Of a stretch of DNA of 60,733 bases, positions 1 through 60,733 are shown one piece after another. Numbering within the stretch: the stretch's first letter is position 1; every line of letters starts with the position of its first letter. The translations under genes were made by a program, and so were the position numbers. Source of the DNA: a virus; IMG/VR virus record IMGVR_UViG_3300018049_000020, positions 1 to 60,733 of that record, one strand, 5' to 3'. The notes beneath the pieces were generated by a model that was not told the origin of the DNA, ran no database searches, and saw only the letters and a program-made list of their open reading frames with translations.

Positions 1-1703
1 GCATCTGAATCAGCATATTGTGTAATTGTTGTTGCAAGTGTTAAGGTACCATTTACATCATCGTATGTTGATGTGATGCCTGTACCTGCTGTTACTAAAG
101 CATTTACTCTGTCATCAACTCTTTCCTCTGTGAAGTATAAGTTTGATGAACCTTCTGTTAACGAATCTGTATCTGGTAATAATGCATTAACTCTAGCATC
201 TGCTCTAGCGTTTGTAAAGTAAAGGTTTGAACCTTCTGAAATATGAGCAGTTGTTGAAGGTATTGTAATAGCACCTGTACTTGAATCATATGCACCTGCA
301 CCAGAGTTTGTACTTAGAGATGCTCTTGCTCTAGCATCTGTATAGAATAAGTTTGTTGAACCTTCTGTAATGTCATCTGAATCACCACTTAGTTCACTTA
401 ATGCATCTGCTGTATCTACTTGTGCATCAACATAAGTTTTGACTGCTAACTGAGAAGGTACTAAAGTATCTGAAGCACTACCAAAATTAACATCTGTATC
501 GATTGCATTTTGAACTCTAGCGTCTGCTCTTGCATTTGTAAAGTATAAGTTTGTAGAGCCTTCTGTTATTTCATCTGTATTGTCTTTACTTGCGACTTGT
601 GAATCTACATATGCTTTAACTGATTGTTGAGAAGGTATTCTTGTTTCACTATTAGACACCATATTATCTTCATCGATAAGAGCTGCTGTGATTCTAGCAT
701 CTGCTCTAGCGTCAGTGAAATATAAGTTTGAACCTTCTGCTAAATCACCAGTGTCATGGTTAGCAATACTAGTAACTGTACCAGTTACGTTACCAGTTAA
801 GTTTCCTTCGAATGTTCCTGCAACAAAAGTTTCTGAACCGACTGTCCATTTATCGTTGGTCTCATCCCATAAGAATGTTTTTGCAGTTGAACTACCTCTA
901 GTTACACTCAAACCAGCATCTTCTGTTGGTGAACCTGAAGTAAAGTTACTGTTTAATGCGATTGTGTTGTCTGCAAGGTTAATTGTCTCTGAGTTTACAG
1001 TTGTTGTTGTACCTGAAACTGTTAGTGAACCTGAGATTGTAACATCATCGTTAAGTGAAATAACACCATTTCCGTTACCACTCAATACTAAGTTAGTATC
1101 AGCTGATCTGGACACGATTTGATCAACTGCAATATTGTTACTAAATGTGATGTTGTTTCCTGCACTGTTGGTAATATTGTTACCGTCTTCGATTTGAACT
1201 GGACCTTTAAGTGCAATAACACCTGATCCTGTTGCATCTAACTCTAAATCACCAGAACCACTTGTCTGTATAGACATGTTTTGGTTAGAGTCAGCACTAA
1301 AGACGATTGTACCTGAGTCATCTGAAATAACCTGTTGTCCGTTAACATATAAAGAACCAGGTCCAACGTATACGTCTTTCCATGTTCTACTTGATGAACC
1401 TAAGTCGTATGTGTTATCTGCGCTTGGTATGATGTTACCTGCAAATGTACCACCACCTAAGTATGATAATACATCTGAGTCGCCGTATTGGGCTGCACCA
1501 GCGATTGTTAGTGTGTTAGCAGAATCATCGTATGTTAATGTGATGCCTGTACCTGCTGTTAAAAGTTGAGCGACTCTATCGTCTACTGACTCATCTAATG
1601 CTGATGCTGAAATTGAACCAACGTATGATCCAGAAGAGCTAATAACCTCTGTTCCACCGATTGACAGGCCGTTTTTAATATTAAAATTCTTTTCCCCTGC
1701 CAT
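1..1703 (-). CDS. Tail fibre/adhesin-like structural protein (partial, C-terminus beyond left edge)
   Basis: An open minus-strand frame of 567 codons runs off the left edge, so the C-terminus is missing. It starts at ATG 1703 in a TAATG overlap with the upstream gene, preceded by a strong GGAGG Shine-Dalgarno that lies inside that gene's last codons. The N-terminus carries the LSIGGTEVI motif. The middle has the [17 protein letters not shown] fibre motif. The visible C-terminal part has at least five copies of a LYFTxARADARV-type repeat, for example YFTDARADARI and YFTNARADARV. These repeats are typical of beta-rich tail-fibre or appendage proteins of marine T4-like phages. A role in host attachment is inferred; the receptor-binding tip is not visible. 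Confidence 0.7.
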   Translation of the reverse strand, partial: MAGEKNFNIKNGLSIGGTEVISSSGSYVGSISASALDESVDDRVAQLLTAGTGITLTYDDSANTLTIAGAAQYGDSDVLSYLGGGTFAGNIIPSADNTYDLGSSSRTWKDVYVGPGSLYVNGQQVISDDSGTIVFSADSNQNMSIQTSGSGDLELDATGSGVIALKGPVQIEDGNNITNSAGNNITFSNNIAVDQIVSRSADTNLVLSGNGNGVISLNDDVTISGSLTVSGTTTTVNSETINLADNTIALNSNFTSGSPTEDAGLSVTRGSSTAKTFLWDETNDKWTVGSETFVAGTFEGNLTGNVTGTVTSIANHDTGDLAEGSNLYFTDARADARITAALIDEDNMVSNSETRIPSQQSVKAYVDSQVASKDNTDEITEGSTNLYFTNARADARVQNAIDTDVNFGSASDTLVPSQLAVKTYVDAQVDTADALSELSGDSDDITEGSTNLFYTDARARASLSTNSGAGAYDSSTGAITIPSTTAHISEGSNLYFTNARADARVNALLPDTDSLTEGSSNLYFTEERVDDRVNALVTAGTGITSTYDDVNGTLTLATTITQYADSD

Positions 1704-1963
1704 TAGATAGTACCTCCGTCAACTTGCGGTAATGAAAACTCACCCGTTGATGAGTTATAAGATAAATTCGTTTCTCCAGATGCTAATGAAATAGCACCTC
1801 TTGCTTTTGCGTTAGTAAAATATTGATTCGTTGCACCTTCTGTGATGTCATCTGAGTCTAGTGCGGATACTGATCCAGCGGTAATTTTACCAGCACTAGT
1901 TATGACCTCTGTAGAACCGATGTTTAATCCGTATTCTATAACAAAATTATTTTGTGTTGCCAT
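1703..1963 (-). CDS. Short fibre-related structural protein
   Basis: This 86-residue protein looks like a miniature of its neighbour. Residues 6-20 (NFVIEYGLNIGSTEV) match the N-terminus of the next gene, and one YFTNAKARGAI motif follows. It ends in QVDGGTI, close to the VIDGGTF and AIDGGTF ends of two other proteins in this block. The DNA for the last Asp-Gly-Gly codons provides the GGAGG ribosome-binding site of the downstream gene, with a TAATG overlap. It is probably a small virion component, or a remnant from recombination among fibre genes. No catalytic motif is seen. Only a weak AGGA lies ahead of its own start. Confidence 0.6.
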   Translation of the reverse strand: MATQNNFVIEYGLNIGSTEVITSAGKITAGSVSALDSDDITEGATNQYFTNAKARGAISLASGETNLSYNSSTGEFSLPQVDGGTI

Positions 1964-2051
1964 GGTTAGTGTGTCCTAATTGAGTGTATACAGTATTATT
2001 TAGTAGAGATTACTCTTCAAAAAGGTGGTTTAAACAAAATTTAAACAAAAA

Positions 2052-2792
2052 TCATACTTTAATTAATTGACGTGACCATTTGAATACAGTCGAGTTTGCA
2101 GAAGCAGGTGTAATCTTTAAAACTACATTACCACTTTCAACTGCAACTGATACTGAATACAACGAACTATTTGTAACTATCTCAGCGTATTGTGTAAAGT
2201 AAGCAGTTGAACCGTCATGAATTACAACAACTTCAGATGTGTGATAGTTTGTACCCTCTGTTGCTTGTAAAATATACTTAGCACTTCGATAATTTGATAA
2301 AGAAAACGAATCTAAGTCTGTTTCCGATGTTGTAGTGGTTGTTGTACCTGTATTACTATCAACAACCAAACTATCGATTGTTAATGTGTCTGAAGCAGTG
2401 ATAGTAGTGCATGTTAAATCACCAACTTCTAAAGCTGCTTTAGCGTAACCTGTGCCTGAAGTGTTAACTGTTGTAGTAGGTTCTACTTCTAAACCGTCAA
2501 ATAATTTCCATGTAGAATCACTAGCATCTCTAAAAAGACCTGTGAACTCATTGCCGCTGTCTGATAAACCATCATCGTAGTTACCATATAACCCTATGTC
2601 AACTGTATCTGAACTCGTGTTTGAGTTCGCAAGTTCGATCATTGAGTCTATAACAGACGTGGTTGTACTGTTAACGGTAGTTTGTGTACCATTAACTGTT
2701 AAATTGCCTGTGATTGTCGCATCGCCATCGACCAACAGGTCTTGACCTGTTTCTAGTCCTATGTCTGCATAAAATTTTGATTTTGTTGCCAT
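2052..2792 (-). CDS. Virion structural/tail-fibre-like protein
   Basis: A 246-residue protein. Residues 1-50 hold a MATKSKFYADIGLETG start and the [18 protein letters not shown] motif found across marine T4-like appendage proteins. Residues 160-246 form a C-terminal domain (YHTSEVVVIHDG, then TQYAEI, then ITPASANSTVFKW) that is clearly paralogous to the C-terminal domains of the next two upstream genes. A late-promoter-like CATAAATA lies 29 bases upstream and a terminator hairpin lies beyond that, so this gene probably starts a separate transcription unit. A function in the tail appendage is inferred from these domains; the precise role is unknown. Confidence 0.65.
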   Translation of the reverse strand: MATKSKFYADIGLETGQDLLVDGDATITGNLTVNGTQTTVNSTTTSVIDSMIELANSNTSSDTVDIGLYGNYDDGLSDSGNEFTGLFRDASDSTWKLFDGLEVEPTTTVNTSGTGYAKAALEVGDLTCTTITASDTLTIDSLVVDSNTGTTTTTTSETDLDSFSLSNYRSAKYILQATEGTNYHTSEVVVIHDGSTAYFTQYAEIVTNSSLYSVSVAVESGNVVLKITPASANSTVFKWSRQLIKV

Positions 2793-2820
2793 AATAATCT
2801 CAAAAATATATTCTCAGTAC

Positions 2821-2828
2821 TATTTATG
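2821..2828 (-). promoter_or_regulatory. Late-promoter-like motif CATAAATA
   Basis: The motif matches the NATAAATA late-promoter consensus of T4-like marine phages. It lies 29 bases upstream of the 2052-2792 gene and downstream of a terminator hairpin, which makes it a credible start of a new late transcript. Confidence 0.5.
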
Positions 2829-2839
2829 ACTTTTTGGAA

Positions 2840-2867
2840 GTAAAAGAAAGGGGATCATGTGATCCCC
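2840..2867 (-). terminator. Rho-independent-type terminator hairpin
   Basis: On the minus strand a perfect 8-bp stem (GGGGATCA / TGATCCCC, 2-base loop) is followed by a T-rich run, TTTCTTTTA. It lies 22 bases after the stop of the 2889-3299 gene and before the next late promoter. It is the clearest classical terminator in the fibre block. Confidence 0.75.
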
Positions 2868-2888
2868 TCTCAAGAAAGTTGCTTAGTT

Positions 2889-3299
2889 CTAAGCGCCTAC
2901 TAAAGTCCTGTGGAATTTAATAGTTGTACTGTTTGCTGAGGCAGGTGTAATTCTGAGTCTCAAGTCGGAACCATTAATGTCAGCATCGAATGATGCAACA
3001 CTAGTGTTTTTCAATGTACCGTATTGAGTCATGGTTACTGCGCTTCCGTCATGTACTAATACTATCTCAGTTGAATGATAGTTAGAACCTTCTGACATTG
3101 CAATAACATATCTAGCAGCTCTAAAGTCAGCATGGGCAAAAGTGTCCAAGTCGACTTGAGATGTAGATGTTGTTGTTAATGCTGTAGACGTTCTATGTTT
3201 AGTATCCAACTCTTTAGAAGTAGTGATGACATCATTAGATGAATCGTAAGACAATACTCTAATTAACTCAGCGACTTTAAATGCATTTGTTTTAGCCAT
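2889..3299 (-). CDS. Small virion-like protein sharing a fibre C-terminal domain
   Basis: A 136-residue protein consisting mostly of the C-terminal domain shared with its two neighbours: FRAARYVIAMSEGSNYHS, then IVLVHDG, TQYGTL, and LRITPASANSTTIKFH. The N-terminal 40 residues are short and lack the repeats of the neighbours. A strong AGGAG ribosome-binding site precedes ATG 3299. The stop is followed by a terminator. It is likely a structural subunit or a stand-alone copy of the domain. The function of the domain is unknown; its repeated use suggests an assembly or receptor-facing module. Confidence 0.6.
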   Translation of the reverse strand: MAKTNAFKVAELIRVLSYDSSNDVITTSKELDTKHRTSTALTTTSTSQVDLDTFAHADFRAARYVIAMSEGSNYHSTEIVLVHDGSAVTMTQYGTLKNTSVASFDADINGSDLRLRITPASANSTTIKFHRTLVGA

Positions 3300-3309
3300 T
3301 GTCTACTCC

Positions 3310-4137
3310 TTATGATAACCTAATTTGGAAGGTTTTGAATGTTGTATTAGTATTTGCAGGAGTCACAAGCAATCTCATGTTTCCTGAATTTACATCTGAA
3401 CTTAACGTGAATAATGAAGACGCTGAATATACATCGCCATATTGAACGAAGTAAGAATTCGAGCCATCATTAATCAATAATACTTCTGCTGAATGTGTGC
3501 CAGCTGATGCATGTGATGCCATGATCACATACTTAACTGCCTTGTTGGCAATTGCGTTTGCTGATAACACCTGATCTGCTGTAGTAGCAGTAGCTGATAA
3601 TGTAGTGAAGTAACCTTGAACAAGGTTAGCTGCACTAGTAATAGCGACTACTTCAACAACATCACCATTTAAAGCATTTTCCGTTAATGTGATAGTTGAT
3701 GAGCTGGTAGCAGTATAGTCTGCACCACCACCTACTAACTTAACACCGTTAATGTACACTTGTTCATAACCTGAGGTATATGAAAGTGAATTACCATTAT
3801 CATCGTTACCTGTAATTGAAGTACCAGTTGATGATATAGTGTAAGTGAATGTTTGTACACCCGAAGATGGTTGGTCTGACCAACTCAAAGTTCCTGAACC
3901 ATCAGTTTTTAAAATCTGATTTGAGGAACCATCACTTGTAGGAAAAGAGAAAGCATCATTAACAGTTAAAGAAGCTGGATTCGATCCAACTTCTACAACA
4001 GCAGCTGAGCCGTCATTCTTCTCGGTATAAAATCTACCATGATAAGTATTGACAGCTAATTCACCTAGTGATAGATCACCTATACCAGGCAAAGCGCTTT
4101 GTGTAGAACTCCTTTTAAATTGTATTAATGTTGCCAT
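3310..4137 (-). CDS. Fibre-like structural protein with an Mtd-N-like start
   Basis: A 275-residue protein. It begins MATLIQFKRSSTQSALPG with LGELAVNTYHGRFY, resembling the N-terminal domain of major-tropism-determinant-type adhesins (IQxKRSTxxxxP...LxxGELA). The middle holds a beta module with VYINGVKLVGGGADYT and GDVVEVVAI. The C-terminus (residues about 195-275) is the shared domain YVIMASHASAGTHSAEVLLI with VQYGDVY and LLVTPANTNTTFK. AGGAG precedes ATG 4137. A role as an adhesin or appendage subunit is inferred. No reverse transcriptase or variable repeat accompanies it, so it is not part of a visible diversity-generating system. Confidence 0.65.
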   Translation of the reverse strand: MATLIQFKRSSTQSALPGIGDLSLGELAVNTYHGRFYTEKNDGSAAVVEVGSNPASLTVNDAFSFPTSDGSSNQILKTDGSGTLSWSDQPSSGVQTFTYTISSTGTSITGNDDNGNSLSYTSGYEQVYINGVKLVGGGADYTATSSSTITLTENALNGDVVEVVAITSAANLVQGYFTTLSATATTADQVLSANAIANKAVKYVIMASHASAGTHSAEVLLINDGSNSYFVQYGDVYSASSLFTLSSDVNSGNMRLLVTPANTNTTFKTFQIRLS

Positions 4138-4165
4138 TGTTCTCTCCTATAGATTAGATGTTAAA

Positions 4166-5734
4166 TTAGAATGTACCACCGTCTATAGCAGTAACAGATA
4201 CAGCACCTGAAGAGACTGTAAAGTTACTTGAGTCGAATGAAGCAATACCTTTAGCAGATGTTGTAGCATCATCGATTGCAACATCACCAGATGTTACAGT
4301 AAAGTATGAAGCTGAGAAAGATGCGATACCTTTATTAGCGTCTGTTGCATCTTCACCTGCTATTGTTATACTACCGTCAGCGTTTGTTACATCGATACCT
4401 TCGCCAGCTGAAAGAGCAGCAAGTTCCATATCTCCGTTAGAACCATTACCAATTAGTAATTGTCCTGCTGTAGGAGCTGCACCGTCTATAGAAGTAATTG
4501 AACCTGAAAGTGCAAGTCCTGAAACTTCTAAGTTACCGAATACTGCGTTACCTACTGAACCAGAGAATACTGAAGATGTGTCTGTAGCGTCTTGGATAAA
4601 TTTAAATTTACCGTCAGAATCATCCATACCAAAGAAACCAATTTTAGCAGTAGAACCATTGTGCCACTTAAATTTGATACCTCTGTCTAGGTTGTCATCT
4701 GAAGCGTCATCACCGATTTCAAACACTGGATCTGCAACTGAAGTAGTTGTAGAGTTTACAGTAGTTGTAGTACCGTTAACAGTCAAGTTACCTGAAACTG
4801 TTAAGTTACCTGAAGCGGCAATATTTGTTGATGTAATGTCATCTGAAGTTAGTGTACCATCTACTTGTACGTTGTTAAACTGTACGTTTGATGATGTGCC
4901 AACATCCTGACCGATTGCTAATGTTACGCCGTTGCCTGAAGCAGTTGATGAAACACCAGTACCACCTAAAACAGAAAGTACTTCTGAGTCAAGGTCGATA
5001 GCAATAGATGTAGTACCATCTGAGATGTCTAAATCTTGTGCTGTTACTTGTGAATCAACATATGCTTTAACAGATTGCTGTGTAGGAACTTTAACGTCTG
5101 AATCAGAAGCCATGTTGTCTTCGTCAACTAAGAAGTCAATGTTTCCTACTTGAACTGCGTTAGCTTGAATTGCAGTAACACCTGAAGCGTTAACTGTTAT
5201 GTCACCTGAAAGTGAAACGTTATCAAATGAATCTGTACCATCATAGATCAAAATTTGACCTGATGAAGGAGCAGAAATATCTGAGTCTGATGCACCAGCA
5301 AGTGTTGAAGTTGTAGATACGAAAGAAAGGTTTCCTGAAGCATCTGTTGCAAGAACCTGGTTAGCAGAACCATCAGCTGATGGTAATGTAAAGGTTACTG
5401 AACTTGCAACTGAATCAGGAGCTTTCAGACCAACGAAGTTTGAACCGTTGTCTGAATCTTCTCTAAGTTGTAATGAAGCACCAGAAGTTGCACCGTTACC
5501 AACAATAAAGTTTGAAGGCGTTGGAGCATCACCGTCTACGATATCGGTATAATATTTACCGCCGATTTCGTGAATAACAGCTGATGAGCCTGAGTCTACT
5601 GACTCGATATACAATTTAGCAGAAGCACCGTCATTCGATCTATCCTGTACATACGCTAATTCGCCTTCGCTCAAGTCTGAGACTGTTGGCGCACTCGCTC
5701 CTGTACTTCTTTTAATTTGAATAACTGTTGCCAT
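4166..5734 (-). CDS. Tail-fibre-like structural protein
   Basis: A 522-residue protein. The N-terminus ([20 protein letters not shown] then [12 protein letters not shown]) has the same Mtd-N-like start as the gene downstream. Residues about 310-400 contain [14 protein letters not shown] followed by [14 protein letters not shown] and [17 protein letters not shown], a block widespread in marine T4-like fibre proteins. The tail has two [15 protein letters not shown]-type repeats and ends AIDGGTF. AGGAG lies just upstream of ATG 5734, and a late-promoter motif lies about 140 bases upstream, giving a long structured leader. It probably forms part of a tail appendage. Confidence 0.7.
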
Positions 5735-5884
5735 TTTTTTCTCCTAAAAAATGAATTGGGTTTAATATAAAATTTGCAAATTTCTAGTTCACATATCCCT
5801 AGAAGATCATTATCTATCTCGTCCTCTCACAATGAGGGTCGTGTCTCACTGAATGACACCTTGATTGTAATAGTATTTATAAGA
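5735..5884 (-). promoter_or_regulatory. Late promoter plus about 140-base structured leader
   Basis: TATAAATA lies at 5874-5881 on the minus strand. Between it and ATG 5734 the transcript could form a GTGTC/GACAC stem (9-base loop) and an adjacent CTCA/TGAG stem inside CCCTCATTGTGAGAGG. No open frame of note is present. Most intergenic gaps in this block are under 100 bases, so the long leader is unusual. Confidence 0.45.
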
Positions 5885-6127
5885 CTAAAATGTTCCGCCG
5901 TCTATAACAGTGGTAGTAACCCACTTATCAGACGATGCGTTATATGCCAATAGGCCGTTATCTGTTTCACTAGCATCTACATCTGATAGTTCTTGTATAG
6001 ATTTAGCTGATAGATTGACATTAGTAGATGAGTTACCAATTGCAACTTGTTTTACTCTAAAGTTACCTTGACCTTGCACCTTTCCTGAGATGCCTGCTAC
6101 TCTTCCTACTACACCTTTAATTGCCAT
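5885..6127 (-). CDS. Small virion-associated protein
   Basis: An 80-residue protein with a basic, glycine-rich start (MAIKGVVGRVAGISGKVQGQ) and a C-terminal half resembling pieces of the fibre genes (ELSDVDASETDNGLLAYNAS). It ends VIDGGTF, matching the end of the 4166-5734 protein. GGAGTT precedes ATG 6127. It sits two bases from the next gene, so the two are probably co-translated. I do not recognise a family; a minor structural role is inferred from context. Confidence 0.55.
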   Translation of the reverse strand: MAIKGVVGRVAGISGKVQGQGNFRVKQVAIGNSSTNVNLSAKSIQELSDVDASETDNGLLAYNASSDKWVTTTVIDGGTF

Positions 6128-6129
6128 AC

Positions 6130-6465
6130 TTAACTCCTAGTTACACCTGGCGTTATAATAGCTTGTCCTTCGACAACTCTACTAGTTTGACCACCAGAAC
6201 TTGTTATGTTTAAGTCATACAGATATCTGCCTGGATTTAGAGCAGTTGTTTGTGTATCTGTTAAAGACAAAGTGACCTGACCTGAAGCCTCTGAAATAGA
6301 TGTAGAAAATGTTGCACTTACTGAAGAAGACGTATATGTTTTTCTCATTTGTGCAGCTGCTGAATAACCTGATAGGTCTAAAACTGAACCATCAGAGTTT
6401 GTTACATCTACTGTAATGCTGAAGTCTGAACCTTGATCTATGTAAAGATTTGCTATAATTGCCAT
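6130..6465 (-). CDS. Predicted beta-sandwich virion protein
   Basis: A 111-residue protein built of alternating beta-type segments: NLYIDQGSDFSITVDVTN, LDLSGYSAAAQMRKTY, and LNPGRYLYDLNITSSGG. The pattern resembles small phage baseplate or appendage proteins with an immunoglobulin-like or BppU-like N-terminal fold; this is a pattern-level resemblance only. No Shine-Dalgarno is present. Instead TATAAATA ends five bases before ATG 6465, which places the expected late transcription start on the A of the start codon. Confidence 0.6.
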   Translation of the reverse strand: MAIIANLYIDQGSDFSITVDVTNSDGSVLDLSGYSAAAQMRKTYTSSSVSATFSTSISEASGQVTLSLTDTQTTALNPGRYLYDLNITSSGGQTSRVVEGQAIITPGVTRS

Positions 6466-6470
6466 ATTAC

Positions 6471-6478
6471 TATTTATA
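6471..6478 (-). promoter_or_regulatory. Late promoter TATAAATA abutting a start codon
   Basis: A perfect T4 late-promoter octamer with exactly five bases (GTAAT) between it and ATG 6465. In T4 numbering the octamer spans -13 to -6, so +1 would be the A of ATG. The resulting mRNA would be leaderless. Confidence 0.55.
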
Positions 6479-6482
6479 CGGA

Positions 6483-7412
6483 CTAATTATTTAATTGGGA
6501 ATATGGGACTTTTGTATGTATTTTTTCTACTGTAGTTGGATCAGTTTTTACGTATGCTTCTTCTAATTGTTTTACAGTACCGTCTGCATCTTTAACATAA
6601 ACTTGTTTAACTTCTGCTACAGGACCTATAGGTCTTCTGCTAGAATATGTTATCTGATATGTAAATGGTGATCTATGTTGATATGTAGTTTGTACAACAA
6701 TGTTACCACTTCTTGTATTCTGAGCATTTGCAATATATGGTGAAGGTTGAGAAGCAGAAACCCTATATGTATCTGGCGATCTATGTTGATACGTAAATGG
6801 TATTCTATGTTGATAGAACGATGGTGATCTATGTTGATACGTAAATGGTGTTCTACCTGTTGTAGGATATGTTATAGGTTGCCTATGTTGATATGTTGTT
6901 GGTGTTCGCCCTGTTGCCTGATATGTTGAAGGCTGTCTTGCATCTCTAATAAATGGATTCTGTCTATCAACAGGATGTCTGTAAGTTGTAGGTGAAGGTT
7001 TATTTCTTATAAACGGATTCTGTTTATTTACAGGATGTCTGTAATTAGCTGATATACGATAGCTACCAATTATCGGATTCTGTCTGTTAACAGGATGTTG
7101 ATAAGCTGCTGGTTGACGTTGATTTGCAACATAAGGTGATGGTCTATTTCTAATAAACGGATTCTGTTGTTGTGCAATGTATGGTGATTGAAATGGACTT
7201 CTTGCGATAGCAGCTGTCTGTGCGTTTGCTATGTAAGGAATAGGCACTCTAGTATTAGCAACTGTCTGAGCGTTTGCTGATGCACGGGCATTAGCAATGT
7301 ACGGCACAGGCGTAGTACCGTTAGTAGAATTTTGTCTATTAGCAATATAAGGATACGGCTGTTGTCCTGGCGTTGCGTTTGAATTGCTATATGTTACTTG
7401 TACGGTTGGCAT
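6483..7412 (-). CDS. Octapeptide-repeat virion protein
   Basis: A 309-residue protein of which about residues 15-260 are imperfect eight-residue repeats rich in Pro, Tyr, Gln, Arg and Asn. Two repeat flavours alternate: YQHRSPFT (tandem around residues 190-220) and PYIANRQN / NPFIRNKP. The last 50 residues are non-repetitive and charged (PVAEVKQVYVKDADGTVKQL). It lies one base from the next upstream gene, which has the same repeats. Such proteins occur in marine T4-like phages as virion proteins. A fibrous, perhaps polyproline-like rod is inferred from the regular Pro spacing. Confidence 0.6.
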   Translation of the reverse strand: MPTVQVTYSNSNATPGQQPYPYIANRQNSTNGTTPVPYIANARASANAQTVANTRVPIPYIANAQTAAIARSPFQSPYIAQQQNPFIRNRPSPYVANQRQPAAYQHPVNRQNPIIGSYRISANYRHPVNKQNPFIRNKPSPTTYRHPVDRQNPFIRDARQPSTYQATGRTPTTYQHRQPITYPTTGRTPFTYQHRSPSFYQHRIPFTYQHRSPDTYRVSASQPSPYIANAQNTRSGNIVVQTTYQHRSPFTYQITYSSRRPIGPVAEVKQVYVKDADGTVKQLEEAYVKTDPTTVEKIHTKVPYSQLNN

Positions 7413-7413
7413 T

Positions 7414-9078
7414 TTATACTATTATTGGCCCCCCACTACCTGCATTATATGCTGCTCTTAAACTTATGGGGCTTGATGACCAAGAACCGTTGAAGTATGA
7501 AGCTATATGAAAATATGTATAATAAGTGTCTGTGCCTTTTGTTGCTTTTATTCCAAAATAAACATCATTTGATGTTAATTGTACTGGATTACCTGTGCTG
7601 TCGTATACACCCCACTTAAAAAATCTAGCAGTGCGAGTACCATTAAATCCACCCCTTGAAGTTGAACCAGACCAGAAATTATAATATTGGCCTCTGGTTT
7701 TTCCACAAACATGTGGATAAAATCCATAACTGTTTCCACCTCCTCCGTAACAATTTGTTTGAGCTTGAGTACCTGATACCGATTCACCACTTGCATAATA
7801 TGCTACATCAAAATTCCAAGTATCGTCAATTATACCATTAGCATTCAAATCGGTAATAGGCATATAAAATCTATAATAAAAACTCCAACCACTATTACTA
7901 AAAGAGTTATAATGACCATACGATATTCTAAAAGCCCCTAAAGGATTTGTCTGAACAGTATTATTGTTAGCTGCAAAATCAAATTGCATATAACAACCAC
8001 ATTCGGTATGATTAAAACCAGGATTACCAGTTGCTAATTGAAGAGTATTCCAACTTGGTACACTAAACATAGAAGCAGTTCCTGAAGGTGGGTCAGAATT
8101 TATATAATTCGTACTACCACCAAAAGGATATACATCCCAAACAGGATTACTTATACCTGAGCCCCAAGGTTGAGGGTTCGGTTGATTAGCTAAAGTTGCA
8201 CTTGTTGCTGTTGAACTTCCAGACAGTGCTGATTCGCCTACAATACCTTCATATGATGTTGGTACCTGAGCAGTCGATGGTGACTGATATATGTAAGGCG
8301 TTTGGCCTTGTGCTGAATAAGTCGAAGGCGATTGATAAATGTAAGGCGATGGTCTTTGCGCCTGATACGTAAACGGATTTTGATAAATCGATGGCACCCT
8401 ATATGTTTGAGGACTTCTTTGTTGTGCTTGATAAGTTGAAGGCACTCTATAAGGTACAGGTTGTTGATTTGACTCCTGTGCGTTTATATTTGCTGGTGAC
8501 TGGTGTTGATACGTAGTAGGTTGTTGTGCCTGATATGTTACAGGATTTCTGTAACTTCTTGGGTCACGATATGTACTAGGTGATCTATAAGCATAACTTA
8601 CAGGATTTCTGTAACTTCTTGGGTCACGATATGTACTAGGTGATTGATGTTGATACGCAACTATAACCTGTGCATTTCTTGGGTCTCTATAAGTTGAAGG
8701 ACTTTGATGTTGATACGTAAACGGTGTTTGTGCGTTTGCAGGATACGGATACGGATTCTGTCTATTAGCAATATAAGGTGATTGTGCATCGGCCTGATAA
8801 GTATACGTTTGTTGTGCGTTTCTTATAAAAGGATTTTGTCTCGATCTTATGTTAGGTTGCTGTGCGTTTCTTATAAAAGGATTTTGCCTATTAACAGGAT
8901 TTCGATAAATTATTGGTTGTTGATTCTGATAAGTCGAAGGAGACTGAAACGTATAAGGAACAATCGATGGTTGTTGTCTTATATTTGGTTCTTGAATGTT
9001 AGCAGGTTGCCTTGCTATGTAAGGTTGCTGAAAACTACCGCCATTTAAATTGTGTTTAATGTAAATTTTATCTGCCAT
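7414..9078 (-). CDS. Octapeptide-repeat protein with a C-terminal globular domain
   Basis: A 554-residue protein. Residues about 18-275 are the same Pro/Tyr/Gln/Arg octapeptide repeats as the downstream gene (NPFIRNAQQ, SPSTYRDPR, TPFTYQHQS). Residues about 285-554 form a distinct domain rich in aromatic residues, Gly and Asn (WDVYPFGG, NHTECGCYMQFDF, SGWSFYYRFYMP, HVCGKTRGQYYNFW) with several Cys. The layout is a flexible or rod-like stalk ending in a candidate receptor-binding head. DNA coding for the stalk contains a 47-base exact direct repeat. The start lacks a clear Shine-Dalgarno. Confidence 0.6.
   Translation of the reverse strand: MADKIYIKHNLNGGSFQQPYIARQPANIQEPNIRQQPSIVPYTFQSPSTYQNQQPIIYRNPVNRQNPFIRNAQQPNIRSRQNPFIRNAQQTYTYQADAQSPYIANRQNPYPYPANAQTPFTYQHQSPSTYRDPRNAQVIVAYQHQSPSTYRDPRSYRNPVSYAYRSPSTYRDPRSYRNPVTYQAQQPTTYQHQSPANINAQESNQQPVPYRVPSTYQAQQRSPQTYRVPSIYQNPFTYQAQRPSPYIYQSPSTYSAQGQTPYIYQSPSTAQVPTSYEGIVGESALSGSSTATSATLANQPNPQPWGSGISNPVWDVYPFGGSTNYINSDPPSGTASMFSVPSWNTLQLATGNPGFNHTECGCYMQFDFAANNNTVQTNPLGAFRISYGHYNSFSNSGWSFYYRFYMPITDLNANGIIDDTWNFDVAYYASGESVSGTQAQTNCYGGGGNSYGFYPHVCGKTRGQYYNFWSGSTSRGGFNGTRTARFFKWGVYDSTGNPVQLTSNDVYFGIKATKGTDTYYTYFHIASYFNGSWSSSPISLRAAYNAGSGGPIIV
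8538..8644 (-). repeat. 47-base exact direct repeat, period 60
   Basis: Bases 8538-8584 recur at 8598-8644. They encode two copies of a SPSTYRDPRSYRNPV-type segment in the stalk of the octapeptide-repeat protein. Identity at DNA level, beyond what the protein requires, points to recent duplication of a 60-base (20-codon) unit. Confidence 0.9.
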
Positions 9079-9079
9079 A

Positions 9080-10987
9080 TCATATCACAAACCATAAATG
9101 TCCAACTTCTTTACCTGTACCACTTGGTGTACCAGATAGTGAAGAAGCACTAACAACTTCATAATCTAACTCAACATCATCGCCGTCTAATTTAACACCG
9201 TTTGATGTGTTCACTGATAAAGTAGCAACACCATCTAATGAATCACCTGAAGAACCTGCGTTATAAGATTTCGCAAGACCTGAACCAGCAGATATGACAC
9301 TATTTACTCTATCATCTGTAAAGTATTTATTAGTTTGTTCTGATATAGAATCGGTACCTGTTGAGTTATCTGCAACTTGTAAATCACCATTAGAATCAAA
9401 TACTAGTATTTGACCAGCAGATGCACTAGATGTACTACCTACATCTGTTAAATCAGATATAGCAGAGTTCATTGTTGTGTTTATTGATACATTGCCTTTA
9501 GCAGTCTGTGTGACTGAACCTGTAACTGCACCAGTCAATGAAAAGTCTGAATTATCTAAAACTAAATCTAAAGTATTATCTGAGTCATCATAGGTAACTG
9601 AAAGACCTGATTCAGTGTTTGAACTAATCATTGTACCGACTGTGTCAGCAATTCTTTCTACAATGTCATCAACTACAAAACTAGAACCGTTGTACTTAAG
9701 AACACTATTAGTATTTGCGCCACTTGTATTTACATCTGAAAGATCATCGATACTAGCAGCTGCGATTCTAGCGTCTGCTCTACCGTCTGTATAATAAAGA
9801 TTAGAACTTCCTTCTGTTAAATCATCAGTGTCGTGGTTTGATAAACTCGAAACTGTACCTGTAAGATGTCCTGTTGATACATTTAAAACTGTTGTTGAAC
9901 CGTCTGCTGTAATTGTAGATAATCTTGCAGTAGCATCGGTACCATTTGTACCGTTATCGATGATTGTTTGACCACCACTTGATAGAACATCACCTTTTAG
10001 ATTACCATTAAAAGTAGTTGCAGTCATGTCTGTTGCATGAATGTTCTGCCATTTTAGTATACTACTTCCAAGTTCGTGTGTGTTGTTAGCACTTGGTAAA
10101 ACATCTGAGTCTATTGAACCTGTGAATGATATTGTATCACTAGATGCGTTACCTAAATCGATGTTACCATTCAGTGATGATAATCCATTAACTGTTAAAG
10201 CGCCAGTAGTTGTAACTGTTGAGGCATTTAAATCACCGCCTGTAAGTGTTGCAGTTCCATCACTCAATGTACCCACGTTGACTGTTGCGCTAAAGTTTGC
10301 ATTTACACCACCAGTAATACTACCTGAGTTGATACTCATGGTGCTATCAGTAATTGTAGGCGCAGTCATTACACCGCCTGTTGTGATTGTTATATCATCT
10401 TCTGCAAATGTTTTACCTGCAAGTTGAATGTTGAAACCAGTCTCTAATTCTGTTGTGTTATTTGTGTTTGAAGCATTAAGAATAACACCATTTGAGTTGT
10501 TGTTAAAGATTGAGTTTGTATCTGATAACTGCCAGTATGAAGCACCTGTACTTGCTAATGCAGTACCTAAGTATGAACCTGTGTAAGAATATAGAACGAA
10601 TCTATCGCCATTTGATAAACCAGAACCGTATGTAGCACCTTGTAAGTTAATTCTTCCATAACTACCATCTGAATTTTGGCTAGTGATCTGATAGTCTATA
10701 CCTTCTATTAAGTGAGAACCGTTGACAAAGACCTGAATTCGGTCTTGTACAAATTTCATCACATTGTTAAACTGATCAGCGCCTTCGAAATGCGTTTCAC
10801 CACCAGTTGCAATATACACATACTCTTGGAAGTAAAATGCTTTATCTTCTACACTATTAACAGCGTCAACTAAAGTTGCTTGAGCAGTAGTTCTAAGACC
10901 ACTAATATCACCCACGTCATTAGCCAACACATTATATTGTTGTCTAAAATTTTCTATAGTACTGAAACTGTCTACTGTTTTAGCCAT
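9080..10987 (-). CDS. Tail-fibre-like structural protein
   Basis: A 635-residue protein. Residues 1-140 form an N-terminal domain (TVDSFSTIENFRQQYNVLAN, IQVFVNGSHLIEGIDYQI, GDRFVLYSYTGSY) seen at the start of appendage proteins in marine T4-like phages and probably responsible for attachment to the baseplate. The rest is beta-repeat: LGSSILKWQNIHATDMTATT, LYYTDGRADARIAAA, KYFTDDRVNSVISAGSGL. Its last residues are KEVGHLWFVI. The start overlaps the upstream coiled-coil gene by eight bases. The assignment as fibre is firm; its order in the fibre is unknown. Confidence 0.7.
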   Translation of the reverse strand: MAKTVDSFSTIENFRQQYNVLANDVGDISGLRTTAQATLVDAVNSVEDKAFYFQEYVYIATGGETHFEGADQFNNVMKFVQDRIQVFVNGSHLIEGIDYQITSQNSDGSYGRINLQGATYGSGLSNGDRFVLYSYTGSYLGTALASTGASYWQLSDTNSIFNNNSNGVILNASNTNNTTELETGFNIQLAGKTFAEDDITITTGGVMTAPTITDSTMSINSGSITGGVNANFSATVNVGTLSDGTATLTGGDLNASTVTTTGALTVNGLSSLNGNIDLGNASSDTISFTGSIDSDVLPSANNTHELGSSILKWQNIHATDMTATTFNGNLKGDVLSSGGQTIIDNGTNGTDATARLSTITADGSTTVLNVSTGHLTGTVSSLSNHDTDDLTEGSSNLYYTDGRADARIAAASIDDLSDVNTSGANTNSVLKYNGSSFVVDDIVERIADTVGTMISSNTESGLSVTYDDSDNTLDLVLDNSDFSLTGAVTGSVTQTAKGNVSINTTMNSAISDLTDVGSTSSASAGQILVFDSNGDLQVADNSTGTDSISEQTNKYFTDDRVNSVISAGSGLAKSYNAGSSGDSLDGVATLSVNTSNGVKLDGDDVELDYEVVSASSLSGTPSGTGKEVGHLWFVI

Positions 10988-11183
10988 TTATTTTCTCTTC
11001 TATCTTTCTAAGAAGTTCCTTAACTTCGGTTACTTCTTGTCTTAAACTATTTATTTCCTTTTTCTGAGAAGCAATGATTTGTCTTCTTCTCATTACCAAT
11101 TTAAACTGTTCAACATCTGTATTGATAATTGCTTGTGAACGTTCTTCTCTAATTAGATTTGAATGTCCTTCAACCTTTATCAT
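10980..11183 (-). CDS. Small coiled-coil protein of the baseplate-fibre junction
   Basis: A 67-residue protein. I chose ATG 11183 ([19 protein letters not shown]) rather than the ATG at 11198 because it forms an ATGA overlap with the stop of the 2255-residue gene. Residues 25-67 are a charged heptad-like coiled coil ([20 protein letters not shown]). The gene also overlaps the next one by eight bases, so all three are probably translationally coupled. Conserved small proteins of this type sit at this position in related phages. A structural or assembly role is inferred. Confidence 0.6.
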
Positions 11184-14100
11184 GCTAATGCTATACATCT
11201 AAGACCAGAAATTATTGGTACTTGAGATGTGTTTGTAGCCTGTCCTACAATCTTAATTACAAAACCTGTAAATTCAGGTAAGTTGTCTGCTGTGTATTCG
11301 TATTCTTTAAAGTTTCTAGCGTCTTGATCAATAGCTGTGTCAGGACCACCAGTTGAGTTAAAGAATTCAAATCCTAAATCATCTACTGGTGTATCTTCAT
11401 CGTTTTTGATGAGTTTGTATAAAACTTTAATGTCTGAGTTAGGTGGTCTAAAGTTATCTGATAAAACTTTCAATGATGTAGCAGGATTCTTTAAACTTAC
11501 CAATCTTGTTGTGTATACCATTGCGTTGTTATCGCCATCTGGTTCTGTTGATGGTACGTAAACTTCACCATCTGATAGATCGGCAGCAGAATCAATATCA
11601 TTAATTCTGTTCATAATACCTAGACAACCAATTGTACCTGTATCAATGTAAGGTGATACGTTTGGATTTGATGATCTCATTTGTAGTAATAATCTAAATG
11701 ATCTCTGGTTACCCATTCTCTCTAATTCGTTGAGGGGTGATGCAACAACACTTGGTCTACTGAAGTAAACGTTATCGTTTAATTTAATAAAGTCATTTGC
11801 AGTTCTTCTTACATATTCAGTATCTAAGTTTGAATCTTCTGGTGAACCCATACCTGTTCTATTAATACTTGAGAATATTTGAGTATTATTAAATGTTATA
11901 GAAGGTATCATTGTATGAATTGCATCATAATAGATGTTTCTTGTACTTCTAACTTGACTACCACCGCCATCTACACTTTGAGTTGCAACAAAACTTGTGC
12001 CGCCTTCTAAGTCATAAGATGACATTACAGATGTTCTAGGTAGAACATTAAATGAGTCTATACTATAATCTTGTAGACTCTCGTGTGTACCGTTAATAGC
12101 TGCAACTGGAATACCACCCAATGTGTTTTCAACATTGGTGACACTTACTGTAAATGTTTGACTGTCGATTGTGACTGTAATAGTGTCGTTCACTGCGTAG
12201 TCACTACCTGGATCAGTAATCTTAATTGAGTTTACTGCATCTAAATCTCCAGCGTCTACAACTACTTTGACTTTAAGACCTGTACCTGTACCACCTGTTA
12301 CAACAGCATCATTACTTCCACCAGTCTCGTATGTCTGTGCTGTTACGGCAGCACTAATAGCACTTGGTGTGCCAATCTCTACTACGCCATCTTCTTTATC
12401 GCCTTTCACGCCTGCTATTGTTACGTGTGAAGTTGTTTCGTACATACCGTGTGAGTAGTTTAATATCTTAACATAACTTTGACCAGCAAATGTTTGAACT
12501 GGATTCTCTTGTAGTTTTACATCTCCGATAAAATCGTTTTCAAACACAACTTCTGCAACTTTTGAGGTATCGAATTGTGCAATCTTAAGATTGAACTTGA
12601 GATCGTCTGTTTGTTCTGCTGTCCATGTTGATGCGTTTTGTGATAAGAACAATGAACCAGCATATGGTTGTCCTGAAATTGTTTCACCAGTAATTAAATC
12701 GTTTTCACCCATTCTGGATATGAAACATTCGTATTCGTTTGAGTTTGATAAAACTACGAAACAGTATTCTTTACCTTTCTCTAGGTATACAGGCGAATCA
12801 AATGTAAATGTTGTAGCACTTGAACCGTCTTCTGAAATATTAACTTCGTTTGGATTCTTAGATACTGTTGAGAATGGTAATACTAACTGACCTGGATAAC
12901 CATTCACCATGTTTCTAACTTGTACTGACACTGGTAGTGCATCGTCTTTAGTTCTAAAGAATAGATCAACTGAAGACAACATCATGCCACCATCCATATC
13001 TACTAAGAATGATTCTGCTAATGGATCGACCCACTCTGTCTCACGCAATTCTCTCTCATCGAATATTCTAGGAATTCTAGGATCAACGTCCCAAAAATCT
13101 CTAGGGTCATCAATAGGCGGTGGTGACGGTATCGGCGTACTTGTTGGTGTCGGCGTTGGTGTCGGTGTCGGTGTAGGCGACGGTGTAGGCGCAGGAGTTG
13201 TTGTCGGCGCTGGCGTCGGCGTAGGTGTCGGTGTAGGACTTGGTGTAGGCTCTGGAGTCGGTGTTGGACTCGGTATAGGTGCCTCAGTAGGTTCTGGTGT
13301 AGGTGTAGGTGCTGGAGTTGCAGGTGGTTCTGGACTTGGCTCAGGTGGTGTACCTGTACCAGGTGTTACGTTTAATAACTCACCTCTTCTTACTATTTGT
13401 CTCTCAGCAGATAGCCTTTCAATAACTACTCTACCATTCCTTGTTGATACAATTTCAGTTTGTGAAGCTTGTAATAAACCTTGTGCTTGATAGATTGCAT
13501 TACCTCGTGATGCTGGGTTAGAAAGGTTATTTGAACTTGATGTAATAACCATTTCTCTAGCACCAGTTGGGAATCTCTGGAATCTATCGTTAGGTAAACT
13601 GAATGTTGCTCTTAATCTACCGTTACCATCTGTTTTTACTATTTGATCGTATGATGTACCACCATCTTTACTGTACAGTGTACTGAATGGTTTTACATAT
13701 GAGTTTACATCGATACCATCAAAGAATACGTAATGGTTTGTGTTTGGTTTTAAGTTAACTGCATCTATTTCAATGTCTCTTGGTCTACAGAATGGTACAA
13801 TTGTGACACTAACAATTCTATCGTTACGTGTTTCAACTAACTCTTCTACAACCGATGTTCTAACACCTGTTCTGATCTGAGACTCAGGTGTTTCTGTTAC
13901 ATTTCTTGTAACAGTAGTATTAGGTGTATATTCACCACCTTGTGAAGGATCACCGTTCCAAGCTGCTGGAACACTTGATAATGTCTCTGTCTCTACAACT
14001 GTAGGTTCACCTACCCATGTAGTCTGCCATGCGTTCCAAACAGTGCCTAATGCGTTTTCGTTCTCTGCTAATACTGCATCGAAGTTGCCTTCTCTGTTAA

Positions 14101-17100
14101 CTCTTACTTCTGGTAATTGTTCTGTGTCTTGCCAGATGTCTGTCTCTGGACTTAGTTTAACGTGACCAATAAATGCAAACACAGCGTATGGGTTAACATT
14201 TAATGACCTAGATGCCTTATTTTGATTAACAAATGATCTTTCTGTATATGGTAATGTGATAATATCACCAGACTTCTTATAGTTACGTGACAATGCTGAG
14301 TTAGCAATGATATCAAAGAACTGAGTATGGTGTTTAGGTCTTAATTGACCTAGTTTTGTATCGATAGCACATTCATAGTCTGGATGTGAAACATCACCAA
14401 TCTTATGACCTCTAAAGTTATCTACTAAGAAGCCTGATTTATATCTGTCAAATCCGTCTGCATCTAAAATTTGTTTTGATTGTGTATCTTTTTCTAATAA
14501 AGATAGTGCTGTAATTCTTTCAATGTTTGTAAGTCTTTGGTTTATTCTACCAATATCTTTCATCGTATATCTACGATGATCAAATTGTTTTAAATTGATT
14601 TCTTTTAAGTTTGATGTGTAAGCAGGTATGAACAATTCGAACATTTCAATTGCATCATCTAACTGATTTGGTTTTTGAGGACTAATATCAGGATAACCAA
14701 TAGAAACTTCAAACTTACCATTTCTAGTTAAGAATACTTTATCAATTCTAGGTACATAGAAATCTATATCTGCTGTCACTGAAGATGTAGGCATTGGACA
14801 TGAAATTGTTCCATTGTCGACATCGTTAAACACCCTTGATGTGTATACAAATGGTGCAGCTGTTACTTTTGTATTATCTGATAAGTTTAATGGATCGTTC
14901 TGATCATAAGCATTTGTATCATCATCTTGGAAATTAGTGCCAGGTAAAAAGTCTGTTGATGGTCTAAAGTCTACTGCATCTGATAATTCGAACTTACCGT
15001 CTGGTTCAAAACCACCTAAGTCTACTTTATTTGGTGAGTAATTTGGTATATCTTTGTACTCAACATCAGCACTGTTATAAGAATTTACTGAGTAGTAATC
15101 TCCTGTACCACCTCTACTAAACATGTCAAAGATAACAGTCACAGGATTGTTAGGTGCTGATCTACCTTGTTTTAAAACTAGTTTTGAGAAGTCATAATAA
15201 CCATCTCTTTGGCCATTGTCTAAGAAATAGTTGTTCTTAATGTTTGGTGAACCTGCACTTAAGTTTGATAGTACAGCGATACCTGAACTTGTTTGGCCAA
15301 CAATTGTCTCACCGTCAATGAAAGGTATATCATTTAAGTATACAAAGTATGATGTGTTTGTATCACCACCCCAATTGATCAATAATGCTCTTGCTGTTGA
15401 TGATTGACCTACAATCTCTTCTTTTAATGCAAAAGAACCTGAACTTATTGTTACAGTTGCGTTTGGTGGTGTTGCCTGACTATTTGAACCTGAAGTTGTG
15501 CCTGGAACTGCCTCTAAAACTGCATGTATTTTATAGACATCTGGTACACATAGATTCAATTCTTTGTGATCGTATGCAAGACCATAGAAAGGTTTATCAC
15601 TATTAGATGATCTAAATGAAACTGATCTGAATTTTTCTAAAGCTTTTGACTTTACAGCAGGTGCTGTTCTCTTAACAGTATAAGTTGCTAATATTTGAGC
15701 ACCTGATCCTGAATCACTGAATGTAACATCTAATGAAGTACCTGGTGTACCAAAAGTTACATCGTCTGCGACTAACACGTCACCTAATGCTACGACATCA
15801 CCAGTTCCGTTTAGTGATAATTTAGTAAATTGATATTTGTCATCACCAAAGTCTGAGAATGTTTCGTCTGACTCTTTTGTCAAAGTGATTGTACCATTTG
15901 ACATTGAGAACAGTCCTTGTTTTCTGACTTCTACTGTTCCTGTTGGTGTTACATCTGAAACGTAATCTCTAGGCCATGCAAATATATTTGATGTCTGATC
16001 TTGGTCTGCAAGTTTTGCTCTTTTTCTGATAACTGCTACTTGTGTTGCCGCTGAAGGTGTCACTGCACCACCAGCTGTTGTAACTACATTTAACGATGTA
16101 TCGTTAGTAACAACTGAAACTCTATGTTCTGTACCATTAACAACGATATGATCACCAACTTTTACTTCTTTAGTAAACTGTGAACCAACACCTTGTAATT
16201 CATTTGTTGAGCCATTAAATGTACCTAAACCAGATATTACTGATATATCATCTAATACTACATCGGCACTAAAGTCTAGTCCTACGCTAGCAGGTGAAAC
16301 TTGACCGACTGAGTGAGATTGACTTACATTAAAGACCTGAACACTAGTTGATGCTACTGCTGATGCAGTTCCCTTACCTCTAACTGATACATTATTACCT
16401 GATACAAATTGTCCTACTACATCATGTAGATAAATGTTATTACTATCGACATATGCAACAATACCTGTTGCGCCTGTAATATCGTCTGTTAGTTTATCAC
16501 CGTTAGCATATAATGTTGAGGTTGCTGTTGTAACTCCAACTTTAGTAAACATTTTAATATCAAATAGATATAATTGATATTCATCTGTAGCTGACTCATC
16601 AAAATGTCTAACTCTTGCAAAACCAATATTCTCTGCACTACCACTTAATGCTGATGCAGAAGATTTAGGTAGACTGTAAAGTTTGATTGGTTCGAAAGCA
16701 TTTGTTGAAGCTGAATCACCAATTTCTGGCATTCCATAAATGTTGTTGATTTTTAATTTATTACCTATTCTAACTGGTGTTGATGCGTTAGATAGTTCTG
16801 CTGTTGTTCTTGCTTTATTAATTGTTAGGTTTGATGTACCTGCTTTTTCAATTTCGTATCCTCTAACATAAGCTTTACCAGCAGATATCTGCATGATAAA
16901 CTTCTCTTCTTGTCCGCCTTCTGCTATTGGATAAAACCCTTTGTTATCTGAAGTTTTTAAATGTTCTCTGAAATTACTAGTAAATGGTCTTACAACAAAA
17001 TCGCCATTGGCATCAAAGGTTCTTCGTGCCATAGTATTTTCTATTTCAGAATAGATTGGTCTATTGATTGATAGTTCAATGATACCATTGTTAACTCTTG

Positions 17101-17947
17101 CTAATTCAATGAAGTTAACACTTGTAGTATCTGTTAGTGCTACTTTAGATAATGTAAGATCAAATTTTAATCTATCGGCACCAGGCGCATTATCGTTTGA
17201 TGAGCCTTGTGCATTGTCTAAGAGACTATTATCTTCTGTTGATGATATGATAGTTTCATTGATAGAAAGACCAACTCTATATGAAGGATTACCTGCATAT
17301 TTTTCTAATACGATAAGTTGTTTGTCTACCTTTACAAAGAAACCTCTTGTAAAAACTACACCTTCTGAAATTTCTGCAATTGAAGCACGACCAGTTGGTG
17401 TTGATGATTGTGATAATGTTTTAAAGTAGTTGTTGTTTGTTGCTACAGCAGAAGTTGATCCAAAACCGTCAGCTGAGAATTCTACTTCTCTTATTTCTTC
17501 TGAACCTTTGAATATAAAAGAACCATCGCTGTCTGTACCTTGTGATAATGCTTTTACAAATAGTGTTATAGAATCATCTTCAGTTTCAGCAGTTGATGAA
17601 ATAACTTTTGCTACTACACCTGTTGTTAAACCTTGAATGAGTTTGCCGTGAAAACTAGTTCTATAAGATTCTACGTTTAGATCGCCGTTTGCATTTGGAT
17701 TTGAATTTTGTACTTTGACAAAATAGATGTCCATGTCAATGTTTGACTGAGCACCTGAAACAATAGAACCTTCTTTAAAGAAATGATCACCAAATTTCTC
17801 TACCTGATCTTGTAGAATAGATTGAGTTTGAGTTAACTCTCTCGCTTGAATTGGTCGACCAGCACGATACAGAACTTTATGAAATTTCTTGTCTGCATCG
17901 TAATCATCGTAATATGGTGTAATATTTAGATCCGTTTTCTCTGACAT
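11180..17947 (-). CDS. Giant DUF4815-type virion/baseplate-fibre protein
   Basis: A 2255-residue protein, the largest in the window. The N-terminus ([39 protein letters not shown]) matches the DUF4815 family of large T4-like marine phage structural proteins. Residues about 1531-1610 are a Pro/Thr/Glu-rich linker of TP and SP repeats. After it comes [20 protein letters not shown] and a beta-rich region likely to include a carbohydrate-binding-type fold ([14 protein letters not shown]). It lies next to gp8 in the minus-strand late block. A role at the baseplate periphery or proximal fibre is inferred. No Shine-Dalgarno precedes the ATG. Confidence 0.7.
13115..13352 (-). repeat. Pro-Thr/Ser-Pro low-complexity linker repeat
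   Basis: This DNA encodes roughly 80 residues of PTPTPTP, PEPTEAP and PSPTPTP in the giant protein, between two folded halves. On the plus strand the same DNA reads as a Gly-Val repeat, a shadow. Length changes by slippage would be expected in such a tract. Confidence 0.85.
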
Positions 17948-17967
17948 AGTTTTAAATTTTATTTAAT

Positions 17968-17982
17968 GTTGTTTAAAACAAC
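17968..17982 (-). terminator. Weak hairpin between gp8 and the giant gene
   Basis: An inverted repeat GTTGTTT/AAACAAC lies just after the gp8 stop, with an AT-rich stretch behind it. The stem is A/T-rich and the loop tiny, so it is a poor terminator at best. Confidence 0.25.
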
Positions 17983-17985
17983 TAA

Positions 17986-19509
17986 TTACATTTCAATGAT
18001 CAGTTTGATATCTTCAATCTGATCGGCTGCCCTTGACACAGGACCTCTATTCTCAACATAGAGAATATCACCAGTAAATCTTCTCATCTCTGGATGATCT
18101 GCATCTACACCAGCGGCATTCACTGAAGTTACAATTGAACCAGAAGCATTGATGTAAATATCATCATTGTTTTGGAACAATATAAACTCACCACCGCCAT
18201 TTGCTATCGGTTGATAACTTATAATATTACCTGACTTAGATACAACTCTACCAACTGCTGTTGATGCGTTGTTTGTTGTACTATCTGTTATAATATCATC
18301 TACTGATATACCTGAAGCACTACCAACTGTAATTCTATTTGTTACAGTCATTGTTGATAGTGTTGAAATAGCACCGTCTGAGTCTTGTAAAGGATTTTTA
18401 ATTAGACCAATTTGTCTAAAATCGTTGTCTGTTGGGAAATCACCTGAGCCTTCGCCAAACTCTAATCTTGAGTTTACTACTACGAAGTTACCGCCTAGTT
18501 CGTCAACTGGATTTGCACCATGACCACCAATTGGTGACATTACAACGTGAACTTCTGCACCTGAACCTGATGCTATAGGTGTAGCAGCTGAGTCATCTAC
18601 GATGTTTGCATCGATAGTATCTAATGATGCACGTCTGTAACCTGAACCGTATGATGATGAATCTTTAAAATATGCATCTACTAATTCACCTGAGTCAAAT
18701 GATAATGTTACAACAGCACCTGAACCGTCACCTTGGACTGGAATGTCACATGTGAATGTACTTGAACCTCCACTTGTCGCAGTATAACCTGAACCAGCAG
18801 ATTTAACAATATATCTAAACACTGCACCGTCAACCGCATCGTTTTCTACATCCCATTGAGCAGAACCGTCATCGGTTGCTGATGAACCGAATCCACCGTT
18901 TGTACCGATACCAGCAATTCCTGATTTAGCACCGAGAGTCTTTACAGGAATAAAATCGTTAGTTACAAATTTAATAACATCTGAGGCAGTAATTTGATAC
19001 ATAAATTTCCACATATATCCGTCTGAGGTAGTTTCAGGATCAGTGGTACTAACTGAAGTTGGTTGGTCTGTTGAATTAACGGGATTTACACCGCTATAAG
19101 GTGTTTTTAAACACTTATAGACTTTATATTCGTCTGTAATTATATAACCCTTACCATCAAACCAGTTCACTATTGAACCGTCTGAACTTGAAGGTACTGC
19201 TGTACCTACACCGTAATCGTCTCTATACTCGTCATATACTGTACCTGATGTCCAGTCATATCTTACAAGTCCGTGTGATACATCACCTGAAGAAACTTGT
19301 TTAAGAGCAATCATATTTGATTGTGCTCCTAATATTTCCTCTACTGAATTGTTTGGACTTGGTGGGTTATTATCGTCAATTGATGAATCATCAGCATCTA
19401 CCCATGCGTGTGATCTACCAATGAATATGTAATTTTTAGAATCGCTGAAATCTGCAACAAATTCTTTTGCATTGTGCGTTCTAAAATTCTCTAAAATTAT
19501 TGCTGCCAT
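17986..19509 (-). CDS. 8: Baseplate wedge protein gp8
   Basis: A 507-residue protein. The N-terminal third matches T4 gp8: KNYIFIGRSHAWVD corresponds to T4 FITFGRSEPW, followed by NSVEEILGAQSNMIALKQV and SDGYMWKFMYQI (T4 DGYVWEYLFEI). Residues beyond 200 are Gly/Ser-rich beta segments (IVKSAGSGYTATSGG) not found in the shorter T4 protein (334 residues). Gp8 is a dimeric wedge component next to gp7 and gp6. GAGGAG lies 12 bases upstream, and late-promoter motifs sit in the gap to gp7. Confidence 0.85.
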   Translation of the reverse strand: MAAIILENFRTHNAKEFVADFSDSKNYIFIGRSHAWVDADDSSIDDNNPPSPNNSVEEILGAQSNMIALKQVSSGDVSHGLVRYDWTSGTVYDEYRDDYGVGTAVPSSSDGSIVNWFDGKGYIITDEYKVYKCLKTPYSGVNPVNSTDQPTSVSTTDPETTSDGYMWKFMYQITASDVIKFVTNDFIPVKTLGAKSGIAGIGTNGGFGSSATDDGSAQWDVENDAVDGAVFRYIVKSAGSGYTATSGGSSTFTCDIPVQGDGSGAVVTLSFDSGELVDAYFKDSSSYGSGYRRASLDTIDANIVDDSAATPIASGSGAEVHVVMSPIGGHGANPVDELGGNFVVVNSRLEFGEGSGDFPTDNDFRQIGLIKNPLQDSDGAISTLSTMTVTNRITVGSASGISVDDIITDSTTNNASTAVGRVVSKSGNIISYQPIANGGGEFILFQNNDDIYINASGSIVTSVNAAGVDADHPEMRRFTGDILYVENRGPVSRAADQIEDIKLIIEM

Positions 19510-19528
19510 TTTTTTGTAACTCCTCGGT

Positions 19529-19547
19529 TATTTATAAACTATTTATA
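19529..19547 (-). promoter_or_regulatory. Tandem late-promoter motifs before gp8
   Basis: Two perfect TATAAATA octamers occur on the minus strand, at 19529-19536 and 19540-19547. The first is 19 bases from the gp8 ATG and the second overlaps the last codons of gp7. The pair is a strong candidate for an internal late start. Confidence 0.6.
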
Positions 19548-22500
19548 ATGCTGCTAGGGTTGAATTGGTAACTTTTGATGAAGAAACATAGGTAGAATGA
19601 GCTATATTAGTTCGTCTGTTCGCATATAGAGGTAATTCTGCTATATACATTAACCCTAATAGGTTATCTAACTGACTAATTCTTAGTCCTTCACTCTCGC
19701 TAGTTTCATCCAACATGAAACCTCCGCCACTTTCTAAAAGTATTCTATCACCAAAGTCTGGTTCTGTATTGATATTGTTTACAATATTTGATGCGTTGCC
19801 AGATTCTTGGTGGATATGATATGCTATCTTATAAGTTTGTTGATACGCAATCTTATTTAGTGATCTAAATGTAGACCCTATAGGAGCAAAACTATGTAAG
19901 TTACTACCTGAACCTAATCTTTCGTCTGTTATTGGATTGCCATCTTCAAAAATCATTCTATCACCATTTTCCATATAGAAGTATGGTTCGTACATTTCTG
20001 CCGATCTTTCAGTTACGAAATACTCTGGCATTTCTGGTACAGTTTCATCTTCTAATTCAACTACTAAACCACTTATGTCTTCATAACCACTTGTTGCTGG
20101 GTTGTATGAATCAGGATCATTAGGGTCACTTAATTCGTAAATCTTTGCATGATCTTCAAATACGATTCTTGGACCAACCTCATCTCTGTTTTGTGGTTCA
20201 TGGTTTAGATAGTTTCTTGGTTCTTCACTTCTAAAGAGATTGCCGTCTTCTAATGCTATTCTTTCATCTAAGAACTCTGCAAATTGGAACACTGTACCTT
20301 GATCTGAAGGTCTAGCACCAATTGGTGACACCGCATCTTCTTTAGTCATAATCAGATAGTCTCTATCAGTGTTGTATAAGTTCAATACTGATACTACGCC
20401 ATCTAATCTTGGTGATCTTTGATTTGATATTGTTATTTCTTCTGCAACTGGATCATGTGATATATTTTGATATTGTTTCTGTGATACAGGATCAATTGCT
20501 GAAATACCACTGTACCTCGATCTAAGTTTAGACTTAAGTACAGCACTAATTAATGTTCTTACTGAGTTTATATTTAAATGTCTGTTTCTATGTGACGAAT
20601 CTCCATACTCAGTTAATGGTTCTGTGATTGCGCCGTCTGTTCTTGGGTCTGTACCTGTTGTAGGTATGCCTGCTTCATCTAAGTTGATTTGCATTGCTAA
20701 ATCTTCTAACTCAGATGCTGTAGTATGGAATAATACTAATGTTTCTTTCTTAGTAGATGCTTTAGCCTCGAATGCCTGTTCATTTTCAATATAGTAACCA
20801 TCTTCTGTTAATATTTTGAACTTTCTTTGTTTTACATTGATAAGATTAGGGTCTTGACCTGTATCTAAGTAACCTAGTGTTGCATCATCTGGATCTGCAT
20901 CTTCTAATAATAAATGTTCTGAAGCATAAGTTGTAAGTAGTATAGTTGGTACGAATGTTGTATTCTGAATACCAAGTGTGTTTTTAGGATCGACTGTAAA
21001 TCTTCCGTCTCTATCGTCTTGTACGATGTATCTATCAAGTGCAACTTCACCAAAGAAAATGTGACCAGATGGATGGACTAAATCTTTAACTGCCGATCTA
21101 TACGCATTGATTGATTCACCAACTTTAATCACATATGAATGTGATTGATAGAATAGACCATCGTGTATGTTAGTTGTATCGCTAGATACATAACCTTTAT
21201 TGCCGAAGAAGTTATCGTTTATTACACCTTCACCAGCATATTCACCTCTTGCTTCGTATGGGTCATATCTCAATACTTCAAAGTATTGTCCGTTTGCATA
21301 ATCAATAAATTCGTTTTCAGCAAATGTACCACTTACATTTGTAAACTTAAGTAAATTTCTTTGTTCATCAAATGATATTACCTCACCTGTTGCACCAGAT
21401 TTTCTGCCAGTAAACGTTACACCTTTTGTTAAATCAGCTACAGCAGTTGGATTACCAATCAACATATTGTAATATGAATCACCGCCTAAAACTGCATGTT
21501 CATCAAAGTTATAACCTTGTGATGTGATTCTGATCTTGCCAACACCACCGACCTTAGATGACCAAGCAAATAGACTTGCACCTTCACCTGCTGTGACTGT
21601 TGATTGTTTAATTGTGCCTTCTGTACCAGAAGAAGAACCTGTTATGATATCTGAAGTTACAAAGTGACCTATATTAGATTCAGTCTTTTTAATTACAAGT
21701 CTTTTGTTCTTTGAATCAATACGTGATATAACACCGTTTGCAGTAGCAGCCTGATTGGTTACAGTTTCACCAACTGTAAAACTATCGTAGTTATCTACAT
21801 AAATGTAACCACCTGGAAATACTCTAGGTAGTGTTTGATATCCTGTACCACCTGAAGTAATTGCTATTCTTCTAATTCTCTGATCATTATCTGGATTATT
21901 ACCATCTTCGATCATGACAACTGAACCATTGACGCCAGTTGTTGTTTGTTCTAAAGTAACTCTAGTAAACTCTGATATTAATTCAACTCTTTCACCACCA
22001 GCAGGTGTTGGTGATGTGTCAAATACCACTCTATCTAAAAAAATTGTATAGTTTTGTCTGCTCTGTTCTATACCATCTACAAACACTTTAACTTGTAGAC
22101 CATTCAGTGCGATAGGTTTATTATTTAAATCTCTTGCACCTAAACCACCAAATGTAGTTTGACCAGCAGTTGCAGTAAATTCGTACTGATCAAATGCTGT
22201 AGCGTTTTCTAAAATAAGTTCGTCACCAGTAGCAGCTATTATCGCTTCTGCACCAGCACCCTCTGTACCTGCTTCTTCAAATACAATAATATCGTTTGCT
22301 GAATAACCTGTACCTGCATTTTCAATGTATATGTGTTCTATTGGACCTCTAGTCAATTCTGATACAGTTGCTACTGCATCTATTTCACTAGCATCTACTT
22401 TTGAACCTGTGAATCTAATTTGATCGTTTAGATCATACATTGATCCAACTCTTGCACGTTCAAATAATAACCCACCGCCCATCTCTGATTCGGTATTTGG

Positions 22501-23628
22501 GTTACTTTCTGTATAACCAGAAGAGGCATTTCCTGATTCGTATCTTAAACTACCTGAATTGTCTTCTAATTGAAAATAAGTGCCTGAGTCATCTTTTTTG
22601 ACTTGAGATATGATACCTGTTAAAGTACCTGTATAAATTGTGACACCATCTCTATCTACAAGTTTAACTTGTTTGTTTGGTTGAAATGTGCCTCTGTGTG
22701 TTCTGGAAATTGTAAGTTGATACTGTCTGTCTATTTCAGATATAATACCAACCTTTTCAACGATTGCTTCAGCAACTACTAAAGTTGCATCATCATCGCT
22801 GTATTGTAATATTTTGTCAGTCTCTTTTGGCACTTGGCCAACTGACATGATGACATTACATTGTCTTTCTTCTTCGTACTCTGACTCTGAAGCAAAGAAT
22901 GTTTCTTCTATAGGATATCTAACAGAAGAAGATTCACCATATAGAATTCTCATTAAGAATTGTATGGACTTTTCAGTACCTTTCTCTTTGTATAAAGTAC
23001 CTATGTTCTTTAATGTAAGTCTAGGATTTTGTGTGTCTCTCAGATTAAGAGACGGTATAAAATCTTTTTGAAAGTATTTTAAAAATGTTTCTAATGTTCT
23101 ATCAATATCAGAATAGTCTAGTAATCTATTTGATGCGACAATACTATTTTCTTTGTATGTTTTAACAACACCTGTTTGATTGCCTGATCTACCAACAATA
23201 GTTTCACCTACTGTGAAACCATTTCCTGATATTGTATCAACTAAAAATGTTTTATCATTTATAACTCTAATCTTAGCGATTGAACCACTAGATTGACCAT
23301 AAATGTATTCATCTTTAGTAAAAGGGTCTGATTGAATATCAGACAATGATGAGGCGTTGAGAAGTATCTTTGATGAGTCTGCTTCTGGATTGCCTGCAAA
23401 AGTATTCTTTTCAAAAAGGATGGCACCCCTTTCTTTCTGAGTGCCGTCCTCTAATCGAATGCCGTCTAGTGCTTGAATACTATCAAGCACTAGAATTTCG
23501 GACTCTAAGTACTCAAAATACGCCTCTAAAAAACTTTCAAATACAGGTGCATCTTCTCTTAAATGATCTGGTAAGAGAGATGGTAACCTCGTTGATAGTC
23601 TGTCATAGACGTGATTTTGATGAGACAT
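19543..23628 (-). CDS. 7: Baseplate wedge initiator gp7
   Basis: A 1361-residue protein, larger than T4 gp7 (1032). The start SHQNHVYDRLSTRLPSLLP with HLREDAPVFESFLEAYFEYL is characteristic of gp7 in T4-like marine phages. Around residues 500-545 there is an inserted beta module (VKVFVDGIEQSRQNYTIF, GGERVELISE). Repeated EDG and EDGNLF-type segments follow (LLEDADPDDATLGYLDTG, IALEDGNLFR, MIFEDGNPITDE). Gp7 nucleates the wedge with gp10, gp8, gp6, gp53 and gp25; the latter four or their genes are nearby. No Shine-Dalgarno is visible. Confidence 0.8.
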   Translation of the reverse strand: MSHQNHVYDRLSTRLPSLLPDHLREDAPVFESFLEAYFEYLESEILVLDSIQALDGIRLEDGTQKERGAILFEKNTFAGNPEADSSKILLNASSLSDIQSDPFTKDEYIYGQSSGSIAKIRVINDKTFLVDTISGNGFTVGETIVGRSGNQTGVVKTYKENSIVASNRLLDYSDIDRTLETFLKYFQKDFIPSLNLRDTQNPRLTLKNIGTLYKEKGTEKSIQFLMRILYGESSSVRYPIEETFFASESEYEEERQCNVIMSVGQVPKETDKILQYSDDDATLVVAEAIVEKVGIISEIDRQYQLTISRTHRGTFQPNKQVKLVDRDGVTIYTGTLTGIISQVKKDDSGTYFQLEDNSGSLRYESGNASSGYTESNPNTESEMGGGLLFERARVGSMYDLNDQIRFTGSKVDASEIDAVATVSELTRGPIEHIYIENAGTGYSANDIIVFEEAGTEGAGAEAIIAATGDELILENATAFDQYEFTATAGQTTFGGLGARDLNNKPIALNGLQVKVFVDGIEQSRQNYTIFLDRVVFDTSPTPAGGERVELISEFTRVTLEQTTTGVNGSVVMIEDGNNPDNDQRIRRIAITSGGTGYQTLPRVFPGGYIYVDNYDSFTVGETVTNQAATANGVISRIDSKNKRLVIKKTESNIGHFVTSDIITGSSSGTEGTIKQSTVTAGEGASLFAWSSKVGGVGKIRITSQGYNFDEHAVLGGDSYYNMLIGNPTAVADLTKGVTFTGRKSGATGEVISFDEQRNLLKFTNVSGTFAENEFIDYANGQYFEVLRYDPYEARGEYAGEGVINDNFFGNKGYVSSDTTNIHDGLFYQSHSYVIKVGESINAYRSAVKDLVHPSGHIFFGEVALDRYIVQDDRDGRFTVDPKNTLGIQNTTFVPTILLTTYASEHLLLEDADPDDATLGYLDTGQDPNLINVKQRKFKILTEDGYYIENEQAFEAKASTKKETLVLFHTTASELEDLAMQINLDEAGIPTTGTDPRTDGAITEPLTEYGDSSHRNRHLNINSVRTLISAVLKSKLRSRYSGISAIDPVSQKQYQNISHDPVAEEITISNQRSPRLDGVVSVLNLYNTDRDYLIMTKEDAVSPIGARPSDQGTVFQFAEFLDERIALEDGNLFRSEEPRNYLNHEPQNRDEVGPRIVFEDHAKIYELSDPNDPDSYNPATSGYEDISGLVVELEDETVPEMPEYFVTERSAEMYEPYFYMENGDRMIFEDGNPITDERLGSGSNLHSFAPIGSTFRSLNKIAYQQTYKIAYHIHQESGNASNIVNNINTEPDFGDRILLESGGGFMLDETSESEGLRISQLDNLLGLMYIAELPLYANRRTNIAHSTYVSSSKVTNSTLAAL

Positions 23629-23630
23629 AA

Positions 23631-24113
23631 TTAGCTAACTGTTACTGTGCCTCTACCGCCAGATGCTAGATGGTACCATAACGAACCAATACCAATTAAA
23701 ACAACTGAAGTATCAGATTCTAATGAAACTGAATCAGTAGTTGTACCAGTATTCCAACCTGTTGCGTTAACGTTTAAGTCTTGAGCAACGTTGTCATCTT
23801 TTCTGACAATAATTTTAAGTTGACCTTCATGTGAAGGAGCATCTAAAGTCATAGAAACTGCTGTACCACCACCGTAACCAGTGAAGTCAACAATTGATAC
23901 TGCTTCTGATGCTTCAATCTCTGTTGAAGATTCATCCAATGTTTCAACATCGTTAAATGCTAAAAATGATGGAACATTATTGAATAACCTTTTTAAGGTC
24001 ATGTTCTTGTTTATAGGTGTTCCTGAAGGATCGTCAACGATGTGAAGTAAATCACCTTCGTTAATTTGTGCTTCACCTATTAAACTAAGCGCTGTTATTT
24101 TTTTATCTGCCAT
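23631..24113 (-). CDS. Conserved T4-like structural protein
   Basis: A 160-residue protein. The N-terminus (MADKKITALSLIGEAQINEG, DLLHIVDDPSG, TLKRLF) is a short domain commonly found at the start of phage tail appendage and minor virion proteins. The C-terminal 90 residues are beta-rich (GQLKIIVRKDDNVAQDLNVN) and end in a Gly-rich strand. It lies between gp6 and gp7 and is co-directional, with a strong AGGAGG ribosome-binding site. A minor baseplate or structural role is inferred from the position. Confidence 0.6.
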   Translation of the reverse strand: MADKKITALSLIGEAQINEGDLLHIVDDPSGTPINKNMTLKRLFNNVPSFLAFNDVETLDESSTEIEASEAVSIVDFTGYGGGTAVSMTLDAPSHEGQLKIIVRKDDNVAQDLNVNATGWNTGTTTDSVSLESDTSVVLIGIGSLWYHLASGGRGTVTVS

Positions 24114-24152
24114 TCTCTTTTCCTCCTATAATCCAATTGAATGGGAAACTAC

Positions 24153-24170
24153 TCACGGTAAATTCCGTGA
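24153..24170 (-). promoter_or_regulatory. Intergenic hairpin after gp6
   Basis: TCACGG/CCGTGA with a six-base loop forms a compact hairpin in the gap between gp6 and the next gene. It has no T-tract, so an RNA processing or stability element is more likely than termination. Confidence 0.45.
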
Positions 24171-24184
24171 CCACTTTATGCATA

Positions 24185-26056
24185 TTAATAATTTGTGTTG
24201 GATGTAGAAGTGTATCCTACACCAGCACTACTCTCACCACTTGCGATGGTGTCTACTTCGCCGTCTACGTTTATATCATCGACACTGATATCAATTAGAG
24301 AACCTCTAACTGCAACAACATCGTTGCTAGAAGGTAGAACTGTGAAGTCGATTGAGGTATCACTATTGGTTGTACCAGTGATAGTGATGGCATCAATCGT
24401 AATCTTTCCTGTACCATAATCTATGGTACCTGCCTCGTAATCTTTTATAGTTCTAACACCAGAAGCTAAAACATATCTTCTGATCTTACCTGATCCGTCA
24501 TCATCAAAGAAATGATCGTTGACTGAATCGCCTTGTACTTTGAAACCAGATGATACTAAAATACCACCACCTGCTTTATTGTGTCCGTCATGAGGATGGT
24601 AGAAACCATTTCCAAATTTAATTTCTAATCCTTTTTGTTTGTTTAATTCTACCTTTTGAGATTTTCTCAATCTAATGTTTGTTGAGTTAGATAGAATCGA
24701 TCCCTCTGATTCATCAATTGCTTTGACTAATTTTGAATGTCTAAAGATTGAATCAAAGTTACTTAAATTTGTATTGTCGAAATTTACGATAGCAGCTCTA
24801 ACTACTGATTTCATTTCTCCAATTGAGAGTTGAGTAGCACGTGAATCGTATTTAAATACAGTTGTTACCAGAATCTTAACAATGTCTGCATCAACAATTA
24901 CTGGTTTAACTGTAACCATGTTTAATGCATTTAGTTTTTTGATAACATCTGCTTTTTCAAACTCAGACAAATAATCTGAGTTTTGTGGTTTAAGTGACAA
25001 GAAGACTTTACCATAATCAGGTGGATCGTTATCTTCACCACCCCAAACTGCAACTGCATCGGCGTTTGGATAGTATTCACTTACTTTTGCTTTATAGTCG
25101 TTCAATGTGACCAATCTGTTTTGTGATGTGTAGAATTTTGTTGCTTTAAATTTAATAGAATCTATTGATTCTTTTTCAGCACCACCTGTTGCTTCAGTTA
25201 CAGTTGTAACAGTAGCACTTATAAAACCATTGATTGGTTGTGTAAGTGTAAATCTTTTGGCACCCTCAGCATGTTCTAAATCAACTACTACATAAACTGC
25301 ATTGATGATATCACCATCTAATAGTTGATTACCAAGAACACCATCACCAAAATAAAACTCTACAAATCCTTCTTCGTTTTCTTGTGTATAAAAAACTTTA
25401 GATGATGAAGATATCGTAGAAATACTTTTAGCATCTACATACGTTTCTTCAACACCGTTTGAAATAACAGTGACTACTAATTTACTTTTATCAACTCTTT
25501 CATTTGATAAAACAAACTTTGAGTTTTTAATTTGTGAATCAAAAACAAATTGATCTGTTACGTATTGACCTTGAACAAGTTCTATATTATTCCAATTGAA
25601 ACTTTTATTTGATCTTGTAGGAGTGATTGATGATGTGCAAACAAAATTGTATGCTACATTGTCATAGATAGTTGTGAATTGTTGACCTCTTGATAATGTC
25701 ATATCGCTTGGTGTAGGGATTGTACCATCTGCGTTAACAACATTATCCATTTGCATATTGACATAAGCAGCTGATGCCTTCTCAGATGCAGGTACAAAAC
25801 CTAAATCTTTAGCACGTGATACAACGTTCTTTCTCAGTTGTGCTGAATCTAAGAACATTTCTGAAGCTGCTATGTTTGTATTGATTGCACCGATGTGAGA
25901 TGCATATGCTAACATGTCAATAAGAACTGACATGGTCGAACCTTCGAAGTTATAGTCTTTGAATAACTCTTGTCCTTTTAAATATGATTTAATATTACTT
26001 ACGATATCATCAAAATCTTGATCTGTTGTATTAATTTGTGAACTCTTTACTGCCAT
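24185..26056 (-). CDS. 6: Baseplate wedge protein gp6
   Basis: A 623-residue protein (T4 gp6 has 660). The N-terminus carries FDDIVSNIKSYLKGQELFKD, the phrase MSVLIDMLAYASHIGAINTN and MFLDSAQLRKNVVSRAKDLG, the family signature of gp6/gpJ-type wedge proteins. The middle has FYFGDGVLGNQLLDGD and LNDYKAKVSEYYPNADAVAV. Gp6 forms the continuous ring of the baseplate and interacts with gp25 and gp53. Its start overlaps the stop of gp25 as TAATG, so the two are coupled. Confidence 0.9.
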   Translation of the reverse strand: MAVKSSQINTTDQDFDDIVSNIKSYLKGQELFKDYNFEGSTMSVLIDMLAYASHIGAINTNIAASEMFLDSAQLRKNVVSRAKDLGFVPASEKASAAYVNMQMDNVVNADGTIPTPSDMTLSRGQQFTTIYDNVAYNFVCTSSITPTRSNKSFNWNNIELVQGQYVTDQFVFDSQIKNSKFVLSNERVDKSKLVVTVISNGVEETYVDAKSISTISSSSKVFYTQENEEGFVEFYFGDGVLGNQLLDGDIINAVYVVVDLEHAEGAKRFTLTQPINGFISATVTTVTEATGGAEKESIDSIKFKATKFYTSQNRLVTLNDYKAKVSEYYPNADAVAVWGGEDNDPPDYGKVFLSLKPQNSDYLSEFEKADVIKKLNALNMVTVKPVIVDADIVKILVTTVFKYDSRATQLSIGEMKSVVRAAIVNFDNTNLSNFDSIFRHSKLVKAIDESEGSILSNSTNIRLRKSQKVELNKQKGLEIKFGNGFYHPHDGHNKAGGGILVSSGFKVQGDSVNDHFFDDDGSGKIRRYVLASGVRTIKDYEAGTIDYGTGKITIDAITITGTTNSDTSIDFTVLPSSNDVVAVRGSLIDISVDDINVDGEVDTIASGESSAGVGYTSTSNTNY

Positions 26057-26475
26057 TACCTTACCCTACTTACGGTTAATTCTATGTTTTGTGCTCTTGA
26101 TGCATTTCTGATTGTATAAAAAATTCTAACATTCATCTCATTAGTATCTTCATCATTCAATCCAATTTTAACGTTGTAGACTCTTGGTTCGTACAACTCA
26201 ATCATTTCTGCTAATCTTTTAGCAAATTTTTCTTTTGATCTCTCAGTACGCAACTCAAATAGTTGATCTCTAAGAGAGGCACCAAAGTTTGGTTTAAAAG
26301 GTCTTTCAAATTTATTTGTTAAGACTATGTTACGGACCGATCTTTTAATTGCATCTGTATCTTTTTTAGTCATTATATCACCAGTAATTGGGTGAGCAAC
26401 AAAAAGAGCATCAAGATCAGAATATGATTCTTTTACTGCATTAACTTTGGCATTTGGTTTTAGATACTCGGTCAT
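26056..26475 (-). CDS. 25: Baseplate wedge protein gp25
   Basis: A 139-residue protein (T4 gp25 has 132) of the gpW/gp25 family. Diagnostic segments are DTDAIKRSVRNIVLTNKFER with PFKPNFGASLRDQLFEL, RLAEMIELYEPRVYN, and VRIFYTIRNA. It joins the wedge to the sheath. The gene has no Shine-Dalgarno at normal distance; TATAAATA ends five bases before ATG, predicting a leaderless late transcript that would also carry gp6. Confidence 0.9.
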   Translation of the reverse strand: MTEYLKPNAKVNAVKESYSDLDALFVAHPITGDIMTKKDTDAIKRSVRNIVLTNKFERPFKPNFGASLRDQLFELRTERSKEKFAKRLAEMIELYEPRVYNVKIGLNDEDTNEMNVRIFYTIRNASRAQNIELTVSRVR

Positions 26476-26480
26476 CTAAC

Positions 26481-26488
26481 TATTTATA
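26481..26488 (-). promoter_or_regulatory. Late promoter TATAAATA abutting the gp25 start
   Basis: A perfect late octamer followed by five bases (GTTAG) and then ATG 26475. The expected +1 is the A of ATG. The spacing is identical to those at 6471, 50272 and 56764. Confidence 0.6.
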
Positions 26489-26503
26489 CATTTCCTTTAG
26501 TGA

Positions 26504-28066
26504 TTATGTTGATACGATTGAAATTAATCCTCTATTTGGTGCTGTGTCGAAAATCACCAGTCTCAAAAGTGCATTTATTGAGTAATCTTCTGGTTCAACT
26601 ATCTTGCCACTCACATATACTGAGAGATCGTTTACACTTACATCACTAGGTATACTAAATTCTGTTTGTCCTGAAGATGCAAATTCCTTATTAGTTGCTA
26701 CTGCGTATACAGTCTTGCCTTCTCCAGCAGGACTATCAAGTGTGATAGATCCATCTTCATTTTCAGTAAAGTTTGATGTTCTCTGACCATCAACTAAAAC
26801 GTATTTGTTTCCACCTGTGCCTTCTGGTGTAAACGTAGTCTGCGACCCATTTGATTTTAACAATCCACCAGTCAATGCTAAAAGACTAGCATCTTTGATT
26901 GTTTCTGGATGAATAGGTTTTGGTAAAGTCGCATTACTTATGTTGATTGCAAAAGGGAATCCTATTAGATTGAGTAAATCACAAAATGTAAATGTTAAGA
27001 ATTCAAAGATTTTTCCTAGACCGATTGCATCAAAGAACTTCTTCACAATCTTTACCCATTCCATTAATAACTTCTTCTGCCAATTTTGTTTGAAGTCTTC
27101 TAATGCTAGTTTGAACTCCATAATTTTCTCTTCTAAAGATGCAACATTCTCATCAATAAACCCACCAATAATACTTCTAACATTAAAACCGAAAAGACTA
27201 ATATCTTCGATAGCACTTAATATGTCTGCATTAATTCTTGCTAACTCTTCTTCGAGTTTTTCTCTTGCTTCGCCTACTGCATTTTGGACTTTCTCTACTA
27301 ACTTGTCTCTTTTTTCTCTTAGTTTTGCAATTGCTTTTTCAATCTCAGCACCCACATCTAAAGTAAACAATGCAATTAGATTAGGCAGTCCAAGTAAATC
27401 CCATATTTCATCGAACATGTCAATCAACTTACCAAAGATACTATGTAAACCGTTTGTTAGTAGTTCTTGTATTTTAGTTTTGATATACTGCCATGTCATC
27501 TTTGCTTTCCACTCATTACATAACACACCAAAGTCTGCTTTGAATCCTTGAAACTCTTCGGCAACCTGTGCAAAGAACTTATCAACATCTTCTGCAATTT
27601 GAGTCTTGATTCTGAGTTGTTCTTCTTTAGTAAATATCTTTAGAAGATTGATTTCGATGCCAAGAACAGTTATATTAAAATCAAAAGGAATAAGTTTTGA
27701 GATAATTTCCATTATCTTCGTTGGAACATAGAGATGTAATTCCTGTAAGAGTTCAGTGATGGCATCTTTTGCTTCTTTTTGCCAATTACGAATAGTGCCT
27801 TTTTGCCAATACGGAGATAGTATGTCTGCTATCTTTTCCATGAACTCAGAGATTTCATCTGATATTTTTTGTAATTCTTTTGCTACGTCTTCTGTTATCT
27901 CATCTTTCTTTTCCACTAAAAAAGATTTAATTTCACTTGGTATTTGTGCAATCTTATTGATTGCATTGAGTAACTCTTCTTTTGTAGGAAGATTAAAGAT
28001 ATCACCTGGTGGGCATGGAAATGCCGAGGGGATTTGTGGTACATCATATGTTGGTGCTGTAGTCAT
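26504..28066 (-). CDS. Alpha-helical virion protein between gp25 and gp5
   Basis: A 520-residue protein. Residues 25-390 are long amphipathic helices (ELLNAINKIAQIPSEIKSFL, KLREKRDKLVEKVQNAVGEA, REKLEEELARINADILSAI) with hydrophobic patches such as LLNLIGFPFAI. Residues about 440-520 are a beta module (TEFSIPSDVSVNDLSVYVSG, IVEPEDYSI, LVIFDTAP) like those in gp7 and the fibres. The stop is close to the gp25 promoter, and the start overlaps gp5. Counterparts in T4-like marine phages are annotated only as structural proteins. A hub or tail-interior role is inferred from the neighbours. Confidence 0.55.
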   Translation of the reverse strand: MTTAPTYDVPQIPSAFPCPPGDIFNLPTKEELLNAINKIAQIPSEIKSFLVEKKDEITEDVAKELQKISDEISEFMEKIADILSPYWQKGTIRNWQKEAKDAITELLQELHLYVPTKIMEIISKLIPFDFNITVLGIEINLLKIFTKEEQLRIKTQIAEDVDKFFAQVAEEFQGFKADFGVLCNEWKAKMTWQYIKTKIQELLTNGLHSIFGKLIDMFDEIWDLLGLPNLIALFTLDVGAEIEKAIAKLREKRDKLVEKVQNAVGEAREKLEEELARINADILSAIEDISLFGFNVRSIIGGFIDENVASLEEKIMEFKLALEDFKQNWQKKLLMEWVKIVKKFFDAIGLGKIFEFLTFTFCDLLNLIGFPFAINISNATLPKPIHPETIKDASLLALTGGLLKSNGSQTTFTPEGTGGNKYVLVDGQRTSNFTENEDGSITLDSPAGEGKTVYAVATNKEFASSGQTEFSIPSDVSVNDLSVYVSGKIVEPEDYSINALLRLVIFDTAPNRGLISIVST

Positions 28067-29112
28067 TATGAATTAAGTTTAACAGTCTTACCATTTATGT
28101 CAACGAGAGGTGCGGTGATAGTCGTTGATATACTTGATGAGATTTTCATTGCTTTATCTGAATGTATGTCTGCTTTTCCATCAATATCAATTTTAGCATC
28201 ACCACCGATATCGATGGTAGCATCTCCTAAAATTTTAACATTACATTTACCGCCAATGTATACATTATCGTCTTTACATATGACCGTATAATTATCGTTG
28301 ACAACTCTATGTACTTCTGTTCCGTCTTTGTGTATCTCGTAGAAAGTACCTGATCTATGTGAGACTGCTAATCTCTCACCACCCACTGAGTCATCCATTT
28401 CTATCATGTGACCTGATTCTGTGTGATGAACTTTATTAAAAGGATACAATGTCTTTGAACGATCTGGTTTAAAATCACCTAAATTTGGTAGATCATCAAA
28501 TTGAGTATAGATTGCACCGCCCTTAGCAAATCTGTTAAGATCGGATTCATTTTCATAATCTTTGAGAGGATAATATGGTCTTGTACCATCAAACAATTCG
28601 CTATCAGATGATTCTTCTATTTTACTTCCTTTACCTTTGTAATCTATCTCTAATGCTTTTGGTAATCTTGGAGAATGTTCGATCTTTAATGTTAGTTCGT
28701 TGCCTCTTGACGGCAATTCTGGTGGGTTTAGACCGTCTAATGTACCAGAGTAATCTGTTCTTCTAGGATCATTGAAGCCTTTGTCGACTGATCTATCTAA
28801 CAATTCACCTGTGATAGTTTCTTTATAACCAGTCTGGTTAATACCCATGTTAACACCCATGACTACGAAGTCTTGCATGTCATCATCTCTAAACATACCA
28901 AACACGGTAGAACCTTCGACTAATGAATGACCGTGACCAAAACCTGAAAATCCTATAGCAGTCGTTGGTAGAATAACTGTAGACCAAGGCAGATCGGCAG
29001 AAGCTAATTGAGTTTTGTTATCCGTATGTACACTATGTACACGAACTCTAACACGACCTATCTGTAATGGGTCGTTTCTATCTTCAACTATGCCGTAAAA
29101 AAATCTAATCAT
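28066..29112 (-). CDS. 5: Baseplate hub/spike protein gp5, no lysozyme domain
   Basis: A 348-residue protein. Residues 1-110 are the gp5 OB-fold domain (FYGIVEDRNDPLQIGRVRVR, LPWSTVILPTT, GSTVFGMFRDDDMQDFVVMG). The C-terminus (residues 275-348) is a short beta-helix of the spike type (YIGGKCNVKILGDATIDIGG, AKIDIDGKADIH). T4 gp5 has 575 residues with a lysozyme domain between these parts; here the intervening 165 residues show no lysozyme signature. The start overlaps the 29105-30589 gene, its likely gp27-like partner. Confidence 0.85.
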   Translation of the reverse strand: MIRFFYGIVEDRNDPLQIGRVRVRVHSVHTDNKTQLASADLPWSTVILPTTAIGFSGFGHGHSLVEGSTVFGMFRDDDMQDFVVMGVNMGINQTGYKETITGELLDRSVDKGFNDPRRTDYSGTLDGLNPPELPSRGNELTLKIEHSPRLPKALEIDYKGKGSKIEESSDSELFDGTRPYYPLKDYENESDLNRFAKGGAIYTQFDDLPNLGDFKPDRSKTLYPFNKVHHTESGHMIEMDDSVGGERLAVSHRSGTFYEIHKDGTEVHRVVNDNYTVICKDDNVYIGGKCNVKILGDATIDIGGDAKIDIDGKADIHSDKAMKISSSISTTITAPLVDINGKTVKLNS

Positions 29113-30589
29113 CGTTTATTGGTCCTTCATAGTTATCAAGTGCTTGGATATCTTCTATTTTGTTTTTGTAACTTTCAGGAACTACCATTAGATTCATCAT
29201 ACCTCTATGTTGAGATGGTGTTACATTATGTACTATTTTAGTAATTAGATATCTGTTGTCATTTAAAATATTCTTATCGCCAGACACTTTATGTTTAGGT
29301 AGAATTAGTGTTACAATCTGTCCTGCCATTATATCAGTTCTCATAGGTATAGTTACTGAAATGGCAAATTGAGATAAAAGATTCAACATAGCATTTCTTT
29401 CTAAAATTGCATTGTCTCTGAATTCATTTCCAACTGGTTGTGTCTTTGCTGAATTTGTAGTATCGTCAATTAACTTAGCCTCGTCTGAGTATGCATTTGT
29501 AGGATTTACTCTATACTCGATGTGACCACCTGACAAATATGTTTGATGTAATGGATAGTCAACAAAGATTTCTTGCGCTTCAGCTGTATCACGTGAAACA
29601 TCTGTACCTTCATGTGTTACTTCAAAATCGCCTGTACGTATCATTGCAAATCCTGAAAGATGAGAGTCTTTGTTTTTTTCAAAATTTTCTTTTAGATCAA
29701 AATAGTATTCAGCATCAAGTTTTCTGACAGGATCGTATGTTATTAATTTTGAAGAATATGCGCCGTCCTCTAAACCTCGAAATGTATTTCCGCTCTCTTG
29801 TGTATAAAAACTTAATATCTGAGTCGATAATCCTTCTGGACTTTCTGGTGCGTATTTTTCTTGGTCTATATCTGCGTTTCTAGGATAAAAAGTAAATGGT
29901 ATCTCTTGTTCAAACTGACCATTTAACATCGAACCTAATGACATGAATTTAAAACCGCCATTTAGAGAACTGTATAAGAAACAACTATTTTTGTAAGGTC
30001 CTTTTATTTCAGGATCGGCATTGTCTACACAATAATTTATTGTTTTCATAATAGACCAATTTGTTGGAACTATTTGTTGTACACCTTTTGTTTTTTCCCA
30101 CCATTCTATTTGATATTGTCTTGGTAGTTTTTCAAATTGAGCATCTTTGTTTAAAACCTTCAAAAGTATTTCAGACATTGAACCCCTCAACACTCTATTG
30201 ATTCTAACTTTTCTACACGTAAATAATTTTGGATCGACAAAATTTAATACATAAGTTTTAAGTTTTAAATCTACATCGTCTACATCTGATACGCTGAAAA
30301 CTCTAAAAGTTCTGTAGATAGAGTTCTCTTCTGTTGTGAATCCATCATCTGATACAACCGTTTTAACACGGTATTTGATAGTTAAACTTTCTTGACCTGT
30401 AATTTTATAATCTTCTAAAATTCCTAAACCATCTGCAACTGAAACACGACCAGAGAGAAAAGGACTATCGATAGATTCAAAGATGGTAATATCAGTAACT
30501 AAATTTCTGATATCTACTGATTCTTGTTCTTGGTTGGTTAACATGACCATTTCGACAGTTAACTCACCTGGTAGGAAGTTTTGGCTCAT
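29105..30589 (-). CDS. 27: Baseplate hub protein, gp27-like
   Basis: A 494-residue protein. The N-terminus (VDIRNLVTDITIFESIDSPF, LSGRVSVADGLGILEDYKIT) has the pattern of gp27-type central hub proteins with tube-like beta domains. The C-terminal part (LNLLSQFAISVTIPMRTDIM, AGQIVTLILP, YLITKIVHNV) fits the second tube-like domain. T4 gp27 has 391 residues and binds gp5 as a trimer. Position immediately before gp5 with an eight-base overlap supports this. The assignment rests on pattern and synteny. Confidence 0.65.
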   Translation of the reverse strand: MSQNFLPGELTVEMVMLTNQEQESVDIRNLVTDITIFESIDSPFLSGRVSVADGLGILEDYKITGQESLTIKYRVKTVVSDDGFTTEENSIYRTFRVFSVSDVDDVDLKLKTYVLNFVDPKLFTCRKVRINRVLRGSMSEILLKVLNKDAQFEKLPRQYQIEWWEKTKGVQQIVPTNWSIMKTINYCVDNADPEIKGPYKNSCFLYSSLNGGFKFMSLGSMLNGQFEQEIPFTFYPRNADIDQEKYAPESPEGLSTQILSFYTQESGNTFRGLEDGAYSSKLITYDPVRKLDAEYYFDLKENFEKNKDSHLSGFAMIRTGDFEVTHEGTDVSRDTAEAQEIFVDYPLHQTYLSGGHIEYRVNPTNAYSDEAKLIDDTTNSAKTQPVGNEFRDNAILERNAMLNLLSQFAISVTIPMRTDIMAGQIVTLILPKHKVSGDKNILNDNRYLITKIVHNVTPSQHRGMMNLMVVPESYKNKIEDIQALDNYEGPINDD

Positions 30590-31314
30590 GATGACATTAC
30601 TTGTTCAAATTTTTTGACTATTCCATTTATTAAACTTGGTTTTATAATTTTAATTGTTCTTTTTTCTTCGTTATGCTCATACTCGTGATCATAGTTACTT
30701 ACAGCAACGTAATCAGTTGTTGGTACATTTGTTCTTGTACCATCAGCTTTTTTATAATAGCTTGGAGCATCTCTATGATCAATTACACTCTTTGGTGTGA
30801 AACTAGCACCAGATATTTTACCTGTTAGCGTTTCAGTTGTAGTGAATCCTTTTCCATCCACTACGATTTGTTTTTTCTCAGGCATTAAATGTATAATATT
30901 GCCTTTACCAGAAATACTGGTGACATCTTCACCTAGTAAAAACTTGGTGACTGCGCCAGTAGCTGCATTACGTGATACTATATCTGTAGAACTATTGGCT
31001 GTTATAACTAGACCATTGTATTTTGTGTTTATATACTTTTCAAAAGTGGCGTTGTCTTTATGCCAGTCGTAATAGTTCTCAAAGTCATTGACCAAGAAAA
31101 ATGTCCAATGCAAGTCGCCACTGCCATACAGTTTAGTAGCTAAAATATCTGGTCTCTCACCATCAACTATTTCATATTTTGTATATTCAACAATTGCGTT
31201 GACTGCTTCTTGTTCTATTTTACTTTTTCTAAAAAAGTCTTTTATACGAACAACCTTACCTGAGTCTAAGGTTACTTTGATTTCGGGAAAATTTTTAAAG
31301 AATTGTTTTGCCAT
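30586..31314 (-). CDS. 53: Baseplate wedge protein gp53
   Basis: A 242-residue protein (T4 gp53 has 196). The segment RPDILATKLYGSGDLHWTFF with LVNDFENYYDWHKDN corresponds to T4 RPEELANAIYGNPQLYWVLL and MCNDNYDPYYGW. The middle has an SH3-like stretch (SISGKGNIIHLMPEKKQIVV). Gp53 completes the wedge over gp6 and gp25. The stop overlaps the next gene's ATG by four bases (ATGA). Confidence 0.85.
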   Translation of the reverse strand: MAKQFFKNFPEIKVTLDSGKVVRIKDFFRKSKIEQEAVNAIVEYTKYEIVDGERPDILATKLYGSGDLHWTFFLVNDFENYYDWHKDNATFEKYINTKYNGLVITANSSTDIVSRNAATGAVTKFLLGEDVTSISGKGNIIHLMPEKKQIVVDGKGFTTTETLTGKISGASFTPKSVIDHRDAPSYYKKADGTRTNVPTTDYVAVSNYDHEYEHNEEKRTIKIIKPSLINGIVKKFEQVMSS

Positions 31315-31319
31315 AATTA

Positions 31320-32444
31320 TTATCCGTTAGGGTCTGGTGCAAGGTCTGTCTCTGTATCTCTTATAGAATCTTTTAGTAGTCGGCCGCCACCGCCTGCTCT
31401 AACTACATTGTAATTCTGTTGATGTAAAATTCTAATTTCTTGAAACTGAAGTGTTAAAGTGGTTTTGATTGGCATACCGTCTTCATATGCAGAAAACTTT
31501 TGACCGCCAGTATGATCTACCTGTGCGTTTGTACAAACTGATGGTAAAAATCCGTCAATTTGATCGCCAAGAGGACCACTAAAACTTATATCAAACACAT
31601 TAGGATAATTAAAGAAATTTCCTTCTTCATCAACATTTAGACCTGCTTTTTTTGCATCTTCCTGTTCTTTATCACCAGCAAAGAGTTTTCCTGTTGTTAC
31701 AGCTGGTAACATTGCATATCTAAACGTTGTAATAATTTCTTTTACTTGACTTGCTTCTTCTTCTGATCTTGGTAAGAAGTCAAATGTAAAATCCCATGTT
31801 CTAAAACCTAGACCTTGTAGTAACAATTCTTTTTGAGGATTTGATGCTCGACCTTGTTTTAAATTTGTAAGTCCACCTGACAACTCATTCAACATATTGA
31901 TGGCAAACTCTTTACCTACTTTCATACCTTGATCTTTCATAGTACCTAAAAGGTCGCCTGAACCAAAAGCGTCTGCTATTTTAGAAATTGCTCTTTGAAA
32001 TGTTCCTATGCCTTCTTCTGAGTACTGTACAGCTGCTTGTGAAATTAAAGTATCTGGTATATACAAAGCAATTTCATCTGGCATTGTAAACTTAGTTTCT
32101 TCATCACCAATATTAACTCTTGTATCGGCACCATCTTGTCTTGGTCTAATATCAAAGACTAAGTAGTTAGCTAACTCATCATGATAAGGATAGACCAAAC
32201 CTTTCTCCGCCATTTTAGGTGCTTGTTTAGCGTCTGTATTGGCTAATGCAACTCCAGACAAAGATTTTTCAAGACTTGTTCTTCTTTTATTGATTCTGTT
32301 TTCTGCTTCTTCAACTTGATCTGCTAATTGATCAATAGCAGTGTTATAGTTGATAGCTTGTATTTTAGCTGCTACCCCTTTTAAAGAGTTTATTGAACCT
32401 TGAATCTTATTGAATTTTTTGATGAGTTTATCGATATATGCCAT
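31320..32444 (-). CDS. 48: Baseplate tail-tube cap gp48
   Basis: A 374-residue protein (T4 gp48 has 364). Residues 65-110 read KGLVYPYHDELANYLVFDIR, followed by MPDEIALYIPDTLISQAAVQ and a tail-tube-like fold with FRTWDFTFDFLPRSEEEASQ and VKEIITTFRYAMLP. These match the gp48/tube-like family. Gp48 sits on the hub and starts the tube together with gp54. It is the first gene of the leftward block, with CATAAATA 31-38 bases upstream at the strand switch. Confidence 0.85.
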   Translation of the reverse strand: MAYIDKLIKKFNKIQGSINSLKGVAAKIQAINYNTAIDQLADQVEEAENRINKRRTSLEKSLSGVALANTDAKQAPKMAEKGLVYPYHDELANYLVFDIRPRQDGADTRVNIGDEETKFTMPDEIALYIPDTLISQAAVQYSEEGIGTFQRAISKIADAFGSGDLLGTMKDQGMKVGKEFAINMLNELSGGLTNLKQGRASNPQKELLLQGLGFRTWDFTFDFLPRSEEEASQVKEIITTFRYAMLPAVTTGKLFAGDKEQEDAKKAGLNVDEEGNFFNYPNVFDISFSGPLGDQIDGFLPSVCTNAQVDHTGGQKFSAYEDGMPIKTTLTLQFQEIRILHQQNYNVVRAGGGGRLLKDSIRDTETDLAPDPNG

Positions 32445-32448
32445 GTGT

Positions 32449-32456
32449 TATAAATA
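32449..32456 (+). promoter_or_regulatory. Late promoter for the rightward block
   Basis: A perfect TATAAATA on the plus strand, 23 bases before the gp4 ATG (32480). It is in the 35-base divergent gap and is the probable start of the 32480-40645 transcript. Confidence 0.65.
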
Positions 32457-32474
32457 CCTTGAAAGTCTTTTAGT

Positions 32475-32482
32475 TATTTATG
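32475..32482 (-). promoter_or_regulatory. Late promoter-like CATAAATA for the leftward block
   Basis: On the minus strand CATAAATA lies 30 bases before the gp48 ATG (32444) and overlaps the gp4 start codon. With the opposing motif at 32449 it gives overlapping divergent late transcription. Confidence 0.5.
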
Positions 32483-32932
32483 TCAAAAAAACCATATAGT
32501 GGAAGGTTTAAACCCAAGAACTATAAAAAATATAAGGGTGATCCAACAAGGATATTTTATCGATCTCTATTAGAGAGACGATTCATGGTCTATTGTGATA
32601 ACAATGAAAGTATCATTGAATGGGGTAGTGAAGAACTTATCATACCTTATAGATCACCTTTAGACAAAAGAGTACATAGATATTTTCCAGACTTTTATAT
32701 TAAGTATGTGAATAAACATGGTCAAGTGATAAGAGAAATCATAGAAGTTAAACCGCACAAACAATTGTTTCCACCAAAAGAACCTACTAGACGTACTAAA
32801 CGATATTTAACAGAAGTAAACACATACATAATAAATCAGGCGAAATTTAAAGCAGCTCAAGAATACTGCGATGACAGAAAGTTGAATTTCAGAATACTAA
32901 CAGAAAGGGAGATTTTACCTAAAAACAAATGA
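32480..32932 (+). CDS. 4: Head completion protein gp4
   Basis: A 150-residue protein, the same length as T4 gp4. Family features are the basic start (SGRFKPKNYKKYKGDPTRIF), YRSLLERRFMVYCDNNESII, the segment EWGSEELIIPYRSPLDKRVH, RYFPDFYIKY and the EVKP motif. These form a PD-(D/E)XK-like core (D of YFPDF, E-x-K of EVKP). Gp4 acts after packaging in joining heads to tails. The stop overlaps the HAD gene start by four bases. Confidence 0.85.
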   Translation: MSKKPYSGRFKPKNYKKYKGDPTRIFYRSLLERRFMVYCDNNESIIEWGSEELIIPYRSPLDKRVHRYFPDFYIKYVNKHGQVIREIIEVKPHKQLFPPKEPTRRTKRYLTEVNTYIINQAKFKAAQEYCDDRKLNFRILTEREILPKNK

Positions 32933-33531
32933 AGAAGCTTTACGTTTTTGATTTAGACGGCGTCTTAATCGATTCTCTACCAAATATGAAACTATCGTGG
33001 GGTATTGTACAATTAAACCACAGAATAGAAATTCAATTCGAAGAATATGCCAAACATATTGGTAAACCATTTAATGATATACTAGAAGAAATTGGTATAC
33101 ACCATGATCACGTTAGTATTAAAAAGACTTACGATGAAATGTCTAACACTATGTTAGATAAAATAGAAATATATCCAAAAACATTCGAAGTATTAGAAGA
33201 ACTAAAAAACAGAGGTTGTAAGATTGCAATCTGCACATCTAAAGATGGCGTTAGAGCAAAAACAGTATTAGAGTCATTAGGATTTCCTGAGTTTGACTTT
33301 ATCTGTTCACCTAAAAAAGGCCTCAGAGGAAAACCTTCTCCTGATCAACTACTAAATACTATTGCATTTTGTAATATCGATCCCAAAGATACAGTTTACA
33401 TCGGCGATATGCAAAGTGATTGCGAATGTGCTCAGAGAGCAGGCGTAGATTTTATACATGCAAATTATGGATATGGACAAGTGAAATGCGAAGTCTCAGT
33501 GAACCAAATAGAACAACTCCTCTCACTGTAG
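32929..33531 (+). CDS. HAD-superfamily phosphatase
   Basis: A 200-residue protein with all HAD motifs: motif I FDLDGVLIDS (D8, D10), motif II AICTSK, the Lys of KPSPDQ, and motif IV YIGDMQSD. A helical C1-type cap lies between residues 17 and 85, as in phosphoglycolate phosphatase and beta-phosphoglucomutase-like enzymes. That cap argues against KdsC, which lacks one. The gene overlaps the CMP-KDO synthetase gene by 46 bases, so the two are probably translated together and act on related sugar substrates. The substrate cannot be read from sequence. Confidence 0.85.
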   Translation: MKKLYVFDLDGVLIDSLPNMKLSWGIVQLNHRIEIQFEEYAKHIGKPFNDILEEIGIHHDHVSIKKTYDEMSNTMLDKIEIYPKTFEVLEELKNRGCKIAICTSKDGVRAKTVLESLGFPEFDFICSPKKGLRGKPSPDQLLNTIAFCNIDPKDTVYIGDMQSDCECAQRAGVDFIHANYGYGQVKCEVSVNQIEQLLSL

Positions 33532-34238
33532 GGTTTATACCTGCAAGGTGGCACTCGACTCGTTTTGAGGGTAAACCTCTAGCACTCATCAATGGCGTAC
33601 CAATGATTCAAAGAGTCTTTGATCGGGCTTGCATGTCAAAAAGACTTGACACTATTGTTGTACTAACAGACGATGAACGTATTAGTCAATACTGTTCAAT
33701 CAAAGGTATTCGTTGTATCGTTGTTAATGAAGAATGCAAGACTGGTACAGACAGGTGTTCAAAAGTCTTAGAGTTAGTAGACGGTACACATTTTGTAAAT
33801 ATACAAGGTGATGAACCTTTGATCAATCCAGATGCGATTGATAAATTAATAGACTCACACGATGACAATATTGGAGTAACAAATGCTTATGTCGAAGTTA
33901 AAGATGATTACAAACTTCACGATAGAAACGTTGTTAAGACTGTTCTTGGTCTTAATGATACTGCCATTTATTACTCTCGCTATGGTATACCGTTTACTCA
34001 AAAAGTAGAAGTGCCATTCAATCAACAACTAGGACTGTATATGTTCAGTAGAGAAAAATTGGAAATGTTTCCAAAATTGAAAGTTGGTCCATTAGAAAGT
34101 GCTGAATCTGTAGAGATGTTAAGATTCTTAGAAAATGGTTATGATGTAAAAATGGTCAAAGTCGATGATGAGGGTTTATCAGTAGACACACCAGAAGATT
34201 TAACAAGAGTGGAGAAATTTATAAATGCGTTTAATTGA
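33486..34238 (+). CDS. kdsB: CMP-KDO synthetase (3-deoxy-manno-octulosonate cytidylyltransferase)
   Basis: A 250-residue protein from the ATG at 33486; an upstream in-frame ATG at 33420 is deep inside the HAD gene and gives a tail unlike the family. The start GFIPARWHSTRFEGKPLALI is the nucleotide-binding signature of KdsB. It is followed by PMIQRVFDRA, VVLTDDERI, the segment CKTGTDRCSKVLELVDG, VNIQGDEPLI and LSVDTPEDL. KdsB activates KDO with CTP for lipopolysaccharide inner-core synthesis in the cytoplasm of Gram-negative bacteria. The length matches cellular enzymes. Its place in a late virion block is odd. Confidence 0.9.
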   Translation: MRSLSEPNRTTPLTVGFIPARWHSTRFEGKPLALINGVPMIQRVFDRACMSKRLDTIVVLTDDERISQYCSIKGIRCIVVNEECKTGTDRCSKVLELVDGTHFVNIQGDEPLINPDAIDKLIDSHDDNIGVTNAYVEVKDDYKLHDRNVVKTVLGLNDTAIYYSRYGIPFTQKVEVPFNQQLGLYMFSREKLEMFPKLKVGPLESAESVEMLRFLENGYDVKMVKVDDEGLSVDTPEDLTRVEKFINAFN

Positions 34239-35094
34239 TGATGTAGTAGAAACAGGTATTAGCAAACACGAGAAGTTTAAACACTTCTTTTTAGCTAACG
34301 ATGATCAACAAGGAACTATTCTTAATGAAATGAAAGAATGTTTCGAATGGATTTGTGAAAACAGACGTAAACCATATCTAACAACTTATGGTGAACTTAA
34401 AGATAAACATCTGGTTGGTGCAGGTAATTATAACTACAGTCATTTAGTAGACTACGCTACTTATCTAATTAAGGGTATCGTATCAGACGTACCTAATTTA
34501 ACAAAAGAAAACGGTCACTTGTTAGAAGGAGAATTCTACAATCACTTCTATCATGCTTGTAAGATATCTTGGTTGATCAGCCAAGAACGAACAGTAGGTC
34601 TTTACTCAACATTACAAAGTAAAATGACAAAAGAAAACCAAATCTTTTTCCATCCAGGTATGTCACGTGTTCATGCTTATTTACAAATGGAAGCATTAGA
34701 CAAAAAGGTCATCGTTTGGGACAATTACAACAAATTTGATACTGAACCTTTATCATTCGATCAATGGATGGATGTGTTCTCTAATACGCAACGTGATAAG
34801 TTTGGTGCAAATGTTGATGGTGAAATTTTAGAAATGCATGTAGGCGAAGAAAGAAGCGATCTTATCGCAACGATGTCATCGATGAGAGATATGTACAAAA
34901 GAGAGTTGCCTGTTTTGAAAGGCAAGTGTGATGATGAAATAACAGAATACTTTAGAACAGAAGGAGAAGGCGTAACCGTAGAAACGAAGAACGATTACGT
35001 ATTTCAGAAGCAAGATTTGAGATACTTCTTAGAGTTATTTCCAGCAACACAACATATCGTAGAACATGAGTCGTTTACCATCAGAAGAGATTAG
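34225..35094 (+). CDS. Conserved unknown protein, first of a tandem paralogous pair
   Basis: A 289-residue protein of unknown function. It aligns with the next gene through GLYSTLQ, FFHPGMSRVHAYLQ, KKVIVWDN, FDQWMDVF, ILEMHVGEE, VTVETKNDYVF and DLRYFLELFP. The HPGxxRVxA and VIxWDN blocks are the most conserved. No transmembrane segment or signal peptide is seen. The start overlaps kdsB by 14 bases and the end overlaps the next gene by 29 bases, so it belongs to the same coupled unit as the HAD and KdsB genes. Confidence 0.65.
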   Translation: MRLIDDVVETGISKHEKFKHFFLANDDQQGTILNEMKECFEWICENRRKPYLTTYGELKDKHLVGAGNYNYSHLVDYATYLIKGIVSDVPNLTKENGHLLEGEFYNHFYHACKISWLISQERTVGLYSTLQSKMTKENQIFFHPGMSRVHAYLQMEALDKKVIVWDNYNKFDTEPLSFDQWMDVFSNTQRDKFGANVDGEILEMHVGEERSDLIATMSSMRDMYKRELPVLKGKCDDEITEYFRTEGEGVTVETKNDYVFQKQDLRYFLELFPATQHIVEHESFTIRRD

Positions 35095-35908
35095 AACTGA
35101 CTATCATATTCATGATGTCGACCTAGAAGAAGCATTTTACAATTGTATCAGTGTACCAAGACTCTGTACTTATAGAGATTTAAGTGATTGGGGATTTGGT
35201 ATAAGAGATTACACTGATCATAATCTATGTTTATTTGTCGAAGCACTTCTACGAGACATAGAAAACGAATGGGAACCTGGCGATCTCATATCCGCAAAAC
35301 AAAATCAGACCAAAGCATTTCACGCACTTAAGATCGGTTATCTAATTAACGAAATAAAGACAACTGGACTCTATTCGCCTATTCAAGGGTTGTACAAACG
35401 GCCTTTTACGCACTTCAAAGCACCTAAGTTGCCATCAACACAAGGAATTTACATACATCCAGGAACTGCTCGAGTATATGCAATCCGGCAGACACGTAAG
35501 TTTGACGAACCTGTGATCATTTGGGATAATACAGGTGAATTTTCACGTTTTAAAGAGTTAAATTTCAATGAATGGTTGAGTATGTTTAAAACGGAAAGTC
35601 TAGCAAGAAATATTTCTAATATTATCATCGAAATGCACGCTGATGAGTCAATTAGGGGTATTTTAGACACTTCCAAAGAAATTCGAGACTCCTATTTGCG
35701 TTCCAAGCCGATCCTTAGGGGTGACGTGAGATATAACATTCGTGAATTATTCGACCTCTCAGGCGAGACAGGAGGCGTTGTAGTCGAAACAAAGGGTACA
35801 TACGTCTTTAGTTTTGAAGATTTACGTTACTTTTTAGAATTACACCCCCAAAACAATAGAATAATAGACACGGAAAATTTTACGATCAGCATAAATAATA
35901 GCAAATGA
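35066..35908 (+). CDS. Conserved unknown protein, second of a tandem paralogous pair
   Basis: A 280-residue paralogue of the preceding gene: GLYSPIQG, IYIHPGTARVYAIRQ, EPVIIWDN, FNEWLSMF, IIEMHADES, VVVETKGTYVF and DLRYFLELHP. Divergence is high outside these blocks, so the duplication is old. The conserved His, Arg, Trp-Asp and Glu residues could form an active site, but I recognise no enzyme family. The stop overlaps the next ATG by four bases (ATGA). Confidence 0.65.
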   Translation: MSRLPSEEIRTDYHIHDVDLEEAFYNCISVPRLCTYRDLSDWGFGIRDYTDHNLCLFVEALLRDIENEWEPGDLISAKQNQTKAFHALKIGYLINEIKTTGLYSPIQGLYKRPFTHFKAPKLPSTQGIYIHPGTARVYAIRQTRKFDEPVIIWDNTGEFSRFKELNFNEWLSMFKTESLARNISNIIIEMHADESIRGILDTSKEIRDSYLRSKPILRGDVRYNIRELFDLSGETGGVVVETKGTYVFSFEDLRYFLELHPQNNRIIDTENFTISINNSK

Positions 35909-36501
35909 GTCTATTAAAGAGATTAGCTGAAGAAACACCTAGCGGATTGCGAAGACGATCAGCTGATGCCATGAAATGGCTGACGAAACGAATTCGAAGA
36001 CTAAAAATATCCTCAGATAGATTCTATACGAACACACGTCAAGGGACACAAAAAACTGCTAGACTTCTTGACGGTAGAATGTACTGTTTCTTTTACATAG
36101 CAAAGTATGAAGAAGTATTGCCTTACTATGATACTTTTCCATGCGTATTGATGATAGAGATGAACTATGCAAATAAGACTTTTCTAGGTTTAAACTTGCA
36201 TTACATACCACCTCGTTATCGTGCTAGATTGTTAGATGAATTATTCAAGTATACTAACAATCAAAACTACGATGAAACAACTCGTATACGTATGACTTAT
36301 AAAATATTAAGTAGCGTCACACGTATGAAATATTTCAAACCTTGTTTAAAGAAATATAGGATGGACCATATTCAAGGCACAGCAATGGAAATTCTGCCTG
36401 AATATTGGGACATAGTTGCAATGTTACCACTTGCACAATTCGAAAAAGATACAGTCACAAAAGTTTATGCAGACAGTTTAAAGGTATTAACATCATCATA
36501 G
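35905..36501 (+). CDS. Conserved T4-like marine phage protein
   Basis: A 198-residue basic protein. Recognisable blocks are GRMYCFFYIAKYEEVLPYYD, TFPCVLMIEMN, TFLGLNLHYIPPRYRARLLD, ETTRIRMTYKIL and EYWDIVAMLPLAQF. This pattern is widespread in T4-like marine phages in the same tail/head completion neighbourhood, but I cannot assign a biochemical role. The very basic N-terminus (RRRSADAMKWLTKRIRRLK) would suit nucleic-acid contact, and a gp2-like role at DNA ends is one speculation from the position near gp4. Confidence 0.6.
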   Translation: MSLLKRLAEETPSGLRRRSADAMKWLTKRIRRLKISSDRFYTNTRQGTQKTARLLDGRMYCFFYIAKYEEVLPYYDTFPCVLMIEMNYANKTFLGLNLHYIPPRYRARLLDELFKYTNNQNYDETTRIRMTYKILSSVTRMKYFKPCLKKYRMDHIQGTAMEILPEYWDIVAMLPLAQFEKDTVTKVYADSLKVLTSS

Positions 36502-36509
36502 GATAAAAA

Positions 36510-37256
36510 ATGGCAGAAGATTACAATGTAGACAAATACGGAGAAACCGTAACTACAGCTAAGAAACGAAGAAAACAAAGAGAAGAATTAAACATAGATC
36601 GTCTTAGATTTAATTTTGATCAAGGTGCTAGATCAAATAGATTTCTTGTAAATCTATTTTTACCTGAAAAATTATCAGGTTTTAAGTTCGAAGGTATTAG
36701 ATGTATCAGCGCCACATTGCCTGGTAGAACATTAGAAACAACAGAGTTTTCAGAATATGGCGCAACAAGAAAGATGCCATTTCAAACACAACATGACGAA
36801 GCTACATTTACATTTTTATGTGACTCAACGTTTGCAGATAGATTTATAATAGATGCTTGGCAATCCATAGTCTACACAGGTTCAGAAAGTACAGGCAATT
36901 CTGCAATGCCTATTTTCTCTTACTATAATGATTATGTTGGCCAAGTAGAAATTACACAATTAACAAGAAAAGGAGATAGTGCTTTAAAATATACATTGTA
37001 CGAAGCATATCCCGTAGCATTTGCAGCTCAAGAATTATCTTGGGAATCTACAGATGAAATTATGAAATTTGAATGCACTATTGCTTACAGAACGTTTGAT
37101 GTTTCATATGAAAAACCGTCAAACGTTAGCGGTCTAAATAGAGGAATAAGAGGCATTAGTGCTTTAAGAGATTTACTCGGAGTTTTTGGTAATAAGAGTA
37201 AGACTTTAAATAGATTTGAAAATAGACTGAGAGACTTAAGTGGTCTCTTTGGTTAA
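36510..37256 (+). CDS. 54: Tail-tube-like protein, probable tube initiator gp54
   Basis: A 248-residue protein with the tail-tube fold pattern shared by gp19, gp48 and gp54: GARSNRFLVNLFLP, CISATLPGRTLETTEFSEYG, TFLCDSTFADRFIIDAWQSI, and LSWESTDEIMKFECTIAYRT. The canonical tube gp19 is usually smaller (about 165-220 residues) and encoded beside the sheath gene, which is not here. The extra C-terminal basic region (residues 210-248) and the position next to gp26 suggest the tube initiator gp54. A gp19 paralogue is the alternative. Confidence 0.55.
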   Translation: MAEDYNVDKYGETVTTAKKRRKQREELNIDRLRFNFDQGARSNRFLVNLFLPEKLSGFKFEGIRCISATLPGRTLETTEFSEYGATRKMPFQTQHDEATFTFLCDSTFADRFIIDAWQSIVYTGSESTGNSAMPIFSYYNDYVGQVEITQLTRKGDSALKYTLYEAYPVAFAAQELSWESTDEIMKFECTIAYRTFDVSYEKPSNVSGLNRGIRGISALRDLLGVFGNKSKTLNRFENRLRDLSGLFG

Positions 37257-37270
37257 TTAGGAGATAAATT

Positions 37271-37978
37271 ATGGAATTACCAATACAGGCGGCGCCTAAG
37301 TTTACGACTACACTGCCTATTAGTCAACAAGAAGTGACTTACAGACCATTTCTTGTTAAAGAACAAAGAAATTTGTTATTGGCAAAAGAAAGTGATAGTC
37401 AAAAAGAAATATTTAAGGCGCTAGAAGGAATAGTTACATCTGTTTCAGACGGTTCTGTTGATGTCAAAGAGTTAACAACAACAGATATAGAATATTTGTT
37501 TTTACAAATAAGAACAAAGTCTATCGGTGAAACGGCTAGTGTAACATTCAATTGTGTAGAAGATGAATGCGATGGCGAGATACCATCAAAGTTAAATCTT
37601 TTAGACGTAGAAGTTGTAGGCAACTACAAGGCAGAAGATAGAGTTCAACTCACAGAAGAATTGTTTGTTGATTTAAAATATCCATCTGCCCAGCAGTTAA
37701 TCGACATCACTGATACAAAAGATGAAGAACTGCAAAACAAAAAAATGATGAGGATGTCCATGAGACGAATTATCGACAGCGAGAATGTTTATGAATTAGA
37801 TGAATATCCTGATTCAGAAATAGACAAGTTTGTAGATAGTTTAACTGTAGACCAATTTAGTAAAATTACTAAATTCTATGAAGACATTCCAACATTGTCG
37901 CTTACAACAAAAACTGTCTGCCCTAAATGTAAGGATGAAAGAGTTAGACAGATTAAAGGCTTACAGAATTTTTTTTAG
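37271..37978 (+). CDS. 26: Baseplate hub assembly protein gp26
   Basis: A 235-residue protein (T4 gp26 has 208) of the T4 baseplate-hub family. Signatures include EVTYRPFLVKEQRNLLLAKE, TDIEYLFLQIRTKSIGE and VQLTEELFVDLKYPSAQQLI. Four Cys (C95, C100, C217, C220) in two pairs could bind a metal. It acts as a tail-assembly chaperone-like factor rather than a major virion protein. Its last codons, AAT TTT TTT TAG, form a T8 run where a -1 slip would extend the protein by 66 residues into the gp51-like segment. AGGAG precedes ATG 37271. Confidence 0.85.
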   Translation: MELPIQAAPKFTTTLPISQQEVTYRPFLVKEQRNLLLAKESDSQKEIFKALEGIVTSVSDGSVDVKELTTTDIEYLFLQIRTKSIGETASVTFNCVEDECDGEIPSKLNLLDVEVVGNYKAEDRVQLTEELFVDLKYPSAQQLIDITDTKDEELQNKKMMRMSMRRIIDSENVYELDEYPDSEIDKFVDSLTVDQFSKITKFYEDIPTLSLTTKTVCPKCKDERVRQIKGLQNFF

Positions 37979-38013
37979 TAGCCCTTTCACATGATAACTT
38001 TATAAGTTATTAT
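37969..38013 (+). promoter_or_regulatory. Candidate programmed -1 ribosomal frameshift signal
   Basis: Eight T residues (37969-37976) end the gp26 frame as TTT TTT TAG. Slipping back one base continues as TTA GTA GCC in an open frame. An inverted repeat ATGATAACTT / AAGTTATTAT (37991-38000 and 38004-38013, three-base loop, one G-U pair) lies 15 bases downstream and could stimulate the shift. The stem is A/T-rich and the spacing slightly long. Confidence 0.6.
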
Positions 38014-38175
38014 AAAACAAACTTTACTTTGATGCAGTATCATAAGTACAGTTTAACAGAACTTGAGAATATGATTCCATGGGAAAGGGAAATTTACCTA
38101 AATCTTCTGAAAGAACACATTGAAAAAGAAAACGAGAGAATGAGACAGGCGAATAGTAAACGTAAAAGGAATTAA
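37975..38175 (+). CDS. gp51-like C-terminal extension of gp26 made by frameshift
   Basis: This -1 frame encodes 66 residues: LVALSHDNFISYYKTNFTLM, QYHKYSLTELENMIPWEREI, then a basic coiled helix ending RQANSKRKRN. The ENMIPWEREIY motif and the position between gp26 and a tape-measure candidate match the baseplate-hub catalyst (gp51-like) slot of T4-like phages. No start codon lies ahead of the conserved part. The first ATG (38032) would drop LSHDNFISYYKTNF and has no Shine-Dalgarno. Expression as a gp26-gp51 fusion, like the G/GT tail-assembly chaperones of lambda-type phages, is therefore inferred. Confidence 0.65.
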   Translation, partial: LVALSHDNFISYYKTNFTLMQYHKYSLTELENMIPWEREIYLNLLKEHIEKENERMRQANSKRKRN

Positions 38176-38176
38176 A

Positions 38177-38560
38177 ATGAGCGAAGTAGACAACAGAAAC
38201 GAAGTCAACATTGATCTCGAAAAGTATACTGATCTAATGTTAAAGTTAGATGATGCTAACGACAAGATCAAAGAAATGGAAGAGATAACCAAAGACCTCA
38301 AAAAGGCAGCTATCGAAGCAAAGCCTAAAGAGAAGTTTTCACTTGGTGCTCTTTTCATGGATGACAATGCAATTAACGAAAAATCAATTATAGGTTTCAT
38401 ATCATTTGCAATGATGGTTGCTTTTGGTATTGTTGACCTAATCACAGGTCTTAATGGCGTAGACTTAGTAATATCAGACACAATCTACACATCATTTGTT
38501 GTGGTAACATTAGGGTCATTTGGTATTGCAGAAGCTGGTAAAGCATTCGGGAAGCAATAA
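38177..38560 (+). CDS. Small membrane protein with two transmembrane segments
   Basis: A 127-residue protein. Residues 10-55 are a charged coiled coil (KYTDLMLKLDDANDKIKEME). Two hydrophobic segments follow: IIGFISFAMMVAFGIVDLIT (about 72-91) and TIYTSFVVVTLGSFGIAEAG (about 102-121). AAAGGAA precedes ATG. A holin-like role is possible from the two-helix layout, but the location between the hub chaperone and the tape-measure candidate also fits a tail component that contacts the membrane during DNA entry. I recognise no family. Confidence 0.6.
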   Translation: MSEVDNRNEVNIDLEKYTDLMLKLDDANDKIKEMEEITKDLKKAAIEAKPKEKFSLGALFMDDNAINEKSIIGFISFAMMVAFGIVDLITGLNGVDLVISDTIYTSFVVVTLGSFGIAEAGKAFGKQ

Positions 38561-38563
38561 TAA

Positions 38564-40645
38564 ATGGCGACATTAGCATTACCAAATCCAAATCCTGGTG
38601 GCGGAAAAACATCTAAAGCATTACCTGTTACAATCATAGATGCTGAATTCACAGTAGTCAATGAAAAAAATGGTAAAAATGGTAAGAAAACAGATGATAC
38701 CAACACCGTAAAAAATCAGAAAGAATTCTTTAAGAACTTCCAAGAAACTATGAAGAAGGCGTTTGAGCCTTTTAAAGAAGGTACTGATCAAATTAAGGGT
38801 GGTGTTAATGAATTGTTTGGCGGAGGCGGTGCTATGTTTACACCTCTGAAAATGTTGTTCGATAAACTCAAAGCAGTCTTTGATATTATAATGGGTCTTG
38901 GCAAGATTCTTGCAGTTCCTTTAAAAGCTATCTTTAAAAAGAAAGACAAAGATGATGATAAGAAACGTAAGAAAGAAAAGAAAAAAGACATAAAGGATAA
39001 AGACAAAAAAGACGCTAAAGCAAGAGGCGGATTATTAGGTGGTATTGGTCGTTTACTATTGCCAATTCTAGGTTGGGGTCTGTTACTTGGTGCTTTAGTT
39101 CTTGGAATCATGGCGTTGTGGAACTATTTTAAGAAAGGTGAGTTTGTCACTGGTCTTAGAAACATGGGTTACAATATTTCTATTGGTATAGCTAAAGTTT
39201 TTGGTAAAGACGAGCTCGTTGAACAACTTCAACAAGAACAGATAGCAATGAATTTATCGTCTAACAAGTACATGGATGATGTTGGTGAATATCTAAAAAC
39301 AACAGCGAAAACCAATCTCGAAACAATGAAACGAACAGGAGCATCCGAAGAAGAAATTAAGGCTGCAGAAGAAAGACTTCGTAAAGGTGAGTATACAGAT
39401 GAAGAAATGTTATTTGGTTTAAAAGAAGCTTTTGATAAATTGGCAAGAGATGGTATTATAGGTCCTGAAGAACTTGAAAAGTATAGAAAGAATATGTTCG
39501 CAGACGAAAGAACAGGAGTCATTGGCGATGTCATCACAAGAGAATATGATCCAGAAGGACAAGTTTTAAGAGCAACAGAAGAGGTAGTCGATAGAATTAA
39601 TGAACAACAATTAGACTCTAGTACCGAGATTGGCAAACAAAATGTTGAAAATATCAGTAAAGTTATAGAAGAATCTAAGATAGATAATGTAGATGTTGAG
39701 GCCAGAAATATTGATGACAATTTAATTATGCCTGATACTTTTGATGGTTATTTAACTCTATCAAATCCAGATGGTTCACCAGTAACAGAAGACCAGTTCT
39801 TAAACGATGCATCTTTCGACAAATATCAAGCTCTTAGATATAGCACTGGTTATCAAGTTGGAGCAGATGGCAATGTAATGATTCCAATACACGATCAAAC
39901 TTTCTCAGTGGCAGCAAATGACAACAATCTTGGAATGTTCACAGGCGCAGGTGATCTTAGTTCACCATTTGAAAAAGTAGAAGGTGGTGGATTTAGAATT
40001 AAAACTGTTGAAGAATTGGCGGAAAACCTTGGTACTCAAAATATGAATCTGTCACTTATGTCCGCAAATAGTTCACCATATGGTGGTTTTGGTATGAGTA
40101 GTTTAGATGATGAATCTGACGAATCGAAACTAAGGAGAGCACAACAAATTATTGACAGGGCTGAAGCACAAATAGACAAACAAATAATGGATAGCGTTAA
40201 TCTCCAATCATATGAAGGTGCTGTTGAACTTACACCTGATCCAGATACGACATATGGTGAAGGTGTATTTGCAGCATGGCAAGAAGAGGCAGATGCTTTG
40301 GGTCCTCAATTCTTAACTATGTTGAAAGATATGCAAAACTTTAATGATTGGTATGCAAAAAATGGTGATGCATGGGATTGGACAACCTCAACAGACGAAC
40401 AAGGAGAATTTGATAGTTTTAAAGATTCTCAAAGAGAAATTAATGACACTATAGAATCAATTGCAGCTAATACAGGCATAACCATAGAGGAATTATATGA
40501 AGCTCTAGGAAATTACGCTTCTGCTAATGATATTAATGCTACTAGCGTTATTCAAACTAATAATACCAATTACTCTCAAGGTGAATACGGCAATAGAGTT
40601 TCACACTTGAATTCTGCCTTATTTCCCAAAACAGCTAGTGATTAA
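38564..40645 (+). CDS. Probable tape-measure-type tail protein (gp29 position)
   Basis: A 693-residue protein. Residues 50-125 are helical (FFKNFQETMKKAFEPFKEGT). Residues 125-155 are an extreme Lys/Asp tract (KKKDKDDDKKRKKEKKKDIK), and residues about 163-190 are strongly hydrophobic (LLLPILGWGLLLGALVLGIM). A long charged helical region follows, then an acidic Asn-rich C-terminus. Placement directly after the gp26/gp51-like chaperone pair mirrors the G-GT-tape measure order of long-tailed phages. T4 gp29 has 590 residues. Family identity is inferred, not matched. It shares its last bases with an opposing gene. Confidence 0.45.
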   Translation: MATLALPNPNPGGGKTSKALPVTIIDAEFTVVNEKNGKNGKKTDDTNTVKNQKEFFKNFQETMKKAFEPFKEGTDQIKGGVNELFGGGGAMFTPLKMLFDKLKAVFDIIMGLGKILAVPLKAIFKKKDKDDDKKRKKEKKKDIKDKDKKDAKARGGLLGGIGRLLLPILGWGLLLGALVLGIMALWNYFKKGEFVTGLRNMGYNISIGIAKVFGKDELVEQLQQEQIAMNLSSNKYMDDVGEYLKTTAKTNLETMKRTGASEEEIKAAEERLRKGEYTDEEMLFGLKEAFDKLARDGIIGPEELEKYRKNMFADERTGVIGDVITREYDPEGQVLRATEEVVDRINEQQLDSSTEIGKQNVENISKVIEESKIDNVDVEARNIDDNLIMPDTFDGYLTLSNPDGSPVTEDQFLNDASFDKYQALRYSTGYQVGADGNVMIPIHDQTFSVAANDNNLGMFTGAGDLSSPFEKVEGGGFRIKTVEELAENLGTQNMNLSLMSANSSPYGGFGMSSLDDESDESKLRRAQQIIDRAEAQIDKQIMDSVNLQSYEGAVELTPDPDTTYGEGVFAAWQEEADALGPQFLTMLKDMQNFNDWYAKNGDAWDWTTSTDEQGEFDSFKDSQREINDTIESIAANTGITIEELYEALGNYASANDINATSVIQTNNTNYSQGEYGNRVSHLNSALFPKTASD

Positions 40646-40809
40646 TCTTTATATTTCTGTTTTCTAGGAATTACCTTAGTCTTATCTTTATGAACTTGGG
40701 TCTTGCCATGATCTGGCGTTACCTTACGAGTGAAGATATTATCCCACGCCTGAGCAAACTGATCGTTTGAAATGACCTGTGGTCTTCTTTTACTACCTTT
40801 TCCCGACAT
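40642..40809 (-). CDS. Small conserved basic protein
   Basis: A 55-residue protein. I chose ATG 40809 (MSGKGSKRRPQVISNDQFAQ) over the ATG at 40824 because the MSGKGSKRRP start is that of a small conserved family found in phages and bacteria. About a quarter of the residues are Lys or Arg. It overlaps the end of the GAPDH gene by 17 bases. Its stop codon and that of the opposing tail gene share the palindrome TTAA. Function unknown; nucleic-acid binding is likely from charge. Confidence 0.55.
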   Translation of the reverse strand: MSGKGSKRRPQVISNDQFAQAWDNIFTRKVTPDHGKTQVHKDKTKVIPRKQKYKD

Positions 40810-41803
40810 GTCGCACCAAATCAATTAAACGATTGGCAAATGCCCACTCGTTATCGTACCATGCAACAAGTCTAAAGGTTCTTGAATCTAAGAACTGAGT
40901 TTGATTCCAATCAACGATACATGATCTCGTATCATGGTTGTAGTCTGAACTAACTAGTGGTTCTTCTGATAATCCAAAGAACTCAGGACATTGCACTTCT
41001 CTTAATCTGAGATTATCTCTAATCTCTGCCTTTGTTGTAGGTCGTTCTGTTCTAAATGTAAAGTCTAACATAGAAACGTTCTGTACAGGTACACGTGTTG
41101 CAAATCCTGTAAGTTTGCCTTCTAAATGTGGTAGTATCTTAGCAACTGTTTCAGCTGCACCTGTTTTTGTAGGTATGATATTGTTTGCACCTGATCTTGC
41201 TCGATACTTATCTTTATGGTGAGAGTCTACTATAACTTGGTCGTTGGTGTATGCATGAACTGTATTCATAAAACCATGTTCAAGTCCAAATGTCTCATCA
41301 ATGATATCTGCTAACCATGATATACAGTTTGTAGTACATGATGCATTAGAGAAGACTCTATCGGTGTCTTCGATTGTTTTGTGATTGATACCATAGACAA
41401 TGGTCTTGTCTACGTTAGAAGCAGGTTGTGCTATGATTGTTTGCCATGGCATATTTCGAAACCGATCTCCGTCTGTAAATGCACCTGTACATTCTATAAG
41501 TACATCACAATTCCATGGTACAAGACTAGGGTTTCTTTTAGAGTGATACTCAATGTTTAAATGATTTGAATTAGCAACAGGATAATTCTTATCTTGTATT
41601 CTAAAACCACCTTCAGGCAATGCAAAGACATCTTTGTTAAATCTACCGTGTGTAGAATCGTACTTAAGTAAATGTATATTGGAATGTATATCACCTAAAT
41701 CATTTACTTGACAAACTTCTACGTCATAATCATTTCTCTCGTAGATCGCCCTTAGGACGTTTCTACCTATTCGACCGAATCCATTTATACCTACTCTAAT
41801 CAT
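40793..41803 (-). CDS. gapA: Glyceraldehyde-3-phosphate dehydrogenase, type I
   Basis: A 336-residue full-length enzyme. The Rossmann start is IRVGINGFGRIGRNVLRAIY. The NAD-site Asp is in QVNDLGD (D35). The catalytic cysteine is C156 in SNASCTTNC, paired with H183 in VHAYTNDQ. Later motifs include GAAETVAKILPHLEGKLTGF, RVPVQNVSMLDFTF and WYDNEW near the C-terminus. It oxidises glyceraldehyde-3-phosphate to 1,3-bisphosphoglycerate with NAD. All key residues are present, so activity is expected. The start shares ATGA with the end of a 28-codon ORF and has no good Shine-Dalgarno of its own, so coupling is likely. Confidence 0.95.
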   Translation of the reverse strand: MIRVGINGFGRIGRNVLRAIYERNDYDVEVCQVNDLGDIHSNIHLLKYDSTHGRFNKDVFALPEGGFRIQDKNYPVANSNHLNIEYHSKRNPSLVPWNCDVLIECTGAFTDGDRFRNMPWQTIIAQPASNVDKTIVYGINHKTIEDTDRVFSNASCTTNCISWLADIIDETFGLEHGFMNTVHAYTNDQVIVDSHHKDKYRARSGANNIIPTKTGAAETVAKILPHLEGKLTGFATRVPVQNVSMLDFTFRTERPTTKAEIRDNLRLREVQCPEFFGLSEEPLVSSDYNHDTRSCIVDWNQTQFLDSRTFRLVAWYDNEWAFANRLIDLVRHVGKR

Positions 41804-41886
41804 AATCTATTTGTCCAAATCAACCACCAACGAAAGTATTTTCTTCCCTCACCATATGCAGCTGATTTAAGTTTATTGTAGATCAC
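41800..41886 (-). CDS. Possible 28-residue leader peptide between bS21 and GAPDH
   Basis: A GTG-started frame overlaps the bS21 stop as TAGTG and ends as ATGA on the GAPDH start. The product reads MIYNKLKSAAYGEGRKYFRW, then WLIWTNRL. It is basic and aromatic with three Trp. It fills the 82-base gap exactly, which suggests translational coupling of bS21 to GAPDH. TAGTG starts are used elsewhere here (gp59). Such a short frame could still be chance. Confidence 0.35.
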   Translation of the reverse strand: MIYNKLKSAAYGEGRKYFRWWLIWTNRL

Positions 41887-42119
41887 TATCTACGTCTATA
41901 ACCCTTTTGTTGAGACCTCTTAGCCTCTAACTTACGCTTTCTTTTGATAGCTTGATTCTTCTCGTTTCTCTTCACTGAAGGTTTGACATAATGTTCTCTG
42001 TCTCTCACTTCTTTGACGATGCCTTTCTTGTCACATAGTTTTTTAAATCTACGTAACATACGATCAAAAGGTTCAACGTTCCTAGTCTTAGGGTGTTGCC
42101 TTGGTTTTACACTTGTCAT
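41886..42119 (-). CDS. rpsU: Ribosomal protein bS21
   Basis: A 77-residue protein. [20 protein letters not shown], then [20 protein letters not shown], matches bS21 (bacterial: EPFxxALRRFKRxxEKxGxL, REFYEKPxxxRKRK). It ends in an Arg/Lys-rich tail. bS21 sits near the 3' end of 16S rRNA on the small subunit and influences initiation. Phage copies are known, including in SAR11 phages. Its own ATG lacks a Shine-Dalgarno and lies seven bases after a sigma70-like TATAAT, giving a predicted leaderless mRNA. It is followed by the metabolic gene GAPDH. Confidence 0.9.
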
Positions 42120-42125
42120 AGTTAT

Positions 42126-42155
42126 ATTATATTAAAAATTGTTAGTTACTGTCTA
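42126..42155 (-). promoter_or_regulatory. Sigma70-like promoter abutting the bS21 start
   Basis: A -35-like TAGACA (42150-42155), an 18-base spacer, and a perfect -10 TATAAT (42126-42131) lie on the minus strand. Six bases then separate it from ATG 42119, so +1 is expected on or beside the A of the start codon. It lies just beyond a terminator, consistent with independent bS21 transcription. Confidence 0.5.
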
Positions 42156-42165
42156 GTGACTTTTT

Positions 42166-42213
42166 AAAAAAAGGTGTAGTCGCCCCAAACTGTTACAGCA
42201 GCCCGCTCTACAC
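42166..42213 (-). terminator. Terminator closing the structured RNA
   Basis: A GTGTAG/CTACAC stem enclosing a small CTG/CAG hairpin is followed by C and seven T residues on the minus strand. It would end gp32 transcripts before the bS21 promoter. Confidence 0.6.
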
Positions 42214-42321
42214 GAGATATCCCGCTTTTTCACGATATCCTTACCCATACTGAGTTCCCCCATTTCCACGGTCTCAGTCAAGTAGTCGCTTTCATAGGAC
42301 ACATAATAAAAAACGACTACT
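42166..42321 (-). ncRNA. Multi-hairpin structured RNA between gp32 and bS21
   Basis: Read on the minus strand, this intergenic stretch holds four successive inverted repeats: AGTAGTCG/CGACTACT (42314-42321 with 42281-42288, 25-base loop); ACTGAG/CTCAGT (42273-42278 with 42249-42254); GATATC/GATATC (42234-42239 with 42216-42221); and GTGTAG/CTACAC (42208-42213 with 42174-42179). The last is followed by a U7 run. The first segment could instead pair with CGACTAC in the last hairpin, so alternative folds are possible. It is either a structured gp32 3' region or a separate small RNA. Confidence 0.55.
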
Positions 42322-42336
42322 CCCTATTCCAAGAAA

Positions 42337-43236
42337 TTAGCTATCAGCTAACTTCTTAAAGTAATCCATCGCATCATCATCTGAACTTTCTCCGACAGAT
42401 GCTTCTGCTGATGAGATTACAGGCTCATTTGCAACCGCTTCAGTGTTGACATTAGACCAAGGCACTTCTTCTAGGTCTTCTGCAACTGATTCAGCAGTTG
42501 ATGTTGAGACGTTACCTGAGAGACCTAGAACTCTGTCTAGTTTCTCTTTCAATTCATCATAGGATTTGAATTGATCAGGTGATATAATCTCGTTCAAAGA
42601 ATTCAGTGAAGAATATATAGTATTCAACTGAGCTTCATCGTCAAACAGTGGCATTTGAGTATCGAACTCTGACTTGTCATAGTTCCAATAACCATCAACC
42701 TTTCTGATTTTGATTTTGAAGTTCGCACCTTCTTCTCTGAGATCAAAGGGGTTAATAGCACTCTCATCTTCAAAAGCAGGTGAGATTGCTTCTTTCAACA
42801 TTTCGAAAATCTTCTTACCATATCTGTATAAGAAAACTTTACCCTCGTTGTGAGGATTCTTAGGGTCTGAAACAACATAGATGTTAGACACATAATGAAG
42901 TCTACGCTTCTGTTTACGTGCAATCTCTTTGTTGGCTTCGATGCCTGTATTCCACAACTGACTGTTGTAGTCTGACACAGGGTCTTTTTTACCTAGAGTT
43001 GTCAAAGACTTCTCTATGTACCACCCACCAGGTCCTTGGAACCCATGGTCGAAGTAAGATGCCCATGGCATTTCTTCTCCTTCAGGTGTTGGTAGGAATC
43101 TGATGATTGCATATCCGTTACCAGATTTATCTAATTCTGGTTTCCAGTACTTATCATCATCGTAGGATTTTGTTTCACCTTGAGTTGGTGAGGCAGTTTC
43201 CATTGCTGCCCTTAGTTTATCTAATGATGTCGACAT
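42337..43236 (-). CDS. 32: Single-stranded DNA-binding protein gp32
   Basis: A 299-residue protein (T4 gp32 has 301). The N-terminal basic start (STSLDKLRAAME) suits cooperativity. The core has YAIIRFLPTPEGEEMPWASY, WYIEKSLTTLGKKDPVSDYN and EIARKQKRRLHYVSNIYVVS. The C-terminal acidic tail ends SSDDDAMDYFKKLADS, the protein-interaction tail. No Cys is present, so the T4 zinc site (His-Cys3) is absent. Gp32 coats single-stranded DNA in replication and recombination. GGAG precedes the ATG inside a repeated leader that may be its translational operator. Confidence 0.9.
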   Translation of the reverse strand: MSTSLDKLRAAMETASPTQGETKSYDDDKYWKPELDKSGNGYAIIRFLPTPEGEEMPWASYFDHGFQGPGGWYIEKSLTTLGKKDPVSDYNSQLWNTGIEANKEIARKQKRRLHYVSNIYVVSDPKNPHNEGKVFLYRYGKKIFEMLKEAISPAFEDESAINPFDLREEGANFKIKIRKVDGYWNYDKSEFDTQMPLFDDEAQLNTIYSSLNSLNEIISPDQFKSYDELKEKLDRVLGLSGNVSTSTAESVAEDLEEVPWSNVNTEAVANEPVISSAEASVGESSDDDAMDYFKKLADS

Positions 43237-43287
43237 TGTATTCTCCTATAGTATCGCATTGTATTAGCATTGTATCGCATTGTATTA
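43234..43287 (-). repeat. Start-site-like repeats in the gp32 leader
   Basis: The sequence AATACAATG occurs at the gp32 start codon (43234-43242) and again in the leader at 43257-43265 and 43278-43286, with a GATACAATG variant at 43268-43276. A 16-base unit (43251-43266) repeats exactly at 43272-43287, period 21. T4 gp32 represses its own mRNA by binding its unstructured leader, so this is a candidate operator. Confidence 0.6.
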
Positions 43288-44043
43288 ATCTAAAGATTCT
43301 TCGTCTGGTATTTCGAGTTCGAGTTCAATGAAGTCATTTTCGAAGCCGTGACCAAGAATCCACCTATCACTACTTTCATAGTAATCAAGTTTATTATACT
43401 CTATTTTTTCGTTTTCATCTAGTGAGTTTTTCCAATAAAAATCAATATCTGGAAACTTCTTTAATAAAGCAATAAACTGAGAACGTTGTGCTGTGTACAC
43501 ACGTTCCTCTTTGGTATATTTAGGTAAATAATTGTATCTACCTTCATAAACATTACCTGGATTATCATATTGTAAAGCATCAAATCCAAGTAAGCATACC
43601 TCTTTATGACCTTGTGTTATAGCATGACCTACAGCACATAAACCTGTAAACATGTTCTTGAGCAGCGGAATATTATACATAACTATGTTGTTTCCGTGAG
43701 AGCTGGATATACCCACGAAGTCAACATACGAATCATTACCTTGTATTATAAATCTATCGTGTTTCTCTAAGTCAACATCTACACGGATATCATTGTGCGA
43801 ATATTCAAATCCTGTTCGCATCAATTCAAGCATTTCAATGCCATGTATCTCCCATGAACCCACTGCTATCTTATGATCATGGTAATAATTATTTAACAAC
43901 ACCTCTCTTTGAGGTGCTAAGTCACTCACAAACAGTAAATCAGGAATGCAATCTTGGTAAATAGCATTACAACCCCACCAGTGATCTAACTCATTAAGAT
44001 CATAGTTGAGTCTACTAGGTCCGTTACCTACTATTGTGAGCAT
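43285..44043 (-). CDS. Conserved protein, DUF115/MptE-like pattern
   Basis: A 252-residue protein starting MLTIVGNGPSRLNYDLNELD. The VGNGPS start, then CNAIYQDCIPDLLFVSDLAP and VGHAITQGHKEVCLLGFDAL, resembles DUF115/MptE-like Rossmann proteins and some phage glycosyltransferase-like proteins. Those families are linked to sugar or pterin pyrophosphate transfer; the activity here is not determined. The C-terminus is acidic (FIELELEIPDEESLD). It overlaps gp59 by 13 bases, so it is in the gp59-gp32 operon. Confidence 0.5.
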   Translation of the reverse strand: MLTIVGNGPSRLNYDLNELDHWWGCNAIYQDCIPDLLFVSDLAPQREVLLNNYYHDHKIAVGSWEIHGIEMLELMRTGFEYSHNDIRVDVDLEKHDRFIIQGNDSYVDFVGISSSHGNNIVMYNIPLLKNMFTGLCAVGHAITQGHKEVCLLGFDALQYDNPGNVYEGRYNYLPKYTKEERVYTAQRSQFIALLKKFPDIDFYWKNSLDENEKIEYNKLDYYESSDRWILGHGFENDFIELELEIPDEESLD

Positions 44044-44624
44044 AATTTAATTAATAGTTTTTTAAACTTATCGTAATCGTATGATAAGAATACTTTGTAT
44101 TTGTCTATCTTGTTCTGTATATCAGGATAGATTATAGTTTCTGATATAAGTTTTCTCCAGTCTGTACTATAGTTTGTTATTGAATCTAGTATAGACATTG
44201 TTTCAATTGATATGTTATTTGCTAAGTATTGTTTCAGAAGCCACGGATGACTTCCATTTTCTACCTTCAAAACCTCTTGTATTTTCTTCTTTTCCAGGAT
44301 CTTTCCTACCTCTGTTTCGAACATATACTTTAGCTTTTGATTACGTTTCTTCCATTCAGTGTAACGTTTGTGTGCATCTGGTTCTAATAGATCACCAACC
44401 CAATAGTCTTTGAATGAAAGATTCGCAATATAGAAATCTTGTAAGTCTCTATTATACTTACGTGCTAGTTTACCAAATTGAAACCTATCGTTACGTTTAA
44501 GAAATGATTTGAGATCAGCTTTGACTTTACCATTGTACTGAATGAAGTTATAACTGTCGGTATAAAAGTGTAACTTTATACCAAGATACAACTGATAAGC
44601 ATCAAAACTATCTCTACTATTCAC
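44031..44624 (-). CDS. 59: Replicative helicase loader gp59
   Basis: A 197-residue protein (T4 gp59 has 217). AYQLYLGIKLHFYTDSYNFI with QYNGKVK corresponds to T4 VYKLYLMIKQHMNGKYDVIK and YNWCM. DRFQFGKLARKYNRDLQDFY matches T4 KYFFQKLSEKYKLKELALIF, and YWVGDLLEPDAHKRY matches T4 AWIGDISDADALVFY. It loads helicase gp41 onto gp32-coated DNA and remodels fork intermediates. The start is GTG in a TAGTG overlap with the previous gene. It is co-transcribed with gp32, its binding partner. Confidence 0.85.
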   Translation of the reverse strand: MNSRDSFDAYQLYLGIKLHFYTDSYNFIQYNGKVKADLKSFLKRNDRFQFGKLARKYNRDLQDFYIANLSFKDYWVGDLLEPDAHKRYTEWKKRNQKLKYMFETEVGKILEKKKIQEVLKVENGSHPWLLKQYLANNISIETMSILDSITNYSTDWRKLISETIIYPDIQNKIDKYKVFLSYDYDKFKKLLIKLCSQ

Positions 44625-44917
44625 TACTTAACGATCTTACTATCTGGTGTTACAATTGAACCTGTAGCAAGTTGGTGTGCTTCAGTAACCTTATCGTTTG
44701 ATTTACATACGAAGACAACTGTACTGAAAGTTGCTTCGGTTGGATTCTCTTCACCTGTAACTGCAATCCCTTTAGCAAATCCCATTTGACCTGTTTCAGG
44801 ATTAGATAAAATCATACGAGGGTCATCGATCACTAGACCTTTGTCTGACCATTCTCTCATTTTACCAACGTATTCACCGCTAACGGTTACAACTGATACT
44901 ACATCACCTTTTTTCAT
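44624..44917 (-). CDS. Conserved T4-like small protein (SH3/Sm-like pattern)
   Basis: A 97-residue protein. MKKGDVVSVVTVSGEYVGKM with GLVIDDPRMILSN and GFAKGIAVTGEEN is conserved in T4-like marine phages at this place between gp33 and gp59. The alternating beta pattern at the start resembles a small barrel. No role is known to me. AGGAG precedes ATG 44917. The stop TAG overlaps the GTG start of gp59. Confidence 0.6.
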   Translation of the reverse strand: MKKGDVVSVVTVSGEYVGKMREWSDKGLVIDDPRMILSNPETGQMGFAKGIAVTGEENPTEATFSTVVFVCKSNDKVTEAHQLATGSIVTPDSKIVK

Positions 44918-44926
44918 AATATACTC

Positions 44927-45160
44927 CTAGTTAAAAAAAGAAGAAAGAGACGCTCTCGTTGTTTTGCCTCTCTCTATTAGTTTAAGACCTTTTGCCTCTG
45001 CCTCTAGTTTCTCTTTAAGAGGAGTTGAAAGAAGTCTTTTTGCACCTTCTGGTTCTATGTTATTTGTTTCACATACTTTAAGTATGGCACTCATAACATC
45101 TGCCTTGTTTCCTATTAGTAGACGTTCTACTTGTTCTGTAAATTCTTTTTTGCCTATCAC
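44927..45160 (-). CDS. 33: Late-transcription co-activator gp33
   Basis: A 77-residue protein with a GTG start, 12 bases after AAGGAG. EFTEQVERLLIGNKADVMSA, ILKVCETNNIEPEGAKRLLS and LKEKLEAEAKGLKLIERG match the compact gp33 of T4-like marine phages (T4 gp33 has 112 residues). Gp33 bridges RNA polymerase and the gp45 clamp and works with sigma factor gp55 at late promoters. The late motifs in this window fit its presence. The short length limits certainty. Confidence 0.65.
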   Translation of the reverse strand: MIGKKEFTEQVERLLIGNKADVMSAILKVCETNNIEPEGAKRLLSTPLKEKLEAEAKGLKLIERGKTTRASLSSFFN

Positions 45161-45498
45161 GATAATGGTGCTCCTTGAACTTCATCGTAATCAAAGTTCT
45201 CAATCCAATCCATCATGACTCTATAGTATGCATAGTATGTTGGACTATGACCATTCATATCCATACCTTGTCCATCTTCTGAATAAGGAGTTTCTAAGTA
45301 ATCAATAAGTGCTTGACATTCGTCTAAGTGAACTTCGGTAAGTTCGTCTTCACTTCCTATTTCAAGATACTCTAACATACTGTCATATGCATTATCGTAT
45401 GCTTGTTGATGAATCCAATCATCTGCTTTATGAAATATCTTACCCCAATTCCAATCTTGTTTTAGAGTAAACTTCTCTTCGTTATAAAAATCTGCCAT
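45157..45498 (-). CDS. Hypothetical acidic protein
   Basis: A 113-residue acidic protein, rich in Asp, Glu, Tyr and Trp (NWGKIFHKADDWIHQQAYDN, MDWIENFDYDEVQGAPLS). I recognise no family. The stop overlaps the gp33 GTG start (GTGA) and the start overlaps the stop of the next upstream acidic gene, so the three are coupled. AAGGAG precedes ATG 45498. Confidence 0.5.
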   Translation of the reverse strand: MADFYNEEKFTLKQDWNWGKIFHKADDWIHQQAYDNAYDSMLEYLEIGSEDELTEVHLDECQALIDYLETPYSEDGQGMDMNGHSPTYYAYYRVMMDWIENFDYDEVQGAPLS

Positions 45499-45956
45499 TA
45501 GAATATCTCCTTATCTGTTTCTTCTACTACAATTGGACCATAGAATAGATATTCACAATCATAGGTATCCCAATCATTGTCCATGAACCAACCAGTTCCT
45601 TCGTCTTCAATATTTTCAATTAATGTTGATCTTTCATCATCATCGCCATCAAACTCTAGTATTTCAACATCGAATGAACAACCATCCCAACATTCTAAGA
45701 ACTCATTTTCTTCAAATACTTGTGGTTCAAACCAATCAGAATCTCCTTGAGTCATTGCATCTGTTAGCATTTCGACTTCATCTTCATTCGTTGGTGTGAT
45801 TAACCACTCACCGTTTCGCCACATGGTTTCTGTTTTGATACGCTTTTTGGCATCTTCACCATAGGCATCTGCCCAATACTCTAACTCATATACACTCTTT
45901 TTGTTTGCACATGAGATTTCATAAGTCTTACCGACTTCAATTTTCACTTCACTCAT
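45498..45956 (-). CDS. Hypothetical, strongly acidic protein
   Basis: A 152-residue protein with dense Asp/Glu, above all in residues 85-152 (DVEILEFDGDDDERSTLIEN, WFMDNDWDTYDCEY). Four Cys are scattered. It has no recognisable family motif. The charge density resembles DNA-mimic proteins used by phages against DNA-binding host enzymes, but this is only a composition argument. AGGAG precedes ATG 45956. Confidence 0.5.
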   Translation of the reverse strand: MSEVKIEVGKTYEISCANKKSVYELEYWADAYGEDAKKRIKTETMWRNGEWLITPTNEDEVEMLTDAMTQGDSDWFEPQVFEENEFLECWDGCSFDVEILEFDGDDDERSTLIENIEDEGTGWFMDNDWDTYDCEYLFYGPIVVEETDKEIF

Positions 45957-45964
45957 AATTACTC

Positions 45965-46558
45965 CTACGTAAATTTACTTTCTCTGAACCAGAGATTCAT
46001 AGCATACTTCTCACCATACGTAACTGGTAAACCAGCGTGTTGAGAGATTTCTGCCCTTTTATTAGTTCGTGGTTCACAATTGAACCACACTATCATTCGA
46101 CCTTTTTTAGGTTGAACGTTAATACCAAACTGATTAAATCCTGTTTCACCACCTTTGTAGCCATCGTTTAGATAACACAATGCAGTTAACATTCTTTGAC
46201 CACCTCTGTCCCAATGTTTTGTTTTTTCTTCTTCTGTAAATGCATTATAATCGAATGCATCGTAGTGATAATGATATTGTTCGCCTTCATCATAATATAC
46301 AACTTGAAAACTCTCAGCGTTTTCTAATGGCATCTTTACTGTTTGTGCTATACGATCTCCAACTCTTTGTGTAATCTCACTATGATCATGTTTTAACCAT
46401 GCATATGAATTAGTTCTTGCATGATGCATACCTGCAATAGTAGATGCCTTTTTCATTTGACTTACAGATTGTGTAATGAAATGAGCACATTCTTCTTCTG
46501 TCAAAAAATTATCTACGATTGAAATCCATGGTTGATCATACTTTGCTATATTAATCAT
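45965..46558 (-). CDS. 2OG-Fe(II) oxygenase, prolyl-4-hydroxylase type
   Basis: A 197-residue enzyme. Iron ligands H98 and D100 are in YHYHYDAF and H174 is in SQHAGLPV; K184 in YGEKYAMNLWF should bind 2-oxoglutarate. GGQRMLTALCYLNDGYKGGE, TGFNQFGINVQPKKGRMIVW fits the prolyl-hydroxylase alpha-subunit family. It is complete and soluble. Substrates of phage family members are generally unknown; virion or host protein hydroxylation is inferred. Its start overlaps the upstream nuclease gene by four bases. Confidence 0.9.
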   Translation of the reverse strand: MINIAKYDQPWISIVDNFLTEEECAHFITQSVSQMKKASTIAGMHHARTNSYAWLKHDHSEITQRVGDRIAQTVKMPLENAESFQVVYYDEGEQYHYHYDAFDYNAFTEEEKTKHWDRGGQRMLTALCYLNDGYKGGETGFNQFGINVQPKKGRMIVWFNCEPRTNKRAEISQHAGLPVTYGEKYAMNLWFRESKFT

Positions 46559-47235
46559 ACGCCGTATAAATTCTCATATCTCTTTCTGAGATCCCATAAT
46601 TGTTCTACGTAATTTTGTGGGTCACCAGAAAACAACTGAAATCCTGCTTGACCTTCAACAGCAACGAGAGCATTAACTTCTGGAACTTCTATGCCTGTTA
46701 ACTCTTCTACCATGATAGCGTATGCTGTCATTTGAATCATCCAAGGTGTAACTTGATCATCTGTCTTCATCTTAGATGATGTTTTGAAATCGATAATAGA
46801 TAACACGTCTTCAAATAAACCAACACAATCAACTCGACCTGCCATTTTAAGATTGACAGAATATAATGGTGCTTCAAGTGCTAGAGGTACAATACTATCT
46901 AATACAGGTCGAATACCTTTAAACATACCTTCTTGGATAATATCATCAAACTCTATGAACTCTTTTTCTCTTCGAAGATAGTCTTCCACTAATTGGTGAA
47001 ATGCCGTACCTCGTCTAGCAGCTCTATTAGATATAGCATCTGCTTTATCTTCACCAATTCTCTTACGCCACAATTGAATGTGTTCTCTTGTAAGTAAACT
47101 TGTAACTGTTGTGACACTTGGATATTTTTGACCTTGACCATCTACATAGAATCTTTTACCGTCTTCTTGTATTGTGTCTAAGCTGATACGCTCTAGATCA
47201 TCAAACTCCAGTAATCTGGTCTTAATTTTAGTCAT
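46555..47235 (-). CDS. PD-(D/E)XK exonuclease (RecB/Cas4-like)
   Basis: A 226-residue protein. The nuclease motifs are in order: GTAFHQLVEDYL (motif I), GRVDCVGLFEDVLSIIDFKT (Asp and Asp-x-Lys catalytic core), and WMIQMTAYAIMVEEL (Gln-Tyr motif). The N-terminus reads KYPSVTTVTSLLTREHIQLW. No Fe-S cysteine cluster is seen, unlike Cas4. Related exonucleases are common in T4-like marine phages and probably process host or replicating DNA. AGGATA lies before ATG 47235. Confidence 0.85.
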   Translation of the reverse strand: MTKIKTRLLEFDDLERISLDTIQEDGKRFYVDGQGQKYPSVTTVTSLLTREHIQLWRKRIGEDKADAISNRAARRGTAFHQLVEDYLRREKEFIEFDDIIQEGMFKGIRPVLDSIVPLALEAPLYSVNLKMAGRVDCVGLFEDVLSIIDFKTSSKMKTDDQVTPWMIQMTAYAIMVEELTGIEVPEVNALVAVEGQAGFQLFSGDPQNYVEQLWDLRKRYENLYGV

Positions 47236-47246
47236 ACTCTATCCTA

Positions 47247-47546
47247 TTATGATTTGTTCTGTTTGTCGATATGCTTTCTGACAATCTGTTCACTTTTTCT
47301 TCTCTTAAGTGACTTGTTGCCGTGACTATCACCTAGTGGTGAGGCTGGGTGTGCTTCACCGATTTTAGATAAGACTTCACCAAAACCACCAACATTATGT
47401 TTAGTCACACCACCAATAATACTTGGTGCTGATATCAATTGTTTGATGTTGGGGTTGTTTTCGAAAAACTCTTCTCGTTCAGCCAACTTAAGAAACACAT
47501 CGTATGTTTCTCCAGTATCGTAATTATGTACTGTATACATTGGCAT
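47247..47546 (-). CDS. Conserved T4-like hypothetical protein
   Basis: A 99-residue protein. MYTVHNYDTGETYDVFLKLA with EFFENNPNIKQLISAPSI and GFGEVLSKIGEAHPASPLG is conserved in T4-like marine phages. Its fold start resembles FmdB-type zinc ribbons but lacks the cysteines. The C-terminus is basic (KSLKRRKSEQIVRKHIDKQN). A TAATG overlap joins it to the upstream gene. Function unknown. Confidence 0.6.
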   Translation of the reverse strand: MPMYTVHNYDTGETYDVFLKLAEREEFFENNPNIKQLISAPSIIGGVTKHNVGGFGEVLSKIGEAHPASPLGDSHGNKSLKRRKSEQIVRKHIDKQNKS

Positions 47547-47758
47547 TATAATTGTCCTGCAAAATGAAGAGTTTTCTCTACCTCTTCTATTACGTCTTTT
47601 TCTTTATACCAAAGACCACTATACATTTGTGTAGAGTCGTAGTCTGGTTGAATGTCTGATCTCCATTCTACAACATAACGTTTATAACCGAACGGTCTCT
47701 CTGAAAAAATACGAACACTACCTTCGCCTGTACTATAGTTTCGAACTAGAACTCTCAT
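47546..47758 (-). CDS. Hypothetical small protein
   Basis: A 70-residue protein (MRVLVRNYSTGEGSVRIFSE, YVVEWRSDIQPDYDSTQMY) with a beta-rich pattern and no recognised family. It overlaps the upstream gene by four bases and the downstream gene by TAATG, so it is translated as part of a chain. Confidence 0.5.
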   Translation of the reverse strand: MRVLVRNYSTGEGSVRIFSERPFGYKRYVVEWRSDIQPDYDSTQMYSGLWYKEKDVIEEVEKTLHFAGQL

Positions 47759-48294
47759 GCTGTCATAAACCTTGGGACTGGTCTGTTAGTCCACTTTGCA
47801 AAATCTTTTTTGTATTTATTGTAGTAATTTTGATACGCTAGAATGACGTTTGCATTTTTGACATCATCTGGCATTGCAGGTGGTGGTGCTGTAAAACGTC
47901 CATCAGGAAGATTATCTGGTGTATCAACTAGAATGTCTCTAAGCAATTCGTCTGTCTTATGAACTTTACCATATCGATGTGTGTACTCATCACACAAAGC
48001 ACAAAAGAGTCTGTACAAGTATTCATAATTGCCTTTTGATTTACGAGTCCAGACAGCAGTAGGGTGATTGATATGTGAAGCTTTGTAAATCATTGCTTCT
48101 TTGTAAGCACCATTTAATCGCCATCTACGAATGTTTCTACCATTCTTAGTTTTATCCATATACTCAACACCATCTAACATACGATGAGCAGTTGACATAA
48201 GTTGAGCATATTCTATGATCATTTTGACCACGTGTTTGTCGCAGTGCAGTTTAGCACATGTAGTAGGTTTAGTGTCTAAGTAAAATAAATTCAT
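47755..48294 (-). CDS. Conserved phage protein with a CDKHVVKM motif
   Basis: A 179-residue protein beginning MNLFYLDTKPTTCAKLHCDK, HVVKMIIEYAQLMSTAHRML. This Cys/His-containing start plus INHPTAVWTRKSKGNYEYLY and MPDDVKNANVILAYQNYYN recurs in phages of marine bacteria, usually without function. The conserved His, Lys and Tyr residues could be catalytic. A DNA-repair or nucleotide-related enzyme is a guess. AGGATGG precedes the ATG. Confidence 0.6.
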   Translation of the reverse strand: MNLFYLDTKPTTCAKLHCDKHVVKMIIEYAQLMSTAHRMLDGVEYMDKTKNGRNIRRWRLNGAYKEAMIYKASHINHPTAVWTRKSKGNYEYLYRLFCALCDEYTHRYGKVHKTDELLRDILVDTPDNLPDGRFTAPPPAMPDDVKNANVILAYQNYYNKYKKDFAKWTNRPVPRFMTA

Positions 48295-48303
48295 TCTTCC
48301 ATC

Positions 48304-48870
48304 CTATCTGTAAAACAAGTGGTTGTCAATAGTGGTTGTCCTATTTAAACTATCTGCCCAATAAGGATAAACAAAATCTGCATGATAATGAGTAGCGCCT
48401 TCTGTTATATCTGTCCATTCACCATCATAGACTCGCCTTGCAAGTAGCAAAGATTCAATCCATGTTTTACTATCTTCAGGATAATCCGATTTACCATCGC
48501 AGAACCAACTGAACTGACATTGATTAAGAACTGGCACCATATTGCCTTTCCAGTTTTCACGCCATTTCGCTTGATACACCACATCACATATTGTATCAGG
48601 ATATAATGTACTCTCTACACGATTCAATACTACGTGTGATACTGCAATCTTACCTACCATAGATTGATTGCCTGATTCAAAGTAAATGTTTTGTGCTAGA
48701 CAATACACTTCATTGTTCTGATCAGATGCATGGACTTTCATAGATGCAAACATTATGAAAAGGCCCATTATAAAACCAACTGTTACTGAACTTAAACCAA
48801 TGAGAAGCCGAATGATCAACTCCCGTTCTGCTTGTTGTCCGTGGACTCCATACCTATGTCTGTTATTCAT
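48304..48870 (-). CDS. SleB/CwlJ-type cell-wall hydrolase with signal anchor
   Basis: A 188-residue endolysin candidate. I chose ATG 48870 (MNNRHRYGVHGQQ) over ATG 48891 because GAAGGAG sits nine bases ahead and it shares ATGA with the preceding mini-gene. Residues about 19-41 are a hydrophobic segment (LLIGLSSVTVGFIMGLFIMF). The hydrolase domain follows: CLAQNIYFESGNQSMVGKIA with the catalytic Glu, CQFSWFCDGKSD, and ATHYHADFVYPYWA. The N-terminal segment could be a signal-arrest-release anchor or a cleaved signal (VHA/SD). It cleaves peptidoglycan in the periplasm at lysis. Confidence 0.85.
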   Translation of the reverse strand: MNNRHRYGVHGQQAERELIIRLLIGLSSVTVGFIMGLFIMFASMKVHASDQNNEVYCLAQNIYFESGNQSMVGKIAVSHVVLNRVESTLYPDTICDVVYQAKWRENWKGNMVPVLNQCQFSWFCDGKSDYPEDSKTWIESLLLARRVYDGEWTDITEGATHYHADFVYPYWADSLNRTTTIDNHLFYR

Positions 48871-48998
48871 TTCCAAAACTCCTTCTCCCATATGAGAGGT
48901 ATATTTTTCTTAGTTCGTTTCTCCTCACTTACCACACAACCGACATACGTGAATAGTCCCATGATTGTGAGAAAGATTATACCAATGAAAATATCCAT
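48867..48998 (-). CDS. 43-residue single-pass membrane protein next to the lysin
   Basis: The frame reads MDIFIGIIFLTIMGLFTYVG, CVVSEEKRTKKNIPLIWEKE, FWK. One N-terminal hydrophobic helix (residues 3-23) precedes a basic tail. Its TGA overlaps the lysin ATG (ATGA), which supports a real coupled gene. A lysis-regulating role (pinholin- or antiholin-like) is inferred from position alone. Confidence 0.55.
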   Translation of the reverse strand: MDIFIGIIFLTIMGLFTYVGCVVSEEKRTKKNIPLIWEKEFWK

Positions 48999-48999
48999 T

Positions 49000-49173
49000 T
49001 TAGAATCCGCTAGTCCAGTGAGCGTACTCCTCTGAACAGTTTACCTCACCACAAACACATGTGCCTTCAGGCAACGTATCTTCAGGTGACGGTGCAAAAT
49101 CGTTAATATGGTGTTCTACACCATGATCATCCACAAATGTGGTGATAATTTCTTTATTATTAGTTATACTCAT
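49000..49173 (-). CDS. 57-residue Cys-rich small protein
   Basis: A strong GGAGG lies seven bases before ATG 49173. The product reads MSITNNKEIITTFVDDHGVE, then HHINDFAPSPEDTLPEGTCV, then CGEVNCSEEYAHWTSGF. CVCG plus NC and nearby His suggest a metal site. Its stop is one base from the next mini-gene. I know of no family. Confidence 0.6.
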   Translation of the reverse strand: MSITNNKEIITTFVDDHGVEHHINDFAPSPEDTLPEGTCVCGEVNCSEEYAHWTSGF

Positions 49174-49324
49174 TTGTATCCTCCACGTCTTTAATAAACC
49201 ATAACATTAGTAGGAATCCTACCATTATAACACTTAAACTATCTAATGGTAAGAGGGTTTCGTGATTGTTCTCGATACCCCCAGCACCACCTAAAACTAA
49301 AATTAAACCTAGTATCAATCTCAT
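49160..49324 (-). CDS. 54-residue membrane protein
   Basis: The frame reads MRLILGLILVLGGAGGIENN, HETLLPLDSLSVIMVGFLLM, LWFIKDVEDTNEYN. Two hydrophobic segments (3-16 and 28-44) are separated by a short loop. Similar two-helix mini-proteins with an MRLILG-type start occur in T4-like marine phages. The last 14 bases overlap the next gene. GAGG precedes the ATG. A lysis or membrane role is possible. Confidence 0.6.
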   Translation of the reverse strand: MRLILGLILVLGGAGGIENNHETLLPLDSLSVIMVGFLLMLWFIKDVEDTNEYN

Positions 49325-49327
49325 AAC

Positions 49328-49660
49328 TTACCTCAAATAATCAGGACCATATTTTCTCATACCAAACACATCGTAGCCATCGAATAGATTACCACGTGGT
49401 GCATTCAGAGCAGGTTTTGCCCACCCAGCAGATTTAAGAACATCACCAACTTTGAAAGACACGCCTTTCTTGGTTGTGAACTCAGTCAGGTTAATGAAAC
49501 CCCAAACACATCTTTGGTATTCATTGTTTTGGATTATCTTAAGATACTTACGACCTATCTCATAATTCCAGTGATAGTCTGTAAGGGTAGGGAATTGATT
49601 AAGGTGTTCTGATTTAAGATCATCACACAATTTATCGCATAGATAGATTAAGTCTTTCAT
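49328..49660 (-). CDS. Hypothetical protein
   Basis: A 110-residue protein. I chose ATG 49660 (MKDLIYLCDKLCDDL) because AAAGGAG lies at the right distance; the ATG at 49684 would place this site inside the frame. Segments include LTDYHWNYEIGRKYLKIIQN, VWGFINLTEFTTKKGVSFKV and SAGWAKPALNAPRGNLFDGY. It has no recognised family and no membrane segment. Confidence 0.55.
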   Translation of the reverse strand: MKDLIYLCDKLCDDLKSEHLNQFPTLTDYHWNYEIGRKYLKIIQNNEYQRCVWGFINLTEFTTKKGVSFKVGDVLKSAGWAKPALNAPRGNLFDGYDVFGMRKYGPDYLR

Positions 49661-49714
49661 ATTGTCTCCTTTTTTAATCATCATGGTTATCCTTACATTT
49701 TTTGGGGGTCATTG

Positions 49715-49963
49715 TCAACCCTTAACGTCAAGATAATGTCTCAAGGCAATACGTTCATTCTCAGTCAAATCAGTGACGGATTTGATACGAGACCATGGTG
49801 TTCCTATTGTAGTTAACTTATTGCCACATACAACGGCTGCATTCCACATCAAATCGTCTTTGGGATATAGTTTGTTTTCTTCACATAATGTAATCATGTG
49901 ACGACCATACGCTACGAGTTGTTTGACAGCTTTACTGTCTTCGTAACACGAATAGTTAGACAT
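49715..49963 (-). CDS. Hypothetical protein
   Basis: An 82-residue protein started at ATG 49963 (MSNYSCYEDSKAVKQLVAYG) behind AGGAGAATT; the ATG at 49993 lacks a site. It contains HMITLCEENKLYPKDDLMWN and ERIALRHYLDVKG. It is likely helical and soluble. Family unknown. Confidence 0.5.
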   Translation of the reverse strand: MSNYSCYEDSKAVKQLVAYGRHMITLCEENKLYPKDDLMWNAAVVCGNKLTTIGTPWSRIKSVTDLTENERIALRHYLDVKG

Positions 49964-50017
49964 AGTAATTCTCCTATTTAATATAAGAGACATAATACTA
50001 AAAAATGGAGGTTATTG

Positions 50018-50266
50018 TCAAATACCTTTTTGGATATCGTTAAGTATTTGTATTTGTTTTTGGATCATTTCTGAACGATTAGGCCAATAGATATAATCCT
50101 TGTCACTATCTTTCATTAAATTTTCCAATAGAGGTCTGATAAAGTTATCCATCTTATCAATAACTTCATTTGCTGTTGTTGTTTTTTCTACGATTTTAGT
50201 ATCTACAGAAGCAAGTTCTTCTGCATCCATAGCTGTAAAACCGAAATCGTTATATTCTATACTCAT
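50018..50266 (-). CDS. Conserved T4-like hypothetical protein
   Basis: An 82-residue acidic protein. MSIEYNDFGFTAMDAEELAS and LLENLMKDSDKDYIYWPNRS are conserved in T4-like marine phages, where it is a short protein of unknown role. No Shine-Dalgarno is present. TATAAATA ends five bases before ATG, so a leaderless late transcript is predicted. The motif overlaps the stop codon of the DUF2061 gene. Confidence 0.6.
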   Translation of the reverse strand: MSIEYNDFGFTAMDAEELASVDTKIVEKTTTANEVIDKMDNFIRPLLENLMKDSDKDYIYWPNRSEMIQKQIQILNDIQKGI

Positions 50267-50271
50267 ATGGG

Positions 50272-50279
50272 TATTTATA
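50272..50279 (-). promoter_or_regulatory. Late promoter TATAAATA abutting a start codon
   Basis: A perfect octamer followed by CCCAT and then ATG 50266. The spacing equals that at gp25, and its TAA is also the stop of the DUF2061 gene. Confidence 0.55.
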
Positions 50280-50463
50280 TCTTATTCCACACTCTTTCGT
50301 GGACAAAGTATATGATCATCTTGGCAAAGAACTCAACACCACCGATACTCAATGCGATTGATATATCACCAATAAAGATGTATGCGATGAGTATCGTTGT
50401 TATGGTGGCGGTTATTCTCCAACTAAATGTTTTAGCTAGAGACTTCTTTATTGAGTCTGGCAT
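50275..50463 (-). CDS. DUF2061 membrane protein
   Basis: A 62-residue protein. KKSLAKTFSWRITATITTIL, IAYIFIGDISIALSIGGVEF and FAKMIIYFVHERVWNKI is the DUF2061 signature (SLAKxxSWRxxxT...GDxxxAxxIGGVEFxxKMxxYxxHERxW). It has two hydrophobic stretches. In bacteria and cyanophages DUF2061 is often encoded near sulfate-activation-like kinases, as here. Its start overlaps the nucleotidyltransferase by 32 bases. Confidence 0.9.
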   Translation of the reverse strand: MPDSIKKSLAKTFSWRITATITTILIAYIFIGDISIALSIGGVEFFAKMIIYFVHERVWNKI

Positions 50464-50803
50464 TTCTTATTTTAGTGGCACTGATACTTTCTATTTCAGC
50501 ACCTAGTGTTTCTTGTTCTATCTTGTAACCAACATCACGACCATATGTTATGTGTGTAATGTTAGGAACTCTTAAAATTGTAAAATCATCTAGTACACTA
50601 AAACCCTCTTTTGCTAATGCAACAACGATTTCATTTTCTCGTTCTTCAAAATCAAAAGGGTTACTATCTGTACCGTCTTGTTCTCTAAGTAAGATAACTA
50701 CTTGACCAGTTTTGGCAATTGCTCTTTTAAATAACTCTGTATGCCCTTGGTGCCACGGTTGAAATCTTCCAAGGAGTTGTGTAGTTGGTTTAGTCCAATC
50801 CAT
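50432..50803 (-). CDS. Cytidylyltransferase-like nucleotidyltransferase
   Basis: A 123-residue protein. LLGRFQPWHQGHTELFKRAI carries the HxGH-type active site (HQGH), and SATKIRNAR near the end is the second nucleotide-binding motif (ISSTKIR-type). VVILLREQDGTDSN lies between. AAGGA stands before ATG 50803, inside the kinase gene. The first 35 codons overlap the kinase gene in another frame. It probably transfers a nucleotide to a small phosphorylated substrate; the substrate is unknown. Related cyanophage loci pair or fuse it with the kinase. Confidence 0.8.
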   Translation of the reverse strand: MDWTKPTTQLLGRFQPWHQGHTELFKRAIAKTGQVVILLREQDGTDSNPFDFEERENEIVVALAKEGFSVLDDFTILRVPNITHITYGRDVGYKIEQETLGAEIESISATKIRNARLNKEVSS

Positions 50804-51135
50804 TTTGTAATCCTTAAATCATATTTATCTGGTTCTTGAAAAACTTTGTTGGTGTCTTCAAATCTACTTTCTTCGATTGTGTCCATCCATATGGTGAAAT
50901 CAGCGTCTATCACGTCTCTCATCTTTGGTAGTGGACAAACAAAATCAAATATACCGAAGTCATAGAAAGACATGCGATATGCCTGTCTAAGTCTTCCTTC
51001 ATCCGAGAAATCCCAATCGTCTGCTTTTTCTCTTAACGTATCAGCATTAAAATGCGGAATTAAAAAGTGATAGGAAAGTTCTCTAGCTAGAGTTGTCTTT
51101 CCCGATCCTGGTAACCCCATGATCAATATTTTCAT
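50698..51135 (-). CDS. Adenylylsulfate-kinase-like P-loop kinase
   Basis: A 145-residue protein. The Walker A motif is GLPGSGKTTLARELSYHFLI. HFNADTLREKADDWDFSDEG, RLRQAYRMSFYD, and FVCPLPKMRDVIDADFTIWM, DTIEESRFEDTNKVF follow the APS-kinase pattern (NADxxRxxxNDWDFSxxGRxRQAxRM). It probably phosphorylates an adenylylated or sugar substrate. After residue 109 the frame continues over the nucleotidyltransferase start, giving a 34-residue tail unlike the family. ATG 51135 lies inside the previous gene and has no Shine-Dalgarno. Confidence 0.8.
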   Translation of the reverse strand: MKILIMGLPGSGKTTLARELSYHFLIPHFNADTLREKADDWDFSDEGRLRQAYRMSFYDFGIFDFVCPLPKMRDVIDADFTIWMDTIEESRFEDTNKVFQEPDKYDLRITKWIGLNQLHNSLEDFNRGTKGIQSYLKEQLPKLVK

Positions 51136-51550
51136 ATATTACAATGTGACGTTCCTTATCGTCTGTTTGTTCGATCATCTTCAAAGTTATACCGTTACCT
51201 ACGGTAAACTTGCTATTATATAGTACGATGAATTGTGAATCTTCATCTGGATTAATGTCTGTATATTTTGGGTTTCTTCTTGGATTAAACCAATACAATT
51301 TGCTCTTTTGTTGAGTATCAGATATTTTTAATACAGATAGTTCTAGTCTATCTTCTAGTTCATCTACCCATACATCATTGCATTCGTATCTACATCCAAG
51401 ATAAGATGAAAAGAGAGGAGGTAAGTCCAAACGAACAGCACCCTCGATGTTCGAAAGTTCTGATTCGTAGTTTGGACTTATTTGTTCTGGTAATATATTT
51501 CTAACTATCGACCTAGAAATATCCACCGTCCCTGTGATCATCGGAATCAT
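51083..51550 (-). CDS. Hypothetical protein
   Basis: A 155-residue protein preceded by AAAGGA at eight bases from ATG 51550. Segments include AVRLDLPPLFSSYLGCRYEC and YWFNPRRNPKYTDINPDEDS. It overlaps the upstream gene by 38 bases and the kinase by 53. Mixed alpha/beta, no membrane segment. I recognise no family. Confidence 0.55.
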   Translation of the reverse strand: MIPMITGTVDISRSIVRNILPEQISPNYESELSNIEGAVRLDLPPLFSSYLGCRYECNDVWVDELEDRLELSVLKISDTQQKSKLYWFNPRRNPKYTDINPDEDSQFIVLYNSKFTVGNGITLKMIEQTDDKERHIVIYENIDHGVTRIGKDNSS

Positions 51551-52769
51551 CTGAACCGTCCTTTACATCTGTTTCACTAGCGGCAATAAATTCGCCTGCA
51601 TCTTGTAAAGACTGAATGTAATCTTGTGTTGCTAGAACGAATTTAGAAATCATTTCTTCTTTAGTTAATGATGTAACGATGCCCTCAAAGTTTAGAGCAT
51701 CAGCGGTTTCAGCGATGGTTTTTTTAGTCATTGATTTTAACTCTGACTCAGAAGGTATTACGATTTCTTCGAATTCTTCTTCTGCTTCATCTAACTCTTC
51801 GTCTAAGGACTTTTGTCTGAGTTCGTTTTTTTCATCAACAGCGGCCTGCAAATCTTCTAACGAGTCATATGACTTGATTGGTTTATCTAGTCTTGCTTCG
51901 ATTGTTTTACCTTCTTCTATTTGGACTTTAAGATTAGGTGCATTGCCACCTGTAATCGTTGGTCCTGAGAATGTAGGTTTTGTTTCTTCGTCTTCTTCTG
52001 CGACTTTAAGTGTAGGTAAGTCTTCACCTAAGTCTGTAATTTCCTCATCAATCAGATCATGAGCGGCTGCCATGTCTTCATCTTTAACAGTAGGTTTAAC
52101 TTCTGCTTCTGATTGAACTGACTCTACTTCTTTTAGGAACTCTTCTGTACCTTTTGCATCTTCTGGTACATCTAATGTAAACTCTTCTGGTTCAAATAAT
52201 TTTGCTTCAGGTTCTTCTTCTTTTTGAGCTCGACCAGCTCGAATCATTTCCCATGCTTTTGATTTTGGTTTAGGTTCTGGTGCAGGCGTAGGCGCTGGTG
52301 CTAATGCAGGCGGTTCTACGTCCATAGAAGTGACATTGCTTTGTACACCTTGTAGTGCTTCTAGTTTTGCTAAAGCAATCTTTAATTCTTGTTCAGCAGT
52401 TTTTCTTGCAACTCTCTCATTGACTATCTCTTGTTCTTTTTCTGCTTCACGTTTTGCAAGTTCTTCTTGTTTAGCAGCCAGTTCTGTTTCTGCTAATTCT
52501 TGTAAACGTCTTTGTGCTCTTTCGAGTTCTGTATTGTAGTCAATTGATGCTTTGTTAAATTCGTCTCTAACAACAATAAGTGCCTCTAGTTCATTAGATT
52601 TAACTAGACCTGCCTTAAGTTGTGATTCTAATAATGCTGGAACAACTGATAGAATCTTTGGGTCTATCTGTGCTTTGTAGTTTTGAATACGCTCACGAAT
52701 TCGTTCTGACTCAGATTTCTCTGCGACTTGTTCTTGAGCGAATGCTGATTTCACTTCATTTTCTGCCAT
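51513..52769 (-). CDS. Acidic coiled-coil protein with Pro-Ala hinge
   Basis: A 418-residue protein. Residues 15-145 form a long charged coiled coil (ELERAQRRLQELAETELAAK, REAEKEQEIVNERVARKTAE). A Pro/Ala hinge (PPALAPAPTPAPEPKPKSK, about 153-171) follows, then a very acidic region. Residues about 350-385 (LKSMTKKTIAETADALNF, LTKEEMISKF) resemble a small SAP/HeH-type helix-extended-loop-helix DNA-binding motif. Function unknown; a nucleoprotein scaffold or internal protein is possible. A 120-base leader with a late-type motif lies upstream. Confidence 0.5.
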   Translation of the reverse strand: MAENEVKSAFAQEQVAEKSESERIRERIQNYKAQIDPKILSVVPALLESQLKAGLVKSNELEALIVVRDEFNKASIDYNTELERAQRRLQELAETELAAKQEELAKREAEKEQEIVNERVARKTAEQELKIALAKLEALQGVQSNVTSMDVEPPALAPAPTPAPEPKPKSKAWEMIRAGRAQKEEEPEAKLFEPEEFTLDVPEDAKGTEEFLKEVESVQSEAEVKPTVKDEDMAAAHDLIDEEITDLGEDLPTLKVAEEDEETKPTFSGPTITGGNAPNLKVQIEEGKTIEARLDKPIKSYDSLEDLQAAVDEKNELRQKSLDEELDEAEEEFEEIVIPSESELKSMTKKTIAETADALNFEGIVTSLTKEEMISKFVLATQDYIQSLQDAGEFIAASETDVKDGSDDSDDHRDGGYF

Positions 52770-52890
52770 AATTTTTTTATCCTCAAAATATCCATGGAGT
52801 CGGACTCGACCAGAAAGTTTACATATCGGAAAGTATTATAAACTCTCCCTTTAATTCTATGTATAGTCCCTGCCGACTAATATATTTATT
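52770..52890 (-). promoter_or_regulatory. Late-type motif and structured leader of the coiled-coil gene
   Basis: AATAAATA (52883-52890) lies 113 bases before ATG 52769. The transcript start region AGTCGG (52873-52878) can pair with CCGACT (52798-52803), enclosing most of the leader, and GAGTC/GACTC forms a local hairpin next to it. No open frame of note is present. Confidence 0.4.
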
Positions 52891-53408
52891 TAAAATTGAA
52901 CTGTAGGAAAAGCTTTCTGAGCAAGTTCCTTAGTGATATTTTTAAAGGGGTTAACCTTATCTTTCACTAGTTCCATCATTTCTGCCTCTTTAGCAGGAAT
53001 GCTTTCAAGTAGTTCTATCCACATTGTTTCACGTCTAAGTTGTGGTACTTGTTCTGTAGTAAAGTATTTGAACTTTCTAGTTTCAAACTTTAACTGTGAC
53101 TCTGATAGATCAGGACCTGGTGCATCGTTAGGTTTGTAAGGTGTTTTACCTTCAGGTAGTGTTGACTTGATGTTGTCGCTGAACAACCATTGTAACACAT
53201 ATCTTACAGCACCGTTTCTGTCCTGAAATGCTCTCAATCCATTAACTGCATTATCTTCGTTATCTTCTGCCACTAAATTAGCTTGGCATAGAATCTCAAA
53301 GCAGTCTGCATTTTTTGTAAGGTTAATCCTCTCAGTCACCAACTCCATTTTAGGTTTGTTTGGTGCACCTTTTGGTCGACCTCTTCCTCGTTTTTTCTCT
53401 GTACTCAT
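52890..53408 (-). CDS. AT-hook-bearing DUF6433-like protein
   Basis: A 172-residue protein. Residues 5-18 (KKRGRGRPKGAPNKPK) form an AT-hook, a minor-groove DNA-binding motif. The body (LPEGKTPYKPNDAPGPDL, FKYFTTEQVPQLRRETMWIE, LLESIPAKEAEMMELVKDK, NPFKNITKELAQKAFP) resembles the DUF6433 family of T4-like phages, function unknown. It overlaps the RNase H gene by four bases, consistent with a role at DNA. Confidence 0.6.
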   Translation of the reverse strand: MSTEKKRGRGRPKGAPNKPKMELVTERINLTKNADCFEILCQANLVAEDNEDNAVNGLRAFQDRNGAVRYVLQWLFSDNIKSTLPEGKTPYKPNDAPGPDLSESQLKFETRKFKYFTTEQVPQLRRETMWIELLESIPAKEAEMMELVKDKVNPFKNITKELAQKAFPTVQF

Positions 53409-54241
53409 AATATTGCAAAATCTCCTGCATGATCTAGTAGTTGATTGAGTCTATGTTTCTGCAAGTATGGTAAAACATTACCAATAACAATTGCAGTTTG
53501 TTTATACTCATCTAATATAGATTGTTCTATATCATCTGGTATAAAACTCAAATCAATCAACGTTTGATTTCTTAAATAGTTACGATAGTATTTATCATCG
53601 GATTCAATACTAATCCTAAGATATTTTTCTAACATATTTTTTCTTAATGGCGTCTGTCTGATACCTTGATCTAAACAATCATCGTTAGATAGAATGTTTG
53701 GTATGCCATCCGACTTATCACCTTTAAGAATGTGTTCTTGTAGAAACAGACTAGGGTCTTCACACTGTACAAACTTGTTTAAGTTTGGAGACCACTGAGT
53801 TACGTTCTGATCATGTAACTGTTGAAAGTCTTTATCACCTGACACAATCAGTACAGGTTCAGTGGCGTGTTTGACTAGTACAGCAATGATATCATCTGCC
53901 TCACATCTTTCAACGTACATGTATCTGTAAGGAAAGTTATCACGTATTTCCTCTTTAACTTTCTGTAACGTATCAAAGATTAAAGTCCAATCTCTATCGT
54001 CTGCTTCACGTGACTTCTTACGATTTGCTTTATACAAAGGGAAGAAATCTCTACGCCATGGATTACCTGCATCTGTACAAAGAACTATTTCTCCATACTC
54101 GTCAGCATATCTTTTCTGGTAATTTCTAAGAGAATTAAGAATCATATGACGTAGCATATTCTCATTAATCTCGTCATTGTTACTCTTTAGTTGTGCCATC
54201 AACCCAGCAATGATGGTCTGAGTAAAGTCTATTAATATCAT
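53405..54241 (-). CDS. rnh: RNase H / 5'-3' flap exonuclease, T4 Rnh type
   Basis: A 278-residue protein (T4 Rnh has 305). Acidic active-site motifs are LIDFTQTI (D5), LCTDAGNPWRRDFFPLYKAN, ERCEADDIIAVLVKH and IVSGDKDFQQLH, followed by the GDKSDGIPNIL helix-hairpin-helix region. It removes RNA primers and flaps at lagging strands and cooperates with gp32. The length and motifs are complete, so activity is expected. Confidence 0.9.
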   Translation of the reverse strand: MILIDFTQTIIAGLMAQLKSNNDEINENMLRHMILNSLRNYQKRYADEYGEIVLCTDAGNPWRRDFFPLYKANRKKSREADDRDWTLIFDTLQKVKEEIRDNFPYRYMYVERCEADDIIAVLVKHATEPVLIVSGDKDFQQLHDQNVTQWSPNLNKFVQCEDPSLFLQEHILKGDKSDGIPNILSNDDCLDQGIRQTPLRKNMLEKYLRISIESDDKYYRNYLRNQTLIDLSFIPDDIEQSILDEYKQTAIVIGNVLPYLQKHRLNQLLDHAGDFAIL

Positions 54242-54285
54242 GTTATAAATGGTACATTATAATGTGTGTTACCGTCAATAGGGTT

Positions 54286-54717
54286 TTACTGTCTAAACTT
54301 TCTACCCTTGTTCGCTTCTATATCTGCTAGTCTTTCTTGGTGTTTTTTCTTTGCTTTGTTTCTTATTCGTTTGAGTTGTGTTTCTGACTTCCATTTGGAC
54401 TCGTTGAGTGCTATGTACTTATCACACCCCTCCTGCATCTGTAGAAGAAACTGGATGAATCTTTTCTTTTGGGGCTTAGTCATGAATGAGTATCCTTCAA
54501 TCAATTGTTCCTCGTCACTCTGGAGTTCTTCCAGCTGGGGGTTGAATTCCTCTCTAATCATTAAGACTAATCTCTTTTTGAAACCTAGTTGTTTTAGATA
54601 CTTGTCCATTTTGAAATTGGACTTGTAATTATTATCCATGAAGCAATCGATTTGGTACTCCACCTCACCCATGGCGTTGGCGACCTTTCGTTTCATTGCT
54701 TCTTGTATTTTGTTCAT
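54286..54717 (-). CDS. Hypothetical helical basic protein
   Basis: A 143-residue, strongly basic helical protein (KYLKQLGFKKRLVLMIREEF, KWKSETQLKRIRNKAKKKHQ). I recognise no family. ATG 54717 overlaps the stop of the upstream oxygenase gene by one base. Nucleic-acid binding is plausible from composition. Confidence 0.5.
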   Translation of the reverse strand: MNKIQEAMKRKVANAMGEVEYQIDCFMDNNYKSNFKMDKYLKQLGFKKRLVLMIREEFNPQLEELQSDEEQLIEGYSFMTKPQKKRFIQFLLQMQEGCDKYIALNESKWKSETQLKRIRNKAKKKHQERLADIEANKGRKFRQ

Positions 54718-55352
54718 TACTTAAAATTAATATTACCTGCTACGCTTACTCGTACAGCATCTTCTTGGTAGAATGCAAACACCGTATGTTTTAACCATGA
54801 CGGAAACATTAAGATATCGCCAGGTTCAGGAAAGAAATTGTATTCTGTCCAGTTAAGAAAGTTATTTTCTCCATAGAGTAGATCAATACTTCCACCTAAC
54901 TTTCTCTGGCCTTCTTCTATCTGTGCCCTATCATCATACTCATTTTGTTGTACAGTGCTGTAGTCAATGGTATTTTTGGTATATAGAACAAATGAGAATG
55001 CACCATTGTGCATGTGTGGTGGATTATACTCTCTTGCCCTTTGGAAGTTGACCCATAATCCGTCTAATGCGAAGTGATCTTTTGTCCATGTAGCGTCTTG
55101 TTCTTTGAATACGCCATTGTAATACATGGCTGCTACACCTAATATCTCATCGATAGCGGCTTGCGACATATCTTCTTGTATGACCATTTGTTTTTTGACA
55201 CGACCAGCTAAACGACCTGAAGCATCTTTTTCTTCAGGAACATCCTGATTCTCATACTTATCTAAACGTGATTGAAACTCACTTAATATACTATCATCAA
55301 TTTGTCCCACAAAGATTGGTGGTCCAAATGGAAAAAAAGTTTGACCTTTCAT
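54717..55352 (-). CDS. 2OG-Fe(II) oxygenase (2OG-FeII_Oxy_5 type)
   Basis: A 211-residue protein. YNPPHMHNGAFSFVLYTKNT supplies the His ligands typical of this family, and FPEPGDILMFPSWLKHTVFA with VRVSVAGNINF supplies the distal His and the Arg for 2-oxoglutarate. The start KGQTFFPFGPPIFVGQID is also family-like. The substrate is unknown. It overlaps the methyltransferase gene by four bases. It is the second of three such oxygenases in the window. Confidence 0.8.
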   Translation of the reverse strand: MKGQTFFPFGPPIFVGQIDDSILSEFQSRLDKYENQDVPEEKDASGRLAGRVKKQMVIQEDMSQAAIDEILGVAAMYYNGVFKEQDATWTKDHFALDGLWVNFQRAREYNPPHMHNGAFSFVLYTKNTIDYSTVQQNEYDDRAQIEEGQRKLGGSIDLLYGENNFLNWTEYNFFPEPGDILMFPSWLKHTVFAFYQEDAVRVSVAGNINFK

Positions 55353-55894
55353 AATCCTTCTCCCTCATACATTGTTTCTACATGTATGTTATTTTTATTT
55401 GCAATTGCAATCTGTTCATCCCACCATGTTGATGGTTTAACAGTACAGTGAGCATTTTCTCCTGTTTTCAATGTAGCGAAAGCTGGGCGACAACTAATGT
55501 TGAAGTAAACACACTTCGTTGCTCGTGCAAATATTTTTTCTAGTTCTTCTTGTATGTGATTCTCAGGTATATGTTCCATGACATCTGTACAGATGACAGC
55601 ATCGAATGGTCCATCTGGTAACTCTTGCCACATTTCTACTCCTGGATCATAACACTCAGGAATAAAACCCCATACTTTTTCTGGATGAATAAACACTTTT
55701 GGATCGGCAAATGGATTGTAATAGTATTGATAACCTTTACCACAACCAAAGTCTAATGCATTCTTAACATCATGTGTTTCGAACATTAACTTAATAAGTG
55801 GTGCATGTTTACTTAATGACCAACCTGCCCATTGTTCTTCACTGTCTTCATGACCTGATCTGTATAAATCGATTAGCCTTTCTCGTTCATTCAT
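55349..55894 (-). CDS. Class I SAM-dependent methyltransferase
   Basis: A 181-residue protein started at ATG 55894 (MNERERLIDLYRSGHE), which overlaps the upstream stop; ATG 55921 would add nine residues. Motif I is NALDFGCGKGYQY, and ICTDVMEHIPENHIQEELEK is the post-motif acidic region. HCTVKPSTWWDEQI follows, a Trp-rich block. It probably methylates a small molecule or sugar, though DNA or protein cannot be excluded. Neither start has a good Shine-Dalgarno. Confidence 0.75.
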   Translation of the reverse strand: MNERERLIDLYRSGHEDSEEQWAGWSLSKHAPLIKLMFETHDVKNALDFGCGKGYQYYYNPFADPKVFIHPEKVWGFIPECYDPGVEMWQELPDGPFDAVICTDVMEHIPENHIQEELEKIFARATKCVYFNISCRPAFATLKTGENAHCTVKPSTWWDEQIAIANKNNIHVETMYEGEGL

Positions 55895-56219
55895 TGTGTA
55901 GTTTGATGAATGCTTCTGCATCTATAACAATTAGAGGTTTGTGATGATTACGTTTTATAACCACAACTGGTTCGTAACCTTTACAGTTTGCCTCTGCCTG
56001 TTTGTATGCTTCCCATACATTCACCTTCTCCTGATTCTTACATTCTATACTATAGGAAAATTTTTGTCTAGTCTGTTTTCCCATAATCACATCTTCACCA
56101 CTAGAACCCATTGGTCTAGATTCGATATCTTCGGGATCGGCTTTAAGGTGTTCGACTAGTTTTTCTACAACCCACTTTTGTAGGTTTCTACCTTTTGCTT
56201 TTGCTGACGCTGTTTTCAT
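55887..56219 (-). CDS. PD-(D/E)XK endonuclease, Holliday-resolvase-like
   Basis: A 110-residue protein. AKAKGRNLQKWVVEKLVEHL, SRPMGSSGEDVIMG, YSIECKNQEKVNVWEAYKQA and EPVVVIKRN form the small nuclease fold: Glu early, Asp in GEDV, and Glu-x-Lys in IECKNQ. Phage enzymes of this type resolve branched DNA or nick recombination intermediates. It overlaps the methyltransferase by eight bases. Confidence 0.75.
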   Translation of the reverse strand: MKTASAKAKGRNLQKWVVEKLVEHLKADPEDIESRPMGSSGEDVIMGKQTRQKFSYSIECKNQEKVNVWEAYKQAEANCKGYEPVVVIKRNHHKPLIVIDAEAFIKLHNE

Positions 56220-56358
56220 AATCTAATATTTCTTGGCTCACTTTAGTTTCCCATACCCATGGTATAAGACCATGTACGATGAGAATACCTGCCATTCTCC
56301 ATGCATGTAGAAGATGTTGAAAATAATTCATGTGTGTGCTTCGTAAATGGCTAAACAT
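56188..56358 (-). CDS. Small DUF6356-like membrane-associated protein
   Basis: A 56-residue protein from ATG 56358 (MFSHLRSTHMNYFQHLLHAW). An earlier ATG at 56406 would overlap the upstream gene by 35 bases. RMAGILIVHGLIPWVWE forms a short hydrophobic segment containing a His-Gly. The pattern MNYFxHxxxAxxM...HGxxPxxxE resembles DUF6356. The function is unknown. It overlaps the nuclease by 32 bases. Confidence 0.5.
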   Translation of the reverse strand: MFSHLRSTHMNYFQHLLHAWRMAGILIVHGLIPWVWETKVSQEILDYENSVSKSKR

Positions 56359-56371
56359 GGTTGCTCTAAGA

Positions 56372-56758
56372 TTAGCCAACATTAATTGCAAAGATTTTCT
56401 TTTCATCTTGTTCTACTTTATTTAAGTCAAAGTTAATAGAGACACCACAACCACATGAAGCCTCTTCTTTAGGATTTATAAATTTAAATACTTCATTGAG
56501 ACCTTCTTTGCGAAAGTCGAGTGTCATTCCTAGTAAATAGGGTAATGAGAGTTTGTCTATAACGAACTGCAATTCGCCGTAATCTACTACAACGTCTCCG
56601 TCAGCATCAGGTCTATCGCTAGTAGAATCAAAAATATACTCAAAGCCAGCGCAACCTCCGCCTGTAATCCCAAGCCGTATATAACTAAATCGTTCTTTTT
56701 CTTTTTTCGAAAGAAGTTTTTGAATAGCTTCATCTGTTACCTCTATGATAGTTTCCAT
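56372..56758 (-). CDS. A-type Fe-S cluster carrier (IscA/ErpA-like)
   Basis: A 128-residue protein. Cluster ligands C36 (TGGGCAGFEY), C102 and C104 (EASCGCGVSINF) are all present. EVTDEAIQKLLSKKEKERFS is the usual start. It receives and delivers Fe-S or Fe to client proteins in the cytoplasm. Length exceeds bacterial IscA (107) by a C-terminal charged tail (DLNKVEQDEKKIFAINVG). No Shine-Dalgarno; an AATAAATA motif ends five bases before ATG. Confidence 0.9.
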   Translation of the reverse strand: METIIEVTDEAIQKLLSKKEKERFSYIRLGITGGGCAGFEYIFDSTSDRPDADGDVVVDYGELQFVIDKLSLPYLLGMTLDFRKEGLNEVFKFINPKEEASCGCGVSINFDLNKVEQDEKKIFAINVG

Positions 56759-56763
56759 GTAGG

Positions 56764-56771
56764 TATTTATT
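56764..56771 (-). promoter_or_regulatory. Late-type motif AATAAATA abutting the Fe-S carrier start
   Basis: It matches NATAAATA and overlaps the stop of the carbamoyltransferase C-half. Five bases (CCTAC) separate it from ATG 56758, the same spacing as at 6471, 26481 and 50272. Confidence 0.5.
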
Positions 56772-57432
56772 CATCAAAGCGTTTGTCTTCTTTCATTTCC
56801 TCGACATGAAGGTCTTCTTCATCGGCAGTTAGGTCTACACGTAGATGAGATTTATCTCTAATACATTCGTAAGGAATGTAGAAGTCTTGGTCTTCAGGAA
56901 TGTAGAGGTGATTGATCATTGATCTGTTACATGTATCGATTGCATCGTACACGTTCTCAACGATTGCTTCACCACCAAGATTGAATGATGTATTGAATAT
57001 AATTGGTACACCAGTTCTCTCGTAGAAACCTTTGATAAGGTTGTAGTAATTTGGATTTTGTTCTTCTGTAACAGTCTGCATTCTGCATGTGTTGTCAGCA
57101 TGAACTAAAGTTGGAATATCTTCTAGTGCTTTCTCTTTACACTGAATAGCAAAGGACATCCAAGGTGACTCAGGTAGTTGTAACATTTCAAAGTAATCAT
57201 TTGCATGTTCAGCCATAACTGTACAAGCAAAAGGTCTGTAATGTTCTCTCTTCTTAATTGTGTTAACAATGTTCTTAGCATTTGGATGTCTAGGGTCAAA
57301 TAGAATAGATCGGTTACCTAATGCTCGAGGTCCCCATTCTGAATGATTCTGAAAGATTGCAACGATTTGCTCATTGTCAATGAGTTGGTCTAAAACTGGT
57401 TCGAGTGTTCTATGAATCTGAGTATTAAGCAT
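56767..57432 (-). CDS. Carbamoyltransferase, C-terminal domain half
   Basis: A 221-residue protein matching the C-terminal domain of the NodU/CmcH family: AIFQNHSEWGPRALGNRSIL, FDPRHPNAKNIVNTIKKREH, YRPFACTVMAEHANDYFEM and IIFNTSFNLGGEAIVENVYD. Normal family members are single chains near 550-600 residues; here the domain is a separate gene that starts inside the stop region of the N-terminal half (ATGCTTAA overlap, eight bases). The two products probably assemble. Its tail is acidic. Confidence 0.85.
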   Translation of the reverse strand: MLNTQIHRTLEPVLDQLIDNEQIVAIFQNHSEWGPRALGNRSILFDPRHPNAKNIVNTIKKREHYRPFACTVMAEHANDYFEMLQLPESPWMSFAIQCKEKALEDIPTLVHADNTCRMQTVTEEQNPNYYNLIKGFYERTGVPIIFNTSFNLGGEAIVENVYDAIDTCNRSMINHLYIPEDQDFYIPYECIRDKSHLRVDLTADEEDLHVEEMKEDKRFDE

Positions 57433-58555
57433 TGAGTGTTCTCCATAAATCTAAGGCAACACCAACTGCTGTACCACCATCATGTGGGATTGGATCAACA
57501 AAGAATTGATGATCAGGAAATGCCTGTAGATATTTGTAGTTGTTTGTACAATTCAATGAATACCCACCAGAAAGAACAATGTTCTTTACATCTGGTTTCA
57601 TATCGATTGCTCTTTGAATTACAGTCTTAGCATGTTCTAATGAATCGTGTTCGAGTCTTTGTGCTGATGTATGTTTTGTATGAACGTTAGGTAACATCTT
57701 ACTGTACGATGCCATACCCATAACTTTACCAGCTGCACGACCTAGTTTATCGCAACCTAAAGCATACGACATATTAGAGAAGTTCATACCCATAGAAGGC
57801 ATGGCTGTAAAAACACAAGGGACACCGTCTATTTCGACTTCCTCGTCTTGTAAACATTTAAGACAGTCTTCATCCCATCCAGAAAAATAAGTGCCTTGGA
57901 GTTCATCCAACGTTCTGTGGTTAGATAAACGTTTCCATAAAGGAGTGATCTTATCGCCTTGATGATGCCAAATACATTCGATCTCTTGGTAACCTGGCCA
58001 TTCTTCGTTGTAGGTGTTTGCACCACCACCGTCCCAAGTGATCACTAAACTTTCTTCGTAAGGTGATAGATGAGAACCACAAACGGCATGATAGTAATGA
58101 TGTTGTGTTATATCCATGTGGATGTTTTCTTTAGGTGTCTCTAACTGATTAGAGATAGCGTTTTTGATTTCTTCGTCATTGCCTACGTTCTCAACAATCG
58201 TAGGAAATACTTCACTGCCAAATTCTTCTTGTATTTCATCCCACCTTTTGTTTGACATCTGTTGTGCCGTGATTTTTTGTATCACATCTTTTTGTAACAG
58301 ACGATCCTCTGCAAAGAAGTCACTGAATTGTGGATCAAAGGTACGTCTATCAAACGTAGCAAAAGCGGCATGATCACAATCATATAACCCTTTGTGTTCG
58401 ATTGCCTGTAGATTTAATTCAGATAAAGGAAGTTTTTGCGGATCCCAATACTTTGATCTGCGAACTCTATCTTCTTCGTGGACTTGTGTGACTTCGCCGT
58501 CTTCAACGACTGCGACTGACGTGTCATGGGAAATATTAATACCAAGAATTTTCAT
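57425..58555 (-). CDS. Carbamoyltransferase, N-terminal domain half (NodU/CmcH family)
   Basis: A 376-residue ASKHA-fold protein: ILGINISHDTSVAVVEDGEV, VHEEDRVRRSKY, HHYYHAVCGSHLSPYEESLV, ITWDGGGANTY, and NIVLSGGYSLNCTNNYKYL with HDGGTAVGVAL. These are the ATP/carbamoyl-adenylate domain motifs of TobZ/NodU-type O-carbamoyltransferases. The enzyme uses carbamoyl phosphate and ATP to carbamoylate a sugar or antibiotic hydroxyl. The C-terminal domain is in the next gene. Such genes are frequent in T4-like marine phages. Confidence 0.9.
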   Translation of the reverse strand: MKILGINISHDTSVAVVEDGEVTQVHEEDRVRRSKYWDPQKLPLSELNLQAIEHKGLYDCDHAAFATFDRRTFDPQFSDFFAEDRLLQKDVIQKITAQQMSNKRWDEIQEEFGSEVFPTIVENVGNDEEIKNAISNQLETPKENIHMDITQHHYYHAVCGSHLSPYEESLVITWDGGGANTYNEEWPGYQEIECIWHHQGDKITPLWKRLSNHRTLDELQGTYFSGWDEDCLKCLQDEEVEIDGVPCVFTAMPSMGMNFSNMSYALGCDKLGRAAGKVMGMASYSKMLPNVHTKHTSAQRLEHDSLEHAKTVIQRAIDMKPDVKNIVLSGGYSLNCTNNYKYLQAFPDHQFFVDPIPHDGGTAVGVALDLWRTLNA

Positions 58556-58570
58556 AATAAATTTTTTACC

Positions 58571-58747
58571 TTAAGGATGTATATCGTATTCTTTCTGGAG
58601 TTTATCGACTGTTAAGAGTCTACGATCTAAAAGATCACCCACCATTTCAGAGCGTCCTTCTTTTTTGCCTTGCTCGTGTGCATACCAATATAGTCCTGCA
58701 ATGAAAGCTATGTGAAAGACGAGGAGTGAAAAGGTGTTCATATCCAT
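58571..58747 (-). CDS. 58-residue single-pass membrane protein
   Basis: ATAGGAG lies seven bases before ATG 58747. The product is MDMNTFSLLVFHIAFIAGLY, then WYAHEQGKKEGRSEMVGDLL, DRRLLTVDKLQKEYDIHP. One helix (residues 5-23) is followed by a charged tail. It lies between the carbamoyltransferase and another small membrane gene. No known family. Confidence 0.6.
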   Translation of the reverse strand: MDMNTFSLLVFHIAFIAGLYWYAHEQGKKEGRSEMVGDLLDRRLLTVDKLQKEYDIHP

Positions 58748-58748
58748 A

Positions 58749-58943
58749 TTATACTCCTATATAGTCATCCTCATCGTCTTTACTTTTCTTTTTGGTAAAT
58801 TTATTTTTGAGTTTGCTTACATATCCTTCTTCGTATAACCAACTGACTGAGAATCCAACCACACCTATGATAAGACCCCAAAAGAGTATGGCGATCATCA
58901 AATGAAAAAGAAATGTGGGAACTGTCCATAAAAATTCTAACAT
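58749..58943 (-). CDS. Small membrane protein
   Basis: A 64-residue protein. MLEFLWTVPTFLFHLMIAIL, FWGLIIGVVGFSVSWLYEEG is one long or two short transmembrane helices, followed by a basic-then-acidic tail (KLKNKFTKKKSKDDEDDY). AAAGGAAA precedes ATG 58943. It ends one base before the next small membrane gene. Function unknown. Confidence 0.6.
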   Translation of the reverse strand: MLEFLWTVPTFLFHLMIAILFWGLIIGVVGFSVSWLYEEGYVSKLKNKFTKKKSKDDEDDYIGV

Positions 58944-59068
58944 AATTAATTTCCTTTAAAAAGAAGGTGGGGTTGTGTCGCACACATCAATCGTGTAATA
59001 CTTGTGGATTTTGTGATACTTGACACTCACCCTCACCCGAGCTTTCGCCCTATTCTTACCAGTATAAC

Positions 59069-60469
59069 CTACTTGTTGAGATTCTTCAAGTAGGTTTCTT
59101 TATAATCTTCAAGGTTCATACTACCCATGGCTCTGTTGTGTTCTGTTCGACACATCACAAAGTTATCGTAAGTAGTATAACCACCGTCTGAGTGTGAAAC
59201 AATGTGGGCTGCTTCACAATCATCCATTGTGACTTTGTCACCAGTGATGGCACAAATGAAGTTTTGGTCTAAGAGTTTTCTCACTTTCTCTTCGTAAGTA
59301 TAAGTTCTCTTCTTATCCTTCGCAACGATGTATTGTGTCGGTGTAAACTCTAAGAGTAACCAATGCACGACTTGTTCGATCTTTCTCTTGTGATGCGGTG
59401 CACCAAGATAACCTTTAAACGATTCTGAAATGAAACGTGGTTTCTGATCAATGTCGGTAGGATTCATCATCTTACCGTATTTGCCTGCATGGTTGGTTAA
59501 TGTCGCAAAGGCCTTCTTGTAATCGACCAAATAACTTTTAGGGTCATCAATCGAAAAAGTTCCTACTTCGTCTAGTAACCAGTAGAACAAAAAGGTCAAC
59601 AATTTAAAGTCTTGTTGTGACAGTCCTTTGCCGAACTGTTGCTTGTGTATGACTGCCATGATTCTTAGGTAGTCTAACACTTTGTAGAGTTCGATCTTCA
59701 GTGACTCAATATCACCGTCAAACTCTTCGTACATTTTTCGAACTTGGGCATCCGAAGATTCACCAAGTTTTGTTTTCTGTGTCAAACGAAACATAATTCG
59801 TGCCACTAACTCATCGGTCTTCAATCTCAAATTGTTGAACTCTAAGAGTTTGAAGTGACCTGATGCTGTTCTTTCGAACAACTCGTGTGTGGTATTCCAA
59901 ATACCATCGACAACACGAACGGCTTCACGTATGACATTAGCGACATCAATGTCACCAAATGAGTTACACATTTCTTGGTGATTGACATCGGTTGCAATGT
60001 TAAGAGTTCTGAATATGTAACCCTTAACAAAGGTGTCTAATATAGGATAGATCACCACTGTGACTTTCTTGTCAAGCATGGCGTCTTGTTCTTCCTGTGG
60101 AAGTTCTCTGAATTTCAACCCTCGCACTGTAAAGGCCTTCTGACCTCTACCTGTGATGTAGTTGATGATTGCTCTTTTTCTATGACCGCCGTCAATAGAC
60201 TCGTAAGCATAACCTTCAGGATTATCAGGCGAAGCACAAACAGTAATCTCACCGATATTAATATTATCGATGATGCTTGTGATAATGCCTTCTGATTTCT
60301 CGGTGTCTGTGGTTACTTCTAACCTCTGACCTACTGGTTGAGTGTCAACCATACCGATAACGAATGAAGAACCATCGTCTAACGTATAACCGTCAAACAA
60401 CAACTCTCGTAGTGTAAGAACAATTTTTTCTGGTGGTAGTTCTAACTTCACCTCTTTTGGGTACAACAT
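59069..60469 (-). CDS. DUF262-like/HNH endonuclease-domain protein
   Basis: A 466-residue protein. The N-terminal domain contains SIDGGHRKRAIINYITGRG (D93-GGH-R97), the DGxxR motif of DUF262/ParB-Srx-type domains, with KVTVVIYPILDTFVKGYIFR, TLNIATDVNHQEMCNSF after it. The C-terminus is a complete HNH nuclease: C406, H422 in EAAHIVSHSDGG, N436, and H444 in CRTEHNRAM. This two-part layout resembles GmrSD-type modification-dependent restriction enzymes. In a phage it may attack competitors or degrade host DNA; homing is an alternative. AAGGAG and a sigma70-like promoter lie upstream. Confidence 0.8.
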   Translation of the reverse strand: MLYPKEVKLELPPEKIVLTLRELLFDGYTLDDGSSFVIGMVDTQPVGQRLEVTTDTEKSEGIITSIIDNINIGEITVCASPDNPEGYAYESIDGGHRKRAIINYITGRGQKAFTVRGLKFRELPQEEQDAMLDKKVTVVIYPILDTFVKGYIFRTLNIATDVNHQEMCNSFGDIDVANVIREAVRVVDGIWNTTHELFERTASGHFKLLEFNNLRLKTDELVARIMFRLTQKTKLGESSDAQVRKMYEEFDGDIESLKIELYKVLDYLRIMAVIHKQQFGKGLSQQDFKLLTFLFYWLLDEVGTFSIDDPKSYLVDYKKAFATLTNHAGKYGKMMNPTDIDQKPRFISESFKGYLGAPHHKRKIEQVVHWLLLEFTPTQYIVAKDKKRTYTYEEKVRKLLDQNFICAITGDKVTMDDCEAAHIVSHSDGGYTTYDNFVMCRTEHNRAMGSMNLEDYKETYLKNLNK

Positions 60470-60534
60470 AATTTTTCTCCTTAATTGACGTATATTGTCA
60501 TGATGTTGTGTATTGGCGTAATTGCCATGATTCC

Positions 60535-60562
60535 ATTATACTCAGTTTTACTCCGAGTGCAA
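60535..60562 (-). promoter_or_regulatory. Sigma70-like (early) promoter
   Basis: TTGCAC, 16 bases, TATAAT on the minus strand. The -10 is perfect. It overlaps the end of the oxygenase gene at the right edge and would drive the HNH gene early with host RNA polymerase. Confidence 0.65.
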
Positions 60563-60733
60563 GGGGGTTTTTGCTCGTATTTCTAAATTTAATGATAATC
60601 TTTTTTGATGGGATGAAGGATGAGCCCTGTGTTGCACGTGAGACTCAAAGATATACATATCGCCTACCTGTGGTTCGTAATAAATCTCATCGTGTCCAAA
60701 CACAAACGAGATTCCGCATCCCTGTACCGTAGA
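60548..60733 (-). CDS. 2OG-Fe(II) oxygenase-like protein (partial, N-terminus beyond right edge)
   Basis: The last 61 residues of a minus-strand gene. FGHDEIYYEPQVGDMYIFES with HVQHRAHPSSHQKRLSLNLE fits the distal part of a 2OG-Fe(II) oxygenase: PxxGDxxxFxSxxxHRxxP, then an Arg/Lys before LSLNLE. Only the distal His and the 2-oxoglutarate-binding basic residue are visible; the HxD pair would lie beyond the edge. It would be the third oxygenase of the family in this region. Confidence 0.55.
   Translation of the reverse strand, partial: STVQGCGISFVFGHDEIYYEPQVGDMYIFESHVQHRAHPSSHQKRLSLNLEIRAKTPLHSE

Follow-up and report, generated by a model that had tools for sequence, protein, structure and literature searches.

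The window, a stretch of 60,733 bases from an IMG/VR virus record, carries on its minus strand the gene for the baseplate wedge protein gp25 (Pfam GPW_gp25, E 6.3e-15; phrog_261), and only five nucleotides separate the start codon of this gene from an octamer of the type known from the late promoters of phage T4. Three further genes of the same strand show the same arrangement (Table 1). These are a tail fibre assembly gene matching phrog_1084 and phrog_3304 (its match to PF23926 was below the cut-off of that family), a gene for an 82-amino acid protein for which no family match was found in PHROGs or Pfam and whose relatives are encoded by 331 stretches in IMG/VR, and a gene for an Fe-S cluster carrier (Pfam Fe-S_biosyn, E 1.1e-14). 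A motif scan of the window located on the minus strand all four NATAAATA strings that the preliminary description had reported at five nucleotides from an ATG, each octamer being TATAAATA or a close variant of it. Inspection by eye agreed with its statement that none of the four genes has a Shine-Dalgarno (SD) sequence at normal spacing; the AAAGGA found near gp25 lies upstream of the octamer. In the case of the Fe-S carrier gene, the TAA within the octamer is also the stop codon of the upstream open reading frame (56767-57432).

With T4-like baseplate genes (gp25 and others) together with a phage-encoded ribosomal protein bS21, the window has the gene content by which we recognize pelagimyophage-like viruses. 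It also encodes a gp33-like regulator, and no tRNA was found in it. A 105-kb contig, G001, encodes all four genes with 100% protein identity to those of the window.

Table 1. Predicted late promoter octamers and associated genes in the window
Feature	Position	Strand	Remark
Late promoter octamer, leadered class	2821..2828	-	28 nt before ATG 2792
LtfC-like / L-shaped tail fibre assembly gene, predicted leaderless	6130..6465	-	
Late promoter octamer TATAAATA	6471..6478	-	5 nt before ATG 6465
Two tandem late promoter octamers	19529..19547	-	gaps of 19 and 30 to baseplate gene 17986-19509
gp25 baseplate wedge gene	26056..26475	-	ATG 26475-26473 = predicted +1 and start codon
Late promoter octamer TATAAATA	26481..26488	-	5 nt before gp25 start
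Late promoter octamer, leadered class	32449-32456	+	gap of 23 to 32480
Late promoter octamer, leadered class	32475-32482	-	gap of 30 to 32444
Late promoter CATAAATA	35890..35897	+	7 nt before gp2; near-leaderless
gp2, DNA end protector	35905-36501	+	downstream of CATAAATA
Phage-encoded ribosomal protein bS21	41886..42119	-	PF01165 E 1.1e-16, phrog_21469
gp33-like late promoter transcriptional regulator (gp55 co-activator)	44927..45160	-	phrog_254 E 9.3e-15
82-aa gene, predicted leaderless	50018..50266	-	
Late promoter octamer TATAAATA	50272..50279	-	5 nt before ATG 50266
Late promoter octamer, leadered class	50822..50829	-	18 nt before ATG 50803
Fe-S cluster carrier gene (Fe-S_biosyn family), predicted leaderless	56372..56758	-	
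Late promoter octamer AATAAATA	56764..56771	-	5 nt before ATG 56758

The motif NATAAATA occurs 17 times in the window (15 on the minus and 2 on the plus strand), which is no enrichment in comparison with shuffled sequences (average of 23.5). Eleven of these occurrences are linked to a start codon, with gaps of 5 (four times), 7, 18, 19, 23, 28, 30 and 30 nucleotides, one of the two 30-nucleotide gaps belonging to the upstream member of a tandem pair of octamers; the remaining six are intragenic or lie farther from starts. The tandem octamers are 11 bp apart, and the preceding open reading frame (19543-23628) reaches into the upstream octamer. The baseplate gene that follows them is leadered and bears an SD, thus providing an internal contrast class. 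The shared spacing of the four genes had been considered improbable by chance, and this was borne out: for 11 motifs with spacings assumed uniform over 0-50, the probability of at least four at exactly 5 is 3.5e-5, and that of at least four at any one spacing is 2.2e-3. The window by itself is insufficient to settle the question of spacing, and the decisive support comes from its relatives.

Motif-to-ATG spacings were surveyed across 4 Mb of DNA, made up of 295 related loci and the window, by counting non-redundant sites and those ATGs that open at least 50 codons; these sites are not independent, many being related by descent. For NATAAATA, 121 of 910 sites were found at gap 5, in comparison with 4 at gap 4, 22 at gap 6 and 11 at gap 7, and each larger gap up to 44 had 3-12 sites, with the exception of gap 41 (29 sites). 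This second peak corresponds at least partly to an internal ATG of the 82-aa gene (codon 13, in frame), 41 nt past the octamer in the window. A flat distribution in relatives had been named in advance as a result that would refute the proposed class of leaderless late mRNAs, and a sharp peak at five nucleotides was found, set against 20 permuted heptamers that reached at most 13 sites at gap 5. Since the loci had been fetched through the four genes, the count was repeated without their relatives as a control for this bias, and the peak persisted (77 sites at gap 5, 6 at gap 4 and 10 at gap 6); the named genomes described below served as a second control. The gap-5 sites outside the four families are spread across many gene clusters; the four query families themselves also contribute 13 sites at gap 6 and 9 at gap 7.

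The variant CTAAATA was at gap 5 in 46 of 417 sites, and GTAAATA and TTAAATA together in 2 of 1543. These data indicate that A or C is accepted as the second base of the motif, and G and T are not. Among the late octamers of these phages CTAAATA is frequent, for instance in loci L149, L151 and L020. In 21 further IMG/VR contigs, taken from the survey loci, of at least 64 kb and previously unsearched (L005 was left out), the exact pattern of motif, five nucleotides and ATG matched 116 times, as against 9 for a reversed-pattern control, some of these contigs being near-duplicates. Among them, contig G020 had no exact-pattern match, and G023 and G026 were not above the reversed control.

The conservation of this arrangement was then quantified upstream of the four gene families, counting the distinct upstream sequences of relatives over all loci. 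All 17 distinct upstream sequences of gp25 relatives have the motif, with A or C as second base, exactly five nucleotides before the ATG, and the DNA farther upstream, as judged by eye, varies among groups of relatives. Of 17 gp25 sequences compared, nine show the N-terminus M[A/T][D/E]xxKPN from this ATG, a tenth deviates in the final positions of this consensus, and the remainder begin with other residues at an equal distance to the promoter. A gap of at most 8 was observed in 33 of 45 upstream sequences of the tail fibre family (exactly 5 in 19, 6 in 10 and 7 in 4), in 41 of 52 of the 82-aa family (exactly 5 in 38) and in 31 of 79 of the Fe-S family (exactly 5 in 23), the last being the weakest of the four with regard to a near promoter. 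Two variations on this theme were seen among loci selected by hand. In one group (L107, L110, L113 and L118), the tail fibre gene is preceded by two octamers 25 bp apart, the upstream one of which may sit within a hairpin (AGAGGTCTCC ... GGGAGACCTCT). In locus L244, GTG replaces ATG at the predicted +1 of the Fe-S gene (AATAAATAGTAATGTG).

A near promoter and an SD sequence tended to exclude each other among these orthologues: an SD was found in 2 of the 122 upstream sequences with a near promoter and in 25 of the 71 without one. The 82-aa family accounts for most of this exclusion (0/41 with vs 10/11 without a near promoter); the corresponding values were 2/33 vs 5/12 for the tail fibre family and 0/31 vs 10/48 for the Fe-S family.

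The same organization was present in cultured phages. In the Pelagibacter phage HTVC008M, for which the deposited annotation (198 CDS) was used and the motif was sought within 80 nt of starts, 34 CDS had a motif, and their gaps were bimodal: a close group of 16, with 12 at 5 and 4 at 6-8, was separated by an empty range (9-17) from a distant group of 18 with gaps of at least 18. SD-like sequences preceded 2 of the 16 close-motif genes vs 16 of the 18 distant-motif genes, and were present in 106 of the 164 genes without the motif. In both SD-like close cases an AGGA lies directly at the octamer, and would thus be upstream of +1. The exact pattern matched 13 times in this genome (2 for the reversed control), and 12 of the 13 matches fall on annotated CDS starts. 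The 12 genes with a gap of 5 start at 6280, 7562, 11972, 18943, 19456, 31132, 49760, 75559, 75830 and 142360 and, on the minus strand, at 16007 and 18916. The genes with a close promoter include those for gp2, gp25, the tail tube cap, the tape measure protein, CsgF and a head-closure protein. Two of them, gp2 and the head-closure gene (L297:18916 on the minus and 18943 on the plus strand), are divergent, with 26 nt between their start codons, and each has its own late promoter at gap 5, in head-to-head orientation.

In Mosig, a second cultured pelagimyophage, 9 matches were found at gap 5 and at most 3 at any other gap from 0 to 20; over all these gaps, the total of motif-ATG matches was 39, vs 36 for the reversed pattern. 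Eight of the 9 gap-5 matches lie within the stretch of annotation read, and 6 of these 8 are annotated starts. The gap of gp2 is exactly 5 in Mosig, as it is in HTVC008M, and that of gp25 is 8. The methylophage Melnitz, whose host belongs to OM43, had 5 exact-pattern matches (control 0), with 3 of the 5 on annotated starts; 27 of its 33 promoter-linked genes have gaps of at least 18, and 23 of these 27 are SD-like. This phage is thus an intermediate that bears the trait weakly. An adenylate/guanylate cyclase gene located after curli-related genes has a gap-5 promoter in both HTVC008M (11972) and Melnitz (54825).

Promoter-linked genes were also compared across phages by means of crude, greedy open reading frame calls. 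With these calls, gaps of at most 8 were found in 15 of 24 genes in HTVC008M, 17 of 35 in contig G002, 12 of 25 in G004 and 5 of 10 in the window. By the same crude calls, none of 28 promoter-linked genes of T4 had a gap below 12, and none of 25 of the cyanophage Syn9 a gap below 20. Matches to the exact pattern and to its reversed control numbered 2 and 2 in Syn9, 2 and 1 in S-PM2, 2 and 3 in P-SSM4, 2 and 2 in KVP40, 3 and 2 in MED4-213, 0 and 0 in phiM12, 4 and 0 in T4, and 5 and 1 in an Ochrobactrum phage. So far as the annotation was read, none of the four T4 matches starts an annotated gene, one lying inside mobB and three opening at most 12 codons; within the same scope, both Syn9 matches are intragenic, and none of the five in the Ochrobactrum phage falls on an annotated start. 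The possibility that the trait is common to all T4-like phages was rejected on the evidence of T4, Syn9, S-PM2, P-SSM4, KVP40, phiM12 and MED4-213. The trait is specific to the pelagimyophage-like lineage.

With regard to the transcription machinery, a search of 11 records identified a gp55 homologue in 9, G001 and Syn9 among them, and none in the 60-kb window fragment or in G008. The gp33-like protein was identified in both the window and HTVC008M, with phrog_254 as the match in the two cases. In Mosig, the match to the gp55 homologue (MT647606, 20731-21246 on the minus strand) contains one TGA and one TAG, which may be a sequencing error or a real interruption.

The preliminary description had placed the T4 late octamer at -13 to -6, and this numbering is backed by PMC2988020, which in the passage available to us speaks of 'A(-13) in place of T'. 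With the octamer starting at -13, a gap of five nucleotides places +1 on the A of the ATG, as had been proposed. The spacing of the motif thus sets the start codon at the predicted +1 or a few nucleotides from it, and the close-motif genes of HTVC008M and the orthologues with a near promoter have almost no SD upstream, as would be expected of leaderless messages.

On these grounds we consider it probable that the genes of this class are served by T4-type late promoters that have their +1 on the first base of the AUG, giving leaderless late mRNAs. Late promoters dependent on gp55, gp33 and gp45, of the form [ACGT][A/C]TAAATA, would be placed 13 bp upstream of the AUG; transcription would begin on the A of the start codon and yield a late mRNA without a 5' leader, and translation would start at the 5'-terminal AUG without an SD. 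Other late genes of the same genomes have this promoter at least 18 nt upstream and mostly an SD-bearing leader, with the result that each phage would produce two structural classes of late mRNA. It has to be noted that the +1 position is carried over here by analogy from T4 to the polymerase of another host.

The base before the start codon is consistent with this reading. It is a pyrimidine in 175 of 189 members of the 5-nt class vs 667 of 1524 SD-led ATGs; in HTVC008M this holds for 11 of 12 gap-5 genes vs 91 of the remaining 186 annotated starts, which include one at the first base of the record. A pyrimidine before a purine is the usual preference at transcription starts, and we know of no translational preference for a pyrimidine before ATG. 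Leaderless mRNAs strongly prefer AUG as start codon, and the class comprises 190 ATG, 3 GTG and 1 TTG starts; this preference does not discriminate, because ATG predominates as strongly in HTVC008M at large (190 ATG, 7 GTG and 1 TTG of 198 CDS). In the leadered class, position +6, where an A would be expected, is A in 53% and G in 22% of cases (n = 137), only a mild signature. A corresponding sigma-70 signature was sought on the host side: in two SAR11 genomes (400 kb, 369 crude starts), the distance from TATAAT to ATG showed at most a weak bump at 6-9 nt.

Among the alternatives, the one that survives best, which we nevertheless hold to be improbable, is that the promoter at the AUG is real and starts there, but synthesis of the protein depends mostly on longer transcripts reading through from upstream promoters, the start-codon promoter only boosting the downstream genes of the operon. 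The late genes are arranged in long runs on one strand, separated by short gaps, and read-through RNAs could also carry the genes with a near promoter. Moreover, the Fe-S orthologues without a near promoter are mostly also without an SD (38/48), and coupling to the upstream gene may serve them. This explanation is difficult to reconcile with the 82-aa family, in which the SD is absent whenever the promoter is near and almost always present when it is not, and with the divergent gp2/head-closure pair of HTVC008M, where no same-strand gene lies just upstream. The exact conservation of five nucleotides would also make little sense if only the downstream genes counted.

A slightly smaller probability attaches to the possibility that the host polymerase of these phages uses a different +1 and the RNA begins 1-3 nt before the AUG, which would result in tiny leaders instead of none. 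The existence of gaps of 6-8 is in agreement with this possibility, whereas the position of the peak at exactly 5 and the pyrimidine favoured before the A fit initiation on the A itself. Since gaps of 6-8 in some genes would leave leaders of 1-3 nt, 'effectively leaderless' is a safer term for the class than strictly leaderless.

We consider it very improbable that UAAAUA-N5-AUG acts as a translation-initiation signal in the RNA, substituting for the SD, instead of as a promoter located at the start. The motif does adjoin the starts and excludes the SD, as such a signal would; on the other hand, the same octamer, with the same tolerance of bases, is found at least 18 nt before mostly SD-led genes, a distance typical of the promoters of T4 and Syn9, and its position is bimodal. 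In addition, 7 of the 11 upstream sequences of the 82-aa family that have no near promoter contain no motif within 60 nt, and the pyrimidine at -1 corresponds to a preference of transcription starts. Finally, a chance association in an AT-rich genome with few sites, which the unenriched motif count of the window, its any-spacing probability and the all-gap total of Mosig (where the spacing alone stands out) might have suggested, has a negligible probability and was ruled out by the relatives through the flat permuted-motif and the reversed-pattern controls.

Like the T4 late promoters, which depend on gp55, gp33 and gp45 and have the sequence TATAAATA, the promoters described here combine this octamer with gp55 and gp33 homologues and with downstream structural genes. 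In T4 at least 12 nt separate the promoter from the ATG, and this interval mostly contains an SD, whereas here a large class has its predicted +1 on the ATG; CTAAATA is also accepted here, unlike in T4. The cyanophage late promoter reported for S-PM2 and Syn9, NATAAATA, is the same degenerate octamer according to the passages of PMC2984593 at hand, and Syn9 has a gp55 homologue; its gaps are all of at least 20 nt, unlike those of the start-proximal class.

Leaderless messages are likewise known from phages. The cI mRNA of lambda is an example. PMC5312081, in the section available, attributes to Brock 2008 the statement that phage transcripts 'are often leaderless' and describes the late promoters of phiKZ as TATG, with the G as transcription start site. 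As with leaderless messages generally, translation would start here at a 5'-terminal AUG. The known cases differ from the present one in that phiKZ has its own multi-subunit polymerase and lambda cI is a single repressor gene, whereas the class described here would depend on a gp55-type sigma factor and covers many genes of a lineage. The pelagimyophages (PMP) of PMC7029224 belong, as far as its accessible text goes, to the same phage group as HTVC008M. That text reports that late promoter prediction 'was unsuccessful in PMP genomes', and its available parts contain no mention of a start-proximal placement of promoters. Late promoters placed at the start codon were not found described for these phages in the open-licence literature. 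Both leaderless mRNAs and late promoters of the T4 type are familiar; their fusion into a class shared across a lineage is, as far as can be seen, not.

The ribosomal protein bS21 (PF01165) was found in 9 of 19 records, namely HTVC008M, Mosig, Melnitz and six IMG/VR contigs, and all nine exceed the reversed control for the exact 5-nt pattern or, in the case of Mosig, show the gap-5 peak. Ten records lack bS21. Among these, T4 and the Ochrobactrum phage are above the control in raw numbers, though not at annotated starts so far as these were read, and the other eight exceed it by at most one; for S-PM2, P-SSM4, KVP40, MED4-213, phiM12, G005 and G006 the comparison is one of pattern counts. Among the 21 further contigs, which are fragments, 11 encode bS21; six contigs with 5-8 pattern matches lack it, and G026 carries bS21 with 3 pattern matches vs 3 in the control. 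None of 31 phage records with a relative of the HTVC008M bS21 is named a cyanophage.

Published work bears on this point. In the passages seen, the core genes of pelagimyophages are said to include those for bS21 and peptide deformylase (PMC7029224), and bS21 is said to help hide the anti-SD in Flavobacterium (PMC9976891). The bS21 of HTVC008M enters E. coli ribosomes, and GFP synthesis in vitro falls to about 5%, a low value that, according to the authors, may also reflect incompatibility with E. coli ribosomes (PMC6375957, likewise consulted in excerpt).

It is conceivable, if doubtful, that the phage bS21, at the anti-SD end of the 16S rRNA, takes the place of the host protein, and that initiation moves in this way from host messages led by an SD towards phage messages with a 5'-terminal AUG. 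Against such a link, the records with bS21 are largely of one lineage, Melnitz has bS21 and yet mostly SD-led late genes, and the same phages that show the 5-nt class retain SD-led late genes. Shared descent accounts equally well for the co-occurrence of bS21 and the pattern. The finding nevertheless suggests a testable reason for the carriage of bS21 by these phages.

For pelagimyophage-like viruses, the analysis provides the late promoter together with its placement rule and the genes concerned, and it makes the sharp prediction that RNA 5' ends fall on the A of the AUG. The phages affected are T4-like viruses that infect the commonest bacteria of the ocean, and the arrangement, found in many of their late genes, would leave no room for the usual landing site of the ribosome. 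A promoter and a translation start fused in a single 16-bp element would be economical for compact genomes.
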